From positions 4,839,001-4,903,000 of the forward strand of contig NZ_CP075566.1 in the NCBI RefSeq assembly GCF_018502625.1: a stretch of 64,000 nucleotides of DNA. The letters are read 5' to 3'. The position numbers were made by a program, and so were the translations under genes. Positions 1 through 64,000 of the stretch are shown piece after piece (position 1 is the stretch's first letter; every line of letters begins with the position of its first letter). This DNA is from Pseudomonas hormoni (GTDB taxonomy: Bacteria; Pseudomonadota; Gammaproteobacteria; Pseudomonadales; Pseudomonadaceae). The notes beneath the pieces were generated by a model. That model did no database searches. It saw only the letters and a program-made list of their open reading frames with translations, and was not told the origin of the DNA.

Positions 1-132
1 TTGTTCGCCGGCCATTCCGGCGGCAAACAGCAAGGTCCACATGCCCGTATCGCCAGCCAATGGCTTGATGGCGCATTCGATACGAGTCACAAGACCCAAG
101 CATTGACGGGTGAGGCAGAGGTTGCGCGACAT
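1..132 (-). CDS. small hypothetical protein, 3' end outside window
   Basis: A reading frame starts with ATG at 132 on the minus strand (MSRNLCLTRQ) and stays open for 44 codons to the window edge, so the C-terminus is missing. It contains several Cys residues and no recognisable motif. I do not recognise the family. The frame looks plausible because its codon use resembles the neighbours, but so short a piece cannot be verified here. Confidence 0.45.
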   Translation of the reverse strand, partial: MSRNLCLTRQCLGLVTRIECAIKPLAGDTGMWTLLFAAGMAGEQ

Positions 133-329
133 GGCGGCGACCCTCGGTAGATCCGGTATTCAGCTCCCACGGGAGAACTGTCTCGATCCAGTGATTACTG
201 TCGATGTCCTTGAGCTCAGAATAGAAGAAAAGTCTGACCAGCACGTCAACTGAGACCAGAAGGCGCCGAATGGTCATTGTGTGAATGTTGACGTCAGAGT
301 GATGGCACTTTTGATCACCCCTAAAACCC

Positions 330-420
330 GTAGGAGCCGAGCTTGCTCGCGATAGCGGACTTTCAGTCAACAGAGATGTTGATTGTCAGTCTGTCATCGC
401 GAGCAAGCTCGGCTCCTACA
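330..420. repeat. REPIN (inverted REP pair)
   Basis: Two inverted copies of a GTAGGAGCCGAGCTTGCTCG-type REP flank a spacer of about 30 bases. The element lies just downstream of the stop codon of the Lon-like protease gene. The rest of the gap from 133 to 430 shows no clear feature. Confidence 0.9.
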
Positions 421-430
421 GGTGTTTGTG

Positions 431-2869
431 TCAGGCCGGTTTTGCTTCGACCAGCGCTTCCTGCGCTGCTTCTTTCTCGGCTTCTTTCAGGTCTTCTTCG
501 CTGATCATTTCCGCAATCACCCGCAAGCGTTCCACCACCCGCGCATTCACGCTGCCTTCAGGGAACTCGCCATTCTCATCCGGCGCACCGGCGGGCTCGC
601 CGACCAACAGGCTCAACGCCTCATCGGCCTGACGCACTGCGTAGACATGGAATTGCCCCGCACGCACCGCCGCCAACACCTTCTCGTCCAGCATCAGCGT
701 GGCCACGTTGGCCTGAGGAATGATCGCCCCCTGCTCACCGGTCAGCCCGCGAGCTTCGCAGAGGCGGAAGAAGCCTTCGATCTTCTCGTTGACCCCGCCC
801 ACCGCCTGCACTTCACCGAACTGGTTGATCGAACCGGTGATTGCAAAGCACTGCTTGAGCGGCGTTTTCGACAAGGCCGAAATCAACGTGCACGCCTCAC
901 CCAGCGACGCACTGTCGCCATCGACGTAACCGTAGGATTGCTCTAGCGCGATGCTTGCGGAAATCGCCAGCGGGAATTCCTGAGCGTAACGGCTGCCCAG
1001 ATACCCGGTGAGGATCATCACGCCTTTGGAGTGAATCGGCTGGCCGAGGTTAACTTCGCGCTCGATGTCGACAATGCCGCTGCCGCCCGGATAGACCGTG
1101 GCGGAAATCCGCGCTGGCACACCGAACGCCGAGTCACCGACCTCCAGCACCGTCAGCCCGTTGCACTTGCCGACCGCCGCGCCATCGGTGTCGATCAGGA
1201 TGATCCCGGCCAGCATGTCATCGAGAATTCGCGCCGAAACGCGCCCGGTGCGAGTGGCCTTGGCCTTGAGCGCACGCTCGATGTGCCCGGCGTCGGTCAT
1301 TTCGTCGCCCGCCAGCTGACGAATGAAATCCGCCTCGCTGACCAGTTGGAACAGGTCTCCGATCCGCGCCGACAAACGTCCCTGATGCTCAGCCAGACGC
1401 GCGCTGTACGTCGCCAGGCGCGCCACCGCGTCGGCGGTCAGCGGCGCCATGCCTTCCTCGGAGGTGCGGGTTTTCAGTAGCTGGGCGAACTGTTCCAGGC
1501 TCTCGTCGACCATCGGGATGTCTTCGTCGAAATCCACCAGGACGCGGAACATCTCCTGGAAGTCCGGATCAAGGTCTTGCAGCGTGTAATACAGCTGCCG
1601 GGCGCCGATGATGACGACTTTGACCTGCAACGGAATGTGTTGCGGTGTCAGGGTCACGGTGGCCAGGCGACCCAGCTCACCCAACGGCGATTCCATTTTC
1701 AGCTTGCGCGATTGCAGGGCGCGTTTGAGCGCATCCCACACGAATGGCTCGCTGAGCATTTTTTCCGCTTCAAGGATCAGGAAACCGCCGTTGGCGCGGT
1801 GCAGCGCGCCCGGGCGCAGTTGACGATAAGTCGTGTAGAGCGCGCCCTGATCGGTGCTGTATTCGATGCGGCCAAACAGGTTTTCGTAAGTCGGGTGCGG
1901 TTCGAACACCACCGGCGCACCGCCGCTGGACGAATGACCGACCACCAGACTCGGCGCGTATTGCTCTTCCAGCATCTTGCGGGCAACGGCGTCGGCTTTG
2001 CTGTCGTCCACCAGTTGCTCGACCACGGTTTTCAGCAGATAAACCTGCATCGCCTGCAGGTAGCCGCACACCGCCGCGTTCTCGGCGTATTTCTCCGACA
2101 GCGGCGACAACAACGGCTGCAAAGCCAGGGTGATGGTTTCTTCGTTGAGGTGGCGCAGTTGATTGCTCGACTCACGCTTCCATTGCGGCAGGCTGGCGAG
2201 CTCTTCGTTCAAGCGCTCTTCCAGACCGGAAATGTCTTCGTGAAAACGCTCGCGATCGGCTTCCGGCAACTGGGCGAATTCCGCTTCATCCAATGCCTTG
2301 CCTTCACTCATCGGGGTAAAGGCGATGTTGCTGGCATCGCGGTAAAGCGCGACTTCTTTCTCCAGCGCCAGGCGCTCGATGATGTCCAGCGCCTTGTCGT
2401 AGCGCTGGTTGAAAGCGCGGTCGATGGCGCTTTTCTTCTGCTGGTAGGACGGGTGTTCGAACACAGCCGGAAAAGTCGCCAGCAGGTTGTCGATCAACGC
2501 GTTGATATCACCGATGAACGCGCCAGCGGTGCCCGAGGGCAACTCCAGGGCGCGAGGCTCGCGGGGCTCATCGAAATTGTTGACGTAGACCCAGTCCGCC
2601 GGGGTTTGCAGGCGTTTGCCCTCGGCCTTCAGGTAGCGTTTGACGAACGAAAACCGGCCGGTGCCAGGCTCGCCCATGACGAATACGTTGTAACCGGGGC
2701 GTGGCATGGCCACACCGAACTGCAAGGCTTCGACCGCACGTTCCTGGCCAAGCACACCGCGGAAAGGCTCCAGATCATTGGTGGTAGAGAAGCTGAACTG
2801 TTCAGCGGAAAACGGACGGGTCAGCGCTTCGGGCGCTAGACGCAAGCTGGCAGCAACAGGATCAGGCAT
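431..2869 (-). CDS. Lon-family ATP-dependent protease (LonB/YcbZ-like)
   Basis: This 812-residue protein should be an AAA+ serine protease of the Lon family without the classical Lon N-terminal domain. The P-loop region at residues 66-74 reads GEPGTGRFS, with Arg where Walker A normally has Lys. The C-terminal protease domain holds the Ser-Lys dyad: Ser653 in DGDSAS and Lys696 in GGVNEKIEG. The last 40 residues are acidic and rich in Glu and Ala. The substrate is unknown; this family is thought to act on cytosolic proteins. The gene stands alone, is divergent from the DUF3015 gene, and ends beside a REPIN. The family call is firm. The Arg in the P-loop may be a subfamily trait rather than a loss. 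Confidence 0.9.
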   Translation of the reverse strand: MPDPVAASLRLAPEALTRPFSAEQFSFSTTNDLEPFRGVLGQERAVEALQFGVAMPRPGYNVFVMGEPGTGRFSFVKRYLKAEGKRLQTPADWVYVNNFDEPREPRALELPSGTAGAFIGDINALIDNLLATFPAVFEHPSYQQKKSAIDRAFNQRYDKALDIIERLALEKEVALYRDASNIAFTPMSEGKALDEAEFAQLPEADRERFHEDISGLEERLNEELASLPQWKRESSNQLRHLNEETITLALQPLLSPLSEKYAENAAVCGYLQAMQVYLLKTVVEQLVDDSKADAVARKMLEEQYAPSLVVGHSSSGGAPVVFEPHPTYENLFGRIEYSTDQGALYTTYRQLRPGALHRANGGFLILEAEKMLSEPFVWDALKRALQSRKLKMESPLGELGRLATVTLTPQHIPLQVKVVIIGARQLYYTLQDLDPDFQEMFRVLVDFDEDIPMVDESLEQFAQLLKTRTSEEGMAPLTADAVARLATYSARLAEHQGRLSARIGDLFQLVSEADFIRQLAGDEMTDAGHIERALKAKATRTGRVSARILDDMLAGIILIDTDGAAVGKCNGLTVLEVGDSAFGVPARISATVYPGGSGIVDIEREVNLGQPIHSKGVMILTGYLGSRYAQEFPLAISASIALEQSYGYVDGDSASLGEACTLISALSKTPLKQCFAITGSINQFGEVQAVGGVNEKIEGFFRLCEARGLTGEQGAIIPQANVATLMLDEKVLAAVRAGQFHVYAVRQADEALSLLVGEPAGAPDENGEFPEGSVNARVVERLRVIAEMISEEDLKEAEKEAAQEALVEAKPA

Positions 2870-3146
2870 CGGGCTTCCTTACATCAGGCGGGGCAGATAG
2901 CGGCATTCTGGCGCTGCCCATACCCCACTGGCAAGGCGCGCCTTTAGCCAAAGCATAGCTAAACGGTTATCCCCAGGCGGACCGGGTCTAAATCAACGTT
3001 TTCAACGAATATTTCGCAAAATGTCACGGAACCCTTGGAACGTGCCTAAACTCCAAACTGCGCGGCTGGAACAATAACCGGCCCACTGGCGCCAGATCGG
3101 GCCAGACCCCTTGTCCATTGGTATGCACATAAAAGAGAACAAAGCT

Positions 3147-3635
3147 ATGAAACGGATTCTTCTCGGTACTCTCTTCACCGCTGTATCCCTCAATGCCATG
3201 GCTCAGGCGCCAGGCGGCCCGGATTGCGGCTGGGGCAACATGCTGTTCGAAGGTCAGCGTGGCACCCCGGCTCACTTCCTGGCATCCACCACCAACGGCA
3301 CTTCCGGCAACGCAACCTTCGGTATGACCTCCGGTACCAACGGTTGCTCGACTAATGCGTCGCTGACCTATGGCGGCAAATCCTGGATTGCCATGAATGG
3401 CATGATGAACGAGCTGTCCGAAGACATGGCCAAGGGTCAGGGCGAAGCGCTGACCACTTACGCCGTGGTACTGGGCGTGGCGCCGGAAGACCGTGCGCAC
3501 TTCGCCGCCGTCACTCATGAGCACTTCCAGCAGATCTTCAGCAAGGCTGACGTGACCGCTGACGACGTGCATACCAACACCCTGGCCGTTCTGAAGAGCG
3601 ATCCGCGTCTGGCCAAGTACGCCACTCAAGCTTAA
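3147..3635 (+). CDS. DUF3015 family periplasmic protein
   Basis: The product is 162 residues. It starts with a signal peptide (MKRILLGTLFTAVSLNAMAQ, cleavage probably after AMA) and is followed by a Gly/Thr/Asn-rich region and a helical C-terminus, as in the DUF3015 family of secreted Pseudomonas proteins of unknown role. I chose the ATG at 3147 over an in-frame one at 3111 because it directly begins the signal peptide and has a purine-rich AAAGAGAAC upstream. The gene is monocistronic with a strong terminator right after the stop. Confidence 0.88.
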   Translation: MKRILLGTLFTAVSLNAMAQAPGGPDCGWGNMLFEGQRGTPAHFLASTTNGTSGNATFGMTSGTNGCSTNASLTYGGKSWIAMNGMMNELSEDMAKGQGEALTTYAVVLGVAPEDRAHFAAVTHEHFQQIFSKADVTADDVHTNTLAVLKSDPRLAKYATQA

Positions 3636-3639
3636 GCTC

Positions 3640-3678
3640 GACCCGCCCGTTCCTTTCGGGGAGCGGGTTTTATTTTTT
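3640..3678 (+). terminator. Rho-independent terminator of the DUF3015 gene
   Basis: A GC-rich stem (ACCCGC pairing with GCGGGT around the loop TTCCTTTC) is followed by a run of T residues, immediately after the stop codon at 3635. Confidence 0.85.
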
Positions 3679-3730
3679 GGACCTGCCCCTTTCTTTGGGT
3701 CTTTATTCTCGAATTTCTAAGTTGCCCACT

Positions 3731-5584
3731 ATGCTCAAACGCCTTGCCTGGTTGGCGCTCTGTGTCTGCGCCCCGCTGTCCGCCGCGCCACACATCGACA
3801 ATCAACGTTTGCAGCAACTGGCCAATGACCCCTTCTGGATTTCCCTCGGTCATTACGAAACCGCCAAGCTGGGCGGCTGGCGCAGCTATGTCAGCGACAG
3901 GAAGTTCTTTCTGGCGCCCGACGGCAATGAACATCCCGACCGTGAACTGGCCGCCACCGTGCAAGCGCTGTACGCCCCGGCCACTGCCGGTGAGCAACAC
4001 GCACAATGCGTCTACCCGGCGCGTACTCGTTGGCTGAAAGCACAACTCAATCTGACCGATCTGCCACCCCTGGACTGCGCCGAGTTCAAGCAATGGTTCA
4101 AGGATGTCTCACCCCACAGCGCGGTGATGATTTTCCCGGCGGCGTATCTGAACAGCCCGTCATCGATGTTCGGCCACACCCTGCTGCGCATCGATCAGGC
4201 GGGTGTGCAGAGCGACAAGACGGCGCTGCTCAGCTACGCGATCAACTTCGGCGCCTACATCGAAGGCTCGGACAACAGCATCCTGTACGCCTGGAAAGGC
4301 TTGATGGGCGGCTATCCGGGCCTGTTCGCGCTCGTGCCGTATCAGGAGAAACTCTCGGAATATCGCAGCCTCGAGAACCGTGACCTGTGGGAATACCGAC
4401 TGAACCTGACGCAGCAAGAAACCGAACGCATGGTCGAGCATGTCTGGGAGCTCAAGCAGATCCAGTTCGACTATTTCTTCTTCGACGAAAACTGCTCCTA
4501 TCGCCTGCTGGAGCTCTTGCAGGTAGCGCGCCCGAGCCTGCGACTGACCGAACAATTCCCGTTGACCGCAATTCCAACCGACACCGTCAAAGCCGTGAAA
4601 GAAGCAGGCCTGGTGGAATCCATTCAATACCGTCCGTCTCGCGAGCGTGAGCTGCTGAGCCGCGCCGAGCCGCTGACTGATGAAGAACAGCAGTGGGTGC
4701 TGAAAGTCAGCGCCGACCAGAAACAATTGCAGGAACCTGCGTTCAAGGTGCTACCACGCGCGCGCCAGGCGCTGATCATCGACGCGGCTTACCGACTCGA
4801 ACGCTACCGTGCCAACGGCCAGGAGCGCGACCCGCAACGGGCGCAACGCAGTTTCGAATTGCTGCGGGCGATCAACCAGAACCCGCCCCCCGAGCTGGAC
4901 ATTCCGCAACCCGGCCTGCCAGAGGACGGCCATGAATCCCGCACCTGGCAGGCCGGCATCGGCACCCGGGGCGACAAGGCGTTTGGTGAATATGGCCTGC
5001 GCATGGCCTATCACGACCTCAACGACAACTCGGAAAGCTTTCCCCTCGGCGCGCAGATTGAAATCCTGCAGATGAAACTGCGCCAGTACGAAGGCAATCA
5101 ATGGCAGTTGCAGCAACTGGATCTGGCGACCATTCGCTCCCTGACACCGCGCAACGAGCTGCTGCAACCGCTGTCGTGGCAAGTCACGGGAGGCCTTGAG
5201 CGGGTGCCGGGCAAACATGACGATGAAACCTTGGTCAGCCACGTCAACGGCGGTGGCGGCGGCACCTGGCAGTTGAGCGAGGACATGCTCGGTTTTGCCT
5301 TGGGCACGGTGCGCGTTGAGCACAACAATGACTTCGCCGGTTTCATCGCGCCGGCGGCAGGTTTCAACAGCGGCGTGCTGTGGAAGAACCCGCTGGGCAA
5401 TTTCAGCCTTGAAGCCAAAGGCGATTTCTTCACCAATGGCGAAGTGCGTCGTAGCGTGAGTCTGAATCAGCAGTGGGAATTGTCGCGCAACCTCGGTTTG
5501 CGCCTGAGCGCCCAGCGTGAATTCAGCCACCTCGCCTCCCCGGAAAACGAAGTGATGCTTGAGGTGAAGTGGTATCACTACTGA
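3731..5584 (+). CDS. DUF4105 (Lnb N-terminal-like) envelope protein
   Basis: The product is 617 residues with an N-terminal signal peptide (MLKRLAWLALCVCAPLSAAP). The central part, about residues 110-320, matches the DUF4105 pattern, including SPSSMFGHTLLRID and the FDENCSYRLLELL segment, whose His and Cys are candidate catalytic residues. The last 220 residues show alternating short strands that end in an aromatic KWYHY, which suggests an outer-membrane-associated beta-rich domain. Function is not established; the family is related to NlpC/P60-like papain folds. The start at 3731 gives a clean signal sequence. Upstream in-frame codons lie inside the preceding terminator. Confidence 0.85.
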   Translation: MLKRLAWLALCVCAPLSAAPHIDNQRLQQLANDPFWISLGHYETAKLGGWRSYVSDRKFFLAPDGNEHPDRELAATVQALYAPATAGEQHAQCVYPARTRWLKAQLNLTDLPPLDCAEFKQWFKDVSPHSAVMIFPAAYLNSPSSMFGHTLLRIDQAGVQSDKTALLSYAINFGAYIEGSDNSILYAWKGLMGGYPGLFALVPYQEKLSEYRSLENRDLWEYRLNLTQQETERMVEHVWELKQIQFDYFFFDENCSYRLLELLQVARPSLRLTEQFPLTAIPTDTVKAVKEAGLVESIQYRPSRERELLSRAEPLTDEEQQWVLKVSADQKQLQEPAFKVLPRARQALIIDAAYRLERYRANGQERDPQRAQRSFELLRAINQNPPPELDIPQPGLPEDGHESRTWQAGIGTRGDKAFGEYGLRMAYHDLNDNSESFPLGAQIEILQMKLRQYEGNQWQLQQLDLATIRSLTPRNELLQPLSWQVTGGLERVPGKHDDETLVSHVNGGGGGTWQLSEDMLGFALGTVRVEHNNDFAGFIAPAAGFNSGVLWKNPLGNFSLEAKGDFFTNGEVRRSVSLNQQWELSRNLGLRLSAQREFSHLASPENEVMLEVKWYHY

Positions 5585-5602
5585 CTCAGCATCACCGCGG
5601 TT

Positions 5603-5706
5603 CCCCTGTGGGAGCGAGACCGGCTTGCCGGCGATGGCGGAGTGTCAGTCGACATCAACGTTGGCTGATACACCGCCTTCGCTAGCAGGCTAGCTCCCAC
5701 AGGGGG
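5603..5706. repeat. REPIN with two unlike arms
   Basis: The left arm reads CCTGTGGGAGCGAGACCGGC and the right arm ends GCTAGCAGGCTAGCTCCCAC. The outer ends pair, but the inner stems belong to different REP variants (CCGGCTTGCCGG against GCTAGCAGGCTAGC). Confidence 0.85.
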
Positions 5707-5807
5707 ATAGTCGTCACCCAACGGATTAATCACGGGCTTTTCACAATCACCTCACGAATCCGCCCCTAGACTTCTCCCATAGGCCGTTGCACGGCCGGGA
5801 GTCCGAG

Positions 5808-6164
5808 ATGTGGCGTTGTGTGGGTGTGGTGGCTGTGTTGATGTTGATCGCGGGCTGCGAGACGACCCACGAAGACCTGATCGCCAAGGGTTATCCACCG
5901 GCCTTCGCCGATGGTTTCGACGACGGCTGCAGCAGTGGCCGGCAAGCTGCCGGGGCGATCACCGGTGAGTTTCGCAAGAACGTGCCGCGTTATCTCAAGG
6001 ACAAGCAATACGCCGAAGGATGGAGCGATGGTTTCCGCCAATGCCAGGCCATGCGCGAAAGCGAAGACCGCGAGGACTATCGCAGCCACCATTGGGACGA
6101 GCGTGAAAGAGCCTGGCAGCAACAGAAAGACCAGGGCGCAGCCCGTGCGTTTCGCTCGCAATGA
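5808..6164 (+). CDS. small lipoprotein, hypothetical
   Basis: The product is 118 residues. It starts MWRCVGVVAVLMLIAGCE, with lipobox LIAGC placing the acylated Cys at about residue 17. The mature part is charged, with a YPPAFADGFDDGCSSG segment and two later Cys-containing repeats of the form DGFRQC, followed by a Glu/Arg-rich tail. I do not know the family. The ATG at 5808 is preferred because CGGGAG lies a few bases before it and the lipobox then sits at the normal distance. It is probably anchored in the inner or outer membrane. Confidence 0.75.
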   Translation: MWRCVGVVAVLMLIAGCETTHEDLIAKGYPPAFADGFDDGCSSGRQAAGAITGEFRKNVPRYLKDKQYAEGWSDGFRQCQAMRESEDREDYRSHHWDERERAWQQQKDQGAARAFRSQ

Positions 6165-6234
6165 GTCGCTTCCAGACATGCGCCGAAACTAAAAGACAGT
6201 GACCATGGCCCAAACCCTATAACGGGAGAAAACC

Positions 6235-6729
6235 ATGAGTCGCGCCTTCGTCAATGAAGATAACGCTGCTGCACAAGCCGATCAGCCAGTCGAACGGCAG
6301 GTCAGCGCGCAGCCCAATTACGTCACGCCTGCTGGCCTGGCGCAGCTTCAGGCGAAAGTCGCCGAGGTGCAAAACCTGCTCAATGAACAGAGTGCGAAGG
6401 GTGAACTGGCGGACAAACAGCGCCAGGCCGACCTTGAGCGCGACTGGCGGTATTTCAATCAGCGCCTGCAAAGCGCTCAGTTAGTCGTACCGGCCTCCTC
6501 GACCAACAAAGTGCAGATCGGCGCCTGGGTAACCTTTGCCGATGAACAGGGCAACGAACAACGCGTGCAGTTGGTGGGCGAGGATCAGGCGAATGCCGCG
6601 AGCGGGCTGATCAATTGGGGCTCGCCGCTGGGGCGGGCATTGCTGGGCGCACAGGTGGGCGATGAAGTGGTGTGGAAGCGGCCGGTGGGGGATTTGGTGA
6701 TCGAGGTTCTGAGCGTAGAGATCGAGTGA
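6235..6729 (+). CDS. GreA/GreB-family transcription elongation factor-like protein
   Basis: The 164-residue protein has a predicted N-terminal coiled coil (about residues 30-85) and a GreA/GreB C-terminal FKBP-like domain (about 90-164), with typical segments VQIGAWVTF, SPLGRALLGAQVGDEV and VIEVLSVEI. Gre factors enter the RNA polymerase secondary channel and rescue backtracked complexes. At the hairpin tip the family motif GDLxENAEY is replaced by ADLERDWRY at residues 65-73. Asp66 is kept, but the second acidic metal ligand is Arg69. It may therefore bind polymerase without normal cleavage stimulation. The ATG follows AACGGGAGAAAACC. The canonical greA and greB would be elsewhere. Confidence 0.8.
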   Translation: MSRAFVNEDNAAAQADQPVERQVSAQPNYVTPAGLAQLQAKVAEVQNLLNEQSAKGELADKQRQADLERDWRYFNQRLQSAQLVVPASSTNKVQIGAWVTFADEQGNEQRVQLVGEDQANAASGLINWGSPLGRALLGAQVGDEVVWKRPVGDLVIEVLSVEIE

Positions 6730-6737
6730 TCTTCAGT

Positions 6738-6823
6738 CCGCCATCGCTAGCAGGCTAGCTCCCACAGTTGATTAGTATCGATCACATAACCCCTGTGGGA
6801 GCTAGCCTGCTAGCGATGGTCGC
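6738..6823. repeat. REPIN, inverted arrangement (CCATCGC outward)
   Basis: CCATCGCTAGCAGGCTAGCT and its inverse flank a short centre. Compared with most other REPINs here the two REPs point the other way, with CCCACAG towards the middle. Confidence 0.85.
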
Positions 6824-6846
6824 GCCGCGGTGTAACTGAAGCCCAT

Positions 6847-6878
6847 AAAAAAACGGAGCCCCCGAGGGCTCCGTTTTT
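6847..6878. terminator. bidirectional terminator between the Gre-like gene and ettA
   Basis: The stem ACGGAGCCC/GGGCTCCGT is flanked by an A-run on the left and a T-run on the right, so it can end transcription from both directions. It lies 19 bases beyond the ettA stop. Confidence 0.88.
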
Positions 6879-6896
6879 CATGCAACCAACCTGAAA

Positions 6897-8561
6897 TCAG
6901 GCCAGTTTCTTGTGCCGTACCCGATGGGGCTGGGCAGCCGCTTCGCCGAGGCGTTTTTTACGATCGGCTTCGTACTCGGAGTAGTTGCCTTCGAAGAACA
7001 CCGCTTGCGAGTCGTCTTCGTACGCCAGGATGTGGGTCGCGACGCGGTCAAGGAACCACCGATCGTGAGAGATCACAATGGCGGCGCCCGGGAAGTCCAG
7101 CAGGGCTTCTTCCAGGGAACGCAGGGTTTCAACGTCGAGGTCGTTGGACGGTTCGTCGAGCAGCAGGACGTTACCGCCCTCCTTCAGGGTCAGGGCCAGG
7201 TGCAAGCGACCGCGCTCACCACCGGACAGGTCCTTGACGAACTTCTGCTGATCGCCGCCCTTGAAGTTGAAGCGACCGACGTAGGTACGCGACGGAATCT
7301 CGTAGTTGCCGATGCGGATCTGATCCGAACCGTCGGAGATTTGCTGGAACACGGTCTTGCTGCCATCCAGATCTTCACGGCTCTGATCGACACAGGCCAG
7401 TTGCACGGTTTCCCCGACTTCGATGCTGCCCGAATCCGGTTGTTCCTTGCCCATCAGCATGCGGAACAGGGTGGATTTACCCGCGCCGTTACCGCCGATC
7501 ACGCCAACGATGGCGCCTTTAGGCATAGAGAACGACAGGTTGTCGATCAACACGCGATCGCCGTAGCCCTTGGAAACGTTCTTGAACTCGATGACCTTGT
7601 CGCCCAGGCGTGGACCGGCCGGGATGTAGATCTCGTTGGTTTCCGAACGCTTCTGGAATTCCTGCGATTGCATTTCTTCGAAGCGTTGCAGACGAGCCTT
7701 GGATTTCGACTGGCGGGCCTTGGCGCCTTTGCGCACCCACTCCAGTTCTTCCTTCATGGCTTTTTCGTGAGCCGACTGCGACTTGGATTCAGCCGCCAGA
7801 CGGTCGGACTTGGCTTCGAGCCAACCGGAGTAGTTGCCCTCGTAAGGGATACCGGCGCCGCGGTCGAGCTCAAGGATCCAGCCAGCGACGTTGTCCAGGA
7901 AGTAACGGTCGTGCGTGATCGCAACAACAGTGCCCGGGAAGTCGTGGAGGAAATGCTCCAGCCAGGCGACGGAGTCGGCGTCCAGGTGGTTGGTCGGTTC
8001 GTCGAGCAGCAGCATGTCGGGGGCGGACAGCAGCAGGCGGCAAAGGGCCACACGACGCTTTTCACCACCGGAGAGGAATTCGACCTTGGCGTCCCAGGCC
8101 GGCAGACGCAGCGCATCGGCGGCAACTTCCAGTTGACGATCCAGGTTGTGACCGTCGCTGGCTTGCAGGATGGCTTCGAGCTTGGCCTGTTCGGCGGCCA
8201 GTTTGTCGAAGTCGGCATCTTCATCAGCGTAAGCCGCGTAGACCTCGTCCAGGCGCGCCTGGGCGTTCTTGATCACGCTGACCGCTTCCTCGACCACTTC
8301 ACGCACGGTTTTGGTCGGGTCCAGGATCGGCTCTTGCGGCAGGTAGCCGATGTTCAGCTCCGGCATCGGACGGGCTTCGCCCTCGAACTCGGTGTCGACG
8401 CCAGCCATGATTTTCAGCAGCGTGGATTTACCCGAACCGTTAAGGCCGAGCACGCCGATCTTGGCGCCTGGGAAAAAGGACAGCGAAATGTTTTTCAGGA
8501 TTTCCCGCTTCGGCGGAACAACTTTGCCCAGCCGATGCATGGTGAAGACGTATTGAGCCAT
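6897..8561 (-). CDS. ettA: energy-dependent translational throttle protein EttA
   Basis: This 554-residue ABC-F protein matches EttA in length and sequence from its first residues (MAQYVFTMHRLGKVVPPKRE). It has two ABC domains with Walker A motifs GLNGSGKST and GGNGAGKST, and signatures LSGGEKRR and LSGGERGR. The arm insertion (EGNYSGWLEAKSDR) and the charged linker that reaches the ribosomal E site are present. EttA binds the ribosome and gates entry into the elongation cycle according to the ATP/ADP ratio. It is a cytosolic single-gene unit that shares its terminator region with the convergent gene. Confidence 0.97.
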   Translation of the reverse strand: MAQYVFTMHRLGKVVPPKREILKNISLSFFPGAKIGVLGLNGSGKSTLLKIMAGVDTEFEGEARPMPELNIGYLPQEPILDPTKTVREVVEEAVSVIKNAQARLDEVYAAYADEDADFDKLAAEQAKLEAILQASDGHNLDRQLEVAADALRLPAWDAKVEFLSGGEKRRVALCRLLLSAPDMLLLDEPTNHLDADSVAWLEHFLHDFPGTVVAITHDRYFLDNVAGWILELDRGAGIPYEGNYSGWLEAKSDRLAAESKSQSAHEKAMKEELEWVRKGAKARQSKSKARLQRFEEMQSQEFQKRSETNEIYIPAGPRLGDKVIEFKNVSKGYGDRVLIDNLSFSMPKGAIVGVIGGNGAGKSTLFRMLMGKEQPDSGSIEVGETVQLACVDQSREDLDGSKTVFQQISDGSDQIRIGNYEIPSRTYVGRFNFKGGDQQKFVKDLSGGERGRLHLALTLKEGGNVLLLDEPSNDLDVETLRSLEEALLDFPGAAIVISHDRWFLDRVATHILAYEDDSQAVFFEGNYSEYEADRKKRLGEAAAQPHRVRHKKLA

Positions 8562-8844
8562 GGAGAACCTTGGGTCAGTGACAGATGAATGATTGGAGCG
8601 CGGGCGATGCCCGGCCAGGCCGTGCGCGTCGACGATTGACAGGTATCAATGCTGCGCGCTGAAAAAACCTGATTCTAGGAGCTGGAACGCTCCCGCGTAA
8701 CAGGCAAAGCTACCTGAATGACGAGAGGCAGTCCAGCCGGGAGGGACTGGCACTTTGCCACAACTCAAGGCATGCTAGCCGCCCTCCGGGCGTCCGGCTT
8801 ATAGTGCACGTCGCGCCAGTCCAGCCAAACCGCAGGATTACAGT

Positions 8845-11800
8845 TTGTCCAATGTCACTCCGCCCCTGATCCCCCGTGCGCCGACTGTTGCGCCTGGCTC
8901 CCCCCTGCGCGGAACCTTGAAGGGTGCGTTGGCGGCACTCGTGCTGTTGCTGCTCGCCCTGCTGTTCTGGCAACTGCTGGATCAACTGCATGAAACCCAG
9001 AAAAACCAGCGCCAGTACACCATCGACTACACCGCCGATCTGGCTGCGCAAGTCAGCCTGAACATGTCGCTCAACGCGCAGATCGCCCTCAACCTGCTAC
9101 CGATCGTCGAACAGCCACAAAGCGCCGACGAACAGCAGGAGCTGCTTCGCAAGCTGCAAAAATCCTTGCCCGACCTGCTCAGCCTCGCGTTGTTGAGTCC
9201 CTCCGGCAAAATCCTCAGTGACAGCGCCGCCGACAGCGAAGACGCTGACTACCTCGCCGAGCTGGTTCGTCACAGCCGTGCCCAGGCCCACTATTTCAGC
9301 AACGCCGATAACGGTTCGATGGTGCACTTGCTGCTGCATCAGGCCAGCGGCAGCACTCGTGGCTACTGGGCCCTGCGTTTGAAGCCGACCTTTTTCTCGT
9401 CACTGACCCAACAGAACGAAACCGGTATCCGCCCAATGTGGCTGGTGGAAAACCGCTTCAATCACCAGGTCATCAGCCGCGATGAATCGCTGCCCTTGGC
9501 CAAGCCGAGCGAACTGACCGAAGACGATGTGGCCAACAGCGTGCTGACGGTTCCCCTGAGCAGCAGCGACTGGCAATTGCGCGGTTTGTTCGACCGTAAA
9601 CGCGTGATTGAAGAACTGTTGCCGGCGTTCATCGGCAAGTGCCTGTTGGGGCTGGCGCTCTCCCTGCTGCCGCTGATTGCTTTGCTGAACATGCGCCGCC
9701 GTCAGCGCCAGGTGACTGAAGGTCGTCGACGCTACCAGGATATTTTCGAAGGCACCGGCGTCGCGCTGTGTGTACTTGACGTGTCGGGACTCAAGCATGC
9801 GTTCGACAAAGCCCGGTTGCACAGCAGCGAACAACTGCGTGGCTGGCTGGAATCTGCCGAACAAAGGCATCAATTGCTGCAGGAACTGCGCATCACCGAG
9901 GTCAACCAGGTTGCCCTGCAACTGCTCAACGTCAACACCTGCGAACAAGCCTGGAAACTGCTGATCGAGGGCAATCCGCTGGACGGCACCGCCATCGGCA
10001 ATCAAGTGCTCGACGCGGTGCTCAACCAGCAGAAACAGCTTGAGCTGGAGATAAAACTCCCGGACGCCAATGGCCGCGACCAGCACTTGTGGCTGGTGCT
10101 GCGCCTGCCGGAAAACCAGGATGACTATAAAGCGGTGATCCTGAGCATCAGCGACATCACCAGCCGCAAACTCATCGAACTGTCGCTGCTCGAGCGTGAA
10201 GGGTTCTGGTCCGATGTGGTGCGCACGGTGCCGGATCACCTGTACGTGCAGGACGTGATCAGCCAGCGCATGATCTTCAGCAACCACCACCTGGGCCAGA
10301 CGCTCGGCTACGACCGCACCGAGCTGCACCAGATGGGCGAGTACTTCTGGGAAATCCTCCTGCACCCCGAAGATGCCGACTACTACCACCGTTCGCGCCA
10401 GACCCAGCGTCACGCGGGCTACACCCAATTGCTGCAATGCCAGCTGCGCTTCCGTCACCGGGACGGTAACTGGCGGCGTTTCGACATTCGTGAGCAGGCG
10501 CTGGCGCGGGACAAGCATGAACAGGTCACGCGGATCATCGGTGTGGCCAAGGACATCACCGAGCAGATCGAAGCCAGCGAGTCCCTGCGCGACAGCGAGC
10601 AGCGTTACCGGATGCTCGCCGAAAGCATCAGCGACGTGATCTTCTCCACCGACAGCAAGCTCTCGCTCAACTATGTCAGCCCGTCGGTGCAGGCCGTGCT
10701 GGGCTACGACGCCGACTGGATCTTCCAGAACGGCTGGCAGACGACCATTGCCAATCCTCAGCAATTGTCCGGCATCTACGGCCTGATGGACCGCGTCAGC
10801 AAGGCGCTGGACAAACCCGAGCAACTGGCGCTGCTGCGCAACCAGGTGCAAACCCAGCTGTTCCTCTTCGATTGCCTGCGGGCCGACGGGCGCAAGATTC
10901 CTATCGAGTTGCGTCTGGTGCTGGTCTGGGACGAGCACGGCGCCTTCGAAGGCGTGCTCGGTGTCGGTCGCGACATTAGCCAGCAACGCCGCGCCGAGAA
11001 AGACCTGCGCATGGCGGCTACGGTATTCGAACACTCGACGTCGGCGATCCTGATCACCGACCCGGCGGGCTATATTGTCCAGGCCAACGAAGCGTTCAGT
11101 CGCGTGAGCGGCTATGCGGTGGAGCAAGTGCTCGACCAGTTGCCGAACATGCTGACCGTCGACGAGCAGCAGGAAGCGCATCTGCGCTATGTGCTCAAGC
11201 AATTGAATCAGCACAGCACCTGGGAAGGCGAAGTCTGGCTCAAGCGGCGCAATGGCGAGCATTACCCGGCGTGGGTCGGCATCACGGCGGTGCTCGACGA
11301 CGAAGGCGATCTGGCCAGTTACGTGTGCTTCTTCAGCGACATCAGCGAGCGTAAGGCCAGCGAACAACGGATTCACCGCCTCGCCTATTACGATGCCCTG
11401 ACCCACCTGCCCAATCGCACGCTGTTCCAGGATCGCCTGCATACCGCGCTGCAATCGGCGGAACGGCAGAAATCCTGGGTGGTGCTGATGTTCCTCGACC
11501 TGGACCGTTTCAAACCGATCAACGACTCCCTGGGCCACGCCGCCGGCGATCGCATGCTCAAGGAAATGGCCACGCGCCTGCTCGGTTGCGTCGACGATGA
11601 CGACACCGTCGCGCGCATGGGGGGCGACGAATTCACCTTGCTGCTGCAACCGCGCATCAACCGGGAAATCGCTCTGAACCGGGCGATTCACGTGGCGGAG
11701 CAGATCCTCGCCAGCCTCGTGAAACCATTCGTGCTCGAAGGCCGAGAGTTTTTCGTCACCGCCAGTATCGGCATCGCCCTGAGCCCGCAGGACGGCAACG

Positions 11801-12693
11801 AACTCAGTCAGTTGATGAAGAACGCCGACACCGCGATGTACCACGCCAAGGAGCGCGGCAAGAACAACTTCCAGTTTTATCAGGCCGACATGAACGCCAG
11901 CGCCCTGGAGCGCCTGGAGCTGGAAAGCGACCTGCGCCATGCCCTGGAGCAAAACGAATTCGTTCTGTACTACCAGCCGCAGTTCAGTGGCGACGGCAAA
12001 CGCCTGACCGGCGCCGAAGCCTTGTTGCGCTGGCGTCATCCGCGTCGCGGGCTGGTGCCGCCGGGGGACTTCATTCCCGTACTCGAAGAGCTTGGGCTGG
12101 TGGTGGATGTCGGCGACTGGGTGATCAGCGAGGCCTGCCGTCAGCTCAAGACCTGGCATCAGGCCAAGGTGCGGGTGCCGAAGGTGTCGGTGAACATCTC
12201 CGCGCGGCAGTTCTCCGATGGCCAGCTCGGCACGCGGATCGCCACCATCCTCAAGGAAACCGGCCTGCCGCCGGCGTGTCTGGAGCTGGAACTGACCGAA
12301 AGTATTTTGATGCGCGAAGTCAGCGAGGCGATGCAGATTCTCGCCGGGCTGAAAAATCTGGGGCTGAGCATTGCCGTCGATGACTTCGGCACGGGTTACT
12401 CGTCGCTGAACTACCTCAAGCAATTCCCGATCGACGTGCTGAAAATCGATCGCACCTTTGTCGACGGATTGCCGTCAGGTGAGCAGGACGCACAGATTGC
12501 CCGGGCGATCATCGCCATGGCCCACAGCCTGAACCTGGCGGTGATCGCCGAGGGCGTGGAAACCCATGAGCAGCTGGACTTCCTGCGTGAGCATGGCTGC
12601 GATGAGGTTCAGGGGTATCTGTTCGGGCGTCCGATGCCGGCGGGCCGGTTTGAAGCGCAGTTCAGTAATGATGCGCTCTTCATGTTCGACTGA
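8845..12693 (+). CDS. morA: MorA: membrane PAS-GGDEF-EAL cyclic-di-GMP enzyme
   Basis: The 1282-residue protein has a transmembrane helix near residues 27-48, a periplasmic sensor region, and a second helix near 258-282. Several PAS/PAC modules fill about 290-840, followed by GGDEF and EAL domains. RMGGDEF (around residue 925) is intact, so cyclase activity is possible. The inhibitory-site position before it reads [11 protein letters not shown], lacking the usual Arg of RxxD. EAL is present as GAEALLRW near residue 1057, with later motifs NISARQFS and DDFGTGYSS, so phosphodiesterase activity is likely. The start is TTG at 8845 with AGGA upstream. The neighbouring glyA matches the known Pseudomonas morA-glyA order. 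MorA controls motility and biofilm formation in other pseudomonads. Confidence 0.92.
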
Positions 12694-12704
12694 AGCGCAA
12701 TTAT

Positions 12705-12800
12705 TGTAGCGAGGGAGCTTGCTCCCGCTTGAGTGCGCAGCGCTCACAAGATTTTTGGGGCCGCTTCGCTGCCCAGCGGGAGCAAGCTCCCTCGCCACAG
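12705..12800. repeat. REPIN of the GCGAGGGAGCTTGCTCCCGC type
   Basis: Inverted copies of GAGGGAGCTTGCTCCCGC lie in the morA-glyA gap. The left copy begins TGTAGCGAGG and the right ends CTCGCCACAG. The remaining bases up to 12928 hold the likely glyA promoter, with a TAGAAT at 12888 as candidate -10. Confidence 0.85.
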
Positions 12801-12928
12801 GCCGGCACATTCACCGCTGATCCCGTCATGAAGCCCACTTGTCTGCGACATGATCTCCTTTCATATGCCATCTAAAACCCATTGGGTTAGAATGCCCCCC
12901 TTTTCTGCCCCGATCCTTGAGGACCGCC

Positions 12929-14182
12929 ATGTTCAGCCGTGATTTGACTATTGCCAAGTACGACGCCGATCTCTTTGCCGCCATGGAGCAAGAAGCTCAG
13001 CGCCAGGAAGAGCACATTGAGCTGATCGCTTCGGAAAACTACACCAGCCCTGCGGTGATGGAAGCTCAAGGCTCGGTACTGACCAACAAGTACGCCGAAG
13101 GTTACCCGGGCAAGCGCTACTACGGTGGTTGCGAGTTCGTCGACATCGTCGAGCAACTGGCCATCGACCGCGCCAAGGAGCTGTTCGGCGCCGATTACGC
13201 CAACGTTCAGCCGCACGCCGGTTCGCAAGCCAACAGCGCCGTTTACCTGGCCTTGCTGCAAGCAGGCGACACTATCCTGGGCATGAGCCTGGCCCATGGC
13301 GGTCACTTGACCCACGGTGCCAGCGTTTCTTCCTCCGGCAAGCTGTACAACGCCGTTCAGTACGGCATCGACGCCAATGGCCTGATCGACTACGACGAAG
13401 TCGAGCGTCTGGCGGTTGAGCACAAGCCGAAAATGATCGTGGCTGGTTTCTCTGCCTACTCGCAGATCCTGGACTTCCCGCGCTTCCGCGAAATCGCTGA
13501 CAAGGTGGGCGCCTACCTGTTCGTCGACATGGCCCACGTGGCCGGTCTGGTCGCCGCTGGCGTCTACCCGAACCCGGTGCCTTTCGCTGACGTCGTGACC
13601 ACCACCACCCACAAGACCCTGCGCGGTCCACGTGGCGGTTTGATCCTGGCTCGCGCCAACGCCGACATCGAGAAGAAGCTGAACTCCGCGGTATTCCCGG
13701 GCGCCCAGGGTGGCCCGCTGGAGCACGTGATCGCCGCCAAGGCGATCTGCTTCAAGGAAGCGCTGCAGCCTGAGTTCAAGGCCTACCAGCAACAAGTGGT
13801 GAAAAACGCCCAGGCCATGGCCAGCGTGTTCATCGAGCGCGGTTTTGACGTGGTTTCCGGCGGTACAGAGAACCACCTGTTCCTGCTGTCGCTGATCAAG
13901 CAGGAAATCTCCGGTAAAGACGCTGACGCCGCTCTGGGCAAAGCGTTCATCACCGTGAACAAGAACTCCGTGCCAAACGACCCACGCTCCCCGTTCGTTA
14001 CTTCCGGTCTGCGCTTCGGTACTCCGGCTGTAACCACTCGCGGCTTCAAGGAAGCAGAGTGCAAAGAGCTGGCCGGCTGGATCTGCGACATCCTGGCTGA
14101 CCTGAACAACGAAGCGGTGATCGACGCCGTTCGTGAGAAGGTCAAGGCCATCTGCAAGAAGCTGCCGGTGTACGGCGCTTAA
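12929..14182 (+). CDS. glyA: serine hydroxymethyltransferase GlyA
   Basis: GlyA converts serine and tetrahydrofolate to glycine and 5,10-methylenetetrahydrofolate, using PLP in the cytosol. The 417-residue protein has the family landmarks: [33 protein letters not shown], the [17 protein letters not shown] segment, and the PLP lysine in [14 protein letters not shown] near residue 229. The ATG at 12929 is preceded by TTGAGGACCGCC. Pseudomonads carry more than one glyA; this is the copy next to morA. It is monocistronic with its own terminator. Confidence 0.97.
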
Positions 14183-14204
14183 TTGCAGCGCTGAACCGCA
14201 GTCA

Positions 14205-14238
14205 TAAAAAAACCGGCCAGTGATGGCCGGTTTTTTTT
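14205..14238 (+). terminator. Rho-independent terminator of glyA
   Basis: AACCGGCCA/TGGCCGGTT stem followed by eight T residues, 22 bases after the glyA stop. An A-run precedes the stem, so it may work in both directions. Confidence 0.9.
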
Positions 14239-14320
14239 CGTCCGGGTTTTGAGTGGATCAGGCAGCAACCGGTTTGGCGAACGCCTGCCGGGTAGATCGC
14301 CATCGCAGGCAAGCCCTAAT

Positions 14321-14422
14321 TTGTAGGAGCGAGCTTGCTCGCGATGGACTCAAGAGCGCCGCGTTTAGCCAGTAAACACGCGTTTTCGTTAAAGACCCTC
14401 GCGAGTAAGCTCGCTCCTACAG
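14321..14422. repeat. REPIN
   Basis: TTGTAGGAGCGAGCTTGCTC and an inverted, slightly diverged copy (GCGAGTAAGCTCGCTCCTAC). It occupies much of the glyA-yjiA gap (14183-14511); nothing else is evident there beyond the terminator and a single REP. Confidence 0.88.
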
Positions 14423-14460
14423 CGATCTCTGGTGTTTATGGATTCCGTAACCACCACAGC

Positions 14461-14491
14461 CCCTGTGGGAGCGGGCTTGCTCGCGATGGCG
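14461..14491. repeat. single REP
   Basis: One unpaired copy of CCTGTGGGAGCGGGCTTGCT followed by CGCGATGGCG, 20 bases from the 3' end of the yjiA gene. Confidence 0.8.
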
Positions 14492-14511
14492 TAATCTCTG
14501 ACGCAGGTATA

Positions 14512-15483
14512 TTAACCAGCTGCCACCCGCGAAAACCCTTCGCGAATCTTCTCTTCCGGCAAATCATCAGCAATAAATACGATCACGCTTTCACGCGCCT
14601 CGCCGTCCGCCCACTCCGTATCCCAGTCGAATCCATACAGCTTCAGAACCCCCTGAAACACCATGCGCCGCGGCTCACCAAGGATGTTCAGCACGCCTTT
14701 GTAGCGCAGCAGTTGCTTGCCATGCTCTTCCAGCAGTTCGTTCATGAACTCGCTGAGCTTGTCGATATCCAGCGGCTTGTCAGTGCGCAGCACCAGGCTG
14801 GAAATGCGGTCGATGGAAGGCGCCTTGCTGACCGGGCGCAAACTCACGCCGCCACCGAGGTCGGCATTGAGATTGAAACCACGCACGTCAAGCAATTCGG
14901 CGAGGTCGATCTTGCCGTGGTCGACCACGCGGATGGGCGCGCGACGGTTGATGCGGGTCAGGCGTTCGCTTAACGCGGTGAAGGTTGGCTCGTCCACCAG
15001 ATCGCGCTTGCTCACCAGCAAGCGGTCGGCGAAACCGATCTGTGCCTGGGCGATGGTTTGGGTCAGATGAGTGTCTGCGTGCGCCGCGTCGACCAAGGTA
15101 ATGATGCCATCGAGGATGTACCGCTCGCGCAGTTCTTCGTCGATGAAAAAGGTCTGTGCCACGGGTGCCGGATCGGCCAGGCCGGTGCACTCGATCACCA
15201 GACGGTCGAAGGCGATTTCACCGCTGTCCAGGCGCTCGAGCAACAGGTACAGCGCCTTGGTCAGGTCGGTGTGGATGGTGCAGCAGACGCAGCCGTTGGA
15301 CAGCGTCATCACTTGCACCGGCTCATCACCCAACAGTTGGGTGTCGATGCCGGCGTCGCTGAATTCGTTTTCGATCACGGCGATTTTCAGGCCGTGCTCG
15401 GTTTTGAGCAGGTGACGCAGCAGCGTGGTCTTGCCGGCGCCGAGGAAGCCGCTGAGGATCGTGACAGGGATGGGAGAGGACAA
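14512..15483 (-). CDS. yjiA: YjiA-like GTPase (CobW/COG0523 family)
   Basis: The 323-residue G3E GTPase has Walker A GFLGAGKTT at residues 12-20, the CxCC metal-binding motif in NGCVCCTI, the base-recognition SKRD segment, and a C-terminal CobW domain. Proteins of this family act as metal chaperones or metal-linked regulators; the substrate of YjiA is not settled. It lies downstream of yjiX and cstA on the same strand, in the order seen in E. coli (btsT-yjiX-yjiA), but here a REPIN separates it from yjiX. It may thus be partly uncoupled from the transporter operon. Confidence 0.9.
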   Translation of the reverse strand: MSSPIPVTILSGFLGAGKTTLLRHLLKTEHGLKIAVIENEFSDAGIDTQLLGDEPVQVMTLSNGCVCCTIHTDLTKALYLLLERLDSGEIAFDRLVIECTGLADPAPVAQTFFIDEELRERYILDGIITLVDAAHADTHLTQTIAQAQIGFADRLLVSKRDLVDEPTFTALSERLTRINRRAPIRVVDHGKIDLAELLDVRGFNLNADLGGGVSLRPVSKAPSIDRISSLVLRTDKPLDIDKLSEFMNELLEEHGKQLLRYKGVLNILGEPRRMVFQGVLKLYGFDWDTEWADGEARESVIVFIADDLPEEKIREGFSRVAAG

Positions 15484-15529
15484 CTGGAGTCTCCTGTTTC
15501 ACAAAATTAAAGTATCAACACAAAATAAA

Positions 15530-15620
15530 TGTGGGAGCTAGCCTGCTGGCGATGGCGGACTGTCAATCAACAGTGATGTTGAATGTTCAGCCGCCATCGC
15601 TAGCAGGCTAGCTCCCACAG
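15530..15620. repeat. REPIN
   Basis: GTGGGAGCTAGCCTGCTGGC with GCTAGCAGGCTAGCTCCCAC inverted. It sits inside the presumed cstA-yjiX-yjiA operon, between yjiX and yjiA. Confidence 0.88.
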
Positions 15621-15646
15621 GAATAGCTGTTAACCCGACAACCGGG

Positions 15647-15844
15647 TCAACAGCACTTCGGCCCACCCTTGCCACCGTAACGGGCTTCCTGACGCTCCCG
15701 GAAGAACATCTCGTAGCTCATCACCGGTTTGTCCGGGTGTTTGGTCTGCATGTGCTCGACGTAGTTGTCGTAGTCGGGCATGCCGACCATCAGGCGCGCA
15801 GCCTGACCGAGGTATTTACCGAGGCGACTCAGGTCATTGAACAT
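15647..15844 (-). CDS. yjiX: YbdD/YjiX family small protein (DUF466)
   Basis: This 65-residue protein has the family hallmarks: [20 protein letters not shown], then [20 protein letters not shown], and a C-terminal GGKGGPKCC with a paired Cys. The family is nearly always encoded directly after CstA/BtsT transporters, and here it begins 15 bases after the cstA stop. It is probably a partner of the transporter, but no mechanism is established. Confidence 0.92.
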
Positions 15845-15859
15845 GCTGCATTCCTCGAT

Positions 15860-17926
15860 TTACGCATCCGGCAGCGCCTGGAACGGTGCTTCTTTATCCG
15901 TACGCTCCTTGGTGCCCCAGGCGGAAATACCGACCTTGAGCGCATAGAACAGGATACTGAAGACCACGAACAGGAACAGCGCCGTCAGCGTTGCGTTGGT
16001 GTAGGCGTTGAAGATCACGTGTTGCATCTGAGTGATGTCCTTGGCCGGGGCGAGGATCTGACCGTTGGCCAGCGCATCGCTGTATTTCTTCGCCAGCGAC
16101 AGGAAGCCGATCGCCGGGTTGGCGTCGAACAGCTTGATGAAGCCCGCCGTGGTGGTGCAGATCAGCAGCCATACAGCGGGCAGCATGGTCACCCAGACGT
16201 AGCGTTGGCGTTTCATTTTGATCAGCACGACGGTGCCGAGCATCAGCGCGATACCGGCCAGCATCTGATTGGAGATACCGAACAGCGGCCACAAGGTGTT
16301 GATGCCGCCCAGCGGATCGATCACGCCCTGATACAGCAACCAGCCCCACATCGCCACACAACCGGCGGTGGCGATCAGGTTGGCGGTCCAGGATTCGGTG
16401 CGTTTCAGCGCCGGCACGAAGGAGCCGAGCAAATCCTGGAGCATGAAGCGTCCGGCACGGGTGCCGGCGTCTACTGCGGTCAGGATGAACAGCGCTTCGA
16501 ACAGGATCGCGAAGTGGTACCAGAACGCCATGGTGTTTTCACCCGGCAACACACTGTGCAGGATTTGCGCGATACCGACCGCCAGGGTTGGCGCACCGCC
16601 GGCGCGAGCCAGAATGGTGGTTTCACCGATGTCCTTGGCCACCGCTTGCAGCGCTTCCGGGGTGATTGCAAAGCCCCAGCTGCTGACCGTTTGCGCCACA
16701 GCCATCACATCACCGCCAACGACAGCAGCAGGGCTGTTCATGGCGAAATACACGCCAGGCTCGATCACCGACGCGGCAACCATCGCCATGATGGCCACGA
16801 AGGATTCCATCAGCATGGCGCCGTAACCGATGTAACGGGCGTTGACCTCGTTATCCAGCAGTTTCGGCGTGGTGCCGGAGGAGATCAGCGCGTGGAAACC
16901 CGAGACCGCGCCACAGGCGATGGTGATGAACAGGAACGGGAACAGACCGCCCTTCCACACCGGGCCGGTGCCATCGACGAACTGGGTCAATGCCGGCATT
17001 TTCAGCTCTGGCATGGTGATCAGGATGCCGATCGCCAACGCGACGATGGTACCGATTTTCAGGAACGTGGAGAGGTAGTCACGCGGCGCCAGAATCAGCC
17101 AGACCGGTAACGAGGCGGCCACGAAACCGTAACCGACCAGCATCCAGGTAATCTGCACGCCGGTGAAACTGAACGCCTTGGCCCACACCGGATCGGCGGC
17201 AATCTGCCCGCCCAGCCAGATCGACCCAAGCAGCAGCAATACGCCGACCACGGAGATTTCGCCAATGCGGCCCGGGCGGATGTAGCGCATGTAGATGCCC
17301 ATGAACATCGCGATCGGGATGGTCGCCATCACCGTGAAAATGCCCCACGGGCTTTCGGCCAGGGCCTTGACCACGATCAGCGCCAGCACCGCGAGGATGA
17401 TGATCATGATCAGGAAGCAGCCAAACAGCGCGATGGTGCCGGGGATGCGGCCCATTTCTTCACGGACCATGTCACCGAGTGAACGGCCATTGCGGCGGGT
17501 GGACATGAACAGAACCATGAAGTCCTGAACCGCACCGGCCAGCACCACGCCGGCAATCAGCCACAGCGTGCCAGGCAAATAGCCCATCTGCGCCGCCAAT
17601 ACCGGACCGACCAGCGGCCCCGCGCCAGCGATGGCAGCGAAGTGGTGACCGAAGAGAATGTGTTTGTTGGTAGGGACGTAGTCCAGACCATCGTTGTTGA
17701 GCACGGCGGGGGTGGCCCGTCGCGAATCGAGTTGCATCACATTGTTAGCGATGAACAGACTGTAGTAACGGTACGCAACCAGATAAATGGCCACGGCAGC
17801 GACCACAATCCACAAGGCGTTGATCGCCTCGCCTCGGCGCAATGCCACTACGCCAAGGGCGCACGCTCCCACGATTGCCAGCAGCAGCCAGGGTAGGTGG
17901 CGTGCCAGGCTATTATTATTTTTCAT
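15860..17926 (-). CDS. cstA: CstA/BtsT family carbon-starvation transporter
   Basis: The 688-residue inner-membrane protein has many transmembrane segments and the CstA signature regions NDGLDYVPTNKHILFGHHFA, IAGAGPLVGPVLAAQMGYLP and GGINTLWPLFGISNQMLAG. Family members take up pyruvate or peptides under nutrient limitation, usually by proton symport. The ATG at 17926 (MKNNNSLARH) is chosen over upstream in-frame codons because the extra residues would be soluble and lack homology. It heads the cstA-yjiX-(yjiA) set and is divergent from the PilZ gene. Which substrate it carries cannot be told from sequence; both cstA and btsT names are used for such proteins. Confidence 0.93.
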   Translation of the reverse strand: MKNNNSLARHLPWLLLAIVGACALGVVALRRGEAINALWIVVAAVAIYLVAYRYYSLFIANNVMQLDSRRATPAVLNNDGLDYVPTNKHILFGHHFAAIAGAGPLVGPVLAAQMGYLPGTLWLIAGVVLAGAVQDFMVLFMSTRRNGRSLGDMVREEMGRIPGTIALFGCFLIMIIILAVLALIVVKALAESPWGIFTVMATIPIAMFMGIYMRYIRPGRIGEISVVGVLLLLGSIWLGGQIAADPVWAKAFSFTGVQITWMLVGYGFVAASLPVWLILAPRDYLSTFLKIGTIVALAIGILITMPELKMPALTQFVDGTGPVWKGGLFPFLFITIACGAVSGFHALISSGTTPKLLDNEVNARYIGYGAMLMESFVAIMAMVAASVIEPGVYFAMNSPAAVVGGDVMAVAQTVSSWGFAITPEALQAVAKDIGETTILARAGGAPTLAVGIAQILHSVLPGENTMAFWYHFAILFEALFILTAVDAGTRAGRFMLQDLLGSFVPALKRTESWTANLIATAGCVAMWGWLLYQGVIDPLGGINTLWPLFGISNQMLAGIALMLGTVVLIKMKRQRYVWVTMLPAVWLLICTTTAGFIKLFDANPAIGFLSLAKKYSDALANGQILAPAKDITQMQHVIFNAYTNATLTALFLFVVFSILFYALKVGISAWGTKERTDKEAPFQALPDA

Positions 17927-18085
17927 TTTATGATTCCAGCCAGGGTGGACAAGAAAGACAGCCACCCCGAGTTTAGCTCTCCTGACGGCAAAGGCCATAC
18001 CCCGACATTGGTCGAGACGCTTGTGCTGGCTGGCAGGCTTTGACAATGCGGGTCTATAGTCAGCGGACATTCAGAGGATTGCGCC

Positions 18086-18454
18086 ATGAGCGAACACCCT
18101 GCCGATCGCCGCCGCTTCAAACGAATTGCGTTCGATGCCCGAACCGAGCTGAGCCAAGGGGAATTTATCTGGCCTGTGAAGCTGATCGACTTGTCCCTCA
18201 AGGGACTGCTGATCGAGAAGCCAGAGCCATGGCTGGGTAATCCAGACTGGCATTTCCTGGTTGATATTCATTTGAACGAAGACGTCGAGATCAAGATGGA
18301 TGTGATGTTGACCCACGATGACCACGGCCAGCTCGGGTTCGTCTGCAAACACATCAGTCTGGAATCCATTGAACGCCTGCGGCGGTTGATTGAACTCAAT
18401 CTGGGTGATCCGCAGGAGCTGGAGCGGGAGCTTGGCGCGCTTATAGAAGTGTGA
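18086..18454 (+). CDS. mapZ: PilZ-domain cyclic-di-GMP receptor (MapZ-like)
   Basis: The 122-residue stand-alone PilZ protein has both ligand motifs: RRRFKR at residues 8-13 (RxxxR) and DLSLKG near residue 36 (DxSxxG). It corresponds by context to P. aeruginosa PA4608, called MapZ, which binds cyclic-di-GMP and inhibits the chemotaxis methyltransferase CheR1. It is divergent from cstA and upstream of convergent radA. Together with morA, 5 kb away, it puts a cyclic-di-GMP enzyme and an effector in one neighbourhood. The fold is certain; the CheR link is inferred from synteny. Confidence 0.88.
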   Translation: MSEHPADRRRFKRIAFDARTELSQGEFIWPVKLIDLSLKGLLIEKPEPWLGNPDWHFLVDIHLNEDVEIKMDVMLTHDDHGQLGFVCKHISLESIERLRRLIELNLGDPQELERELGALIEV

Positions 18455-18460
18455 ACACCA

Positions 18461-18538
18461 TTGTAGGAGCCGGCTTGCTGGCGAAGGCGGCCTTAAGAAC
18501 AACGCTAGGCCCATCGCCAGCAAGCCGGCTCCTACAAA
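18461..18538. repeat. REPIN
   Basis: TTGTAGGAGCCGGCTTGCTG and its inverse, between the convergent mapZ and radA genes. Confidence 0.88.
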
Positions 18539-18548
18539 GGGATTTGGT

Positions 18549-19916
18549 TTATTCGAACAACGCGTCGAGTGCCTGTTCCAGACGGGTCACGGCAATAATC
18601 TGCAACCCCGGTGGCGCCTCCTTCGGCGCATTGCCTTTTGGCACGATGGCCCGTTTGAAGCCGTGCTTGGCGGCTTCTTTCAAACGCTCCTGACCGCTCG
18701 GCACCGGGCGCACCTCACCAGACAAACCGACTTCGCCGAACACCAGCAGATCATGGGGCAATGGCCGGTTACGTAAACTGGACATGACCGCCGCCATCAG
18801 CGCCAGGTCGGAAGCGGTTTCCAACACCTTCACGCCACCCACCACGTTGAGAAACACGTCCTGATCGTGTGTCGGAATGCCGCCGTGACGGTGCAGCACC
18901 GCCAGCAACATCGCCAGACGATTCTGATCCAGCCCCAGTGTGACCCGACGCGGGTTGGCCAGATGGCTGTCATCCACCAAAGCCTGAACCTCTACCAGCA
19001 TCGGTCGAGTCCCTTCCCACGTCGCCATGACCACACTGCCCGGTACTTCTTCCTGAGCACGCGTCAGAAAAATCGCTGACGGATTGGAGACTTCCTTCAG
19101 ACCCTTGTCGGTCATGCCGAACACGCCCAGTTCGTTGACCGCGCCGAAACGGTTTTTCACCGCCCGCAGCAAACGCAAGCGACCATCGGATTCGCCCTCG
19201 AAATACAGCACAGTGTCGACCATGTGCTCAAGCACTCGCGGCCCGGCCAATGCGCCCTCTTTCGTCACGTGGCCGACCAGGAAAATCGCCGTGCCGCTCT
19301 GCTTGGCGTAGCGCACCAGCAATGCCGCGCTCTCCCGAACCTGGGACACGCCGCCCGGTGCCGATTGCAGTTGTTCGGTGAAGATCGTTTGGATCGAGTC
19401 GATCACCATGACCTTGGGCTTTTCGACCCGGGCAGTGGCGATGATGGTTTCGATGCAGGTTTCGGTCATGACGCGCAGTTGATCCTGCGGTAATCCCAGA
19501 CGCCGCGCGCGCATGGCCACCTGTTGCTGGGACTCTTCGCCGGTGACATACAGCGCCGGCATGCTTTTGGCGAGGTTGCACAAGGTTTGCAACAGGATGG
19601 TTGATTTGCCGATGCCGGGGTCACCGCCGATCAGCACCACCGAGCCATCCACCAGACCACCGCCCAAGACTCGATCAAGCTCACTGGAAGCGGTGGAAAA
19701 GCGTGGGATTTCTTCGACGCTGACTTCGGCCAGGGTCTTGATCTGCGCCTGTTGGCCGGTCCAGCCGGTGCGACCGCTGGGGGCCGCAGCACCGCCGCTT
19801 TCGACCATGGTTTCGGTCAAGGTATTCCAGGCCCCGCACTCGCCGCACTGGCCTGCCCACTTGGGGAACGTCGAGCCGCACTCGGTGCAGCCGTACATGC
19901 GTTTGGCCTTGGCCAT
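18549..19916 (-). CDS. radA: DNA repair protein RadA
   Basis: RadA helps process recombination intermediates by driving branch migration with RecA. The 455-residue protein has an N-terminal C4 zinc finger (CTECG...CGECG), a RecA-like ATPase core with Walker A GDPGIGKST, the RadA-specific KNRFG motif (AVKNRFGAVNELGVF), and a C-terminal Lon-protease-like domain without catalytic residues. The ATG at 19916 is preceded by GGGAG. It is cytosolic and monocistronic. Confidence 0.97.
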   Translation of the reverse strand: MAKAKRMYGCTECGSTFPKWAGQCGECGAWNTLTETMVESGGAAAPSGRTGWTGQQAQIKTLAEVSVEEIPRFSTASSELDRVLGGGLVDGSVVLIGGDPGIGKSTILLQTLCNLAKSMPALYVTGEESQQQVAMRARRLGLPQDQLRVMTETCIETIIATARVEKPKVMVIDSIQTIFTEQLQSAPGGVSQVRESAALLVRYAKQSGTAIFLVGHVTKEGALAGPRVLEHMVDTVLYFEGESDGRLRLLRAVKNRFGAVNELGVFGMTDKGLKEVSNPSAIFLTRAQEEVPGSVVMATWEGTRPMLVEVQALVDDSHLANPRRVTLGLDQNRLAMLLAVLHRHGGIPTHDQDVFLNVVGGVKVLETASDLALMAAVMSSLRNRPLPHDLLVFGEVGLSGEVRPVPSGQERLKEAAKHGFKRAIVPKGNAPKEAPPGLQIIAVTRLEQALDALFE

Positions 19917-20579
19917 CTGAACTCCCGGCAAAAAACGCGATGATAGCTCAGCTGGACTGGATCGGCGCGAAGCAGTTGCCCAATGAAACTTCAGCCGTAA
20001 CTTATTCGATTGTCAGAAACGTAGCCTTCGAGTGACAGCCCTACAGAATCTGTACAACTTTGCGCATCGACAGTCCAATCCAGATCCGGATCGTATCAAT
20101 CAATAAAAAACAAAAACTGTACAAACCTTTTATATCTCGACAGGAGAACGTACAACATAATACCCACAAGCAATAGCTCAACCTGGCACATCAACTTACT
20201 GGCGATTTAGTGGCATGCACAACTTATCCGAAAACACCCTATACAATCGAACTAACAATGTAAAATCCCTGCATCCATATTATTCCTTGCAACAAGCCAA
20301 CATCAAATTCACTGCTCCCCTTTCAAACTTTCAAGCGCTCCTCACTTGCGATAGCCAGCAGTGAATGAGTGACGGGCAGAATGCGTTGGCGCCAATAGAG
20401 CATGCCCTCGAATGATGGGATAGTACGGAGAAATCGCGCAGGCATGATGGCGTTTTGTAAACTTTTTCCCGATGACCCGGTCGATTGCAGGCACGCTCTG
20501 TAAGCAGTTGTTTCGGGCGAGAAGCCTTTGACTGATTTACACTGCGCTACCAACCTCATCTGTAACAAGGAAATAACCT
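19917..20579. other. AT-rich intergenic region upstream of mscL
   Basis: This 663-base gap is clearly more AT-rich than the rest of the window between about 20000 and 20340. It contains several GTACAA-type words (for example at 20052, 20120 and 20150). A frame of 49 codons, ATG 20215 to TGA 20364 (MHNLSENTLYNRTNN...), lacks a good ribosome site and matches nothing I know. From about 20380 composition returns to normal and the mscL promoter should lie in the last 100 bases. The region looks like a decayed or acquired insert. Confidence 0.5.
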
Positions 20580-20996
20580 ATGGGCGTGATAAATGAGTTC
20601 AAGGCCTTCGCGGTCAAGGGCAATGTGGTCGACATGGCCGTCGGCATCATCATCGGCGCCGCCTTCGGCAAGATCGTTTCGTCGTTTGTCGGCGACGTGG
20701 TGATGCCGCCAATCGGCCTGTTGATCGGTGGGGTGGATTTCAGTGACCTGGCCATTACGCTCAAGGCAGCCAATGGGGATATCCCCGCGGTGGTGCTGGC
20801 GTACGGCAAATTCATCCAGAGCATGATCGACTTCATCATCGTCGCGTTCGCGATCTTCATGGGCGTCAAAGCCATCAACCGCTTGAAGCGCGAAGAGGCT
20901 GTTGCGCCAACACTGCCGCCTGTTCCAACCAAGGAAGAAGAGTTGCTGGAGGAGATTCGCGATCTGCTGAAGGCCCAGAACAATCGGCCTGAGTGA
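20580..20996 (+). CDS. mscL: large-conductance mechanosensitive channel MscL
   Basis: The 138-residue protein has the MscL amphipathic N-terminus ([22 protein letters not shown]), pore helix TM1 ([25 protein letters not shown]), a periplasmic loop, TM2 ([19 protein letters not shown]) and a cytoplasmic acidic helix ending the protein. The pentameric channel releases solutes upon hypo-osmotic shock. AAGGAAATAACCT precedes the ATG. It ends in a terminator that abuts convergent fprB. Confidence 0.97.
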
Positions 20997-21011
20997 CGTG
21001 ATGCATTCAAG

Positions 21012-21039
21012 AACGGCGCCTTTGGGGCGCCGTTTTTTT
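21012..21039 (+). terminator. terminator of mscL
   Basis: ACGGCGCC/GGCGCCGT stem with loop TTTG, followed by seven T residues. Its T-run touches the stop codon of fprB on the other strand. Confidence 0.9.
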
Positions 21040-21814
21040 ACCAGTAGTTTTCCACCGCTACGTGCCCGGGGCGACGGCTGAGGCTCAAATGCATGCCGCG
21101 CTGTTTAAGCAGTTTGCGCGTGTCATCGATCATCTGCGGGTTGCCGCAGAGCATGACCCGCGAATGCTCGGCCGTCAGTGCCACACCCGCCACCCGTTCA
21201 AGTTCCCCGTTGTCTATCAGCGTCGTGATCCGGCCATTCAAGGCGCCCGGATGCTCCTCGCGCGTGACGGTGGCGATGAACTGCAGCTTGTGTGCGTACT
21301 CGGCCAGATAGTCACGTTGCGCCAACCCCGAGATCAACTCCTGATAAGCCAACTCTCGGGCTTCACGCGCGCTGTAGACCAGGATGATTCTTTCGAATTT
21401 CTCCCAGACCTCGAAGTCCTGCAGGATCGACAAAAACGGCGCCACGCCCGTGCCTGTGGATAACAACCAGAGATCACGTCCGTCGGCAAAACGGTCAAGC
21501 GTCAGGTAACCAAAGGCCTGACGGTCGACCAGCAGGGTATCGCCCACGCCCAGCCGACTCAGCTCACTGGTGAACTCCCCCCCTGGCACCACAATGGAAA
21601 AGAACTCGAGGAACTCGTCATAAGGTGAGGAGACCATGGAATAGGCACGCCACACCGTGCTGCCATCGGCCTTGGTGACCCCCAGCCGGGCGAACTGCCC
21701 GGCACGAAAACGAAAGCCTGGATCCCGAGTCGTGCGCAGAGTGAACAGGTTCGGGGTCAATGGCTGGACGTCGAGCAGGGTCTGGCGTGTGAACTTTTCT
21801 GCGCTGGCGGTCAT
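21038..21814 (-). CDS. fprB: ferredoxin/flavodoxin-NADP+ reductase
   Basis: The 258-residue FNR-fold enzyme transfers electrons between NADPH and ferredoxin or flavodoxin through FAD. The FAD motif RAYSMVSSPYDE (RxYS), the NADP-binding STGTGVAPFLS, and LCGNPQMIDDT are clear. The C-terminal VAVENYW has an aromatic end as in Pseudomonas Fpr proteins. By synteny with mscL it corresponds to the PA4615-type FprB. The ATG at 21814 follows GGAG at a good distance; longer in-frame starts lack this. It is divergent from the LuxR gene. Confidence 0.9.
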   Translation of the reverse strand: MTASAEKFTRQTLLDVQPLTPNLFTLRTTRDPGFRFRAGQFARLGVTKADGSTVWRAYSMVSSPYDEFLEFFSIVVPGGEFTSELSRLGVGDTLLVDRQAFGYLTLDRFADGRDLWLLSTGTGVAPFLSILQDFEVWEKFERIILVYSAREARELAYQELISGLAQRDYLAEYAHKLQFIATVTREEHPGALNGRITTLIDNGELERVAGVALTAEHSRVMLCGNPQMIDDTRKLLKQRGMHLSLSRRPGHVAVENYW

Positions 21815-21990
21815 GGGGCGCTCCATTGAACAGGTGGCTCCAGTGTCCCGCAAAACATGCGAATTAAACACCGACGGTTTGTAATGCCTTTAATAAGGAT
21901 CATCAAACAGCAAATTCTCACACTAAGTTTTTCACATTTTTTCTCATAACCATCCAGTTAAAACACTGAAAACCCGGACCATAGTATTTA

Positions 21991-22027
21991 GCTCGACATT
22001 CATTCTTTAATGCTTCGAGCTTTTTTA
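21991..22027 (+). terminator. orphan Rho-independent terminator (possible sRNA 3' end or leader attenuator)
   Basis: AGCTCGA then CATT pairs with AATG then TCGAGCT (a 2-base CT bulge), and six T residues follow on the plus strand. No plus-strand gene lies between the mscL terminator and this site, so the hairpin would end a short RNA starting after about 21830, or attenuate the luxR leader. Confidence 0.55.
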
Positions 22028-22084
22028 TTAGAACTGGATACTTAGTTTTAATGCGCTAGCAAAGCCAAAAAATCTCACCCTGCA

Positions 22085-22102
22085 TGTAGGATTCATCCTA
22101 CA
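22085..22102. promoter_or_regulatory. lux-box-like palindrome
   Basis: TGTAGGATTCATCCTACA has perfect 8-base arms around TC. The half-site TGTAGGAT equals one half of the classical Vibrio lux box. It lies 64 bases before the first ATG of the LuxR gene, a suitable place for autoregulation. Confidence 0.6.
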
Positions 22103-22165
22103 CTCGTAGCGTGCTGGATCTCGGATCCAATTAGCACCCCAGAGAAGATTGGAAAATGGAGATAC

Positions 22166-22900
22166 ATGATGGAGCGGTGGAAGGAGTTTCAACTCACCCA
22201 ATTGTCGAAAACGACGGATATAGAAAACGCCTACCGGGTTGCACTTGGATTTGCGAAAAATATCGGGTTTAAATTTTTTGCCTTTTCAACTACTTATCAA
22301 ACGCAAAACAACCAGTTCAATACCATCCGGCACAACAATTACCCGCCCGACTGGAACCAGGAATATGAACGAAAGAATCTGCGTTCAATAGACCCGGTGG
22401 TAGCCCATTGCAATCACTCCATGTTGCCCATTCTATGGAGCGAAAACCTTTTCTCCAAGGCTCCTTCACTGTGGGAGGCCCTTGTAGCGCAAGGTTTGGA
22501 GCACGGCTGGTCACAATCGTTTCACGACGAAAAGAGTGGCTTGTGCAGCATTCTGAGCCTGGCCAGGAGCCACTCTCCAATCAGCGCATTGGAGGTGTAT
22601 GAGAATGTTGGCTTTTCAGTGCTCATGTGCAGTCATCTCCATGGGTTGGTCGCACAATCGTTGCCCAAAAAACCGGCGAGACCGGCACCCCCGCATCTAT
22701 CACCACGCGAAATTGCCGTATTGGAACTCGCAGCAACGGGCAAGACAGCAGAGGAAAGCGCCAGGATTCTTAACCTCAGTGCCCGTACCGTCCATTTCCA
22801 CACGCAAAGCTGCATCGAGAAACTCGGGGTCTGCAACAAGATCTCGGCAATCATCGCCGCCATCAAGGCCGGCTACCTGGACAGCGCTTCGATCCGTTGA
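22166..22900 (+). CDS. LuxR-type quorum-sensing regulator (solo)
   Basis: The 244-residue protein has an autoinducer-binding domain (about residues 20-165) and a LuxR-type HTH (about 178-240, HLSPREIAVLELAATGKTAEESA). The six residues usually conserved in acyl-homoserine-lactone receptors are present in order: W and Y in PPDWNQEYE, D and P in SIDPVV, W in ILWSE, and G in DEKSGLC. No luxI-like gene is in the window, so it is a solo receptor. GGAG precedes the tandem ATGATG; the second ATG at 22169 is better spaced. The first third of the gene is AT-rich compared with its neighbours, hinting at acquisition. Confidence 0.88.
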   Translation: MMERWKEFQLTQLSKTTDIENAYRVALGFAKNIGFKFFAFSTTYQTQNNQFNTIRHNNYPPDWNQEYERKNLRSIDPVVAHCNHSMLPILWSENLFSKAPSLWEALVAQGLEHGWSQSFHDEKSGLCSILSLARSHSPISALEVYENVGFSVLMCSHLHGLVAQSLPKKPARPAPPHLSPREIAVLELAATGKTAEESARILNLSARTVHFHTQSCIEKLGVCNKISAIIAAIKAGYLDSASIR

Positions 22901-23061
22901 TCATTAAAACCTGCGAGTAATCCAAAAGAAAAAAACGTACCATCTGCGACGCCTCCAGAGTGTTGACGTGTGAATCTTCACGACGCAGTACACTCGGACG
23001 GTCTCGCCCGCTACAACGCCCCTGGCCGCGGGAAACCCGTTGATTACCCAGAGCCCGCCCC

Positions 23062-24186
23062 ATGCCTTTGCTCGAAACACCCTTAGCCCGCCTCGACCTG
23101 ATCCGCCAGCCCGAACAGCAGAACGAACCGCTGCAAGCGTTTGATGCCGCCGACGAATACCTGCTCAATCATCTGGCCGAACAGCAACCGACCGCGAACA
23201 CCCGTGTGCTGGTGCTCAATGACAGCTTCGGCGCATTGGCCGCCAGCCTGGCCGGCAAGGTTCAGGTAACCACGAGCGGCGATTCGTTCCTGGCCTTCCA
23301 GGGGCTGGAAAAGAATCTGATCCGCAACGGCCAGGCATTTGATGCCGTGCCGAGCGTACCTGCCAGCGAAGCAGTCACCGGCCCGTTTGATCGGGTGCTG
23401 ATCCGGGTACCGAAAACTCTGGCCTTGCTGGAGGAGCAACTGATCCGCCTGCAAAACCAGCTGGCACCCGGCGCCCAAGTGATTGCCGGTGCCATGATCA
23501 AGCATCTGCCGCGTGCCGCCGGGGATTTGCTGGAACGCTACATTGGTCCGGTGCAGGCATCATTGGCGGTGAAGAAGGCTCGACTGCTGACCGCTACGGC
23601 TGAAGACAAGGCTCCCGCGACGTCCCCCTACCCGACCCGTTATCGACTCGACACGCCGCCCATCGAATTGCTCAACCACGCCAACGTGTTTTGCCGGGAA
23701 GGCCTGGACATCGGCACGCGGGCGTTTCTGCCGCACTTGCCGACGAACCTTGGCGCGGCGCGGGTCGCCGACCTCGGTTGCGGCAACGGCGTGCTGGCCA
23801 TCGCCAGTGCCCTGCAAAATCCCGAAGCGCACTACACGCTGGTGGACGAGTCTTTTATGGCTGTGCAATCGGCCGCCGAAAACTGGCGCGCAGCGCTGGG
23901 TGATCGGGACGTGATTGTGCGTGCCGGTGACGGTTTGGCCGGGCAGGAACCACAGTCATTGGACGTGGTGCTGTGCAACCCGCCGTTTCATCAGCAGCAA
24001 GTGGTGGGTGACTTTCTGGCCTGGCGGATGTTCCAGCAAGCCCGGGAAGCGCTGGTGGTGGGCGGCGCGCTGTATATCGTCGGCAATCGTCATCTGGGGT
24101 ATCACAGCAAGCTGGCGCGGTTGTTCCGCGGCGTTGAACAAGTGGCGGCCACGCCGAAGTTCGTGATCCTTAAAGCCCGAAAATAA
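23062..24186 (+). CDS. rlmG: 23S rRNA (guanine-N2) methyltransferase RlmG
   Basis: The 374-residue protein has a degenerate N-terminal methyltransferase-like half and a functional C-terminal half with SAM motif RVADLGCGNGVLAIA (about residues 234-248) and the catalytic NPPF tetrad in LCNPPFHQQ. RlmG methylates one guanine of 23S rRNA (G1835 in E. coli numbering). Architecture and length match RlmG better than RsmC, which has the same layout but is shorter. It is monocistronic. Confidence 0.9.
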   Translation: MPLLETPLARLDLIRQPEQQNEPLQAFDAADEYLLNHLAEQQPTANTRVLVLNDSFGALAASLAGKVQVTTSGDSFLAFQGLEKNLIRNGQAFDAVPSVPASEAVTGPFDRVLIRVPKTLALLEEQLIRLQNQLAPGAQVIAGAMIKHLPRAAGDLLERYIGPVQASLAVKKARLLTATAEDKAPATSPYPTRYRLDTPPIELLNHANVFCREGLDIGTRAFLPHLPTNLGAARVADLGCGNGVLAIASALQNPEAHYTLVDESFMAVQSAAENWRAALGDRDVIVRAGDGLAGQEPQSLDVVLCNPPFHQQQVVGDFLAWRMFQQAREALVVGGALYIVGNRHLGYHSKLARLFRGVEQVAATPKFVILKARK

Positions 24187-24194
24187 TTGCGGAC

Positions 24195-24223
24195 AAAAAA
24201 AAACCCTCCAGCGCAGGAGGGTT
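24195..24223 (-). terminator. terminator of the cio operon
   Basis: Read on the minus strand, AACCCTCC/GGAGGGTT with a short loop is followed by nine T residues. It lies downstream of the DUF2474 gene and also just after the convergent rlmG stop. Confidence 0.87.
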
Positions 24224-24264
24224 GTAAATCCGTGCCACAAGGCATCGGGATGGGATCTTGCGAA

Positions 24265-24435
24265 TCAGTGCGTCGACAGGCCTGCTGCATTCATGAACAT
24301 GCGCATCAGGCTCGCGACGATGAACAGCGCCACCACGCTGCCGGTCCAGATCATCGCCAGCCAGCCGAGTCGTTGCCACAGCGGTTTTTTCTCTGCGGCT
24401 TCGATTTCCTGCAAGGAATGTTTGCCAGCCATCAT
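24265..24435 (-). CDS. DUF2474 small subunit of the bd-type oxidase (CydX-like)
   Basis: The 56-residue protein reads MMAGKHSLQEIEAAEKKPLW, then one transmembrane helix (LGWLAMIWTGSVVALFIVAS) and a short tail ending LSTH. This matches the DUF2474 family found after cyanide-insensitive bd oxidases. AGAGGAG stands before the tandem ATG at 24435. By analogy with CydX it probably stabilises the oxidase in the inner membrane. The gene starts 54 bases after the cioB stop and is followed by the operon terminator. Confidence 0.88.
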   Translation of the reverse strand: MMAGKHSLQEIEAAEKKPLWQRLGWLAMIWTGSVVALFIVASLMRMFMNAAGLSTH

Positions 24436-24489
24436 CGTGATCTCCTCTGAAACGGCGCAGGTCTCAGCCCTGCGCCATTGCCGTGTGCG

Positions 24490-25497
24490 CTAGTGGTAGC
24501 CATCTTCGTGGGTAACCTTGCCGCGGAACACGTAGTAGCTCCAGAAGGTGTAACCCAGGATAAACGGAATGATGAACAGCGTTCCCACCAGCATGAAACC
24601 CTGACTCTGCGGCGGTGCGGCGGCGTCCCAGATCGAGATCGACGGTGGCACGATGTTCGGCCACAGGCTGATGCCCAGTCCGCTGTAGCCGAGGAAGATC
24701 AGCACCAGGGTCAGCAGGAACGGCGTGTAGTTCGCATTACGGGCCACGGCGCGAATCAGGCCGTACATGGTCACCAGCACCAGAATCGGCACCGGCAGGA
24801 ACCAGAACAGATTCGGCAGCGTGAACCAGCGAGCGGCGATCTCGGGGTGAGCCAGCGGCGTCCAGATGCTGACGATGCCGATCACTGCCAACACCACGAA
24901 GGCCAGCGGCCGCGCCAGGTCATGCATCTGCTCCTGCAACTTGCCTTCGGTTTTCATGATCAGCCAGGTGCAACCGAGCAGCGCATAAGCCACCACCAGC
25001 GCGACGCCGCAGAACATCGTAAAGGGCGTCAGCCAGTCCAGTGAACCACCGGCGAACTGACGGTTGACCACCGGCAATCCATCAATGAACGCCCCCAGGG
25101 CCACCCCCTGAAAGAACGTCGCGGCGATCGAGCCACCGATGAACGCTTTATCCCAAAGGTGACGCTTGTCGTCCTTGGCCTTGAAGCGGAACTCGAACGC
25201 CACGCCGCGAAAGATCAGCCCGATCAGCATGAAAATCAGCGGCAGGTACAGCGCCGAGAGCACCACTGAATACGCCAGCGGGAAGGCGCCGAACAACGCC
25301 GCGCCCCCCAGTACCAGCCAGGTTTCATTGCCGTCCCACACCGGTGCGACGGTGTTCATCATCACGTCACGGTCGGTCTTGCCCGGGATGAACGGAAAGA
25401 GAATCCCGATCCCCAGGTCGAAACCGTCCATGACCACGTACATCATGATGCCGAAGATGATGATCACGGCCCAGATCAGCGGAAGATCAATACCCAT
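24490..25497 (-). CDS. cioB: cyanide-insensitive terminal oxidase subunit II
   Basis: The 335-residue polytopic subunit II of a cytochrome bd-type quinol oxidase starts MGIDLPLIWAVIIIFGIMMY and contains the family segment MDGFDLGIGILFPFI and APVWDGNETWLVLGG. Its length equals that of P. aeruginosa CioB. It forms a heterodimer with CioA in the inner membrane and starts 3 bases after the cioA stop, so the two are translationally close. Confidence 0.95.
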   Translation of the reverse strand: MGIDLPLIWAVIIIFGIMMYVVMDGFDLGIGILFPFIPGKTDRDVMMNTVAPVWDGNETWLVLGGAALFGAFPLAYSVVLSALYLPLIFMLIGLIFRGVAFEFRFKAKDDKRHLWDKAFIGGSIAATFFQGVALGAFIDGLPVVNRQFAGGSLDWLTPFTMFCGVALVVAYALLGCTWLIMKTEGKLQEQMHDLARPLAFVVLAVIGIVSIWTPLAHPEIAARWFTLPNLFWFLPVPILVLVTMYGLIRAVARNANYTPFLLTLVLIFLGYSGLGISLWPNIVPPSISIWDAAAPPQSQGFMLVGTLFIIPFILGYTFWSYYVFRGKVTHEDGYH

Positions 25498-25500
25498 GAT

Positions 25501-26940
25501 TCAAATCTCCTTTTGCAGGCTGGGGTCGTGGTCGGCATCGGCGGAATCGTCGGCTGCGGACAGCGGACGGGCCGGCGTACGTTTCTTGCCTGGACCGCCA
25601 TCGGGCGTTTCCGCGCCTTCGTCGATCTTCGGCCCTTTGCGCACCAGACGCATCATGTACCCCAAGCCGGCCCCGAACAGCGCGAAATAGACCACGACGA
25701 ACAGGACCAGCGTAATGCTCATCTGCATGAAGCTGTGATTGGACGACGCGTCTGCCGTGCGCATCAAACCGTAGACCACCCACGGCTGGCGGCCGATTTC
25801 AGTGGTAAACCAACCGGCGAGGATCGCGATCAGGCCGGACGGGCCCATCCACAACGCCAGGTACAGGAACGGTCGCGAGGTATACAACCTGTCGCGCTTG
25901 CGCAGCCACAGGCTCCACAGACCGGTAAAGATCATCAGCATGCCCAGGCCGACCATGACCCGGAACGACCAGAAAACGATGGTCGAATTCGGCCGGTCTT
26001 CAGGCGGGAACTCCTTGAGCGCGGGCAGCTGTTTGTCGAGCGAGTGCGTGAGGATCAGGCTGCCCAGGTACGGGATTTCAACGGCAAATTTAGTCTTCTC
26101 GGCTTTCATGTCCGGCCAGCCAAAGAGGATCAGCGGAGTCGGTTCATCGCCGTGGTTTTCCCAGTGACCTTCGATCGCCGCGATTTTCGCCGGTTGGTGC
26201 TTCAACGTGTTGAGGCCGTGGAAGTCACCGATGACCGCCTGAATCGGCGCCACGATCAGGGCCATCCACATGGCCATCGAGAGCATGGTGCGGATCGCCG
26301 GGTTGTCCTTGCCGCGCAGCAGATGCCAGGCCGCCGAAGAACCGACGAAGAACGCCGTCGCCACGAACGCAGCCGTTGCCATGTGCATCAAGCGGTACGG
26401 GAACGACGGGTTGAAGATCACGGCCAGCCAGTCGGTTGGAATGACCTGGCCGTTGATGATTTCGTAACCCTGCGGGGTTTGCATCCAGCTGTTGGAGGCG
26501 AGAATCCAGAAGGTCGAGATCAGCGTGCCGATGGCGACCATGACCGTGGCGAAAAAGTGCAGGTTGCGCCCGACCTTGTTCCAGCCGAACAGCATGACCC
26601 CAAGGAACCCGGCTTCGAGGAAGAAGGCCGTCAGTACTTCGTAGGTCAGCAATGGCCCGGTCACGGAGCCGGCGAAGTCCGAGAATCGGCTCCAGTTGGT
26701 GCCGAACTGATAGGCCATGACCAGCCCGGAGACCACGCCCATGCCGAAGTTGACGGCAAATATCTTCGACCAGAAGTGGTACAGGTCGCGGTAGGTATCG
26801 TTATGGGTTTTCAGCCACAGGCCTTCGAGTACCGCCAGGTAACTTGCCAGACCGATGGTGATGGCCGGGAACAGGATGTGGAACGAGATGGTGAACGCGA
26901 ACTGAATTCGGGCGAGATCAAGCGCCTCCAAACCGAACAT
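25501..26940 (-). CDS. cioA: cyanide-insensitive terminal oxidase subunit I
   Basis: The 479-residue haem-bearing subunit I oxidises ubiquinol and reduces oxygen. It has the N-terminal RIQFAFTISFHILFPAITIG with the haem ligand His, the conserved GWFTTEIGRQPW, and a short Q-loop, the mark of the Cio subgroup. The C-terminal cytosolic tail of about 40 residues is Pro/Asp-rich. The ATG at 26940 follows AGAGGAAGACTT; longer in-frame extensions run into regulatory DNA. It leads the operon cioA-cioB-DUF2474, with an ANR-type box 160 bases upstream. Confidence 0.95.
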   Translation of the reverse strand: MFGLEALDLARIQFAFTISFHILFPAITIGLASYLAVLEGLWLKTHNDTYRDLYHFWSKIFAVNFGMGVVSGLVMAYQFGTNWSRFSDFAGSVTGPLLTYEVLTAFFLEAGFLGVMLFGWNKVGRNLHFFATVMVAIGTLISTFWILASNSWMQTPQGYEIINGQVIPTDWLAVIFNPSFPYRLMHMATAAFVATAFFVGSSAAWHLLRGKDNPAIRTMLSMAMWMALIVAPIQAVIGDFHGLNTLKHQPAKIAAIEGHWENHGDEPTPLILFGWPDMKAEKTKFAVEIPYLGSLILTHSLDKQLPALKEFPPEDRPNSTIVFWSFRVMVGLGMLMIFTGLWSLWLRKRDRLYTSRPFLYLALWMGPSGLIAILAGWFTTEIGRQPWVVYGLMRTADASSNHSFMQMSITLVLFVVVYFALFGAGLGYMMRLVRKGPKIDEGAETPDGGPGKKRTPARPLSAADDSADADHDPSLQKEI

Positions 26941-27099
26941 AAGTCTTCCTCTGTCAGGTAATACCGGCTGAAGGCTTGCGGCCTGCACCCACTGCCCCCA
27001 CGGATATGGAGTGTGGCGAATTTGAATTCGTTCTTCTTTTACCAACATCACACGTAGGGAATCTGGCCATCTGGCCGCCGGATCAATTCCAGAAAGGTT

Positions 27100-27113
27100 T
27101 TGATCTGGATCAA
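27100..27113. promoter_or_regulatory. ANR/FNR box upstream of cioA
   Basis: TTGATCTGGATCAA is a perfect match to the FNR/ANR consensus TTGAT-N4-ATCAA. It lies 160 bases upstream of the cioA ATG. ANR is known to repress cioAB under low oxygen in P. aeruginosa, which fits. Confidence 0.8.
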
Positions 27114-27215
27114 GCATGGCTGAAAGAGTAGTCCGGTTTTGGGTGATGGACGGTGTGGTCTTTTGCCGCGTGACAGGTTGCCTCACGGCTTTGGTCATGA
27201 ACTGTAACAATCCAA

Positions 27216-27360
27216 TGTGGCGAGGGAGCTTGCTCCCGCCGGCCGATCCGCGCCCGGACGCAGTAGTCGTAAAAACGGCTTAAGTGTTGTGACTGTCAAT
27301 CGAGGTAGCGGATGTCAGGGCCGCTCCGCAGCCCAGCGGGAGCAAGCTCCCTCGCCACAA
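27216..27360. repeat. long REPIN of the GCGAGGGAGCTTGCTCCCGC type
   Basis: TGTGGCGAGGGAGCTTGCTC and its inverse (GGGAGCAAGCTCCCTCGCCA) enclose about 95 bases. The arms are nearly perfect. Confidence 0.88.
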
Positions 27361-27475
27361 TGGCTCCGTGTATTGCCTACATCGGTGTCTAGCTAACTAA
27401 ATTTCCCGACCCTGCAACTTCTGGTTACAGGTTGGTGATAATCTCGGGCCTTCCCTCGCTCAAGATCTGCCTCAG

Positions 27476-28714
27476 ATGCCCAGCCAAGCGCCCTTGCTGT
27501 TACGTCATCACCGCCCTTTCATTGCGTTCTGGCTGGCTCGGGTGTTTACCGCCAGCGGCTTTCAGATGCTCACTGTCGCCATCGGCTGGAACCTCTATCA
27601 GCTGACCGGCAACGTGCTGGATCTGGGCCTGGTCGGCCTGGTGGAATTTGCCCCCCGGGTGCTGTTCATGTTGCACACCGGGCATGTCGCCGATCGCTAT
27701 GACCGCCGCAAAGTCGCGGCCATCTGTCAGTCACTGCAGGCGTTGATTGCTCTGACGTTGGCGATTGGCGGCGCCACCGGCCACGTCACCCGGGAAATGA
27801 TCTTCATCCTGGCGTTTCTGCTCGGCGCCGCGCGCTCCTTCGAGATGCCGACCACCCAGGCGCTGCTGCCGAGCATCGTTCCCTCTGCGTTGTTCCCCCG
27901 CGCTGTCGCCGCCGCACAGTCGGCGCAACAATCGGCAACCATCGTCGCCCCGGCCCTCGGTGGTTTGCTGTATGCCTTCGGCAGCGTGTGGGTCTACGGG
28001 CCGACCGTGATCCTTTATGTGATCGCCTGCCTGTTGATGCTCAACCTGCCCGCACGGCAAACGCCCCTGAACAAAGGCAAGGCGACCCTGGATTCGCTGC
28101 TGGCAGGTATCCGTTTCATTCGCAGCCGTCCGGACATTCTCGGCGCGATTTCCCTCGATCTGTTTGCCGTCCTGCTGGGTGGCGCGACGGCGTTGCTGCC
28201 GGTGTTCGCCAAGGACATTCTGCTGACCGGGCCGTGGGGGCTGGGCCTGCTGCGTTCCGCTCCAGCAGTCGGTGCGTTGCTGATGTCGCTTTGGCTGGCG
28301 CGATTCTCGGTGGATCGCAAGGTCGGTCGAGTGATGTTTACCGCTGTGGGCGTGTTTGGCGTCGCGACCATCGCGTTCGGTCTTTCGACCTCGTTCTGGT
28401 TCTCACTGGCCGTGCTGGTGGTGTTGGGCGCGGCAGACATGATCAGCATGGTGATCCGCGCGTCCTTCGTTCAGCTGGAAACACCGGATGAAATGCGCGG
28501 CCGGGTCAGCGCGGTGAACGGCCTGTTCATCGGCGCTTCGAATCAGTTGGGCGAGTTCGAATCCGGCCTCACCGCCCACTGGTTTGGCACCGTGCCGGCG
28601 GTGGTCATGGGCGGCATCGGCACGCTGGTGGTGACGGGGGTGTGGATCAAGCTATTCCCGTCGCTGGCCAACCGTGATCGCATGCATGTGCCGGCGGAAG
28701 AAGCCAGGGTTTGA
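27476..28714 (+). CDS. MFS transporter, EntS-like
   Basis: The 412-residue inner-membrane protein has about 12 predicted helices, an MFS motif A-like GHVADRYDRRKVA after helix 2, and a typical central loop. The pattern (FIAFWLARVFTASGFQMLTVAIGWNLYQLTGN) resembles the EntS/MFS_3 group of exporters, which export siderophores and other small molecules. Substrate cannot be assigned, and no biosynthetic partner is adjacent. It is monocistronic. Confidence 0.82.
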   Translation: MPSQAPLLLRHHRPFIAFWLARVFTASGFQMLTVAIGWNLYQLTGNVLDLGLVGLVEFAPRVLFMLHTGHVADRYDRRKVAAICQSLQALIALTLAIGGATGHVTREMIFILAFLLGAARSFEMPTTQALLPSIVPSALFPRAVAAAQSAQQSATIVAPALGGLLYAFGSVWVYGPTVILYVIACLLMLNLPARQTPLNKGKATLDSLLAGIRFIRSRPDILGAISLDLFAVLLGGATALLPVFAKDILLTGPWGLGLLRSAPAVGALLMSLWLARFSVDRKVGRVMFTAVGVFGVATIAFGLSTSFWFSLAVLVVLGAADMISMVIRASFVQLETPDEMRGRVSAVNGLFIGASNQLGEFESGLTAHWFGTVPAVVMGGIGTLVVTGVWIKLFPSLANRDRMHVPAEEARV

Positions 28715-28720
28715 CACCGT

Positions 28721-29272
28721 TTAAACGACCAATTCCCCCGCCACCGTCGCCCGAGTCGCCTTGCCGCAAAGTTGTTCCACCAGCGTCAGGGCAAACTCCA
28801 AAGCGCCCCCTGAACCTTGAGCGGTAACGCAGTTGCCATCGACCACCACCGGTTGATCGACAAAGTTGCAGCCAGACAGCTGATGACTGGCCGAAGGCAG
28901 GCAGGTCATTCGCCGCTGACGCAGGACGCCAAAGGCTTGCAGTGCCACGGCCGGGGCTTCGGCGATGGCGGCGAACAGACGACCTGCCGCCGCCTGATCC
29001 TTGATCAATTGTTGCAAGGGTTGATGGGCCGCCAGATGCTGCGCACCGACTGCACCGCCGGGCAGTGCGATCAAATCAAACGGCTGGGCCAGCAAATCCA
29101 CCAGCATCGCATCGGCCGTCACTCGGGTGCCGCGGGCACAGGTGAGCATGCGCCGCCCCTCGATGCTGGCCACCACCACTTCAACCTTGGCGCGGCGCAG
29201 CACATCGATCAGCGTCACTGTTTGCAGGTCATCGATGCCCTCGGCGAGGGTAATCAGAGCTCTAAAGGTCAT
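28721..29272 (-). CDS. DJ-1/PfpI family protein lacking the active-site Cys
   Basis: The 183-residue protein follows the YajL/DJ-1 pattern throughout: VTLIDVLRRAKVEVVVASIEG, then CARGTRVTADAMLVD, then FDLIALPGGAVGAQHL and FALTLVEQLCG. The nucleophile-elbow Cys of AAICAAPA-type motifs is replaced by Ala104 (FAAIAEAPA), and the acidic partner GSEE appears as GIDD. DJ-1 proteins act in redox sensing and carbonyl defence through that Cys, so this copy is unlikely to be a standard enzyme. It is convergent with the MFS gene, 6 bases apart. Confidence 0.87.
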   Translation of the reverse strand: MTFRALITLAEGIDDLQTVTLIDVLRRAKVEVVVASIEGRRMLTCARGTRVTADAMLVDLLAQPFDLIALPGGAVGAQHLAAHQPLQQLIKDQAAAGRLFAAIAEAPAVALQAFGVLRQRRMTCLPSASHQLSGCNFVDQPVVVDGNCVTAQGSGGALEFALTLVEQLCGKATRATVAGELVV

Positions 29273-29338
29273 GGGCGCGTTCCGCAGGATGATCTTTAAA
29301 GCGTAGTCAGCTTTCCTGACACTTGTTCGAGCCGGCCG

Positions 29339-29785
29339 TTACTTGATGTAAAGCTGCGTCGACATCGTGTTGCCCGGCGCGTTGATGGACGTGTTGCTGA
29401 AGGTGAAGGTGCCTTCCTGCTTGCCGGCCAGATCGAAGACATACAGATAGCCGACAGTTTTTCTGCCAACGGTGCAATCGGTCAGGTTGCCGTTATCGAA
29501 CGCACACACCGGGGTCCGGGTGCCGTTCACCTCAAAACCGTCCAGCCCGACTTGCGCCCTGCGGCCGTAGCCGACTTCCAGCACGTAGATTTTGATGTTC
29601 GGCCCGCTGTGATCGCAGCGGGTTTTCTCCTGCCCTTCGCCAATGTCTTCAAAACCACAAGCCGGCGACTCGACCTTGAGCACCTTGACCTGGCTCAACG
29701 GCGCTGCCGAGGCAGCCGAAGCGGTTTGCGCCCCCAGCAACAAGGCAATCAATGCTCCAAATACGGTAACCAGACGCTTTTTCAT
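29339..29785 (-). CDS. secreted protein, possibly DUF4879-like
   Basis: The 148-residue product has a signal peptide (MKKRLVTVFGALIALLLGAQ, cleavage near ASA). The mature protein is beta-rich, with three Cys (PACGFEDI, KTRCDHSG, VCAFDNGNLTDC) and the segment IYVLEVGYGRRAQVGLDGFEV. The layout recalls the DUF4879 family of small exported proteins, but I am not certain. The ATG at 29785 begins the signal peptide and has GGGG upstream. Function is unknown; it stands alone. Confidence 0.7.
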   Translation of the reverse strand: MKKRLVTVFGALIALLLGAQTASAASAAPLSQVKVLKVESPACGFEDIGEGQEKTRCDHSGPNIKIYVLEVGYGRRAQVGLDGFEVNGTRTPVCAFDNGNLTDCTVGRKTVGYLYVFDLAGKQEGTFTFSNTSINAPGNTMSTQLYIK

Positions 29786-30008
29786 GCAATCCCCATGTCC
29801 CCCAAAAACCAGCGCGCAGTATGGCGCACTTGGCTTTAACGCAAAACATCGACGACGATCACCACCATAAGCAGCCACAACCCCACGCGGCTGGTATGAT
29901 GCGCGGCTTTTTCCGACCCACAGAAAATTACCAGGCGCCTGCAGCGGTCTGTGCTTTGCTGTTGAGGTCAATACATTCACGGCGCCGGGCGCGCCACGGG
30001 GAGCAGAC

Positions 30009-31304
30009 ATGCTGGAAAGGCTGTTTCAACTCAAGGCACACAACACCAACGTGCGGACCGAGATTCTTGCGGGCGTCACGACCTTCCTGGCCATGGCCTA
30101 CATTCTGTTCGTCAACCCGAGCATCCTCGGCGAGACCGGCATGGACAAGGGCGCGGTGTTTGTCGCGACCTGCCTGGCAGCCGCCATCGGCTCCACGACC
30201 ATGGGCCTGATCGCCAACTATCCGATCGCCCTCGCGCCGGGCATGGGCCTGAACGCGTTCTTCACCTACACCGTGGTCCTGCACATGGGCCATACCTGGC
30301 AAGTGGCGCTGGGCGCGGTGTTCATCTCGGCAGTGTGCTTCTTCCTGCTGTCGATCTTCCGCATCAGGGAATGGATCATCAACAGCATCCCGCTGCCGCT
30401 GCGTTCGGCGATTGCTGCCGGTATCGGCCTGTTCCTGGCGCTGATTGCCCTGCACAACGCCGGCATCGTGGTCAGCAATCCGGCGACCATGGTCGGCCTC
30501 GGTGACCTGAAACAACCGGCGCCGATCCTCGCCACCCTTGGTTTTGCCCTGATCGTTGCCCTTGAAGCACTTGCGGTACGCGGTGCCGTATTGATCGGGA
30601 TTCTGGTCGTGACGATCGCGTCGATTGCCCTGGGTTTCACCCCGTTCGGCGGCGTGATGTCGATGCCGCCATCGCTGGCGCCGACCTTCCTGCAACTGGA
30701 CATCAAGGGTGCACTGGACATCGGTCTGGTCAGCGTGATCTTCGCCTTCCTGTTCGTCGACCTGTTCGACAACTCCGGCACCCTGATTGGCGTCGCCAAG
30801 CGCGCCGGCCTGATGGGCAAGGACGGCCACATGCCGAAAATGGGCCGCGCCCTGATCGCCGACAGCACCGCGGCGATGGCCGGTTCGTTGCTGGGTACGT
30901 CGACGACCACCAGCTACATCGAGTCCGCAGCCGGCGTGAGCGCCGGTGGCCGCACCGGCCTGACGGCCATTGTGGTGGCGTTTCTGTTCCTGCTGGCGCT
31001 GTTCTTCTCGCCGCTGGCCGCCAGCGTTCCGGCGTTCGCCACGGCACCGGCACTGCTGTTCGTCGCGGTACTGATGACTTCCGGCCTGGCCGAAATAGAC
31101 TGGGACGACATCACCGTTGCCGCACCGGTCGTGATCACTGCGCTGGCCATGCCGTTCACTTATTCCATCGCCAACGGCATCGCCTTCGGTTTCATTTCCT
31201 GGACCGCAATCAAGTTGCTGTCCGGTCGCGGCCGTGAGCTGAACCCGGCACTAGTGATTCTGTCGATTCTGTTCGTGATCAAGTTGGGTTGGTTCAACGC
31301 ATGA
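30009..31304 (+). CDS. NCS2/AzgA-type purine permease
   Basis: The 431-residue inner-membrane transporter has the AzgA-family N-terminus ([19 protein letters not shown]), the helix-1/3 segments [11 protein letters not shown] and [22 protein letters not shown], and about 12-14 helices. The family imports adenine, guanine or hypoxanthine with protons. GGGGAGCAGAC precedes the ATG. A TATGAT at 29895 is a candidate -10. The stop codon overlaps the trmA start (ATGA), so the two are translationally coupled, an unusual pairing of a purine importer with a tRNA methylase. Confidence 0.9.
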
Positions 31305-32380
31305 CTTTTGATTCCCAGGCTTACACCGTTCAGCTCGAAGAAAAGGTCTCGCGCCTGCGTGACCTGCTGGCCCCGTTCGATGCACCTGAGCCAGCCGTGT
31401 TCGATTCGCCGCTGAAAAACTTCCGCCTGCGTGCCGAATTCCGCCTGTGGCGTGAAGCCGGCGAGCGTCATTACGCGATGTTTTCCCAGGATGACAAACG
31501 CACGCCGATCCTGATCGAAGCGTTTCCGATTGCCAGCCTGCGCATCAATGAGTTGATGCCAAAGCTGAAAGCAGCGTGGCAAGCGAGCGCAGCCCTGAGC
31601 CACAAACTGTTTCAGGTGGAGTTCCTGACCACCCTGGCCGGCGATGCGATGATTACCCTGTGCTATCACCGCCCGCTGGACGAACACTGGCACGCGGCTG
31701 CCACGAAACTGGCAGCAGACCTGAACGTCAGCGTGATCGGCCGTTCGAAAGGCAAACGCGAAGTGATCGGCCATGATTACGTGGTCGAAAAACTCGAAGT
31801 CGGCGGCCGCACCTTCAGCTACCGCCAGCCGGAAGGCGCGTTCACCCAGCCCAACGGCACCGTGAACCAGAAGATGCTCAACTGGGCTTACGACGCCCTC
31901 GGCGACCGCCCGGACGATTTGCTGGAGCTGTATTGCGGCAACGGTAACTTCACCCTGCCGCTCGCGACCCGCGTGCGTAAAGTGCTGGCCACCGAGATCA
32001 GCAAGACCTCGGTCAACGCGGCGCTGAGCAACCTCAGCGAAAATGCGGTGGATAACGTCACGCTGGTGCGTCTGTCCGCCGAAGAGCTGACCGAAGCCCT
32101 GAACGAAGTACGCCCGTTCCGTCGCCTGCACGGCATCGACCTCAAGAGCTACGAGTTCGGTAGCGTCTTCGTCGACCCACCTCGCGCCGGCATGGACCCG
32201 GACACCTGCGAGCTGACCCGGCGTTTCGACAATATCCTGTACATTTCCTGCAACCCGGAAACCCTGGCGGCCAACATCGCCCAACTGCACGACACCCACC
32301 GCATTACTCAATGCGCGATGTTCGACCAGTTCCCGTGGACCCACCACATGGAGTCCGGGGTGTTGTTGACCCGGCGTTGA
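31301..32380 (+). CDS. trmA: tRNA (uracil-C5)-methyltransferase TrmA
   Basis: TrmA makes ribothymidine at position 54 of tRNAs using SAM. The 359-residue protein has the SAM motif [16 protein letters not shown] (about residues 207-222), VDPPRAGMD, and the catalytic Cys in [13 protein letters not shown] near residue 317. It lacks the TRAM domain of RlmC/RlmD, as expected for TrmA. The ATG overlaps the permease stop by four bases. A terminator follows the stop. Confidence 0.96.
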
Positions 32381-32397
32381 TTGCAATCGTCCGATAC

Positions 32398-32427
32398 AAA
32401 AACAGCCGTCAAAACGACGGCTTTTTT
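32398..32427 (+). terminator. terminator of the permease-trmA operon
   Basis: AGCCGTC/GACGGCT stem with loop AAAAC and six T residues, shared with the convergent DUF2442 gene end. Confidence 0.88.
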
Positions 32428-32435
32428 GTGCGCGC

Positions 32436-32882
32436 TCAAACGGGGACATCCGGCTTACGCGGACGCCCACCCTTGCGACCATTGGCCCGCGCTGCCTCAG
32501 CCTTGGCGGCGCTGCTTTGGCGACCATTGCGCGAAGCGATGACCGAGGCGGCCATGTCCATCAGCGGCTTGCTCGCAGAAATCATCCCGGCGATGGAAAC
32601 CTGCAGATCCTTGCCCTCATGGCAAAGGGCGGTTCCGGAAAAGCCGACTTTCAGGCCGGCGAAATCCTCGACGTCGAAATCATCGAATTCCGGATAGTGC
32701 TCCACGGGGAGCAGTACGCCACTGCCATCAATGAAACTGACTGCCAGACACGGTTCCAAAAAAGTCACGGCCGTCGCCTGCAAACCGCTTTTGTGGCGCA
32801 CTTGCCCTCGCCGGATGGCTTCATCCAGCACGGCCTCACTCACGGGCCGATCGGCCAGTACTCCTGCCTCTATCGTTTTCAT
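32436..32882 (-). CDS. DUF2442 family protein with AT-hook-like tail
   Basis: The 148-residue protein has a DUF2442-like core (about residues 40-100, with FIDGSGVLLPVEHYPEF and the FSGTALCHEG segment) and a basic C-terminus, NGRKGGRPRKP, resembling an AT-hook, which suggests DNA binding. The start overlaps the stop of the DUF4160 gene (ATGA). DUF4160/DUF2442 pairs recur in bacteria as two-gene cassettes and have been suspected of being toxin-antitoxin-like; that is not shown for this pair. Confidence 0.8.
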   Translation of the reverse strand: MKTIEAGVLADRPVSEAVLDEAIRRGQVRHKSGLQATAVTFLEPCLAVSFIDGSGVLLPVEHYPEFDDFDVEDFAGLKVGFSGTALCHEGKDLQVSIAGMISASKPLMDMAASVIASRNGRQSSAAKAEAARANGRKGGRPRKPDVPV

Positions 32883-33307
32883 AGTTTTATCTCCACGCCC
32901 TCCGAAGCGCCAAACAGCGCCAGCAAGGTCTTGTTCGTCTCGGGCTCATAGCAAGCCGAGCAAATCATGTCAGTCGTACTCGCAATCCTTTTCACCACCA
33001 GGACTTCGCTGGTCCGCCAGTCCCATATCTGATGATCGAGGCAGACCGTCTGCAGCTTTTCCCACCAGATCGTGCGGGCGCGACGCAAATGAACAGGCTG
33101 TCGGAGTGCGTGACGCAAACCTTCCAGCACGGCTACAGGCGGCCGGTTCGAATGAGGAACCACGTCCCACAGCTCTACACCGTTGTGCCAAAAGCAGAAC
33201 TTGAAGCGTGCGCTCCACGCTCCGGCGTCCACATGCGCGTGCGGAGGGCAGTGTTCATCGCGCAGCATGATCACCATTGAAAGCCCTTTGTAGCTGAACA
33301 ATTTCAT
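32879..33307 (-). CDS. DUF4160 family protein
   Basis: The 142-residue protein begins MKLFSYKGLSMVIMLRDEHC and continues PPHAHVDAGAWSARFKF, the DUF4160 hallmark. The rest has a WWEKLQ segment and a C-terminal extension of about 50 residues beyond the usual DUF4160 length. It is first in a two-gene operon with the DUF2442 gene. An inverted repeat covers its ribosome-binding region. No function is known. Confidence 0.8.
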   Translation of the reverse strand: MKLFSYKGLSMVIMLRDEHCPPHAHVDAGAWSARFKFCFWHNGVELWDVVPHSNRPPVAVLEGLRHALRQPVHLRRARTIWWEKLQTVCLDHQIWDWRTSEVLVVKRIASTTDMICSACYEPETNKTLLALFGASEGVEIKL

Positions 33308-33308
33308 A

Positions 33309-33324
33309 CTAACCCATCCGTTAG
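33309..33324. promoter_or_regulatory. inverted repeat over the DUF4160 ribosome site
   Basis: CTAACCCATCCGTTAG has perfect 5-base arms and sits 1 base upstream of the minus-strand ATG at 33307, overlapping the probable GGATGGG ribosome-binding site. It could be an operator for the pair or an mRNA hairpin. Confidence 0.4.
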
Positions 33325-33522
33325 GTTATTGAGTCTCATGACTCGTCATTCCTTGATCAATCCGATAACCGGTGCTGGCCTGCATTCAGTCATCCGAAAT
33401 TGAGGCTAGCGCTTGCAGTCGTCCCGGGAGTGGCAATCAGGGGCAAAAATGGTAAGCAATCCTTTCACCAATTTGATAAACACTGCATCAACCCCTTCAT
33501 TTGATCCCCGGTGTAATCAATC

Positions 33523-34434
33523 ATGCAGCGAACATTCGACGATCTTCAGCTCGGCAGCATTGAGTTGTTTTGCCTCGCCGCCGAAGCAGGCAGCTTTACC
33601 GCCGCGGCACTCGTGGCTGGCGTAACACCCGCAGCGGTGAGCCGTTCGGTGTCGCGCATGGAAGAACGCCTGGGCGTGCGGTTGTTCGCGCGCACCACTC
33701 GCAGCGTCAAACTGACTGATAGCGGGCGTCGCTATTACGAAGAATGTCGTCAGGCGCTGGCGCAATTGGTCGAGGCCCAACGCGAAGTGATGGGCCAGCA
33801 GCAGGAGCCTTCCGGCACCTTGCGCATCAGTATTCCCACAACGTATGCCCATCACCGGATCCTGCCGTTGCTCCCGGCGTTTCGGGAGCGCTTTCCGCAG
33901 GTGAAAGTCGAGTCGCACATCAGCAATCGCAATATTGATTTCGTCGGCGAAGGCTATGACCTGGCCATTCGCGTGCGGGCGATTCCGGATTCCGGCCTGA
34001 TCGCCCGCCAGCTTGAGGATGCGGAACTGGTGATGATTGCCAGTCCTGATTACCTGAAGCGGGCGGGCACTCCGCAAACCCTGGACGACCTCAAACAGCA
34101 CGAATGCATCCAGTACGATTTGCCCAGCAGCGGTCGGCGGATTGCCTGGTTATTCAACGATCATGGCGAGCAACGCGAGATTCAGGCCGAGGGCAATTTC
34201 AGTTGTTCTGACGACGTTCTGGGCGGCGTGACGCTGGCCAGACACGGCGCGGGCCTTTTCCAGACCTATCGTTTTATTGTCGAAAATGAACTGGCCGATG
34301 GCTCGCTGGTGGAAATCCTCAAGCCTTATGGCGGACGCTCGCGGCCGTTCACCCTGCTCTATCCGCAAAGTCGCCATATACCGCTTCGGCTACGGGCGTT
34401 TATCGATTTTCTGGTTGAGCATTTACCACGCTAA
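33523..34434 (+). CDS. LysR-type transcriptional regulator
   Basis: The 303-residue protein has an N-terminal winged HTH (residues about 9-68: GSIELFCLAAEAGSFTAAAL then SVSRMEERLGVRLFARTTRS) and a LysR substrate-binding domain of the CrgA-like group (GTLRISIPTTYAHHRILPLL). It lies upstream of and in the same direction as aroQ, separated by 139 bases with their own promoter. It may respond to a quinate-pathway compound, but LysR genes of this type are common and the link is positional only. Confidence 0.88.
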   Translation: MQRTFDDLQLGSIELFCLAAEAGSFTAAALVAGVTPAAVSRSVSRMEERLGVRLFARTTRSVKLTDSGRRYYEECRQALAQLVEAQREVMGQQQEPSGTLRISIPTTYAHHRILPLLPAFRERFPQVKVESHISNRNIDFVGEGYDLAIRVRAIPDSGLIARQLEDAELVMIASPDYLKRAGTPQTLDDLKQHECIQYDLPSSGRRIAWLFNDHGEQREIQAEGNFSCSDDVLGGVTLARHGAGLFQTYRFIVENELADGSLVEILKPYGGRSRPFTLLYPQSRHIPLRLRAFIDFLVEHLPR

Positions 34435-34495
34435 AAAAAAGAAACCGTCCGATCACCGCACACAACAGCCCGACTGAGCGCCACTTCAATTGACC

Positions 34496-34518
34496 AAATT
34501 AACCATCTAGTACAATTT
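34496..34518. promoter_or_regulatory. TetR-type operator copy 1, over the aroQ promoter
   Basis: Read on the minus strand, this 23-base stretch contains TGTACTAGATGGTTAATT and matches the element at 38806-38828 at 18 of 23 positions. It overlaps a possible aroQ promoter, TTGACC at 34490 and TACAAT at 34511 (15-base spacing). Confidence 0.55.
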
Positions 34519-34573
34519 ATCTCCACAGGCTGAACCTCAGCCCATGCCAAAAATAATAAGTGGAGAGACCCCG

Positions 34574-35014
34574 ATGCCCCCTATCGTTCTGGTGCTCAAC
34601 GGCCCGAACCTGAACCTGCTGGGCACCCGTGAGCCGGCGACTTACGGTCACGAAACCCTGGCAGACATTTCAGCGTTGTGCGGACGTGCCGCCGAAGAGT
34701 TCGGCCTGGCGGTGGAATTTCGCCAGACCAACCATGAAGGCGAATTGCTCGACTGGATTCACGCCGCCCGTGGCCGTTGCGCCGGGATCGTCATCAACCC
34801 GGCCGCCTGGACCCACACCTCGGTCGCCATTCGCGATGCCCTGGTCGCCTGCGAACTGCCGGTGATCGAAGTCCACCTGTCGAACGTCCACGCTCGCGAA
34901 CCCTTTCGCCACCACTCCTTCGTTTCAGCCATCGCCACCGCGGTGATGGCCGGTTTCGGCAGCCACGGGTATCGCCTGGCGCTTGAACATTTCAGCCTGC
35001 GCTTGAAGGGGTGA
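34574..35014 (+). CDS. aroQ: type II 3-dehydroquinate dehydratase
   Basis: The 146-residue enzyme interconverts 3-dehydroquinate and 3-dehydroshikimate. It has the AroQ landmarks [17 protein letters not shown] (catalytic Arg and Tyr), [26 protein letters not shown] and [17 protein letters not shown]. The ATG at 34574 has GGAG eight bases ahead, unlike the in-frame ATG at 34544. It is followed by an overlapping dehydrogenase gene. Its place in a quinate/shikimate cluster suggests a catabolic second copy rather than the biosynthetic aroQ, which should be elsewhere. Confidence 0.95.
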
Positions 35015-35019
35015 ACGCC

Positions 35020-35874
35020 GTGACTCAGAACAACGCTGTACTGGCCGGGCTGATCGGCGCCGGCATTCAGGCGTCCCGTACGCCCGCACTGCATGAGCAT
35101 GAAGGCGATGCCCAGGGTTTGCGTTATCTCTACCGGCTGATTGACCTCGACCAGCTCAAACTCGACAGCAATGCTTTGCCCGACTTGTTGATGGCGGCCG
35201 AGCAGATGAATTTCACTGGCCTGAATATCACCTTTCCGTGCAAGCAGACGATCATCCCTTTGCTCGACGAATTGTCACCGGAAGCCCGCGGCATCGGTGC
35301 GGTGAATACGGTGGTGTTGAAGGACGGTAAACGCATCGGCCACAACACCGATTGCCTGGGCTTTGCCGAAGGTTTTCGGCGTGGTTTGCAGGGCGTTGCC
35401 GTCGAGCGTGTCGTACAAATGGGCGCTGGCGGGGCCGGTGCGGCCGTGGCCCACGCGTTATTGAGCGAAGGCGTACGCCTGCTGAGCATTTTCGATGTGG
35501 ATAACAGTCGCGCTCAGGCGCTGGCAAACAACCTTAATCAGCATTTCGGCGCTGGCCGAGCGGTGGCGGGTCATGATCTGCAGAGCACGCTGGCTCAGGC
35601 CGACGGACTGGTCAACACCACGCCCATGGGCATGAAAAAGCTGCCAGGAATGCCGGTGCCGGTGGAGTTGCTTAGGGCACAGTTGTGGGTGGCAGAGATC
35701 GTTTACTTTCCGCTGGAAACCGAACTGCTGCGCAACGCCCGCGCCCTGGGTTGCCGGACACTGGATGGCGGCAACATGGCGGTGTTTCAGGCGGTGAAGG
35801 CGTTTGAATTGTTCAGCGGCGTGGTGCCGGATGCACAGCGGATGCTGGCGCATTTTCAGAGCATGAATGGTTGA
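35020..35874 (+). CDS. shikimate/quinate dehydrogenase, AroE-like
   Basis: The 284-residue enzyme of the AroE superfamily oxidises shikimate or quinate with NAD(P). Substrate-binding residues appear in ASRTPALHEHE, the Lys in NITFPCKQT and the Asp in NTDCLGF; the Rossmann motif is GAGGAGAAVA. The C-terminal GGNMAVFQAVKAFELF is also typical. The GTG at 35020 has GAAGGGG well placed before it; a GTG at 35011 overlapping the aroQ stop is the alternative. Translational coupling with aroQ points to one catabolic unit. Whether quinate or shikimate is preferred cannot be told. Confidence 0.88.
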   Translation: MTQNNAVLAGLIGAGIQASRTPALHEHEGDAQGLRYLYRLIDLDQLKLDSNALPDLLMAAEQMNFTGLNITFPCKQTIIPLLDELSPEARGIGAVNTVVLKDGKRIGHNTDCLGFAEGFRRGLQGVAVERVVQMGAGGAGAAVAHALLSEGVRLLSIFDVDNSRAQALANNLNQHFGAGRAVAGHDLQSTLAQADGLVNTTPMGMKKLPGMPVPVELLRAQLWVAEIVYFPLETELLRNARALGCRTLDGGNMAVFQAVKAFELFSGVVPDAQRMLAHFQSMNG

Positions 35875-35880
35875 AAAGCT

Positions 35881-35946
35881 TCGCGGGCAAGCCTCGCTCC
35901 TACAGGTTTTGGTGAACCGTAGGAGCGAGGCTTGCCCGCGAAGGCG
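35881..35946. repeat. REPIN, inverted arrangement
   Basis: TCGCGGGCAAGCCTCGCTCC and its inverse AGGAGCGAGGCTTGCCCGCG, between two convergent genes; the TAGGAGC ends face inwards. Confidence 0.87.
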
Positions 35947-36624
35947 TCAGGCCTGCAGGTATCGCAACACCGACTCGCAAATCATCTCCCGATGACGCTG
36001 CTTGATGCTTTCGTCCGGCAAGTCGATCTGAAAAATCTCACCGAAAGTGTGGCGGTTCGAGACGCGATAGAAGCAGAACGAGCTGATCAGCAGATGCACA
36101 TCCAACGGATCAAGCCCCGCCCGGAACACACCTTCTTCAGCCCCCCGACGCAAAATCACACCCAGTGAATCAAGAATGGTGTTGTTCATGGCCTTGATCG
36201 CATCGGAGCGCTTCACGAACTCCGCGTTGTGAATGTTCTCGATGCTGACGATACGCACAAAATCGACATTGCGATCATGGTGATCGAAGGTGAACTCCAC
36301 CAGCCGCCGAATCGCCTCCACCGGCGCCAGTTCGGCCAGGTGCAAGCGGTTTTCGGTGCTGCGAATATCGCCGTAGAGTTTCTCCAGCACCTCGATGTAG
36401 AGTTGTTCCTTACTGCCGAAGTAGTAATAGATCATGCGTTTGGAGGTGTGAATGCGCTCGGCGATCGCATCGACGCGAGCACCGGAAAGCCCCTGCTGGA
36501 CGAACTCGACAATGGCTTCTTGCAGAATGTTCTCGCGGGTCTTTTCCGGGTTGTTCTTGCGACTCTTGCGAGGCTCGGCCATGGGTTCGTCGGGCGCTAC
36601 GGAGAGTTCTGGGGTTATTGTCAT
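35947..36624 (-). CDS. TetR-family regulator of the quinate/shikimate cluster
   Basis: The 225-residue protein has a TetR HTH (about residues 29-75: TRENILQEAIVEFVQQGLSG then HTSKRMIYYYFGSKEQLYIE) and a TetR C-terminal domain with SIENIHNAEFVKRSD and FGEIFQIDLPD. Position between the dehydrogenase gene and quiC and two shared operator-like sites make it the likely local regulator. Its N-terminus is basic (EPRKSRKNNPEKTR). The ligand is presumably a pathway intermediate; that is inference. Confidence 0.85.
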   Translation of the reverse strand: MTITPELSVAPDEPMAEPRKSRKNNPEKTRENILQEAIVEFVQQGLSGARVDAIAERIHTSKRMIYYYFGSKEQLYIEVLEKLYGDIRSTENRLHLAELAPVEAIRRLVEFTFDHHDRNVDFVRIVSIENIHNAEFVKRSDAIKAMNNTILDSLGVILRRGAEEGVFRAGLDPLDVHLLISSFCFYRVSNRHTFGEIFQIDLPDESIKQRHREMICESVLRYLQA

Positions 36625-36726
36625 TGCGGGCTCACGGCCATCACTGCACAGGCTGGCGATTATGAGCCGCGCCGCACAGTGAAGGAAGCCGCGTGGCAGC
36701 GGTTTAACCTCGCGTTTACCAAATTC

Positions 36727-38628
36727 CTACAACTTGGCCTGACGAATGGCACCGCTGCGGGATTTGGCCATGGCCGCCAGTCGCACCGCCACGTTGGCCG
36801 CACCGTAACCGGCGTAGCCATTCTTGCGCTGGATGATTTCAAAGAAAAACCTCCCTTCGAACGGCTCCGTATAAACGTGGAACAGCTCGCCACCCTGGGC
36901 ATCACGGTCGTAGAGCACGTTGTAATAGGCGAGCTCACTGAGGAATTCATCATCGAAATCGAACCGCGCGGCCAGGTCGTCGTAATAATTGAGCGGGATA
37001 TCCAGCAGCGGAACACCCGCCTCCTTGGCGCGACTGACTTCGGCAAAGATATCGTCGCAGTCAAACGCAATGTGATGCACGCCAGAGCCGCGATAACTCG
37101 ACAGTGCGTGTGAGATCGCGGTGTTGCGGTTCTCGGAAATGTTCAGCGGCAAGCGGATAGAACTGTCGCGACTGCGCAGCGCCCGACTCTTCACCAGACC
37201 GTAGGGGTCCGGCAGCACCACTTCGTCGTCGGCTTCGAAATCCAGCAGGCTCTTGTAGAACAGCACCCAACTGTCGAGGCTGTCGGCCGGCAATGCCATG
37301 GCCATGTGGTCGATGCGCTTGAGTCCACCGCTGGCCACGGCGGCCGGTTGCAGGTTGAAGTCGGTGCCATAGACGTCGGCGTCCTGGTCCACCAGATAAA
37401 TCAGGCTGCCATCCGGCGCACGTACCGCCGCCAGTTCCAGTTCATTGGGGCCGACCAGTCCGCGATACGGCTGACCTTTGTAAGCCACCGCCCGGGCCAG
37501 CGCGCTGGCGCTGTCCTTGACCCGCACGGCGGTGGCGCACAGCGACGGGCCGTGTGCCTCGAAAAAACTGTGACCAAACGAGTAGGGCTCGGAGTTGAGG
37601 ATCAGGTTGATATCGCCCTGACGCATCAGGCTCACGCTTTTGGAGCGGTGCTGGCCGGCCTTGACGAAACCCAGCCGCTCCAGCCAATGAGAAAGCTTGG
37701 CGCCGAGGCTTTCGTCCACGGCGAATTCGAGAAACTCGATGCCGTTGTATTCGCTGGCCTTGGGTGTCTCGAACAAAATGTCGGCGCAAGCCGTTGGTTG
37801 GGTTTCCTGCGCCAGCCGTTCGCGGGTTTTCTCTTCCAGGTACAGCAACGAACGCAAACCGTCGGCGGCGTTGGCCCGTGGCGGCGCGGCGCGGAAGCCA
37901 TCGTTGAATATTTCCAGCGACAACGGCCCGGTGTAGCCACTCTTGATGATCGGCGCGAGAAACCCGGGCAAGTCGAATTCGCCCTGTCCCGGAAAACAGC
38001 GGAAATGCCGGCTCCACTCCAGCACGTCCATGGCCAGGATCGGCGCGTCGGCCATTTGCACGAAGAAGATCTTGTCGCCGGGAATCTCGGCGATGGCACT
38101 CGGATCGCCCTTGAGCGACAGCGTGTGGAAACTGTCCAGCAACACACCGAGGCTCGGGTGGTCAGCCTGTCGAACGATGTTCCACACCTGTTGATACGTG
38201 TTCACATGCCGACCCCAGGCCAACGCTTCGTAACCGATTCGCAGGCCGCGCGCACCGGCGTGTTCGGCCAGCAGGCGCAAGTCGTCGACGAGGATGTGTT
38301 CATCACCGATGGCGTCGGCCGAGGCGTTGCTGCACACCAGCACCAGATCGGTGCCCAGCTCCTGCATCAGGTCGAATTTGCGCTCGGCCCGTTCCAGGTT
38401 GCGTGGCAGGCGGTCGCGGCGGCAGCCTTCGAAATCCCGGAACGGCTGAAACAGTGTGATGGCGATCCCGAGATCGGCGCACATCTGCCGGATTTCCCGT
38501 GGGCTACCGTCGTAGTAGAGAAGGTCGTTTTCGAAAATCTCCACCCCGTCGAAACCGGCGGCGGCAATGGCTTCGAGTTTTTCCGGCAGGGTACCGCTCA
38601 AGGACACGGTGGCAATGGAACGCTGCAT
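36727..38628 (-). CDS. quiC: 3-dehydroshikimate dehydratase fused to HPPD-like domain
   Basis: The 633-residue protein converts 3-dehydroshikimate to protocatechuate. Residues 1-280 form an AP-endonuclease-2-type TIM barrel with metal ligands in GYEALAWG, LLDSFHTLS, FFVQMADA and LSLEIFND. Residues about 290-633 form a two-module 4-hydroxyphenylpyruvate dioxygenase-like region with RIDHMAMAL, VHHIAFDC and FFEIIQRKNG. This architecture is that of Pseudomonas QuiC. The ATG at 38628 follows GGGAG; longer in-frame starts would run through a REP. It is divergent from an MFS gene. Protocatechuate would feed the beta-ketoadipate pathway. Confidence 0.93.
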   Translation of the reverse strand: MQRSIATVSLSGTLPEKLEAIAAAGFDGVEIFENDLLYYDGSPREIRQMCADLGIAITLFQPFRDFEGCRRDRLPRNLERAERKFDLMQELGTDLVLVCSNASADAIGDEHILVDDLRLLAEHAGARGLRIGYEALAWGRHVNTYQQVWNIVRQADHPSLGVLLDSFHTLSLKGDPSAIAEIPGDKIFFVQMADAPILAMDVLEWSRHFRCFPGQGEFDLPGFLAPIIKSGYTGPLSLEIFNDGFRAAPPRANAADGLRSLLYLEEKTRERLAQETQPTACADILFETPKASEYNGIEFLEFAVDESLGAKLSHWLERLGFVKAGQHRSKSVSLMRQGDINLILNSEPYSFGHSFFEAHGPSLCATAVRVKDSASALARAVAYKGQPYRGLVGPNELELAAVRAPDGSLIYLVDQDADVYGTDFNLQPAAVASGGLKRIDHMAMALPADSLDSWVLFYKSLLDFEADDEVVLPDPYGLVKSRALRSRDSSIRLPLNISENRNTAISHALSSYRGSGVHHIAFDCDDIFAEVSRAKEAGVPLLDIPLNYYDDLAARFDFDDEFLSELAYYNVLYDRDAQGGELFHVYTEPFEGRFFFEIIQRKNGYAGYGAANVAVRLAAMAKSRSGAIRQAKL

Positions 38629-38680
38629 ATTTCGACTCCCGGTGGTGGAGGCTGTCTTGTTAGAGGCATCGCACGCTTCT

Positions 38681-38750
38681 TTGTAGGAGCACGGCTTGCC
38701 GGCGATGGCGTCCTGAAGATCGCCTTCGCGAGCAAGCTCTGCTCCTACAG
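38681..38750. repeat. REPIN with diverged arms
   Basis: TTGTAGGAGCACGGCTTGCC and the inverted GCGAGCAAGCTCTGCTCCTA; the inner stems differ between the two copies. Confidence 0.8.
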
Positions 38751-38805
38751 GGACCACGTTTTTCTTGACGTGAATTATTGGCTGCAAGATCCTGCACAGC
38801 AATTC

Positions 38806-38828
38806 AAAGTGTACTATCCGGTTAGTTT
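38806..38828. promoter_or_regulatory. TetR-type operator copy 2
   Basis: It includes the near-perfect palindrome ACTATCCGGTTAGT (38813-38826) and matches the aroQ site at 18 of 23 positions, core TGTACTA-N3-GGTTA. It lies between quiC and the MFS gene. Confidence 0.6.
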
Positions 38829-38831
38829 TGC

Positions 38832-38846
38832 GTGCGATTATCGAAC
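38832..38846. promoter_or_regulatory. PcaR box
   Basis: GTGCGATTATCGAAC is the exact reverse complement of the 15-base PcaR site GTTCGATAATCGCAC known from Pseudomonas putida pca promoters (from memory). It is 132 bases before the MFS ATG and 204 bases before the quiC ATG. Confidence 0.75.
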
Positions 38847-38977
38847 ACTATGGCCCTTGGCGAATTGACGATTTTTCGTCCACTGCGCACCATCGACCAC
38901 ACATTGAGCCCGGTCACACACATCGGTCTCGGTGACCCAAGACCCAGAACACCACATAAAAATAATCGGTGGCCTAC

Positions 38978-40318
38978 ATGACTCCTTCCCAAAGCTCTCC
39001 CGTGGAGCGTTCCTCCATGACTCCTGCCACTGGCGGCATCGGCGACAAGATCCGCGGCGCCATGGCCGTCGGTAAAACCCGTTGGGGCATGCTGGCGCTG
39101 GTGTTTTTCGCCACCACCCTGAACTACATCGACCGCGCCGCACTGGGCGTCATGCAGCCCATCCTCGCCAAGGAAATGAGCTGGACGGCGATGGACTACG
39201 CCAACATCAACTTCTGGTTTCAGGTGGGCTACGCCATCGGTTTCGTGCTGCAAGGCCGGTTGATCGACAGGGTCGGCGTGAAGCGCGTGTTCTTCTGCGC
39301 GGTGCTGCTCTGGAGCCTGGCGACCGGTGCCCATGGCCTGGCTACTTCGGCGGTCGGTTTCATGGTCTGCCGATTTATCCTCGGGCTGACCGAAGCCGCC
39401 AACTACCCGGCCTGCGTGAAAACCACGCGGTTGTGGTTCCCGGCCGGCGAACGCGCCGTGGCGACCGGCATCTTCAACGCCGGCACCAACGTCGGGGCGA
39501 TGTTCACGCCGATGCTGCTGCCGCTGATCCTGCACGTGTGGGGCTGGCAAGCCGCGTTTCTGTGCATGTCGGCACTGGGTGGTATCTGGTTGCTGTTCTG
39601 GGGCTTGAAGTATTTCAACCCGGAAGATCACCCGAGCGTTAAACAGTCGGAGCTGGACTACATCCAGAAGGAAGTCGAACCGGAACAGGCACGCGTACCG
39701 TTCACCCGAATCCTGCGCATGCGCGGCACCTGGGCCTTCGCCCTCGCCTACTCGATGACGGCGCCGGTGTTCTGGTTCTACCTGTACTGGCTGCCACCAT
39801 TCCTCAATCAGCAATACAACCTGGGGATCAACGTGACCCAGATGGGTATTCCGCTGATCATCATCTACCTCACCGCCGACTTCGGCAGCGTCGGCGGCGG
39901 CATCCTTTCCTCGTTCCTGATCGGTCGCGGGATCAACCCGATCAAGGCGCGACTGATGTCCATGTTCCTGTTCGCCTGCTGCATCATCGGCGTGATCATG
40001 GCGGCCGGTTCGAGCAGTCTGTGGGTCGCGGTGTTTGCCATCTCCCTGGCCATCGGCGCGCATCAAGCCTGGACCGCGAACATCTGGAGCCTGGTGATGG
40101 ACTACACGCCTAAACACATGATGAGTACGGTGTTCGGTTTCGGCGGCATGTGCGCCGCCATCGGCGGGATGTTCATGACCCAGTTGGTCGGCCATATTCT
40201 GACGGTCACCAACAACAACTACACCGTGCTGTTCACGATGATTCCGGCGATGTACTTCATCGCACTGATCTGGATGTACTTCATGGCGCCGCGCAAGATT
40301 CCGACCGTTACCGAGTAA
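38978..40318 (+). CDS. MFS transporter, probable quinate/shikimate uptake
   Basis: The 446-residue permease of the anion-cation symporter group of MFS has about 12 helices, starting LALVFFATTLNYIDRAALGV, with motif GRLIDRVGVKRVF after helix 2 and FILGLTEAANYPA. These proteins import organic acids with protons. Divergence from quiC and shared control sites suggest quinate, shikimate or dehydroshikimate as substrate. The ATG at 38978 is chosen; another Met at 39017 has GGAG upstream and is also possible. Confidence 0.85.
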   Translation: MTPSQSSPVERSSMTPATGGIGDKIRGAMAVGKTRWGMLALVFFATTLNYIDRAALGVMQPILAKEMSWTAMDYANINFWFQVGYAIGFVLQGRLIDRVGVKRVFFCAVLLWSLATGAHGLATSAVGFMVCRFILGLTEAANYPACVKTTRLWFPAGERAVATGIFNAGTNVGAMFTPMLLPLILHVWGWQAAFLCMSALGGIWLLFWGLKYFNPEDHPSVKQSELDYIQKEVEPEQARVPFTRILRMRGTWAFALAYSMTAPVFWFYLYWLPPFLNQQYNLGINVTQMGIPLIIIYLTADFGSVGGGILSSFLIGRGINPIKARLMSMFLFACCIIGVIMAAGSSSLWVAVFAISLAIGAHQAWTANIWSLVMDYTPKHMMSTVFGFGGMCAAIGGMFMTQLVGHILTVTNNNYTVLFTMIPAMYFIALIWMYFMAPRKIPTVTE

Positions 40319-40333
40319 AGTTCTGACGCAATA

Positions 40334-40428
40334 CCCCTGTGGGAGCGAGCCTGCTCGCGATGGCGGACTGTCATTCAACATTGATGTTGACTGATACATC
40401 GCCATCGCGAGCAGGCTCGCTCCCACAG
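40334..40428. repeat. REPIN
   Basis: CCCTGTGGGAGCGAGCCTGC and its inverse, between convergent MFS and EamA genes. Confidence 0.9.
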
Positions 40429-40442
40429 TTTTTTATGCCCTC

Positions 40443-41321
40443 CTACTTACGGCTCTGTTGCCACGCCGCTGCCAACCCACTGCAGCAAATCACCGCGATC
40501 CCGATCACCGTGGTCAACGTCGGCGTGTGAGAAAACAGCAACCAGCCCAACAAACCGGCAAACACAATCTGGCAGTAGCCGAACGGCGCCAGCAACGCGG
40601 GGGCTGCGTGGCGGAATGCCTGGGTCAGAAACAAATGCGCCGTCATCCCGCAGGCCCCCAGCGCCACCATCATCAAGCCATGCCCAACGCTTGGTACTTG
40701 CCAGAAGAACGGTACCAGCGCACTCATCACCAAGGTGTTGCACAGGCCGGCAAAGAAGTTACTGGTGGTCGGGCTGTCGATCTCACTGAGCTTGCGGGTG
40801 AGTAATTGATAAAAGCAGAAAAACAGCGCCGAGCAGAGCGGCAGCAGAACCGCTGGCGTAAACAGATCGCCGCCGGGATGGACGATGATCAACACACCGA
40901 CAAATCCGCAAATCACCGCGATCCATTGGCCACGAGTGACGCGCTCACGCAGCAGCGGCACAGACAATGCAGTGACCAGAACCGGCGCAAGAAAGTTGAC
41001 CGCCGTGGCTTCGGCCAACGGGATGTACTGCAAGCCGGTGGTAAAAAACAGACTGGTGCCCAGCAGGCACAACGCCCTCAGCAACTGCAGCCACGGCCGT
41101 TTAGTGCGTAGGACGCGCAGCCCTGACTGCGGCAGAAAAATCCCGGCCATCAACAAGGTGTGAACCACGTAGCGGGCCCACACCACCATCACGATCGGAT
41201 AAAACCCCGAGAGGTACTTCGACAAGGCATCGTGACTGGAAAACAGGAAGGTCGCGACGACGATCAGCAAAATCCCTTTGAAGGGTTGGTTTACGCCGGA
41301 GAGCGGAGTGCTGACGGTCAT
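40443..41321 (-). CDS. EamA/DMT family transporter
   Basis: The 292-residue inner-membrane protein has ten predicted helices in two EamA repeats, including YIPLAEATAVNFLAPVLVTALS, typical of drug/metabolite transporters of the RhaT/SAM-carrier type. Substrate is not known. It lies downstream of an IclR gene on the same strand, separated by a 130-base gap with palindromes that could be regulator sites, so control by that IclR protein is plausible. Confidence 0.85.
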   Translation of the reverse strand: MTVSTPLSGVNQPFKGILLIVVATFLFSSHDALSKYLSGFYPIVMVVWARYVVHTLLMAGIFLPQSGLRVLRTKRPWLQLLRALCLLGTSLFFTTGLQYIPLAEATAVNFLAPVLVTALSVPLLRERVTRGQWIAVICGFVGVLIIVHPGGDLFTPAVLLPLCSALFFCFYQLLTRKLSEIDSPTTSNFFAGLCNTLVMSALVPFFWQVPSVGHGLMMVALGACGMTAHLFLTQAFRHAAPALLAPFGYCQIVFAGLLGWLLFSHTPTLTTVIGIAVICCSGLAAAWQQSRK

Positions 41322-41349
41322 GGATTGCCCTTGTGCCTCGCGAATTCAA

Positions 41350-41370
41350 TCTAAATTTAGAACCTGGTTC
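41350..41370. promoter_or_regulatory. overlapping palindromes upstream of the EamA gene
   Basis: TCTAAATTTAGA (41350-41361) and GAACCTGGTTC (41360-41370) overlap by two bases and lie 29-49 bases before the EamA ATG. They are candidate sites for the adjacent IclR regulator. Confidence 0.4.
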
Positions 41371-41451
41371 CAGATTCTGACATAGCCACAGCGTAAAACC
41401 GGGCGAACAGCGAACACAATTTTCAGCCGTGCTGCTTGACTGCAATGACCG

Positions 41452-42228
41452 TTAATTGAAGAACTCGGACGCCAGGCTTGCTGCAGACAACTCGTCGGTA
41501 AATTTCAGCAACAGCGGGGCCAACTCATGAAGTCGCGCCCCAGGCATCCGCGCGCTTGGACCGGCAATGCTCAGTACGCCAATCACTCGCCCATCGGTGG
41601 GGTGCCGTACCACTGCCGCAATCGCTGAAGTGCCCACCGCCGAACTTTCCTCGACCCAGGCGTAGCCCTGCTCCCGCGCCAGCCGCAGCCGCTCCAGTAA
41701 TTCAATGTTGGACCGCGGAGCGTTCGGTCCCAGGTCTTTCGGCCGGTCGCCCCCCTGGCGCTCCACCAGCGACAAGGCTTCGGCGTCGCTCATGCAGGCC
41801 AGCCACGCATGACCCGAAGCCGTATAAAACAGCGGCGCGTCCCGGCCCATGTCCGGGTCGTAACGCAACCCCGAACGGGCGCCCTGGGATTTGGCGATCC
41901 AGATCTGCCGCTCACCTTCGATGACCCCAAGACGCACCAGTTCCCCGGTTTCCCGGGCCAGACGATCCAGCACCGGCTGAACGATATCGGCGCCGCTTCC
42001 CGCCAGGTAACGAAAACCCATCGCCACCAGTTTGGTTGACAAGTGATACCGCTGATTCTCCGGATTCTGCCGCACATAACCCAGCCGAATCAGCTCCGCG
42101 AGCAAACGGTGGGTGGCGCTTTTAGGGATGTCCAGTTGCTCCGCGAGCATCTGCATGGGCAGACCGCGAGGATCACGGGTGAGGCTTTCGAGCACATTGA
42201 AGACACGTTCGATCTGACTGCCGGCCAT
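41452..42228 (-). CDS. IclR-family transcriptional regulator
   Basis: The 258-residue protein has an IclR HTH (about residues 6-60: QIERVFNVLESL then MLAEQLDIPKSATHRLLAEL) and the IclR effector domain (about 80-250, with GERQIWIAKSQGARSGLRY and ESSAVGTSAIAAVV). Its length and sequence differ from PcaR as I recall it. It is probably the regulator of the downstream EamA transporter or of genes outside the window. Confidence 0.88.
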   Translation of the reverse strand: MAGSQIERVFNVLESLTRDPRGLPMQMLAEQLDIPKSATHRLLAELIRLGYVRQNPENQRYHLSTKLVAMGFRYLAGSGADIVQPVLDRLARETGELVRLGVIEGERQIWIAKSQGARSGLRYDPDMGRDAPLFYTASGHAWLACMSDAEALSLVERQGGDRPKDLGPNAPRSNIELLERLRLAREQGYAWVEESSAVGTSAIAAVVRHPTDGRVIGVLSIAGPSARMPGARLHELAPLLLKFTDELSAASLASEFFN

Positions 42229-42482
42229 GGGAGGTTCCGAATTCGATTTGCCCTGATTCTAGAAGACGAACCGGTTAATGCGAAATCTGGAACCCGCGGC
42301 TCGAGCGACGCAGACACTCGACTGTTTGATAAAAACCCGTCCCCTGAGGGAATTCGATGGGGTATCCATGTTCCTACTGCCTGCAAGCTACCGGCCAGCA
42401 AGCGAAATGCCGGACGATCGGACTGGCGCCGCTCCCACTCACCAGCAACACTCATCCCCACGGACAATCAGAGGATTCCCAC

Positions 42483-43373
42483 ATGCTATGGAAAAAAGGC
42501 CGACGCAGCGACAACGTGGTCGATGCCCGTGGTGATGATGCCGGCGGTGGCGGCGGGATGCGCTTTGGTGGCGGCAAGGGCCTGAGCCTGACGGCGATCA
42601 TCCTGATTGTCGGGATCGGCTGGATCACCGGCCAGGACCCGTTGCAGATCCTCGGGCAGCTGACCGGTCAAATGACCGAGCAATCGGCACCGGCCTCGAC
42701 GCAAACCCGCAAGGCACCGCCGGCCAATGATGAAGGGGCGGAATTCGTACGCTCGATCCTCGGCGACACCGAAGACACCTGGGGCCAGATTTTTCAGCAG
42801 GCCGGTCGGCAGTACAAGAACCCGACCCTGGTGCTGTTCAGCAACCGGGTGAACTCGGCGTGCGGTCTGGCGACTTCGGCGACCGGTCCGTTCTATTGCC
42901 CGGCGGACCAGAAGGTCTACCTGGACATGGCTTTCTTCCAGGAGATGTCGCAACGCTTTTCTGCCGCAGGTGATTTCGCTCAGGCCTACGTGATCGCTCA
43001 CGAAGTCGGACACCATGTTCAGACCTTGCTCGGTGTCTCGGCGAAAATTCAGACCGCCCGCCAGCAAGGTCGGCAAATGGAAGGCGACGGCGGTTTGCTG
43101 GTGCGCCAGGAACTGCAGGCGGATTGCCTCGCCGGTGTATGGGCCAACAACGCGCAGCAGCGCCTGAACTGGCTGGAACCGGGCGACATCGAAGAGGCCT
43201 TGAATGCCGCCAACGCCATCGGCGACGACCGCTTGCAACAGCAAGGTCAGGGTCGCGTGGTGCCGGACTCGTTTACCCATGGCACGTCGGCGCAAAGGGT
43301 GCGCTGGTTCAAAACCGGATTTGCGCAGGGCCAGGTGGGCCAGTGCGATACCTTTGCGGCGAAAACCCTATAG
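42483..43373 (+). CDS. ypfJ: neutral zinc metallopeptidase, YpfJ family
   Basis: The 296-residue protein has a Gly-rich N-terminus (DDAGGGGGMRFGGGKG), one transmembrane helix (LSLTAIILIVGIGWITG, about residues 34-50) and a zinc peptidase domain with VIAHEVGHHVQ (HExxH) near residue 175, plus the downstream RQELQADCLAGVW with a third ligand. This is the YpfJ/zinicin-like family; the natural substrate is unknown. The stop codon is directly followed by the ATG of a secreted hydrolase, so the two form an operon. Confidence 0.9.
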   Translation: MLWKKGRRSDNVVDARGDDAGGGGGMRFGGGKGLSLTAIILIVGIGWITGQDPLQILGQLTGQMTEQSAPASTQTRKAPPANDEGAEFVRSILGDTEDTWGQIFQQAGRQYKNPTLVLFSNRVNSACGLATSATGPFYCPADQKVYLDMAFFQEMSQRFSAAGDFAQAYVIAHEVGHHVQTLLGVSAKIQTARQQGRQMEGDGGLLVRQELQADCLAGVWANNAQQRLNWLEPGDIEEALNAANAIGDDRLQQQGQGRVVPDSFTHGTSAQRVRWFKTGFAQGQVGQCDTFAAKTL

Positions 43374-44333
43374 ATGAATAAGTGGCTGTTGGTTCTGTTG
43401 TTCACCTGTGCAAGTACCCAGGCTGCCGAGCATGGGGTCAAGGAAATCAGCCCCGGACGGCTGTTGTTGAAAGAAGGTGAGATGGCGGTGGGCATTAGCC
43501 CGGCGCCAGCGAAAATCGAACGCGTGCTGATTATCATCCATGGACGGTTGCGCAATGCTGAAACTTACCGCCAGAGCGCCGAACGCGCGGCGGAGCAAGC
43601 CGGGCAAAGCGCAAACACGCTGGTGATTGCTCCGCAATTTCTCAATGAAACCGACGTGGCGCTCCATCCAGTGGCCGACACCGTGTTGCGCTGGCAGGGC
43701 AATGACTGGATGGCCGGCGGCGTATCCATCGCTCCGTTTGCGCTGAGTTCGTACGCGGCCCTCGACCAGATCATCGCCCGGCTCGGCGATCGTCGACAGT
43801 TTCCGGACGTAAAGGACGTCGTCATCGCCGGCCACTCCGGCGGCGCTCAGGTGGTTCAGCGCTATGCCTTGTTGAGTCACGGTCAACCGGAGCTCAAGGC
43901 CGCCGGCGTGCACGTGCGTTATGTCATCGCCAACCCGTCTTCCTACACGTATTTCGATGAGCGACGGCCGGTGGCTTTCAATCACGCCCGTTGCCCGGAC
44001 TTCAATCGCTGGAAGTATGGTCTGACCGATCTGCCGGCTTATGCCGAAGGACAAACGCCCGCGCAGCTGGAGGAAAACTACGTCCAGCGTGACATCGTTT
44101 ATCTACTGGGGCAGCAGGACATCGACCCGAATCACCCGGCGCTGGATAAAAGCTGTGAAGCGCAAGCCCAGGGTGCTTATCGGTTGATTCGCGGGCGCAA
44201 TTTTTTTGATTTTTTAAAGCGCAGCCATCCGAAAGAGTTGAATCAGCAACTGATCGAAGTGCCCGGGGTTGGGCATAACGGGGATGGGATGTTTACGTCG
44301 CCAGAGGGGCAGAAGGTGCTGTTTGGTCAGTAA
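43374..44333 (+). CDS. secreted alpha/beta-hydrolase
   Basis: The 319-residue protein has a signal peptide (MNKWLLVLLFTCASTQAA) and an alpha/beta-hydrolase core with oxyanion-loop VLIIIHGRLRN, nucleophile elbow VIAGHSGGAQVVQRY (Ser) and a late His in PGVGHNGDGM. The Asp is probably in LGQQDIDPNHP. The substrate is unknown. It starts immediately after the ypfJ stop, suggesting a joint envelope role. Confidence 0.8.
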   Translation: MNKWLLVLLFTCASTQAAEHGVKEISPGRLLLKEGEMAVGISPAPAKIERVLIIIHGRLRNAETYRQSAERAAEQAGQSANTLVIAPQFLNETDVALHPVADTVLRWQGNDWMAGGVSIAPFALSSYAALDQIIARLGDRRQFPDVKDVVIAGHSGGAQVVQRYALLSHGQPELKAAGVHVRYVIANPSSYTYFDERRPVAFNHARCPDFNRWKYGLTDLPAYAEGQTPAQLEENYVQRDIVYLLGQQDIDPNHPALDKSCEAQAQGAYRLIRGRNFFDFLKRSHPKELNQQLIEVPGVGHNGDGMFTSPEGQKVLFGQ

Positions 44334-44340
44334 GGACGCC

Positions 44341-44408
44341 TTCGCGGGCAAGCCTCGCTCCTACAAAAGATGCCCGCGTCCTGTAGGAGCGAGGCTTGCC
44401 TGCGAAAG
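44341..44408. repeat. REPIN, inverted arrangement
   Basis: TTCGCGGGCAAGCCTCGCTC and inverted GAGCGAGGCTTGCCTGCGAA (one change), TAGGAGC ends inwards, between convergent genes. Confidence 0.87.
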
Positions 44409-44413
44409 GGCCC

Positions 44414-45007
44414 TCAAGCCAACAACATTTCCCGCAACACCCCACAATCCGCCGCATGCCAATCGGTCAACTCCGGCCACGGGTTATCCGGCAGATTGAC
44501 CAACACCGTCCGCGCGCCCGCCGCCCGACCGCAATCCAGATCAAACCGGTAATCACCGACCATCACCATCTCGCTCGCCGGCACCTTCCAGGCCTCGGCC
44601 AGTTTCAACAAACCACCGGGATGCGGCTTGGGCGGTGCTTCGTCACGCCCCAGCACATCCTCCACCGCGAAGCAGTCCGCCAGGCCGATGGCCTCCAGCG
44701 TCACATGCGCCAGTTCCCGCGCATTGCGCGTGAGAATGCCCAGCCGATAACCGCGCCCTGCCAACTCACGCACCAACTCGACGGCACCCGGCGCCGGTTT
44801 CGAACCCAGCGCCAGATCCCGTTCATGCTCCAGCAACCACGCATGCTTGGCCGCGGCTTCATCGGCCGGCAGCGTGGCGAGGTGGGTCAGAATGTCGTCT
44901 TCGGCCGGGATCGCCAATGCCACGCGAATCGCCGCGAAATCATGCACAGCCACCGTCAAGGTGCCGTCCATGTCGAACACCCAGTGCCGCACCTCGGCCA
45001 GGCTCAT
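44414..45007 (-). CDS. HAD-superfamily phosphatase
   Basis: The 197-residue hydrolase has HAD motif I FDMDGTLT at residues 11-18, motif II ILTRNAREL, motif III Lys in PPKPHPGG and motif IV GDYRFDLDCG. It resembles phosphoglycolate phosphatase-like HAD-IA enzymes; substrate is not known. The ATG at 45007 overlaps the tesB stop (ATGA), so it is translationally coupled to tesB. Confidence 0.87.
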   Translation of the reverse strand: MSLAEVRHWVFDMDGTLTVAVHDFAAIRVALAIPAEDDILTHLATLPADEAAAKHAWLLEHERDLALGSKPAPGAVELVRELAGRGYRLGILTRNARELAHVTLEAIGLADCFAVEDVLGRDEAPPKPHPGGLLKLAEAWKVPASEMVMVGDYRFDLDCGRAAGARTVLVNLPDNPWPELTDWHAADCGVLREMLLA

Positions 45008-45873
45008 GCCCAATCCTTGCGGTGACGAATCAGGCCTTCCTGGGTGACCGACGCCACCAGTTGCCCGGCGCGGTTGAACACGCTGCCACGGCTGAACCCA
45101 CGGGAATTGCCGGCCCACGGGCTGTCCATTGCGTAGAGCAACCAGTCATCGGCACGCAGGTCCGCGTGGAACCACAGGGCGTGATCGAGGCTGGCGACTT
45201 GCATATCTTTCTGCCAGACCGATTTGCCGTGAGGCTGCATCGACGTGGTCAGCAGACCGAAATCCGAGGCGTAGGCCAGCAGGTATTTGTGCAGCGCCGG
45301 AGTATCGGCCAAGGCACCGTCTGCACGAAACCAGACGTACTTGATCGGATCGGACGGCTGCGGGTTGTAGGGATCTTTCTCGGTGACCGGTCGGAATTCG
45401 ATCGGTTTCGGGCACAGCAGTTTTTCACGCATGTGCTCGGGAATCAGGTGGGCGCGCTGCTGAGTCAGTTCCAGCTCCGACGGCAGGTTTTCCGGGCCGA
45501 CCACCACCGGCATCTCGGCCTGGTGTTCGAAGCCTTTTTCGTCGTACTGGAACGAGGCGCTGCAGGTGAAGATCGGATTGCCCTTCTGGATGGCCGTCAC
45601 CCGGCGCGTGCTGAAACTGCCGCCGTCGCGCACCCGGTCCACCTGATACACCACGGGCAACGCGGAATCGCCGGGACGCAGGAAATAACCGTGCATCGAA
45701 TGCACATGGCGCGCGGCTTCGACCGTCTGACTGGCCGCCGACAGGGACTGACCGATCACCTGACCGCCGAACAACTGACGAAAACCCAGGTCCTGACTGC
45801 GGCCACGGAACAGGTTTTCTTCGATCGGTTCCAGGGTCAGCAAGTCGACCAGATCATCCAACACTTGGCTCAT
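45004..45873 (-). CDS. tesB: acyl-CoA thioesterase II TesB
   Basis: TesB hydrolyses medium- and long-chain acyl-CoA to free acid and CoA. The 289-residue double hot-dog protein has FGGQVIGQSLSAASQTV, HSMHGYFLRPGD (with an active-site region Asp/His), RDGGSFSTRRV in the first half, and LASLDHALWFHADLRADDW in the second, with the conserved Asp. It is first in an operon with the HAD gene. Confidence 0.94.
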   Translation of the reverse strand: MSQVLDDLVDLLTLEPIEENLFRGRSQDLGFRQLFGGQVIGQSLSAASQTVEAARHVHSMHGYFLRPGDSALPVVYQVDRVRDGGSFSTRRVTAIQKGNPIFTCSASFQYDEKGFEHQAEMPVVVGPENLPSELELTQQRAHLIPEHMREKLLCPKPIEFRPVTEKDPYNPQPSDPIKYVWFRADGALADTPALHKYLLAYASDFGLLTTSMQPHGKSVWQKDMQVASLDHALWFHADLRADDWLLYAMDSPWAGNSRGFSRGSVFNRAGQLVASVTQEGLIRHRKDWA

Positions 45874-45979
45874 TCAGACTCTCCTCACACAACGCTATGC
45901 CGCGCAGTCTTGGCTGCGGCGGTCGATTCAGGTTCTGGCCGGGGCCATCATTGGCGCCATTGTAAACGTCCGGGCCGGC

Positions 45980-46549
45980 TTATCCATGCAAGGTTTGCAG
46001 CCATTGTTCACGGGTGATGCGGTACAACACATGGTGCCGCAGGGGATGATCGGCCGCGAGCTTCGGGTGCTCGAAGTCATCGACTGAATCATGCTGCATG
46101 CCGATCGCCTGCATGACTTTCTGCGAAGGCAGATTGGCTTCACTGGTAAAGGACACCACTTCTTTCAGCGCCAGCCGGTCAAACCCGCAGCGCAGAGCGG
46201 TCCATGCCGCTTCACTGGCATAGCCCAGGCCCCAATGCTCGCGGGCCAGACGCCAACCGATTTCGATGGCTGGCGTAAACGGCGCGTCGAAACCGATCAC
46301 TCCCAACCCGGTAAAACCGATGAAGGTGCCCGTGTCCTTGCGCTCCAGCGCCCATAGGCCGAAACCATGCTCGGCAAAATGCCCACGAATACGTCCGATC
46401 AGCGAAGCACTGTCCAGCCGACTCAGGGGCGCCGGAAAATAGCGCATCACTTGCGGATCGGCGCACATCGCCGCAAACGCCGGCAAATCCTCATCTCGCC
46501 ACTGCCGCAACAGCAGTCGCGCGCTCTCGAGTTCCAGTATCGGCTCCAT
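45980..46549 (-). CDS. GNAT acetyltransferase, RimJ/RimL-like
   Basis: The 189-residue protein starts with the typical LESARLLLRQWRDEDLPAFAAMCADPQVMRYF and has the acetyl-CoA-binding loop EIGWRLAREHWGLGYASEA. The C-terminal NLPSQKVMQAIGMQHD is also standard. Such enzymes acetylate protein N-termini or small molecules; the acceptor is not predictable here. Divergent from the deacetylase-like gene. Confidence 0.87.
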   Translation of the reverse strand: MEPILELESARLLLRQWRDEDLPAFAAMCADPQVMRYFPAPLSRLDSASLIGRIRGHFAEHGFGLWALERKDTGTFIGFTGLGVIGFDAPFTPAIEIGWRLAREHWGLGYASEAAWTALRCGFDRLALKEVVSFTSEANLPSQKVMQAIGMQHDSVDDFEHPKLAADHPLRHHVLYRITREQWLQTLHG

Positions 46550-46637
46550 CGTCTACTCCCCCTTTCCATGCCGCAAGTCTACATCGCTGGTAGGATCGTT
46601 CACTCACTCCTACCTGCCGTACTCGATAAAGCCTGCC

Positions 46638-47558
46638 ATGCCGCTGCCACTGATCTACCACGAAGACTACAGCCCCGAGTTCCCGGCGGATCACCGCTTC
46701 CCGATGGACAAGTTTCGCCTGCTGCGCGACCACCTGGTGGACAGCGGCCTGACCCGGGACGCCGATTTGCTGCGTCCGGAACTCTGCCCGCCGGAGATTC
46801 TCGCCCTCGCCCATGACGCTGCTTATATCGAACGCTACATGAGCGGCGAGTTGTCCCGTGAAGACCAGCGGCGACTTGGTTTGCCGTGGAGTGAAGCACT
46901 GGCCCGGCGCACGGTACGGGCGGTCGGCGGATCGTTGCTGGCGGCTGAGCAGGCGCTGGAACATGGATTGGCCTGTCACCTCGCCGGCGGCACGCATCAT
47001 GCGCATTACGACTACCCGGCGGGGTTCTGCATTTTCAATGACCTGGCGGTGATCAGCCGTTACCTGCTGGAAAGCGGTCGTGTGAATCGGGTGCTGATCT
47101 TCGATTGCGACGTGCATCAGGGCGACGGGACTGCACGGATCCTGCACAACACCCCGGACGCGGTGACCGTTTCCCTGCACTGCGAAAAGAACTTTCCCGC
47201 ACGCAAGGCCGAAAGTGACTGGGACATCCCGTTGCCCAAAGGCATGGGCGATGCCGATTACCTGAAGGTGGTGGACGACGCGCTGAATTACTTGCTGCCG
47301 CTCTACCAACCGGACCTGGTGTTGTACGACGCCGGGGTCGATGTGCATAAGGATGACGCGCTCGGTTACCTGAAGCTGACAGACGAAGGCGTGGCCGCGC
47401 GGGATGAAAGCGTCATGCGCCATTGCCTCGGGCGGGATATTCCGGTGGTCGGGGTGATTGGAGGCGGTTACAGCAAGGACCGCAAGGCGTTGGCGCGACG
47501 CCATGGAATCCTCCATCACAGCGCACAGCGGGTCTGGACGTCATCAGGTTGTCATTGA
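46638..47558 (+). CDS. histone-deacetylase-like amidohydrolase
   Basis: The 306-residue arginase-fold zinc enzyme has the HDAC landmarks: GGTHHAHYDYPAGFCIFND (His dyad), FDCDVHQGDGTA (Asp and His zinc ligands), DAGVDVHKDD (Asp ligand) and GGGYSKD (catalytic Tyr). Bacterial members deacetylate acetylpolyamines, acetoin-related compounds or proteins. It is divergent from a GNAT acetyltransferase 88 bases away, an apposition of an acetylase and a deacetylase that may or may not be meaningful. Confidence 0.9.
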   Translation: MPLPLIYHEDYSPEFPADHRFPMDKFRLLRDHLVDSGLTRDADLLRPELCPPEILALAHDAAYIERYMSGELSREDQRRLGLPWSEALARRTVRAVGGSLLAAEQALEHGLACHLAGGTHHAHYDYPAGFCIFNDLAVISRYLLESGRVNRVLIFDCDVHQGDGTARILHNTPDAVTVSLHCEKNFPARKAESDWDIPLPKGMGDADYLKVVDDALNYLLPLYQPDLVLYDAGVDVHKDDALGYLKLTDEGVAARDESVMRHCLGRDIPVVGVIGGGYSKDRKALARRHGILHHSAQRVWTSSGCH

Positions 47559-47690
47559 GGTGTGAGTCTTTACCCACAATGCCTGTGGAACTGCCTGTGG
47601 ATAACCTGAGTGAAAGGGCCTGCAGGCCACGTTGTGCATAGCCTGCAAAGGAGTGGTTGTTTTTTGATCAGCTCTTGAAGCACCCACAAT

Positions 47691-47787
47691 CCCCTGTGGG
47701 AGCGAGCCTGCTCGCGATAGCGGTGTTTCAGTCGGCATAGATTTCGAATCTGAAGGCCTCATCGCGAGCAGGCTCGCTCCCACAGGG
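47691..47787. repeat. REPIN
   Basis: CCCTGTGGGAGCGAGCCTGC and its inverse, in the gap between the deacetylase and flavoprotein genes. Confidence 0.9.
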
Positions 47788-47838
47788 AATCGGGCTGGTA
47801 GAATGCGCGGCTTATCCCGCCAGACCGCAGCGCACTCC

Positions 47839-49080
47839 ATGACCCAAACCTCCACTGCCCTCCCCCCTCACGTCGCCATCATCGGCGGCGGCCCCGCCGG
47901 CCTGATGGCTGCCGAAGTGTTGAGCCAGGCCGGGATCAAGGTCGACCTGTACGACGGCATGCCGTCGGTGGGCAGGAAGTTTCTCCTCGCGGGGGTCGGC
48001 GGCATGAACATCACCCATTCCGAAGCCTATCCGGCTTTTCTCTCACGCTACGCCGAACGCGCACCGCAGATTGCACCGCTGCTGCGCTCATTTGGCGCCG
48101 AGGCGCTGTGCCAGTGGATTCATGATCTGGGCATCGAAACCTTCGTCGGCAGCTCCGGCCGGGTGTTTCCAACCGACATGAAAGCCGCACCGCTGTTGCG
48201 CGCCTGGCTCAAACGCTTGCGAGATGCCGGCGTAGTTATCCACACCCGCCACCGTTGGCTGGGCTGGAATGAAAACGGTGGATTGCTCATCGGAAGTCCC
48301 GAAGGTGAAAAAACCATTCAACCCGACGCCACCTTGCTGGCCCTCGGCGGCGGCAGCTGGTCGCGCCTCGGTTCGGACGGCGCGTGGATGTTGCCATTGG
48401 AGCAACGCGGCGTAGGACTTATGCCTTTGCAACCGAGCAATTGCGGCTTCGAGGTGCAGGCCTGGAGCGAATTGATGGTCAGCAAATTCGCCGGCGCACC
48501 GCTGAAAAACATCGCCATCGGGCTCAACGACGATGTTCCGCGGCTCGGGGAATGTGTGATTACGGCTACCGGGATTGAAGGCAGTCTGATCTACGCGTTG
48601 TCGGCGCCGATCCGTGAAGCCATCAATCAACACGGCTCGGCGACGATTCATCTGGACCTGCTGCCCGGCAGGCCTGTGGATAAAGTACAGGCTGCACTGA
48701 ACAAACCGCGCGGTTCACGTTCCATGTCCAAGCATCTGCACAGTCAGCTCGGCATTGATGGGGTGAAAGCGGCGTTGCTGCGCGAACTGACGCGAGCAGA
48801 ATGCTTCGCCGATCCGGCGTTGTTGGCCAAAGCGATCAAAGCGTTACCACTGACGCTGGTGAAAACCCGTCCACTGGATGAGGCCATCAGCAGCGCCGGT
48901 GGCGTGATGTTCGAGTCGATGGATGAACGTTTGATGCTCAAGCAACTGCCTGGTGTGTTCTGCGCGGGGGAAATGCTGGATTGGGAAGCGCCGACGGGGG
49001 GCTATTTGCTGACCGCGTGTTTCGCCAGTGGGCGGGCGGCGGGGTTAGGGATGGTGGAGTGGCTCAGGCGCAAGGATTGA
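47839..49080 (+). CDS. flavoprotein of the TIGR03862/HI0933 family
   Basis: The 413-residue protein binds FAD through VAIIGGGPAGLMAAEVLSQ near residues 13-31. It has the family segments GVGGMNITHSE, FVGSSGRVFPTDMKA, LALGGGSWSRLGSDG and the C-terminal AGEMLDWEAPTGGYLL. These NAD(P)/FAD-dependent oxidoreductases are widespread and mostly uncharacterised; BaiN is a distant relative. ATG at 47839 is used since the shorter start fits the FAD motif position. Monocistronic. Confidence 0.88.
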   Translation: MTQTSTALPPHVAIIGGGPAGLMAAEVLSQAGIKVDLYDGMPSVGRKFLLAGVGGMNITHSEAYPAFLSRYAERAPQIAPLLRSFGAEALCQWIHDLGIETFVGSSGRVFPTDMKAAPLLRAWLKRLRDAGVVIHTRHRWLGWNENGGLLIGSPEGEKTIQPDATLLALGGGSWSRLGSDGAWMLPLEQRGVGLMPLQPSNCGFEVQAWSELMVSKFAGAPLKNIAIGLNDDVPRLGECVITATGIEGSLIYALSAPIREAINQHGSATIHLDLLPGRPVDKVQAALNKPRGSRSMSKHLHSQLGIDGVKAALLRELTRAECFADPALLAKAIKALPLTLVKTRPLDEAISSAGGVMFESMDERLMLKQLPGVFCAGEMLDWEAPTGGYLLTACFASGRAAGLGMVEWLRRKD

Positions 49081-49095
49081 GACCGAGGCGCGCCC

Positions 49096-49164
49096 TTCGC
49101 GGGCAAGCCTCGCTCCTACGGATTGGTGGTGCCCTTGTAGGAGCGAGGCTTGCCCGCGAAGGCG
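49096..49164. repeat. REPIN, inverted arrangement
   Basis: TTCGCGGGCAAGCCTCGCTC and its inverse, TAGGAGC ends inwards, between convergent genes. Confidence 0.87.
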
Positions 49165-49186
49165 GCCTAACAGACGCCGCAGCGAA

Positions 49187-50521
49187 TCAAGGCTTACGCT
49201 TACGCGGCCCAGTATTAAACACCGGCACTTTTCGCACAGGCTTGATCGAAGGCTCCGGCGCCGAAGCATCCCCGCTCTCAACCCATTTACCCAAGTTGCG
49301 TTTACCGCCACTGGACGTCTTTGGCTTCTTCGGTTTCTTCGGCTTCTTCACCACCTGACCGCTGGCATCGGTATCCGGCACGCGGTGCTCAGGCTCGAAG
49401 TCATGTTCCATCTGCCGAGGTAACGTCTGACGCGTCAACGTCTCGATGGCCGACAGCAGATTCACTTCATCCGCGCACACCAGCGAAATAGCCTGCCCGG
49501 TGGCACCCGCACGGCCAGTACGACCGATCCGGTGGATGTAGTCCTCTGCCACGATCGGCAGGTCGAAATTGACCACCAACGGCAAATCTTCGATGTCCAG
49601 ACCACGGGCCGCGACGTCAGTGGCGACCAGGATCTGCACTTCGCTGGCCTTGAACCGGTCCAGCGCACGCTGACGAGTCGCCTGCGGTTTGTCACCATGG
49701 ATGCCGTCGGCATTAATGCCCAGACCCTGAAGTTTCTCCACCAGCGCGTCCACGCCATTGCGAGTCTTGGCGAACACCAGCACCTGCTTCCACTTGCCCT
49801 TGCGCAGCAAGTGGATGAACAGTTCCGGCTTGCGCTTCTTGTCCACCGTCACCACCCACTGTTTCACGGTGTTGGCCGCAACGTTGCGCGGGCTGACTTC
49901 GATGCTCAGCGGATCGTTGAGCATTTGCCCGGCCAGCAGGCGAATCGCATCGGAGAAGGTCGCGGAGAACAACAGTGTCTGACGTTTCTTCGGCAGCACG
50001 CGGTAAATGTTCCCCAGCTCTTCAGAAAAGCCGAGGTCGAGCATGCGATCCGCTTCGTCCAGCACCAGGGTTTGCAGCTGGTTGAACTTCAGCGCGTTCT
50101 GGCGGAACAGGTCGAGCAAACGGCCCGGCGTCGCTACCAACAGGTCGACGCCTTTGCGCAGCTTCATCATTTGCGGGTTGATGCTGACGCCGCCGTACAC
50201 CGCGTACGTGCTCAGCGGCAGGTTCTCGGCGTACTGACGCACGGCTTCGTGAACCTGTTCGGCCAGTTCACGGGTTGGCACCAGGATCAGCGCGCGCACC
50301 GAGTTGGCAGTGACTTTCGGCCCTTCCATGGCCAGCAATTGCAGCAGCGGCAGCGCGAAACCGGCGGTCTTGCCGGTGCCGGTCTGGGCGGCGGCCATCA
50401 GGTCGCGACCGGCCAGCACCGCCGGAATGGCTTGCGCCTGAACCGGCGTCGGGGTCTGGTAGCCGAGCGTCTCGAGAGAGCGCAGCAAGGGTTCGATCAG
50501 GCCAAGGGAGGCGAAAGTCAT
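49187..50521 (-). CDS. rhlE: DEAD-box RNA helicase RhlE
   Basis: The 444-residue helicase has all DEAD-box motifs: Q motif TPTPVQAQAIP, Walker A AQTGTGKT, PTRELAEQ, DEAD in LDEADRMLD, SAT in LFSATFS, and HRIGRTGR. The C-terminal 80 residues are basic with KKPKKPKKPK, likely an RNA-binding extension. RhlE-type proteins act in ribosome assembly and RNA turnover. The ATG at 50521 is chosen because the family begins with MTFASLGL. Confidence 0.94.
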   Translation of the reverse strand: MTFASLGLIEPLLRSLETLGYQTPTPVQAQAIPAVLAGRDLMAAAQTGTGKTAGFALPLLQLLAMEGPKVTANSVRALILVPTRELAEQVHEAVRQYAENLPLSTYAVYGGVSINPQMMKLRKGVDLLVATPGRLLDLFRQNALKFNQLQTLVLDEADRMLDLGFSEELGNIYRVLPKKRQTLLFSATFSDAIRLLAGQMLNDPLSIEVSPRNVAANTVKQWVVTVDKKRKPELFIHLLRKGKWKQVLVFAKTRNGVDALVEKLQGLGINADGIHGDKPQATRQRALDRFKASEVQILVATDVAARGLDIEDLPLVVNFDLPIVAEDYIHRIGRTGRAGATGQAISLVCADEVNLLSAIETLTRQTLPRQMEHDFEPEHRVPDTDASGQVVKKPKKPKKPKTSSGGKRNLGKWVESGDASAPEPSIKPVRKVPVFNTGPRKRKP

Positions 50522-50585
50522 GGGATTACCGTAGGAAAAATCAGCGCGGGTGTGCAAACAAGTGTGCAATGGCGCGCAGTTTACC

Positions 50586-51512
50586 CTAATTCACGCTCGA
50601 TTCTGTCTGCACCACGGCAGCGGGCTTTACCGGAGCCCGGCGCCACTGCGGCAAACCGATCAACACCACGGCACTGATGATCACCAACATGGCCAACGCT
50701 TCTTCGATACCGATGGTTTCGCCGACGAACACGATCCCCAGCAACACCGCCACCGCCGGGTTGACGTAGGCATAACTGGTGGCCGCCGCCGGACGTACGT
50801 TTTTCAACAGGTACATGTAGGCGTTGAAGGCGATGATCGAACCGAAGAACGTCAGATAGGCCAGCGCCGCCCACCCTTCGATCGGCGGCATGGCGTCCAG
50901 ATGTTCACCGCTCACCGCACTGCCGATCAGCAGCACCACGCCACCCACCAGCATTTCCACGGCACTTGCCATCGCCCCCTGAGGCAACGGCAAGTGTTTG
51001 CTCCACACCGAACCAAACGCCCAGGCCGCCGCCGCGAATATCAGCAACAGGGCACCCAGCGGGCTCGACTGCAGGTTGGAACCGAGGTTGAGCATGGCGA
51101 TGCCGATCAGCCCGAGCACAATCCCGGCCCATTCGAGACGGGTATTACGCGCGCCCCAGAAATATCCGCAGAGCAAGGTAAACAGCGGTACCGTCGCCAC
51201 CGCCAGCGCGGCAACACCGGACGCGACGCCCATGTGCTCCGCCACACTCACCCCGCCGTTACCGCACGCCAACAGCAAAATCCCGATGATCCCCGCCGCT
51301 TTCCACTGCGCCCAGGTCGGCGCCGGCGCCCCGCGCCAGCGCAGGAACCCGTACATCAAAGTCCCGGCGATGACAAAGCGAATACCCGCGAGCAGCAAGG
51401 GCGGCCAATACTCCACGCCGATACGAATCACCAGGTAAGTCGAGCCCCAAATCACGTACAAGGCGAAAAAGGCAGCGATCAACGGCAAGGGAAAACGGCG
51501 CAGGCCAGGCAT
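50586..51512 (-). CDS. yedA: EamA/DMT exporter YedA
   Basis: The 308-residue inner-membrane protein has ten helices in two EamA repeats, starting PLIAAFFALYVIWGSTYLVI, with LLLACGNGGVSVAEHMGVASG and ATSYAYVNPAVAVLLG. It resembles E. coli YedA, a probable metabolite or drug exporter. It is divergent from an Lrp-family gene, the usual partner of amino-acid exporters, and the shared gap contains a paired inverted repeat. Confidence 0.88.
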   Translation of the reverse strand: MPGLRRFPLPLIAAFFALYVIWGSTYLVIRIGVEYWPPLLLAGIRFVIAGTLMYGFLRWRGAPAPTWAQWKAAGIIGILLLACGNGGVSVAEHMGVASGVAALAVATVPLFTLLCGYFWGARNTRLEWAGIVLGLIGIAMLNLGSNLQSSPLGALLLIFAAAAWAFGSVWSKHLPLPQGAMASAVEMLVGGVVLLIGSAVSGEHLDAMPPIEGWAALAYLTFFGSIIAFNAYMYLLKNVRPAAATSYAYVNPAVAVLLGIVFVGETIGIEEALAMLVIISAVVLIGLPQWRRAPVKPAAVVQTESSVN

Positions 51513-51588
51513 GGGGGCAGCTCACAGGCAAGGACAAATGAACAGCTATTCTAGAAAGGCCAACCGCATAAAATAAGTTACAAAACCT

Positions 51589-51638
51589 GTTTATAGCGCC
51601 GGTACACTTTTCAAATCACGGAGATCAGCGCTATAAAC
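51589..51638. promoter_or_regulatory. spaced inverted repeat, candidate Lrp-family operator
   Basis: GTTTATAGCGC (51589-51599) and GCGCTATAAAC (51628-51638) are perfect 11-base inverse copies 39 bases apart, between yedA and the Lrp-type gene. Multimeric Lrp/AsnC proteins often bind spaced sites like this. Confidence 0.65.
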
Positions 51639-51677
51639 CGTGCTTTCGAAAGTCAGTCATTTTTCAGGAATCCGCCC

Positions 51678-52133
51678 ATGGACAAATACGACCGCATGCT
51701 CCTCAGCGCCCTGCTGGAAAACGGTCGCGCGTCCTACGCCGACCTCGCACGCAAGGTCAACCTGTCCGCCCCGGCCGTGGCCGAGCGCGTGGCCAAACTC
51801 GAGGCCAGCGGGGTGATCACCGGTTACCAGGCGAAAGTCGACATGGCCAAGCTTGGGCTGCCGATCCAGTGCGTCATCGAGCTGCGCCTGAACCAGCACG
51901 GCAACCAGAAGGCCTACGACGACCTGATCAAAATCCCGCAACTGACCGAATGCCACCGGGTGACGGGTGATCCGTGCGTGATCATGCAAGCGGCGGTGGG
52001 CTCGATGCCGGAGCTGGAAGAATTGATTAACCGGATTGCCACGTTCGGCTTCAGCAAGACGTCGATTGTGTTGTCGAGCGCGATAGAGAAGCGCGTGCCG
52101 TTGGGGCACATCGAAGGCAATGGAAAAGTTTGA
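51678..52133 (+). CDS. Lrp/AsnC-family regulator
   Basis: The 151-residue protein has the Lrp HTH (DKYDRMLLSALLENGRASYA then LSAPAVAERVAKLEASGVI, residues 2-50) and the ligand-binding RAM domain (about 65-145) with VTGDPCVIMQAAVGSM. It lies divergent to yedA and probably controls that exporter in response to an amino acid. Monocistronic, followed by a REPIN. Confidence 0.9.
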   Translation: MDKYDRMLLSALLENGRASYADLARKVNLSAPAVAERVAKLEASGVITGYQAKVDMAKLGLPIQCVIELRLNQHGNQKAYDDLIKIPQLTECHRVTGDPCVIMQAAVGSMPELEELINRIATFGFSKTSIVLSSAIEKRVPLGHIEGNGKV

Positions 52134-52143
52134 TACGACACCG

Positions 52144-52240
52144 ACCCTGTGGGAGCGGGCTTGCCCGCGATAGCGATGTGTCAGTCAACAAAGAGGTTGG
52201 ATGTGATGGCCTCATCGCGGGCAAGCCCGCTCCCACAGGG
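52144..52240. repeat. REPIN
   Basis: CCCTGTGGGAGCGGGCTTGC and its inverse, between convergent Lrp and exonuclease genes. Confidence 0.9.
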
Positions 52241-52253
52241 ATCTCGGGTGTTT

Positions 52254-52865
52254 CTAAAACCCGCGATGGCGCTTGAGGTGCTCGTTGATCTTCGCTGCTG
52301 GCACTTTCTGCAGGCTGACCAGCAGATCATGGGACAACTCGCGCAACCCGTGCTTCTGCCGCAACTCCTGCGCCAGATGCGCCGTCAGGTTGGCCGCCAT
52401 TTCGGCGTCAGCCATGGCCCGGTGAGCCTGGCCGGTATGCGGCAGTTTGGCGAAGGTGGTGAGCGTACCAAGTTTGTGATTCGGCGCAGCAGGCATCAAT
52501 CGTCTGGCCAGTAGCAGCGAGCAGGCAAAGTTCTGCAAGCGCGTGCGCTTGATCCGCCCCAGTTCAAAGTCCCAGAACTTCTGGTCGAACGCGGCGTTGT
52601 GCGCCAGCAGCGGCGTAGTGCCGACGAATTCGTTGACTTCGTTCATCACCTGCTCGGCCGATGGCGCGGTGCGCAGCATGGCGTTGCTGATGCCGGTGAG
52701 TTGTTCGATGAAGGCCGGGACGCGCACGCCGGCGTTCATCAGGCTTTGGTAACGCTCGACGATGCGCCCCTGTTCAAGGATCACCACGGCAATTTCCGTG
52801 GCCCGGCAGCTGCTGCTCGGGGAGATCCCGGTGGTTTCAAAGTCGATGACTGCTATGCGTTCCAA
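52254..52865 (-). CDS. DnaQ-like 3'-5' exonuclease (DEDDh)
   Basis: The 203-residue protein has Exo I IDFETTG (DxE), Exo II LAHNAAFDQKFW and Exo III HRAMADAE (HxAxxD), so the DEDDh set is complete. It resembles stand-alone proofreading-type exonucleases rather than DnaQ itself. The last 40 residues are basic. Its stop lies 13 bases from a REPIN, and it begins 22 bases after the NYN gene, probably one operon. Confidence 0.88.
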   Translation of the reverse strand: MERIAVIDFETTGISPSSSCRATEIAVVILEQGRIVERYQSLMNAGVRVPAFIEQLTGISNAMLRTAPSAEQVMNEVNEFVGTTPLLAHNAAFDQKFWDFELGRIKRTRLQNFACSLLLARRLMPAAPNHKLGTLTTFAKLPHTGQAHRAMADAEMAANLTAHLAQELRQKHGLRELSHDLLVSLQKVPAAKINEHLKRHRGF

Positions 52866-52887
52866 ACCTGTTTCAACTCCGTAAAAA

Positions 52888-53367
52888 TCAATTCTTGAGC
52901 AGCAATGCGCCTTCGATCGGCACGTAGCGGCTGGCGGCGCGGATCAGCGAGTTGGCCGTCAGGCCCGGCACACCGTAGGCCACCGCTTGCACGCCGTGCT
53001 TGGCGATGATGCGTTCCAGCAGCATGTCGAAATCACCGTCGCCGGAGGCCAGCACCACTTCGTCGACGTGGTCCGCCGCGTCCATGATGTCGAGAGTGAT
53101 GCCCACGTCCCAGTCGCCCTTGGCCGAGCCGTCGCTGCGCTGGATGTAGGGTTTGAGCTTCACGGTGAAACCGAGGTTGCGCAGGATCTGCTGGAACTGC
53201 TGCTGCTTGCTGTCACCACGATCGATCGCATAGGCATAGGCCTCGACGATCTCGCCCTGTTTGCTGATATCAGCCCACAACGCGGCGTAGTTGAAGTGGC
53301 AACCATAGGCCTGACGCACGGTGTAATAGAGGTTTTGAACATCGGCGAACACTGCAATTTTTTTCAC
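52888..53367 (-). CDS. NYN-domain (LabA/DUF88) putative ribonuclease
   Basis: The 159-residue protein is one NYN (PIN-like) domain with acidic residues in VFADVQNLYYTV, KGDWDVGITLDIMDA and LASGDGDFDMLL, the expected catalytic Asp cluster. This family is thought to cut RNA. It is upstream of an exonuclease gene with the same orientation, so the two could be a nucleic-acid processing pair. Confidence 0.88.
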   Translation of the reverse strand: MKKIAVFADVQNLYYTVRQAYGCHFNYAALWADISKQGEIVEAYAYAIDRGDSKQQQFQQILRNLGFTVKLKPYIQRSDGSAKGDWDVGITLDIMDAADHVDEVVLASGDGDFDMLLERIIAKHGVQAVAYGVPGLTANSLIRAASRYVPIEGALLLKN

Positions 53368-53503
53368 CGCACATCCTCTCGGCGCTAAAGCGCGCAGGCT
53401 GAATCAGGCACCGGGCCCGAAAAGTTGCCCAGTATGCCAGCCTGAAGGATTGTTCCGCGAATAATCGGCCCGAAGCCTCTTGGAGCCTCGGACGAATGGC
53501 AAC

Positions 53504-53596
53504 CTGTGGCGAGGGAGCTTGCTCCCGCTGGGTCGCGCAGCGGCCCCAAAATAGGACTGCTGCGCAGCCCAGCGGGAGCAAGCTCCCTCGCCACGG
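53504..53596. repeat. REPIN of the GCGAGGGAGCTTGCTCCCGC type
   Basis: CTGTGGCGAGGGAGCTTGCT and its inverse, with a further inner stem CTGCGCAGCCCAGCGG region. Confidence 0.88.
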
Positions 53597-53623
53597 GTTC
53601 AGTGTTACACCTGTAATGTTGAA

Positions 53624-54379
53624 TCAGACGAAGGAATCGTCGTCGCCGCCGAAGAACGATGAGCTGTCATCACTGTAATCAGTATCGGCGTAACCGCCCT
53701 GATCGCTGGAGTTGTCAGCCACACGCTGATCATCGCCCCAGCCTTTGTCACCGCTCTGATCGCTGACCTGAGCCGGCTCTTCCTTGATCACTTCAACCAC
53801 TTCCGGCTGCTGGTTGTGGTGGAACAGGCTGCTGATGCCCTGTGCCAGCATCACGCCACCCGCGACACCCGCTGCGGTTTTCAGCGCGCCACCGAGGAAC
53901 CCACCACCGACAGGCTGTTGCTGTTGCGGCGCGTAGTTCTGCTGCGGTGGCGGTGCACCGAAATTCTGCTGTGGCTGTGGCGGCGGCGAGTTGAACGACT
54001 GCCGCCCCGGCTCACGCCAGCCACCACTGGAGGGCGGCGCACTTGGCGCGGGTGTTTCACGGGAGCTGCCGCCGAAAATACTCGACAGGAACCCACCGCC
54101 GCTCGGTGCCGGAGCCGCCGTCTGCGCCTTGGCCGATTGCAGGTCGGCCTGCAACTGCTGGACTTGCTCGGCGAGTTGCTTGTTCTGTGCATCGAGGCTC
54201 TTGATTGCTGCCTCTTGCACCAGAATCGCCTGGGTCATGAAGTAGCCCGCCGCGGGTTGGCGAGTCAGGTGTTCCTTGATCCGCGCCTCGGCCTGGGCGT
54301 CGCGCGGGGCTGAATCCGTTTCGGCCTGTTGCAGCCGGGAAAACAGTCCATCGATCAGGGTTTGTTCTTCGCTGTTCAT
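53624..54379 (-). CDS. DUF2076 family protein
   Basis: The 251-residue protein has the DUF2076 N-terminus (EEQTLIDGLFSRLQQAET) with a coiled coil at about 55-85 (QNKQLAEQVQQLQADLQ), a Pro/Gln-rich middle with FGAPPPQQNYAPQQQQPVGG, a Gly/Ala hydrophobic stretch (GALKTAAGVAGGVMLAQGI) and an acidic C-terminus ending DDDSFV. It is a periplasmic ligand-binding-sensor-like family of unknown role. Divergent from the YciC-like gene. Confidence 0.87.
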   Translation of the reverse strand: MNSEEQTLIDGLFSRLQQAETDSAPRDAQAEARIKEHLTRQPAAGYFMTQAILVQEAAIKSLDAQNKQLAEQVQQLQADLQSAKAQTAAPAPSGGGFLSSIFGGSSRETPAPSAPPSSGGWREPGRQSFNSPPPQPQQNFGAPPPQQNYAPQQQQPVGGGFLGGALKTAAGVAGGVMLAQGISSLFHHNQQPEVVEVIKEEPAQVSDQSGDKGWGDDQRVADNSSDQGGYADTDYSDDSSSFFGGDDDSFV

Positions 54380-54557
54380 GGCGACCTCGTAGATTGCCGG
54401 GGAAATCGTTGCCCTTCTCCAAGGAGGATAAGGTGCTCGACCTTAATGGAGGCTGAAACAAGTTGTTTCAATGACCTTTACCGAACGTTTACGTTTGCGC
54501 CCCGAAGCGCTGCATCGGTTAAAGTGGGCCACTGCTTTCAACCTGCGATACCGACTG

Positions 54558-55232
54558 ATGAATCCGTTCGATGTACTGCGTGACTCTCTGTATTTCTTCA
54601 AGCGCAATCTGGGCCAGATCGTGCGGCTGTGCCTGCCGCTGGTGATCGTCGAAGCGCTGCTGCAGCAAGTGGTCGATCACTCGACCGAGCCGGACAGTTT
54701 TCCCGGCATCAGCGTGATTGTCGGTTTGCTGGTCTATCCGCTGTACACCGCCGCGCTGATCCTGTTTCTCGATGCGCGCAGCCGGGGTGAATCGCCGCGC
54801 AACCGTGACCTGCTGTCGAGGGCCGCCTACCTGTGGCCGCGTTTCGCCCTGCTGACTGCGCTCAATACCTTGCTGATCCTGATCGGCCTGTCGCTGTATT
54901 TCCTGCCGGGCATCTGGCTGATGGTGACCCTTGCGTTCGGCGAGTACCTGCTGGTGCTGCGCGGCCTGGCGCCACTGGCGGCGATGAAGGAAAGCCTGCG
55001 CCTGACCCGCGGCCATTTCCTGCGCATCCTGGTGTGCATTCTGTGTGTGATGGGGCCGTTGTGGGTGCTCAAGGGCTTGACCCTCCAGGTTTACCCGGAG
55101 CCGCAGAACCCGGTGATTTCCTTGCTGATCGACAGCGCTCACAGCTTTTTGCAGTTGTTCACCAGCGTGGTGCTGTTCCGCATGTTCATGCTGATCAGCG
55201 ACGTTCCCGAGAAAATCGACCGGCCGCTCTGA
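54558..55232 (+). CDS. YciC-family inner-membrane protein
   Basis: The 224-residue protein has about six transmembrane helices and matches the UPF0259/YciC pattern: start MNPFDVLRDSLYFFKRNLGQ, then PGIWLMVTLAFGEYLLVLRG, and end SVVLFRMFMLISDVPEK. Function is unknown. I use the ATG at 54558 as the natural family start; an in-frame ATG at 54471 would add 29 residues and neither has a strong ribosome site. Followed 66 bases later by the EEP phosphohydrolase gene. Confidence 0.8.
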   Translation: MNPFDVLRDSLYFFKRNLGQIVRLCLPLVIVEALLQQVVDHSTEPDSFPGISVIVGLLVYPLYTAALILFLDARSRGESPRNRDLLSRAAYLWPRFALLTALNTLLILIGLSLYFLPGIWLMVTLAFGEYLLVLRGLAPLAAMKESLRLTRGHFLRILVCILCVMGPLWVLKGLTLQVYPEPQNPVISLLIDSAHSFLQLFTSVVLFRMFMLISDVPEKIDRPL

Positions 55233-55298
55233 CCGTGGGCTTCGGCACAGCTCTCGGTTATGCTCGGGGCCACCTTTTGTAACGCTATAAGCCGAGCC

Positions 55299-56378
55299 AT
55301 GACCCGTCTACTGCGCTACACCCTGCTGGGCCTGTTGATTGCAATCGGCCTGATTGCCCTGCTGATCTACAACCTGACCTGGCGCCCCGAGCCCAGGGAA
55401 ACGCTGCCGGTCAGTTGCAACGCCCAGGCGCCGACACTGGTGCCCGGCCAGGCCCTGAAAGTGATGACCTGGAACGTTCAGTACCTGGCGGGTAAACGCT
55501 ACGTGTTCTGGAATGACCTGGCGGCCGGCAACGACGAAAAACCGACCACCGAGGACATGGCCTTCAGCCTCGATGAGGTGGCGCGGGTGATTCGCGACGA
55601 GCAACCGGATGTCGTGCTGCTGCAAGAGCTCGATGACGGCGCCAAGGCCAGCGATTACCAGAACCAGTTCAAACTGCTTCAGGAACGGGTCGCCGACCTG
55701 TATCCGTGCAGCGCAACCGCCTTCGACTGGAAAGCTGATTTCGTGCCGCAAACGCACATCTTCGGCAGCGTCGGCCGGCAACTGGCGACCCTCAGCCGCT
55801 ACCAGATCGAACACGCCGAACGCCTGCAACTGCCGACCCTGCCGGCCAACTTCATCAGCCGCCAGTTCAATCCGAAAAACGCTTTGCTGGCGACGTATCT
55901 GCCGTTGAGCGACGGCGGTCAGATCGCAGTGCTCAACACGCATCTGGACCGCGCCCTTCAACCTGACGACACGCTGCAAGCCCAGGTGAGCGCCGTCGCC
56001 AAGGTCCTCGACAGGTTCGAAAGTCGAGGCACGCCGTGGCTGATCGGTGGTGACTTCAACCTGTTGCCGCTGGGGCAATATCGACGCCTGCCCACCGAGC
56101 AACGCACGCCCTACTCCGCCGACAGCGCCTTGCATGTGTTGTGGGACAAGTACCCGATGATCCCGACCAACAATGAAGCCGGTGGAATCGATCGGGCGCG
56201 GTGGCTGACGCATTACCCGAACGATCCGGGCTTGAACGGCCCGGACCGGACCGTCGACTACCTGTTTTACAGCCCGCGGATCAAACGGGTCGAGGCGATG
56301 GTGCGGCAGGACGATACCTTGCGGATCTCCGATCATCTGCCGGTGATAGCGCGGTTTCTCCTACCTGCCGCACCGTAG
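55299..56378 (+). CDS. membrane-anchored endonuclease/exonuclease/phosphatase-family protein
   Basis: The 359-residue protein has an N-terminal signal anchor (YTLLGLLIAIGLIALLIYNL) and an EEP domain with MTWNVQYLAG, VLLQELDDGAK, NTHLDRALQ, GGDFNLLPLG and the terminal ISDHLPV, covering the catalytic Asn, Glu, Asp and His residues. The domain should face the periplasm. Substrate could be a nucleic acid, phosphoinositide-like or sphingomyelin-type phosphodiester; not predictable. Confidence 0.87.
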   Translation: MTRLLRYTLLGLLIAIGLIALLIYNLTWRPEPRETLPVSCNAQAPTLVPGQALKVMTWNVQYLAGKRYVFWNDLAAGNDEKPTTEDMAFSLDEVARVIRDEQPDVVLLQELDDGAKASDYQNQFKLLQERVADLYPCSATAFDWKADFVPQTHIFGSVGRQLATLSRYQIEHAERLQLPTLPANFISRQFNPKNALLATYLPLSDGGQIAVLNTHLDRALQPDDTLQAQVSAVAKVLDRFESRGTPWLIGGDFNLLPLGQYRRLPTEQRTPYSADSALHVLWDKYPMIPTNNEAGGIDRARWLTHYPNDPGLNGPDRTVDYLFYSPRIKRVEAMVRQDDTLRISDHLPVIARFLLPAAP

Positions 56379-56395
56379 CTCAGCCGTACACAAAA

Positions 56396-56489
56396 CCTGT
56401 GGGAGCGGGCTTGCCCGCGATTCGGTTCAACATTCAACATCCATGCTGTCTGACACACCGCTATCGCGGGCAAGCCCGCTCCCACAGGG
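56396..56489. repeat. REPIN
   Basis: ACCTGTGGGAGCGGGCTTGC and its inverse between convergent genes. Confidence 0.9.
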
Positions 56490-56507
56490 ATTTGTGCATG
56501 ACTGGCA

Positions 56508-57344
56508 TCAATGCACCTCCTCCAAATCGTCATGCAGCAGCCCGAAGATATTGCGTTTCATCTCGATAAACGAGCGCTCCATGACCATGTCCAGGGTCCG
56601 TGGGCGTTCGATCGGCACGTCCAGAATCTGCTTGATCCGCCCGGGCCTGGCGCCCATCACGTAGACCCGGTCGCCCAGCAAAATCGCCTCGTCGATATCG
56701 TGGGTCACGAACAGCACGGTCTTCTTGCTGTTGCCCCAGACCCGCAACAACAGCTGCTGCATTTGCAGGCGCGTCTGGCTGTCGAGGGCGCCGAAGGGTT
56801 CGTCCATCAGCAGGATCTGCGGATCGTTGGCCAACGCCCGGGCAATCGCCACGCGCTGCATCATGCCGCCGGACAGCTGCTTGGCGTAGTTGTCGGCGAA
56901 CCCCGTCAGGCCCACTTCATTAACGTAGTAGTCGACAATTTCCTTGCGCTGCGCCGCCGCCATGCCACGACGCTTGAGGCCGAACTCCACGTTCTGGCGC
57001 ACGGTCAGCCACGGGAACAGCGTATAGCTCTGGAACACCATGCCGCGATCCGCGCCGGGGCCCTGCACTTGCTGACCACCGACATAGATCTCGCCTTCCG
57101 TGGGCTCGTTCAGGCCAGCGGTGAGGTACAGCAAACTCGACTTGCCGCAACCCGACGGCCCGACCAGCACGGCGAACTGCTGATCCGGGACTTCGAATGA
57201 AACCTGATCCAGCGCGGTGAACACGCCACCATCGGGCTTTTGATACCGCAGGCTGACCTTGTCCACTTGCAGGCGTGGCGCGGCGTGCGCCGGGGCAGCC
57301 ACCGGGGTGACGAAACGCGGGTTGACGGCGGTTACTGAGCCCAT
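56508..57344 (-). CDS. NitT/TauT-family ABC transporter ATP-binding protein
   Basis: The 278-residue ATPase has Walker A GPSGCGKSS near residue 71, Q-loop MVFQSYTLFPW, signature LSGGMMQRVAIARAL, Walker B LLMDEPFGALD and H-loop FVTHDIDEA. It energises the importer encoded upstream. The ATG at 57344 overlaps the permease end by 13 bases, showing translational coupling. The longer in-frame frame upstream is just the permease gene read out of phase. Confidence 0.92.
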   Translation of the reverse strand: MGSVTAVNPRFVTPVAAPAHAAPRLQVDKVSLRYQKPDGGVFTALDQVSFEVPDQQFAVLVGPSGCGKSSLLYLTAGLNEPTEGEIYVGGQQVQGPGADRGMVFQSYTLFPWLTVRQNVEFGLKRRGMAAAQRKEIVDYYVNEVGLTGFADNYAKQLSGGMMQRVAIARALANDPQILLMDEPFGALDSQTRLQMQQLLLRVWGNSKKTVLFVTHDIDEAILLGDRVYVMGARPGRIKQILDVPIERPRTLDMVMERSFIEMKRNIFGLLHDDLEEVH

Positions 57345-58135
57345 GCGGCAATCCTCAGACGAAGGAAACGGAACAGTTGATCGGTGACCAGGCCCAACAG
57401 GCCGATGATCGCGATGGCGAGGAAAATCACATCCACCTGAAAGCCGCGCATGGCCTTGAGGCTCAGGTAACCCAGGCCACTGGAAGCGGCCACCAGTTCG
57501 GCGACCACCAGGTAAGTCCAGGCCCAGCCCATAGTCACGCGCAAGGTGTCGAGCACACCCGGCAAAGAAGCCGGCGCGATCACATGCAGCACCGCATCGC
57601 GACGGTTCGAACCCAAGGTGTAAGACGCATTGATCAGGTCCTTGGAGATGCCCTTGGACACGTCCGCGATCATCACCAGTTGCTGGAAAAACACGCCGAA
57701 GATGATCACCGAGACACGCTGCTCCAGGCCGATGCCGATCCACAGAATGAACAGCGGCACGAACGAGGTCACCGGCAGGTAACGGATGAAATTCACCATC
57801 GGTTCAAGGAACGCCTGGACGATGCGAAAGCTGCCCATCAGCAACCCCAGCGGCACCGCCACCAACGATGAGACGATGAAACCGACCATCACCACTTCAA
57901 CACTTGCCCACACATGCTGGCCGAGTGTGCCGTCGCGGCCCAGACGCACGGCGGCTTCGACCACCGCGCCGGGTGTCGGGAGGAACATGCCCGGCACCAC
58001 GCCGCCGTAAGACAACCCGGCCCACAGACCGACCAACAACACCCAGGCCAAGCCGCTCGCGCTCCAGATCACCGACACTGGCAAACCGGTCTTGGGCGTG
58101 ATGCAGCGGCTCAGCCATGAATTGCGCTTGAACAT
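57332..58135 (-). CDS. NitT/TauT-family ABC transporter permease
   Basis: The 267-residue inner-membrane protein has about six helices and the BPD signature region with the EAA-type loop LGSNRRDAVLHVIAPASLPGV. It pairs with the ATPase and binding protein encoded next to it. It begins 9 bases after the binding-protein stop. Confidence 0.92.
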   Translation of the reverse strand: MFKRNSWLSRCITPKTGLPVSVIWSASGLAWVLLVGLWAGLSYGGVVPGMFLPTPGAVVEAAVRLGRDGTLGQHVWASVEVVMVGFIVSSLVAVPLGLLMGSFRIVQAFLEPMVNFIRYLPVTSFVPLFILWIGIGLEQRVSVIIFGVFFQQLVMIADVSKGISKDLINASYTLGSNRRDAVLHVIAPASLPGVLDTLRVTMGWAWTYLVVAELVAASSGLGYLSLKAMRGFQVDVIFLAIAIIGLLGLVTDQLFRFLRLRIAAWAQ

Positions 58136-58144
58136 GCGAACCTC

Positions 58145-59131
58145 CTACAGCGGGGTGACGAAGCGGTTGTCGATCAGGTCATCATTGCTGACGTTGTAGG
58201 GTTTGCCCTGCAATTCACTGGCGGTTTCATTGGCCAGTTTGATCAGCGGTTCGCTGTCGCCCGGCTTGCCTGGCGAGCCTAGGAGTTTTTCGCTCATGGC
58301 CTGATCGTAGAAGCGCACGCCTTGCGCGGCAGCTTCCAGTTCCTTCGGATCGGCGAGGTAACCACCGACGCCCTTGGCCATGATTTTGTAGGCTTCCTTC
58401 GGATGGTCCTTGGTGTACTGCACCGCTTTGTACAGACCGGCGACCAAGGCCTTGACGTCTTCCGGCTGCTTCTCGATGACCGTGCAATTGAGCGCGACCA
58501 CGTCGACGATCACTCCCGGCGTACTGCTGCTGTCGATCAGCACTTTGCCTTGTTGCTTGCTGCGCACCATCGACAGGTGCGGTTCCCAGGTCACGGCGGC
58601 CGGCACGCGACCGGCGATGAACGCGGTGGCGGCGTCGTCAGCCGTCATGTTCTGCACGGTGATGTCGCTCATGCTCATGCCGTGTTTTTTCAGCAAGTAC
58701 GACAGCCAGAACTGCGAGGTGGAACCTTCGTTCACCGCCACCGCTTTGCCCTTCAGTTCCTGCAGACTCTTGACGTCCTTGCCTACCAGAACACCGTCGC
58801 CACCATGGCTGTCATCCAGTGCAGCGACCGCTTTGAAGCAGAATTGCGGACGGTACTTGAGCACTTCGTCGATGGTCGACGCCGAGCCGGACAATTCGCC
58901 CGAGGCTTGCGCGGCCATGTACATCGAGGCTTCTTCGACGACGGGCAATTCAACGGTCAGACCGTTTTCCTTGAAGTAGCCCAGGTCCTGGGCGAGGTAG
59001 AGCGTGCCGTAACCGACCCACGTGGTGTGGCCGATGGACAGGGTGCCGGCCTGGGCGCTGGTGGCGACCGTGGCGGCGATGGCGGTGATCGCCAGTGGAT
59101 GAGCGACGCGGGTAAGCAAGGACTTGATCAT
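58145..59131 (-). CDS. NitT/TauT-type periplasmic substrate-binding protein
   Basis: The 328-residue protein has a signal peptide (MIKSLLTRVAHPLAITAIAA, cleavage after AQA near residue 28) and a mature NMT1/SsuA-like fold: LSIGHTTWVGYGTLYLAQD, EEASMYMAAQASGELSGS, VAVNEGSTSQFWLSYLLKKH, and PAAVTWEPHLSMV. The ligand is not known; relatives bind sulfonates, nitrate or thiamine precursors. The ATG at 59131 has a GGGAGTGCTCC upstream. It is first in the ABC operon, 153 bases downstream of the 49-base element. Confidence 0.92.
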   Translation of the reverse strand: MIKSLLTRVAHPLAITAIAATVATSAQAGTLSIGHTTWVGYGTLYLAQDLGYFKENGLTVELPVVEEASMYMAAQASGELSGSASTIDEVLKYRPQFCFKAVAALDDSHGGDGVLVGKDVKSLQELKGKAVAVNEGSTSQFWLSYLLKKHGMSMSDITVQNMTADDAATAFIAGRVPAAVTWEPHLSMVRSKQQGKVLIDSSSTPGVIVDVVALNCTVIEKQPEDVKALVAGLYKAVQYTKDHPKEAYKIMAKGVGGYLADPKELEAAAQGVRFYDQAMSEKLLGSPGKPGDSEPLIKLANETASELQGKPYNVSNDDLIDNRFVTPL

Positions 59132-59283
59132 GGAGCACTCCCAAAGCTGTTGATTTAGTTTTGTCATGGGCAGTACGGCCAGCAGCCTTTGGAGAAGAGC
59201 TGCCACGGGTGGTCTCTGAGGGACCTTGTTGTGGGCAGCGTTCTGCTGACTGGCGAGGTCGATGTTGGACCAAGGTGGGGATT

Positions 59284-59332
59284 AGGAAAATTAGGAAATA
59301 TGTCGATGGGAGTGATGAAAAAACTGGGTAGC
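59284..59332 (-). promoter_or_regulatory. 49-bp conserved element, copy upstream of the ABC operon
   Basis: A 21-base block, a 10-base variable spacer and the 18-base block ATGAAAAAACTGGGTAGC (plus strand). The same order and spacing occur at 62470-62518, with 17 of 18 and 18 of 21 identities and an unlike spacer. It is presumably an operator-promoter; orientation is given as that of the genes it precedes. Confidence 0.7.
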
Positions 59333-59412
59333 GTGCGCTGAAAATGAGCGCTGTTTGCGGGGGTGCACGGGGTGGGTGCAAAAGGTTAGAAGTGTGTTGA
59401 ATGGGCTAACGC

Positions 59413-59505
59413 AATCGCGGGCAAGCCTTGCTCCTACAGGGATTGTGTCGGCCGCAAAATTTGCGTTCAACACATCACCTGTAGGAGCAAGGCTTGCCCG
59501 CGATA
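59413..59505. repeat. REPIN, inverted arrangement
   Basis: ATCGCGGGCAAGCCTTGCTC and its inverse; TAGGAGC ends face inwards. Lies 25 bases beyond the aminotransferase stop. Confidence 0.88.
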
Positions 59506-59530
59506 AGGTCCGCAGGGCCTTCAGACAATC

Positions 59531-60901
59531 TCAGAGCCGGCCGTATTCCTGCGCTGTACGATCCACCGCTTTCAGGGTCTTGCCAACCAACTCATCCACC
59601 TCTTCCCGACTGGCAATCAACGCCGGCGCCATGATCATCCGCCCCAGCGTCGAACGAATGATCACCCCTTCCTCAAACCCGATCGTGCGGCAGCGCCAGG
59701 CAATGTCGTTCTCGTTGGCAAAACGCTTGCGGCTGGTTTTATCCTCGGCCAATTGCAACGCCGCAACCATCCCGACGCCCTGGATATCCCCCACCAACGG
59801 GTGATTACCAAACACCTCGCGCAAGCACTTTTGCAGGTACGGGCCGATGTCATCCTTGACCCGCGTCACCACGCCTTCATCGCGCAACGCCTTGAGGTTG
59901 GCGATGGCCACCGCTGCCGCCACCGGGTGCCCCGAATAGGTCAGGCCGTGGGCAAACACCCCGCCCTGCTCCACCAGCACCTGCGCCATTTTCTTCGACA
60001 GAATCAGCCCACCCATGGGGATGTAACCGGAGGTCAGACCCTTGGCGATCGACAGCGTGTCCGGCTCGAAACCGAAGTACTCATGGGCGAACCATTCGCC
60101 GGTGCGACCGAAGCCACCAATCACTTCGTCGGCGCACAACAGCACGTCGTACTTGCGGCAGATCCGTTGAATTTCCGGCCAGTAACTTTCTGGTGGGAAG
60201 ATCATCCCGCCCGCGCCCTGGAACGGTTCGGCGATGAAGCCGGCGACCTTGTCCGCGCCCAGTTCGAGAATCTTCGCTTCCAGTTGCTGCGCCGCCCGCA
60301 AGCCAAACTCGGCCGGGGTCAGGTTGCCCTCATGGGCGAAGAAGTACGGCTCGTCGATGTGCTCGATGTCGGGAAGCATGCCACCCATTTCGTGCATGAA
60401 CTTCATGCCACCGAGCGCCGTCGCCGCCAGGGTCGAACCGTGGTAACCGTTCCAGCGACCGATCATGACTTTCTTCTCGGGCTTGCCGAGGATCGTCCAG
60501 TAACGACGCACGGTGCGGATCAGCACCTCGTTGGCTTCGGAGCCGGAGTTGGTGTAGATCGCGTGGCTGTAGTGCCCCGGCAACAGGCTGAACAACAGCT
60601 CCGAGAGCTCGATCACCTGCGGGTGGGTTGTGTGGAAAAACATGTTGTAGTACGGCAGTTGCTCAAGCTGTTGCGTCGCCGCAGCGGCCAGGTCCTTGCG
60701 GCCGTAACCGAGGTTGGTGCACCACAACCCGGACATGCCGTCGAGGTAACGCCGACCATCGTTGTCCCACAGGTGCAGGCGCTCGCCACGGACCATCACC
60801 CGCGGTCCTTCGTCGTTGAGCGCTTTCTGATCGACGAATGCGTGGATGTGGTGAGCAGCGTCGGCGGCCTGGTAGTCGCGGGTTTCACGTGGTGTGGTCA
60901 T
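59531..60901 (-). CDS. class III PLP-dependent aminotransferase (omega-amino compound:pyruvate type)
   Basis: The 456-residue enzyme moves an amino group, usually a terminal amine, to pyruvate or another ketoacid. Landmarks are GMSGLWCTNLGYG, TNSGSEANE (cofactor phosphate), DEVIGGFGRTG (Asp ring contact) and SIAKGLTSGYIPMGG with the PLP Lys. It resembles SpuC-type polyamine aminotransferases and omega-amino-acid:pyruvate enzymes. It starts 21 bases after the aldehyde dehydrogenase stop, so the two should be one operon, converting an amine to aldehyde and then acid. Confidence 0.9.
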   Translation of the reverse strand: MTTPRETRDYQAADAAHHIHAFVDQKALNDEGPRVMVRGERLHLWDNDGRRYLDGMSGLWCTNLGYGRKDLAAAATQQLEQLPYYNMFFHTTHPQVIELSELLFSLLPGHYSHAIYTNSGSEANEVLIRTVRRYWTILGKPEKKVMIGRWNGYHGSTLAATALGGMKFMHEMGGMLPDIEHIDEPYFFAHEGNLTPAEFGLRAAQQLEAKILELGADKVAGFIAEPFQGAGGMIFPPESYWPEIQRICRKYDVLLCADEVIGGFGRTGEWFAHEYFGFEPDTLSIAKGLTSGYIPMGGLILSKKMAQVLVEQGGVFAHGLTYSGHPVAAAVAIANLKALRDEGVVTRVKDDIGPYLQKCLREVFGNHPLVGDIQGVGMVAALQLAEDKTSRKRFANENDIAWRCRTIGFEEGVIIRSTLGRMIMAPALIASREEVDELVGKTLKAVDRTAQEYGRL

Positions 60902-60922
60902 CGCCAGTTCTCCGTTTTGTTG

Positions 60923-62428
60923 TTAGCGCAGCTGAAACCAAGTGGTCTTCAACTGGGTGTATTTATCGAAAGAGTGCAGCGACAGATCGCGGCCGAAACC
61001 GGACTGTTTGCCGCCGCCGAACGGCACGGTCACGTCGAGCGCATCGACGCTGTTCACCGACACCGTGCCCGCGCGCAATTGCCGCGCCACGCGGTGGGCG
61101 CGATTGAGGTCGTCGGTCCACAGCGACGCAGCCAGACCGTAGACGCTGTCGTTGGCCAGTTGCAAGGCGTGTGCCTCGTCATCGAACGCGGTGACCGCCA
61201 GCACCGGGCCGAACACTTCATCGCGAAACAGCGGCATGTCCGGGCTCACATTGGTGAAAATCGTTGGCTGGATGAAGTTGTCGGAGCCGTTAAAGATCGA
61301 CTGCCGACCGCCACACAGCTTGGTCGCGCCCTGGCGCTGGGCCTGCTCGATGAACTTCATGATGCGTGCGGTCTGACGGCTGTCGACAATCGCCCCGGCG
61401 CTGCTCGACGGGTCCAGCGGATCGCCCGGCAGCCAGCGTTCGACCTGCGCCTTGAGACGCTCGACGAACTCGTCATGGATCGAACGCTGCACCAGCAACC
61501 GCGAGTTGGCCGAACACACTTCGCCCTGATTGAAGAAGATCCCGAACGCGGCTTTCTCGGCCGCCAGATCCAGGTCCTGACAATCGGCGAACACCAGGTT
61601 GGCGCTCTTGCCGCCGCACTCCAGCCATACCTGTTTCAGGTTCGATTGCGCGGAATACTGCATGAAATATTTGCCGACTTCGGTGGAGCCGGTGAACACC
61701 AGGCAATCGACGTCCGGGTGTAAACCAAGGGCTTTGCCGGTTTGTTCACCGAGGCCCGGCAGCACGTTCAGTACGCCCGCCGGCAGCCCGGCTTCCAGCG
61801 CCAGCTCGGCCAGACGCAGTGCGGAAAACGGTGATTGCTCGGCGGGTTTGAGGATCACCGAATTCCCTGCCGCCAGCGCTGGCGCGAGTTTCCACGCGGC
61901 CATGTCCAGCGGGAAATTCCACGGCACCACGGCGGCAACCACGCCCAATGCTTCGCGGGTGATGGTTGCCAACACGTTTTGTGCGCTCGGCGCGATCTGG
62001 TCGTAGAGTTTGTCGAGGCTTTCGGCGTACCAGCGAAACACCCCGGCGGCGCCCGGCACGTCGATGTTGTAGGCGTCCATCACCGGTTTGCCCATGTTCA
62101 GCGAATCGAGCAGTGCCAGTTCTTCGCGATGAGTCATGATCAGGTCGGCCAGACGCAGCAGCACTTGTTTGCGCTCCGCAGGCGAACGCGCCGCCCAGGT
62201 GCCGGCCTCAAACACCTGACGCGCATTTTTGACTGCGGCGTCGACGTCTTCAGCGCCGCAAGCGGCCACGTTGGCCAGGCGCTGGCCGGTGGCTGGGTTG
62301 ATCGCGGCGAAGGTCTGGCCCGACTGCGCCGAACGGGGTTTGCCGTCGATCAGGGCCAGGTCGGGAAACTGCAGCGCAGCGGCTTTTTTTTGCCAATATG
62401 CAAGCTCGAACACGTTCAGATGCTCCAT
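60923..62428 (-). CDS. NAD(P)-dependent aldehyde dehydrogenase (PuuC/KauB-like)
   Basis: The 501-residue enzyme oxidises an aldehyde to its acid. The catalytic Cys is in FFNQGEVCSANSRLL, the general base Glu in LECGGKSANLV, and the cofactor-binding Lys in VILKPAEQSPFSA. FTGSTEVGK marks the Rossmann turn. Closest known types act on gamma-glutamyl-aminobutyraldehyde or omega-aminoaldehydes. It heads an operon with the aminotransferase and is divergent from a LysR gene; the 49-base element lies 42 bases before its ATG. Confidence 0.92.
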   Translation of the reverse strand: MEHLNVFELAYWQKKAAALQFPDLALIDGKPRSAQSGQTFAAINPATGQRLANVAACGAEDVDAAVKNARQVFEAGTWAARSPAERKQVLLRLADLIMTHREELALLDSLNMGKPVMDAYNIDVPGAAGVFRWYAESLDKLYDQIAPSAQNVLATITREALGVVAAVVPWNFPLDMAAWKLAPALAAGNSVILKPAEQSPFSALRLAELALEAGLPAGVLNVLPGLGEQTGKALGLHPDVDCLVFTGSTEVGKYFMQYSAQSNLKQVWLECGGKSANLVFADCQDLDLAAEKAAFGIFFNQGEVCSANSRLLVQRSIHDEFVERLKAQVERWLPGDPLDPSSSAGAIVDSRQTARIMKFIEQAQRQGATKLCGGRQSIFNGSDNFIQPTIFTNVSPDMPLFRDEVFGPVLAVTAFDDEAHALQLANDSVYGLAASLWTDDLNRAHRVARQLRAGTVSVNSVDALDVTVPFGGGKQSGFGRDLSLHSFDKYTQLKTTWFQLR

Positions 62429-62469
62429 GGGCTTTTCTTGTGTCTGGATGGTGGCCCAGGCCCGTGTCG

Positions 62470-62518
62470 AGGAAAAATAGTAAAAATGTCTTCGCAGACC
62501 ATGAAAAAACTGGGCAGC
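62470..62518 (-). promoter_or_regulatory. 49-bp conserved element, copy upstream of the aldehyde dehydrogenase operon
   Basis: Has the 18-base block ATGAAAAAACTGGGCAGC (62501-62518) and a 21-base AT-rich block (62470-62490) at the same 10-base spacing as the copy at 59284. It is 42 bases from the dehydrogenase ATG and 91 bases from the LysR ATG, in the position of a shared divergent control region. Confidence 0.7.
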
Positions 62519-62608
62519 CCATCTGCACGGTTGCGCGGTATGTGGTTATTGTTCAGGCACAACAACACCGTCGTCAGAACGGATGCAGTCGGCGTAAAAA
62601 TTGCCTGG

Positions 62609-63559
62609 ATGTCGAGTCCATCCACCCCGAGGTTTGCCGTGGCTGCCTACAACCTGCGTCAATTGAAGTACTTCATCACCACCGTCGAATGCGGCAGCGT
62701 CGCCGAGGCGTCGCGCAAGCTGTACATCGCACAGCCGGCGATCTCCACGGCGATCAAAGGCCTGGAAGACAGCTTCGGCGTGCAACTGCTGATCCGTCAT
62801 CACGCCCAAGGCGTGTCCCTGACCCCCAGCGGGGCGCGCTTCTACCGCAAGGCTCAGGAACTGTTGCGCATGGCCAAGGAGTTCGAACAGAACGCCCTCG
62901 CCGACAACGACGTGGTGGCCGGGCAGATCGACATCGGCTGCTTTGAAACCGTCGCCCCGCTGTACCTGCCGCAATTGATTGCCGGGTTCTCGGCGCTGTA
63001 CCCCGGCGTGAAAATCCGCATCCGCGACGGCGAGCAGCAAGAGTTGGTGCAAGGCCTGACCTCGGGCACCTTCGACCTGGCGATCCTCTATGAACACGAC
63101 CTCGACGCCACCATCCAGACCGAACCGCTGATGCCCGCGCAACGGCCTTATGCATTGCTACCGGCAGATCATCGCTTTGCCCAGCTCAAGCAAGTGTCCC
63201 TGCGTGATCTGTGCCTGGAACCGATGATTCTGCTGGACGTGCAACCGAGCCGGACCTACTTCGTCAGCCTGTTCGAAGAGCTTGGTCTTACGCCACACAT
63301 CGCCTTCAGCTCACCGTCGATCGAGATGGTCCGGGGCATGGTCGGCCAAGGGTTCGGCTTCTCGATCCTGGTCACCCGCCCGCATTCGGAATGCACCTAC
63401 GACGGGCAGAAAGTGGTGTGCGTGGACATCGTCGAAGACGTCACCGGCTCAGGGCTGGTGGCGGCGTGGCTCAAACGCGGGCAACTGACCAAACCGGCGC
63501 AGTTGTTTGCGGATTACTGTCGAGAGCAACTGACCGCGAAGGCCGGGACAAGAACCTGA
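62609..63559 (+). CDS. LysR-type regulator of the amine/ABC cluster
   Basis: The 316-residue protein has a LysR HTH (about residues 14-75: YNLRQLKYFITTVECGSVAE then AQPAISTAIKGLEDSFGVQL) and an effector domain (GQIDIGCFETVAPLYLPQLI) of the kind seen near NitT/TauT and amine genes. It is divergent from the aldehyde dehydrogenase gene, the classical LysR arrangement. ATG at 62609 starts MSSPSTPRFAV. It probably recognises the 49-base element or part of it; no experiment is implied by the sequence. Confidence 0.88.
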   Translation: MSSPSTPRFAVAAYNLRQLKYFITTVECGSVAEASRKLYIAQPAISTAIKGLEDSFGVQLLIRHHAQGVSLTPSGARFYRKAQELLRMAKEFEQNALADNDVVAGQIDIGCFETVAPLYLPQLIAGFSALYPGVKIRIRDGEQQELVQGLTSGTFDLAILYEHDLDATIQTEPLMPAQRPYALLPADHRFAQLKQVSLRDLCLEPMILLDVQPSRTYFVSLFEELGLTPHIAFSSPSIEMVRGMVGQGFGFSILVTRPHSECTYDGQKVVCVDIVEDVTGSGLVAAWLKRGQLTKPAQLFADYCREQLTAKAGTRT

Positions 63560-63573
63560 GCCAGGCAACCCTC

Positions 63574-63708
63574 CTGTGGCGAGGGAGCTTGCTCCCGCTC
63601 GACTGCGCAGCAGTCGCAAAACCATTGCATGCGATGTATCTGATACACCCCAGTGGCAGGTTTTGGGGCGGCTTCGCCACCCAACGGGAGCAAGCTCCCT
63701 CGCCACAA
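63574..63708. repeat. long REPIN of the GCGAGGGAGCTTGCTCCCGC type
   Basis: CTGTGGCGAGGGAGCTTGCT and its inverse, with a partial third repeat just after (AAGCCCCCTCACCACAAG, 63711-63728). Confidence 0.85.
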
Positions 63709-63749
63709 GCAAGCCCCCTCACCACAAGGTTTGTGTTCGGCATCAGGGA

Positions 63750-64000
63750 TTACTTACGCGGTTTGATCCGCGCGGTCGCCTCGGCCACCAACGGATCATC
63801 CGGCCAATAATGCTTCGGATACCGCCCCTTCAAATCCTTCTTCACCTCGGCATACGTGCTGCGCCAGAAGTTCGCCAGATCCTGCGTTACCTGTACCGGC
63901 CGCCGCGCCGGGGACAGCAGATGCAACTTCACCACCTGCCGTCCACCGGCGATGCGCGGCGTTTCAGCAAGCCCGAACAACTCCTGCAAACGCACCGCCA
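63750..64000 (-). CDS. hrpB: ATP-dependent helicase HrpB, C-terminal part
   Basis: The visible 83 codons give the conserved end of HrpB: RLQELFGLAETPRIAGGR, then LHLLSPARRPVQVTQDLANF and KGRYPKHYWPDDPLVAEATA. HrpB is a DEAH-type helicase of about 840 residues whose role is uncertain. The 5' part lies beyond the right edge, so this is a partial gene; the frame is open to position 64000. Confidence 0.92.
   Translation of the reverse strand, partial: AVRLQELFGLAETPRIAGGRQVVKLHLLSPARRPVQVTQDLANFWRSTYAEVKKDLKGRYPKHYWPDDPLVAEATARIKPRK

Follow-up and report, generated by a model that had tools for sequence, protein, structure and literature searches.

Two near-identical putative HinK promoters precede a NitT/TauT importer operon and an amine-oxidising operon in Pseudomonas hormoni

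In the genome of Pseudomonas hormoni, an operon for a NitT/TauT-type ABC importer and an operon for an aldehyde dehydrogenase and an aminotransferase are each preceded by a copy of the same short sequence, which raises the questions of what this repeat is, which protein reads it and which compound the two operons handle. The window analyzed here is a stretch of 64,000 nucleotides (contig NZ_CP075566.1, positions 4,839,001 to 4,903,000), to which all coordinates refer. The original prediction had described a 49-bp repeat of two blocks separated by ten unlike bases. A gapless alignment of its copies (59284-59332 and 62470-62518) shows agreement at 36 of 49 positions, with 18/21 identities in the first 21 bases, 1/10 in the spacer and 17/18 in the last 18 bases. 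These copies and identities proved exact, but the true length is about 73 bp, because a conserved block on the gene side, CnTGGnCCAnCATC, stands at equal distance in both copies. The spacer is unlike between these two copies, whereas over 60 non-redundant copies from relatives it is partly conserved, with CGA at positions 21-23 (in 53, 49 and 54 copies, respectively). Position 11 is T in 60/60 and position 23 is A in 54/60 copies, a T-N11-A-like pair that is not specific.

The similarity alone would fit a recent duplication or a dispersed repeat without function. The pattern CCCAGTTTTTTCAT-N10-GACATNTTTNCTA with up to three mismatches matched only the two copies in the window (0 matches in 100 shuffles) and the same two places in the genome of 6,481,491 bases, where the backwards-read pattern had no match; a second pattern that included the 3' flank likewise returned only the two copies. 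With a much looser pattern, 8 weak sites joined the two copies in the genome (control, 4). None of the eight qualified when scored for operator plus promoter, and no third genome copy of comparable score was found. A dispersed repeat, which the original prediction had named as its own refutation, was dropped, since the genome holds only two copies. Among relatives, the element was matched in 62/298 genomes of the genus (reversed control, 0) and in 6/19 genera, the fixed 10-base gap being kept across genus and family, so that the lack of conservation that would have counted against the original prediction was not observed. The two classes of copies retain their own differences across many species. 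Set against two copies with differing spacers, these class-specific differences and the occurrence in other genera, duplication or a functionless repeat has a practically negligible probability, and the fixed layout bears out the earlier view of a putative protein-binding site.

What kind of site this is can be read from its layout. The importer operon is preceded by copy A of the promoter (59259..59331, minus strand; positions -2 to 70 of the element; window position = 59329 - p). Copy B (62445..62517, minus strand; window position = 62515 - p) precedes the operon of the aldehyde dehydrogenase and the aminotransferase and stands next to a LysR-type gene, in the region from which gene and operon diverge. 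On the minus strand, copy A carries a putative recognition site 1, AGTTTTTTCAT (59315..59325), a putative activation site 2, ACATATTTCCT (59293..59303), a predicted -35 box TTTTCC (59285..59290) and, 17 bp after it, a predicted -10 box CAACAT (59262..59267). The corresponding minus-strand elements of copy B are AGTTTTTTCAT (site 1, 62501..62511), ACATTTTTACT (site 2, 62479..62489), TTTTCC (predicted -35, 62471..62476) and CACCAT (predicted -10, 62448..62453). It is the CAmyAT box at positions 62-67, at fixed distance, that completes the promoter of about 73 bp. A -10 within the second block (TACTAAT) was considered and dropped, as alignment of the flanks favours CAmyAT. In the 60 non-redundant copies the -35/-10-like blocks are conserved and keep their distance, and other genera have them too. 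Reckoned from the conserved -10-like block, and hence from a predicted start site, site 1 would lie at about -65 and site 2 at about -43.

LysR-type promoters of the BenM type are described as combining a high-affinity site around -65 with activation sites around -35 and -10 (PMC4730206). The arrangement found here resembles such promoters of tetrameric regulators in that two predicted sites (about -65 and -43) adjoin a promoter for RNA polymerase, but differs in that the sites are T-tract units in tandem (AGYTTTTTCAT and ACATWTTTACT) rather than two clear dyads. By eye, a clear dyad occurs only in lysR-proximal variants of some relatives, for example CGAGC-N5-GCTCG in locus L130. Judged by their sequence, both copies are very probably complete LysR-type activator promoters for the regulator encoded beside copy B. 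The original prediction had recognized a putative protein-bound element, but neither its -35 and -10 boxes nor the orthology of this regulator to HinK.

The regulator gene (62609..63559, plus strand) encodes a protein with the Pfam domains HTH_1 and LysR_substrate. It matches PDB 6m5f with 583 bits over residues 10-311 and 3fzv with 582 bits, the next distinct relative reaching 124 bits. Both structures, whose entry names say only probable transcriptional regulator, we take to be PA0218. On sequence grounds, the regulator is orthologous to HinK (PA0218) of P. aeruginosa. Before this structure match pointed to HinK, a guess at a polyamine substrate from the enzyme families (KauB/SpuC) had been unproductive. 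HinK is described as the regulator of histamine catabolism, with a conserved operator motif in more than one promoter, with binding to the hinD promoter and with autoregulation (PMC8231116). The motif of the element probably corresponds to this operator motif; the main text of a motif atlas (PMC8041468) does not list PA0218/HinK.

The genes next to the regulator fit this assignment. As in the P. aeruginosa HinK regulon (hinDAC, PA0219-PA0221; hinFLHG), the hinK ortholog is divergent from a hinD-type aldehyde dehydrogenase gene, with a hinC-type aminotransferase gene in the set, and the operator beside the LysR gene fits the autoregulation there. The aldehyde dehydrogenase (60923..62428, minus strand; PF00171; KauB, PDB 6b4r, 587 bits) is HinD-like by locus position and of KauB/PuuC type, and the class III omega-aminotransferase (59531..60901, minus strand; PF00202, NF009068, PDB 4a6r) is HinC-like by locus position. 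Unlike that regulon, the cluster has no APC permease (HinA) and includes a NitT/TauT-type ABC importer with its own promoter copy. The importer, on the minus strand, comprises a substrate-binding protein (58145..59131; PF09084/PF13379, SsuA_fam below cut-off), a permease (57332..58135; PF00528) and an ATP-binding protein (56508..57344; PF00005 match at 56508-57335, start placed by eye at MGSVTAVNP). The hin1-hin3 system of P. putida U (HinABCDFLHGIJK) shares with the cluster a permease, the aminotransferase HinC, the aldehyde dehydrogenase HinD and the regulator HinK. In the excerpted description of that system, however, hinK is solitary, the permease is HinA and a NitT/TauT system is unmentioned.

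A conserved promoter might also be read by a different factor, such as an alternative sigma factor or another regulator, with the LysR gene a bystander; the element does include a -35/-10-like pair. Across genomes, a LysR ortholog was present in 61/62 element-bearing genomes versus 193/298 overall, and the sole genome with the element in which none was found (G223) is 73% complete. The original prediction had proposed the divergent LysR protein as regulator, and indeed every one of the named loci (80/80, the best 80 among 449) has the element upstream of its LysR gene. The element accompanies this gene even at loci that have neither the enzymes nor the importer. Of the LysR loci that lack the full element, 12 of 13 have their best operator match at 41-103 nt from the LysR gene, oriented away from it and with low absolute scores. 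The position models were trained on same-genus copies, some of them from genomes whose loci were scored. In a LysR clade that has diverged, the sites occupy the same place and are diverged too. That the operator tracks the LysR gene across loci speaks against a bystander role of the LysR gene. Moreover, the operator is retained and the -35/-10 part lost in 9 of 10 named loci that have only the LysR gene. A sigma-factor site would be expected to behave the other way round, and an alternative sigma factor was rejected on this ground. Two genomes (G263 and G273) carry a full element and no member of the close LysR clade, which favours another reader; set against the behaviour of the operator and the published binding of HinK to the hinD promoter, we regard such a reader as very improbable. 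In these two genomes the full element lies before the aldehyde dehydrogenase-aminotransferase genes, and the only LysR gene found belongs to the diverged clade and sits beside an NCS1 permease gene.

With HinK as the probable reader, the link between importer and enzymes was followed through 97 distinct NitT/TauT importer loci. In 79 of them the importer has its own site, at most 420 bp away; in the other 18 the site lies 3.1-4.7 kb upstream, where it precedes the dehydrogenase gene in that run of genes. Among the importer operons that are split off, all those examined had the element in front. The proposal of a regulon of import, transamination and oxidation is supported by this distribution, and the near-identical promoters upstream of both operons suggest that the importer and the two amine-oxidising enzymes are probably co-induced. 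The order ABC, aminotransferase, aldehyde dehydrogenase, LysR was found in 45 loci, and the order aminotransferase, HinA, aldehyde dehydrogenase, LysR in 8 (these are counts of loci, with some genomes represented twice). These 8 loci and L368 have the order hinK-hinD-hinA-hinC of PAO1. Importer type varies by lineage (APC, NitT/TauT ABC, NCS1 or PotD-like ABC), as does the first enzyme (aminotransferase or GMC oxidoreductase). At one further locus (L161), an operator lies beside a sigma-factor gene, without a known target.

Which amine is handled was judged from the company of the regulator. Elsewhere in the genome, a flavin monooxygenase-RidA-DUF1028-M20 run, recognizable by a short FAD match that has a RidA gene on either side, fits hinFLHG, and because of this operon a histamine-type substrate, and ABC import of the same amine, were rated likelier. 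The hinF gene is under HinK control, as published; here, unlike in P. aeruginosa, the run is preceded by no full element, the best operator match being weak (-4.8) and 122 nt before it. Stronger matches precede the same run in L358 (43.8), L114 (15.4), L116 (13.1), L128, L258 and L259 (17.7), and two weak hits in L258 and L259, at first ascribed to chance, proved to be located before the RidA gene of the run; none was found upstream of it in L120, L100 and L246. In 28/160 LysR loci, such RidA and M20 genes are found at most 7 kb from the LysR gene.

The HinK operator could be genuine and the substrate nevertheless not histamine: the cluster might handle another amine, or an alcohol via the GMC enzyme seen in relatives, and the acid formed from it would activate the regulator. 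The missing full element before the hinFLHG-like run and the differences in importer and first enzyme between lineages are in keeping with this, and the GMC oxidoreductase or NCS1 permease in the operons of some relatives suggests that the substrate may differ between lineages. Furthermore, PA0222, a binding protein adjoining the PAO1 hin cluster, is reported to bind GABA and not histamine (PMC8231116). The closeness of the HinK ortholog (583 bits), the hinFLHG-like run and the loci with the gene order of PAO1, a strain tested with histamine like PAK (PMC8231116), argue the other way, and we consider a different substrate unlikely. Histamine or a close imidazole amine is the likely catabolic substrate. 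It appears moderately probable that the ABC system imports that same amine. With slightly less assurance, we propose the NitT/TauT system as a dedicated histamine importer, or one for a near imidazole amine, that joined the HinK regulon by carrying a whole HinK promoter and replaces the APC permease HinA; enzymes and regulator would be kept while unrelated importers (APC, NitT/TauT ABC, PotD-like ABC, NCS1) are exchanged.

In the mechanism that we envisage, a HinK tetramer probably occupies both T-tract sites, whose spacing is two helical turns. When the effector accumulates (imidazole-4-acetate in P. aeruginosa), HinK would recruit RNA polymerase to the adjoining -35/-10 boxes, copy B driving the aldehyde dehydrogenase-aminotransferase operon and copy A the importer. 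Amine uptake, transamination and oxidation would rise jointly, and the oxidation product would signal back. This account as a whole, two activator promoters with joint induction of importer and enzymes, we hold to be highly likely from sequence comparison, binding, activation, effector and substrate being its predicted parts.

The HinK regulator, the enzymes and the kind of switch are already known. A literature search on the cluster itself found nothing, and no report of HinK controlling a NitT/TauT importer was found in the open-access literature searched. What is new is this importer as a candidate HinK target, with a predicted substrate, in the slot held elsewhere by the APC permease HinA. 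The analysis thereby proposes a function for an importer that annotation would label as transporting taurine or sulfonates, and the exchangeable part of the regulon seems to be the importer. Loci with the operator and without the core promoter offer a natural dissection of the one from the other. A chance-looking repeat has thus become a precise, testable promoter map for the use of histamine-type amines across the Pseudomonadaceae.

Two 49-base copies of an element were confirmed as the original prediction had described them. Copy A (59284-59332) and copy B (62470-62518) agree at 18/21, then 1/10 and then 17/18 bases. Copy B lies between a divergent plus-strand LysR gene (62609-63559) and the minus-strand operon for an aldehyde dehydrogenase (PF00171; closest relatives of known structure, 4lih and KauB 6b4r) and a class III omega-aminotransferase (PF00202; NF009068). 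Copy A precedes a minus-strand NitT/TauT-type ABC importer (PF09084, PF00528, PF00005), its end standing about 130 bp and its 49-base core about 150 bp from the binding-protein gene. The interval from the aminotransferase gene end to copy A contains a REP-type inverted repeat (59414-59504; 45-nt arms, 87% complementary) that may separate the two operons; it has dozens of similar matches genome-wide. A dispersed repeat would have many unrelated copies. In the whole genome (one contig, 6,481,491 bases), the shared-base pattern with up to 3 mismatches matched copies A and B only, its reverse matched nowhere, and a second pattern that included the 3' flank again returned the same two sites. A loose pattern added 8 sites at 2 mismatches, compared with 4 in the control, and none of these 8 reached the operator-plus-promoter score.

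The consensus of 60 non-redundant copies, positions -2 to 45, was CTRCCCAGYTTTTTCATnnnnnnCGAnSACATWTTTACTAATTTTCCT. Conservation extended beyond the bases used for selection to ATTTTCC, CGA and CTR and, at fixed distance in the flank, to T at 57 (57/60 copies) and CCAmYATC at 61-68, whose six constant positions were kept in 47 to 55 of 60. We read CAmyAT (62-67) as a putative -10 and TTTTCC (39-44) as a putative -35 with a 17-bp spacer. Transcription would then start near 74, which would place site 1, AGYTTTTTCAT (4-14), near -65 and site 2, ACATWTTTACT (26-36), near -43; PMC4730206 gives LysR-type sites at about -65 and about -35/-10. Across the named loci, the mean promoter score was 27.4 for the 68 sites that precede the dehydrogenase and 35.4 for the 63 that precede the binding protein, against a maximum of 10.4 in 20,000 background windows. 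In ten named loci the examined stretch contains the LysR gene but no ABC, dehydrogenase or aminotransferase genes. Nine of them kept the operator part (30.0 to 52.1) while the promoter part had decayed (-13.8 to -50.1), as expected if the operator is what the LysR protein requires for its own gene, with no constraint on the core promoter; by eye on a tree from which L195 is absent, these nine represent about three lineages rather than nine events. The tenth, L202, kept both parts.

Conservation in relatives also bore out the prediction. With up to 3 mismatches the element occurred in 62/298 genus genomes (reversed pattern, 0/298), and a family-wide pattern with up to 2 mismatches was found in 116/398 genomes and 6/19 genera, with no control match among those listed. 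LysR orthologs were present in 193/298 genus genomes (E up to 1e-60), and 75/298 encoded the binding protein. When the genome lists were compared by eye, the LysR gene accompanied the element in 61/62 genomes and the binding protein in 74/75, the sole exception in both being G223, a genome 73% complete. In the stretches compared, most copies of the element lay either upstream of the binding protein or in the gap separating LysR from the dehydrogenase or aminotransferase gene. When named genomes were searched with the LysR protein, 449 relatives emerged. The analysis took the best 80, a sample therefore biased to close ones. The element lay upstream of LysR in 80/80 of these loci, a count not independent of training because the model was trained on same-genus copies; in four (L255, L257-L259) it was about 1.1 kb from LysR, adjoining the dehydrogenase gene.

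The LysR protein of the window matched PDB 6m5f (583 bits) and 3fzv (582 bits), the next relative scoring 124; we take both structures to be PA0218 (HinK). PMC8231116 names PA0218 hinK, PA0219 hinD, PA0220 hinA and PA0221 hinC, and imidazole-4-acetic acid is given as the active signal of HinK. Where a LysR locus lacked the full element, a variant with this layout stood near the LysR gene. The variant was the best operator match of the examined locus in 12/13 such cases (L147 being the exception), located 41-103 nt from LysR and oriented away from it, with scores that are low in absolute terms (-8.0 to 7.9 in 11/12; 27.2 in L267). A LysR clade about 80% identical, encoded beside an NCS1 permease (L157-L159, L165, L175, L177-L179), has a diverged element at the same place, CATATWTTTTTTAAGGTYTGnnGCAACAAACTTAMTAATTTAYCT or close to it, and is a predicted sister regulon. 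In genomes G263 and G273 full elements precede the dehydrogenase-aminotransferase operon, yet the LysR found belongs to this diverged clade, a mismatch that calls for cross-recognition or another regulator. At L161:8027-8063 an element-like operator neighbours an ECF-type sigma-factor gene and one that, judged by eye, encodes a FecR-like protein; nearby genes include no dehydrogenase, aminotransferase or importer.

Among 102 binding-protein genes starting inside loci L100-L259, 82 had an operator-plus-promoter site no more than 420 bp upstream; the remaining 20 stood 140-322 bp behind an aminotransferase gene. With same-sequence repeats removed, 79/97 had their own site and 18/97 stood behind the aminotransferase, the operator of the latter lying 3.1-4.7 kb upstream, before the dehydrogenase gene (in L117, one of the 18, with a low promoter-part score of 6.7). 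The duplicated element thus accompanies the split of one operon into two. The importer also varied between loci. In 8 loci it was an APC permease in the order dehydrogenase-permease-aminotransferase (joined by the ABC system in L118 and L122), and in L160 and L162 an APC permease had its own element. In L116, L152, L154 and L367 the LysR-side element faces a PotD-like binding protein. An NCS1 permease occurred with a GMC oxidoreductase in L101, L103, L105, L110, L112 and L113; in these loci and relatives the oxidoreductase lies within the dehydrogenase operon, a hint that an alcohol may be a second route into the same aldehyde. Loci of genus g9 have a third element, located before a different APC amino-acid permease (L351:4481-5866; L354:2313-3692). 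With such differences in first enzyme and importer, relatives may act on other substrates.

The next pathway steps in PAO1 and P. putida U are hinFLHG, encoding an FAD-monooxygenase, an enamine deaminase and two amidases or a peptidic-bond hydrolase. Elsewhere in the window's genome, a one-directional run of genes for a flavin monooxygenase (PF13738), RidA (PF01042), DUF1028 (PF06267) and an M20 hydrolase (PF01546) at G000:C1:2937428-2941164 (L369:7429-11165) fits hinFLHG by family and order. Its monooxygenase is 77% identical to one from another genus, encoded in locus L358 next to LysR and preceded by a full element. Such RidA and M20 genes lay within 7 kb of LysR in 28/160 LysR loci (some genomes counted twice). 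No full element precedes the run in the window's genome, the best operator score being -4.8, 122 nt upstream. In relatives the operator scored 43.8 (L358) or 13 to 18 (L114, L116, L128, L258, L259) before the run, and L120, L100 and L246 had no match there.

Taken together, the sequence comparisons support the predicted regulon of import and amine oxidation and sharpen it to two putative HinK-type promoters of about 73 bp each, which would tie the NitT/TauT importer to the amine-oxidising operon; the element tracks LysR, the enzymes and the importer. Work on P. aeruginosa and P. putida had already described the regulator, the enzymes and, in principle, the operator; in the open-access literature searched, no report of a NitT/TauT importer under HinK was found. 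New here are this importer as a candidate member, the promoter anatomy and the family-wide conservation.
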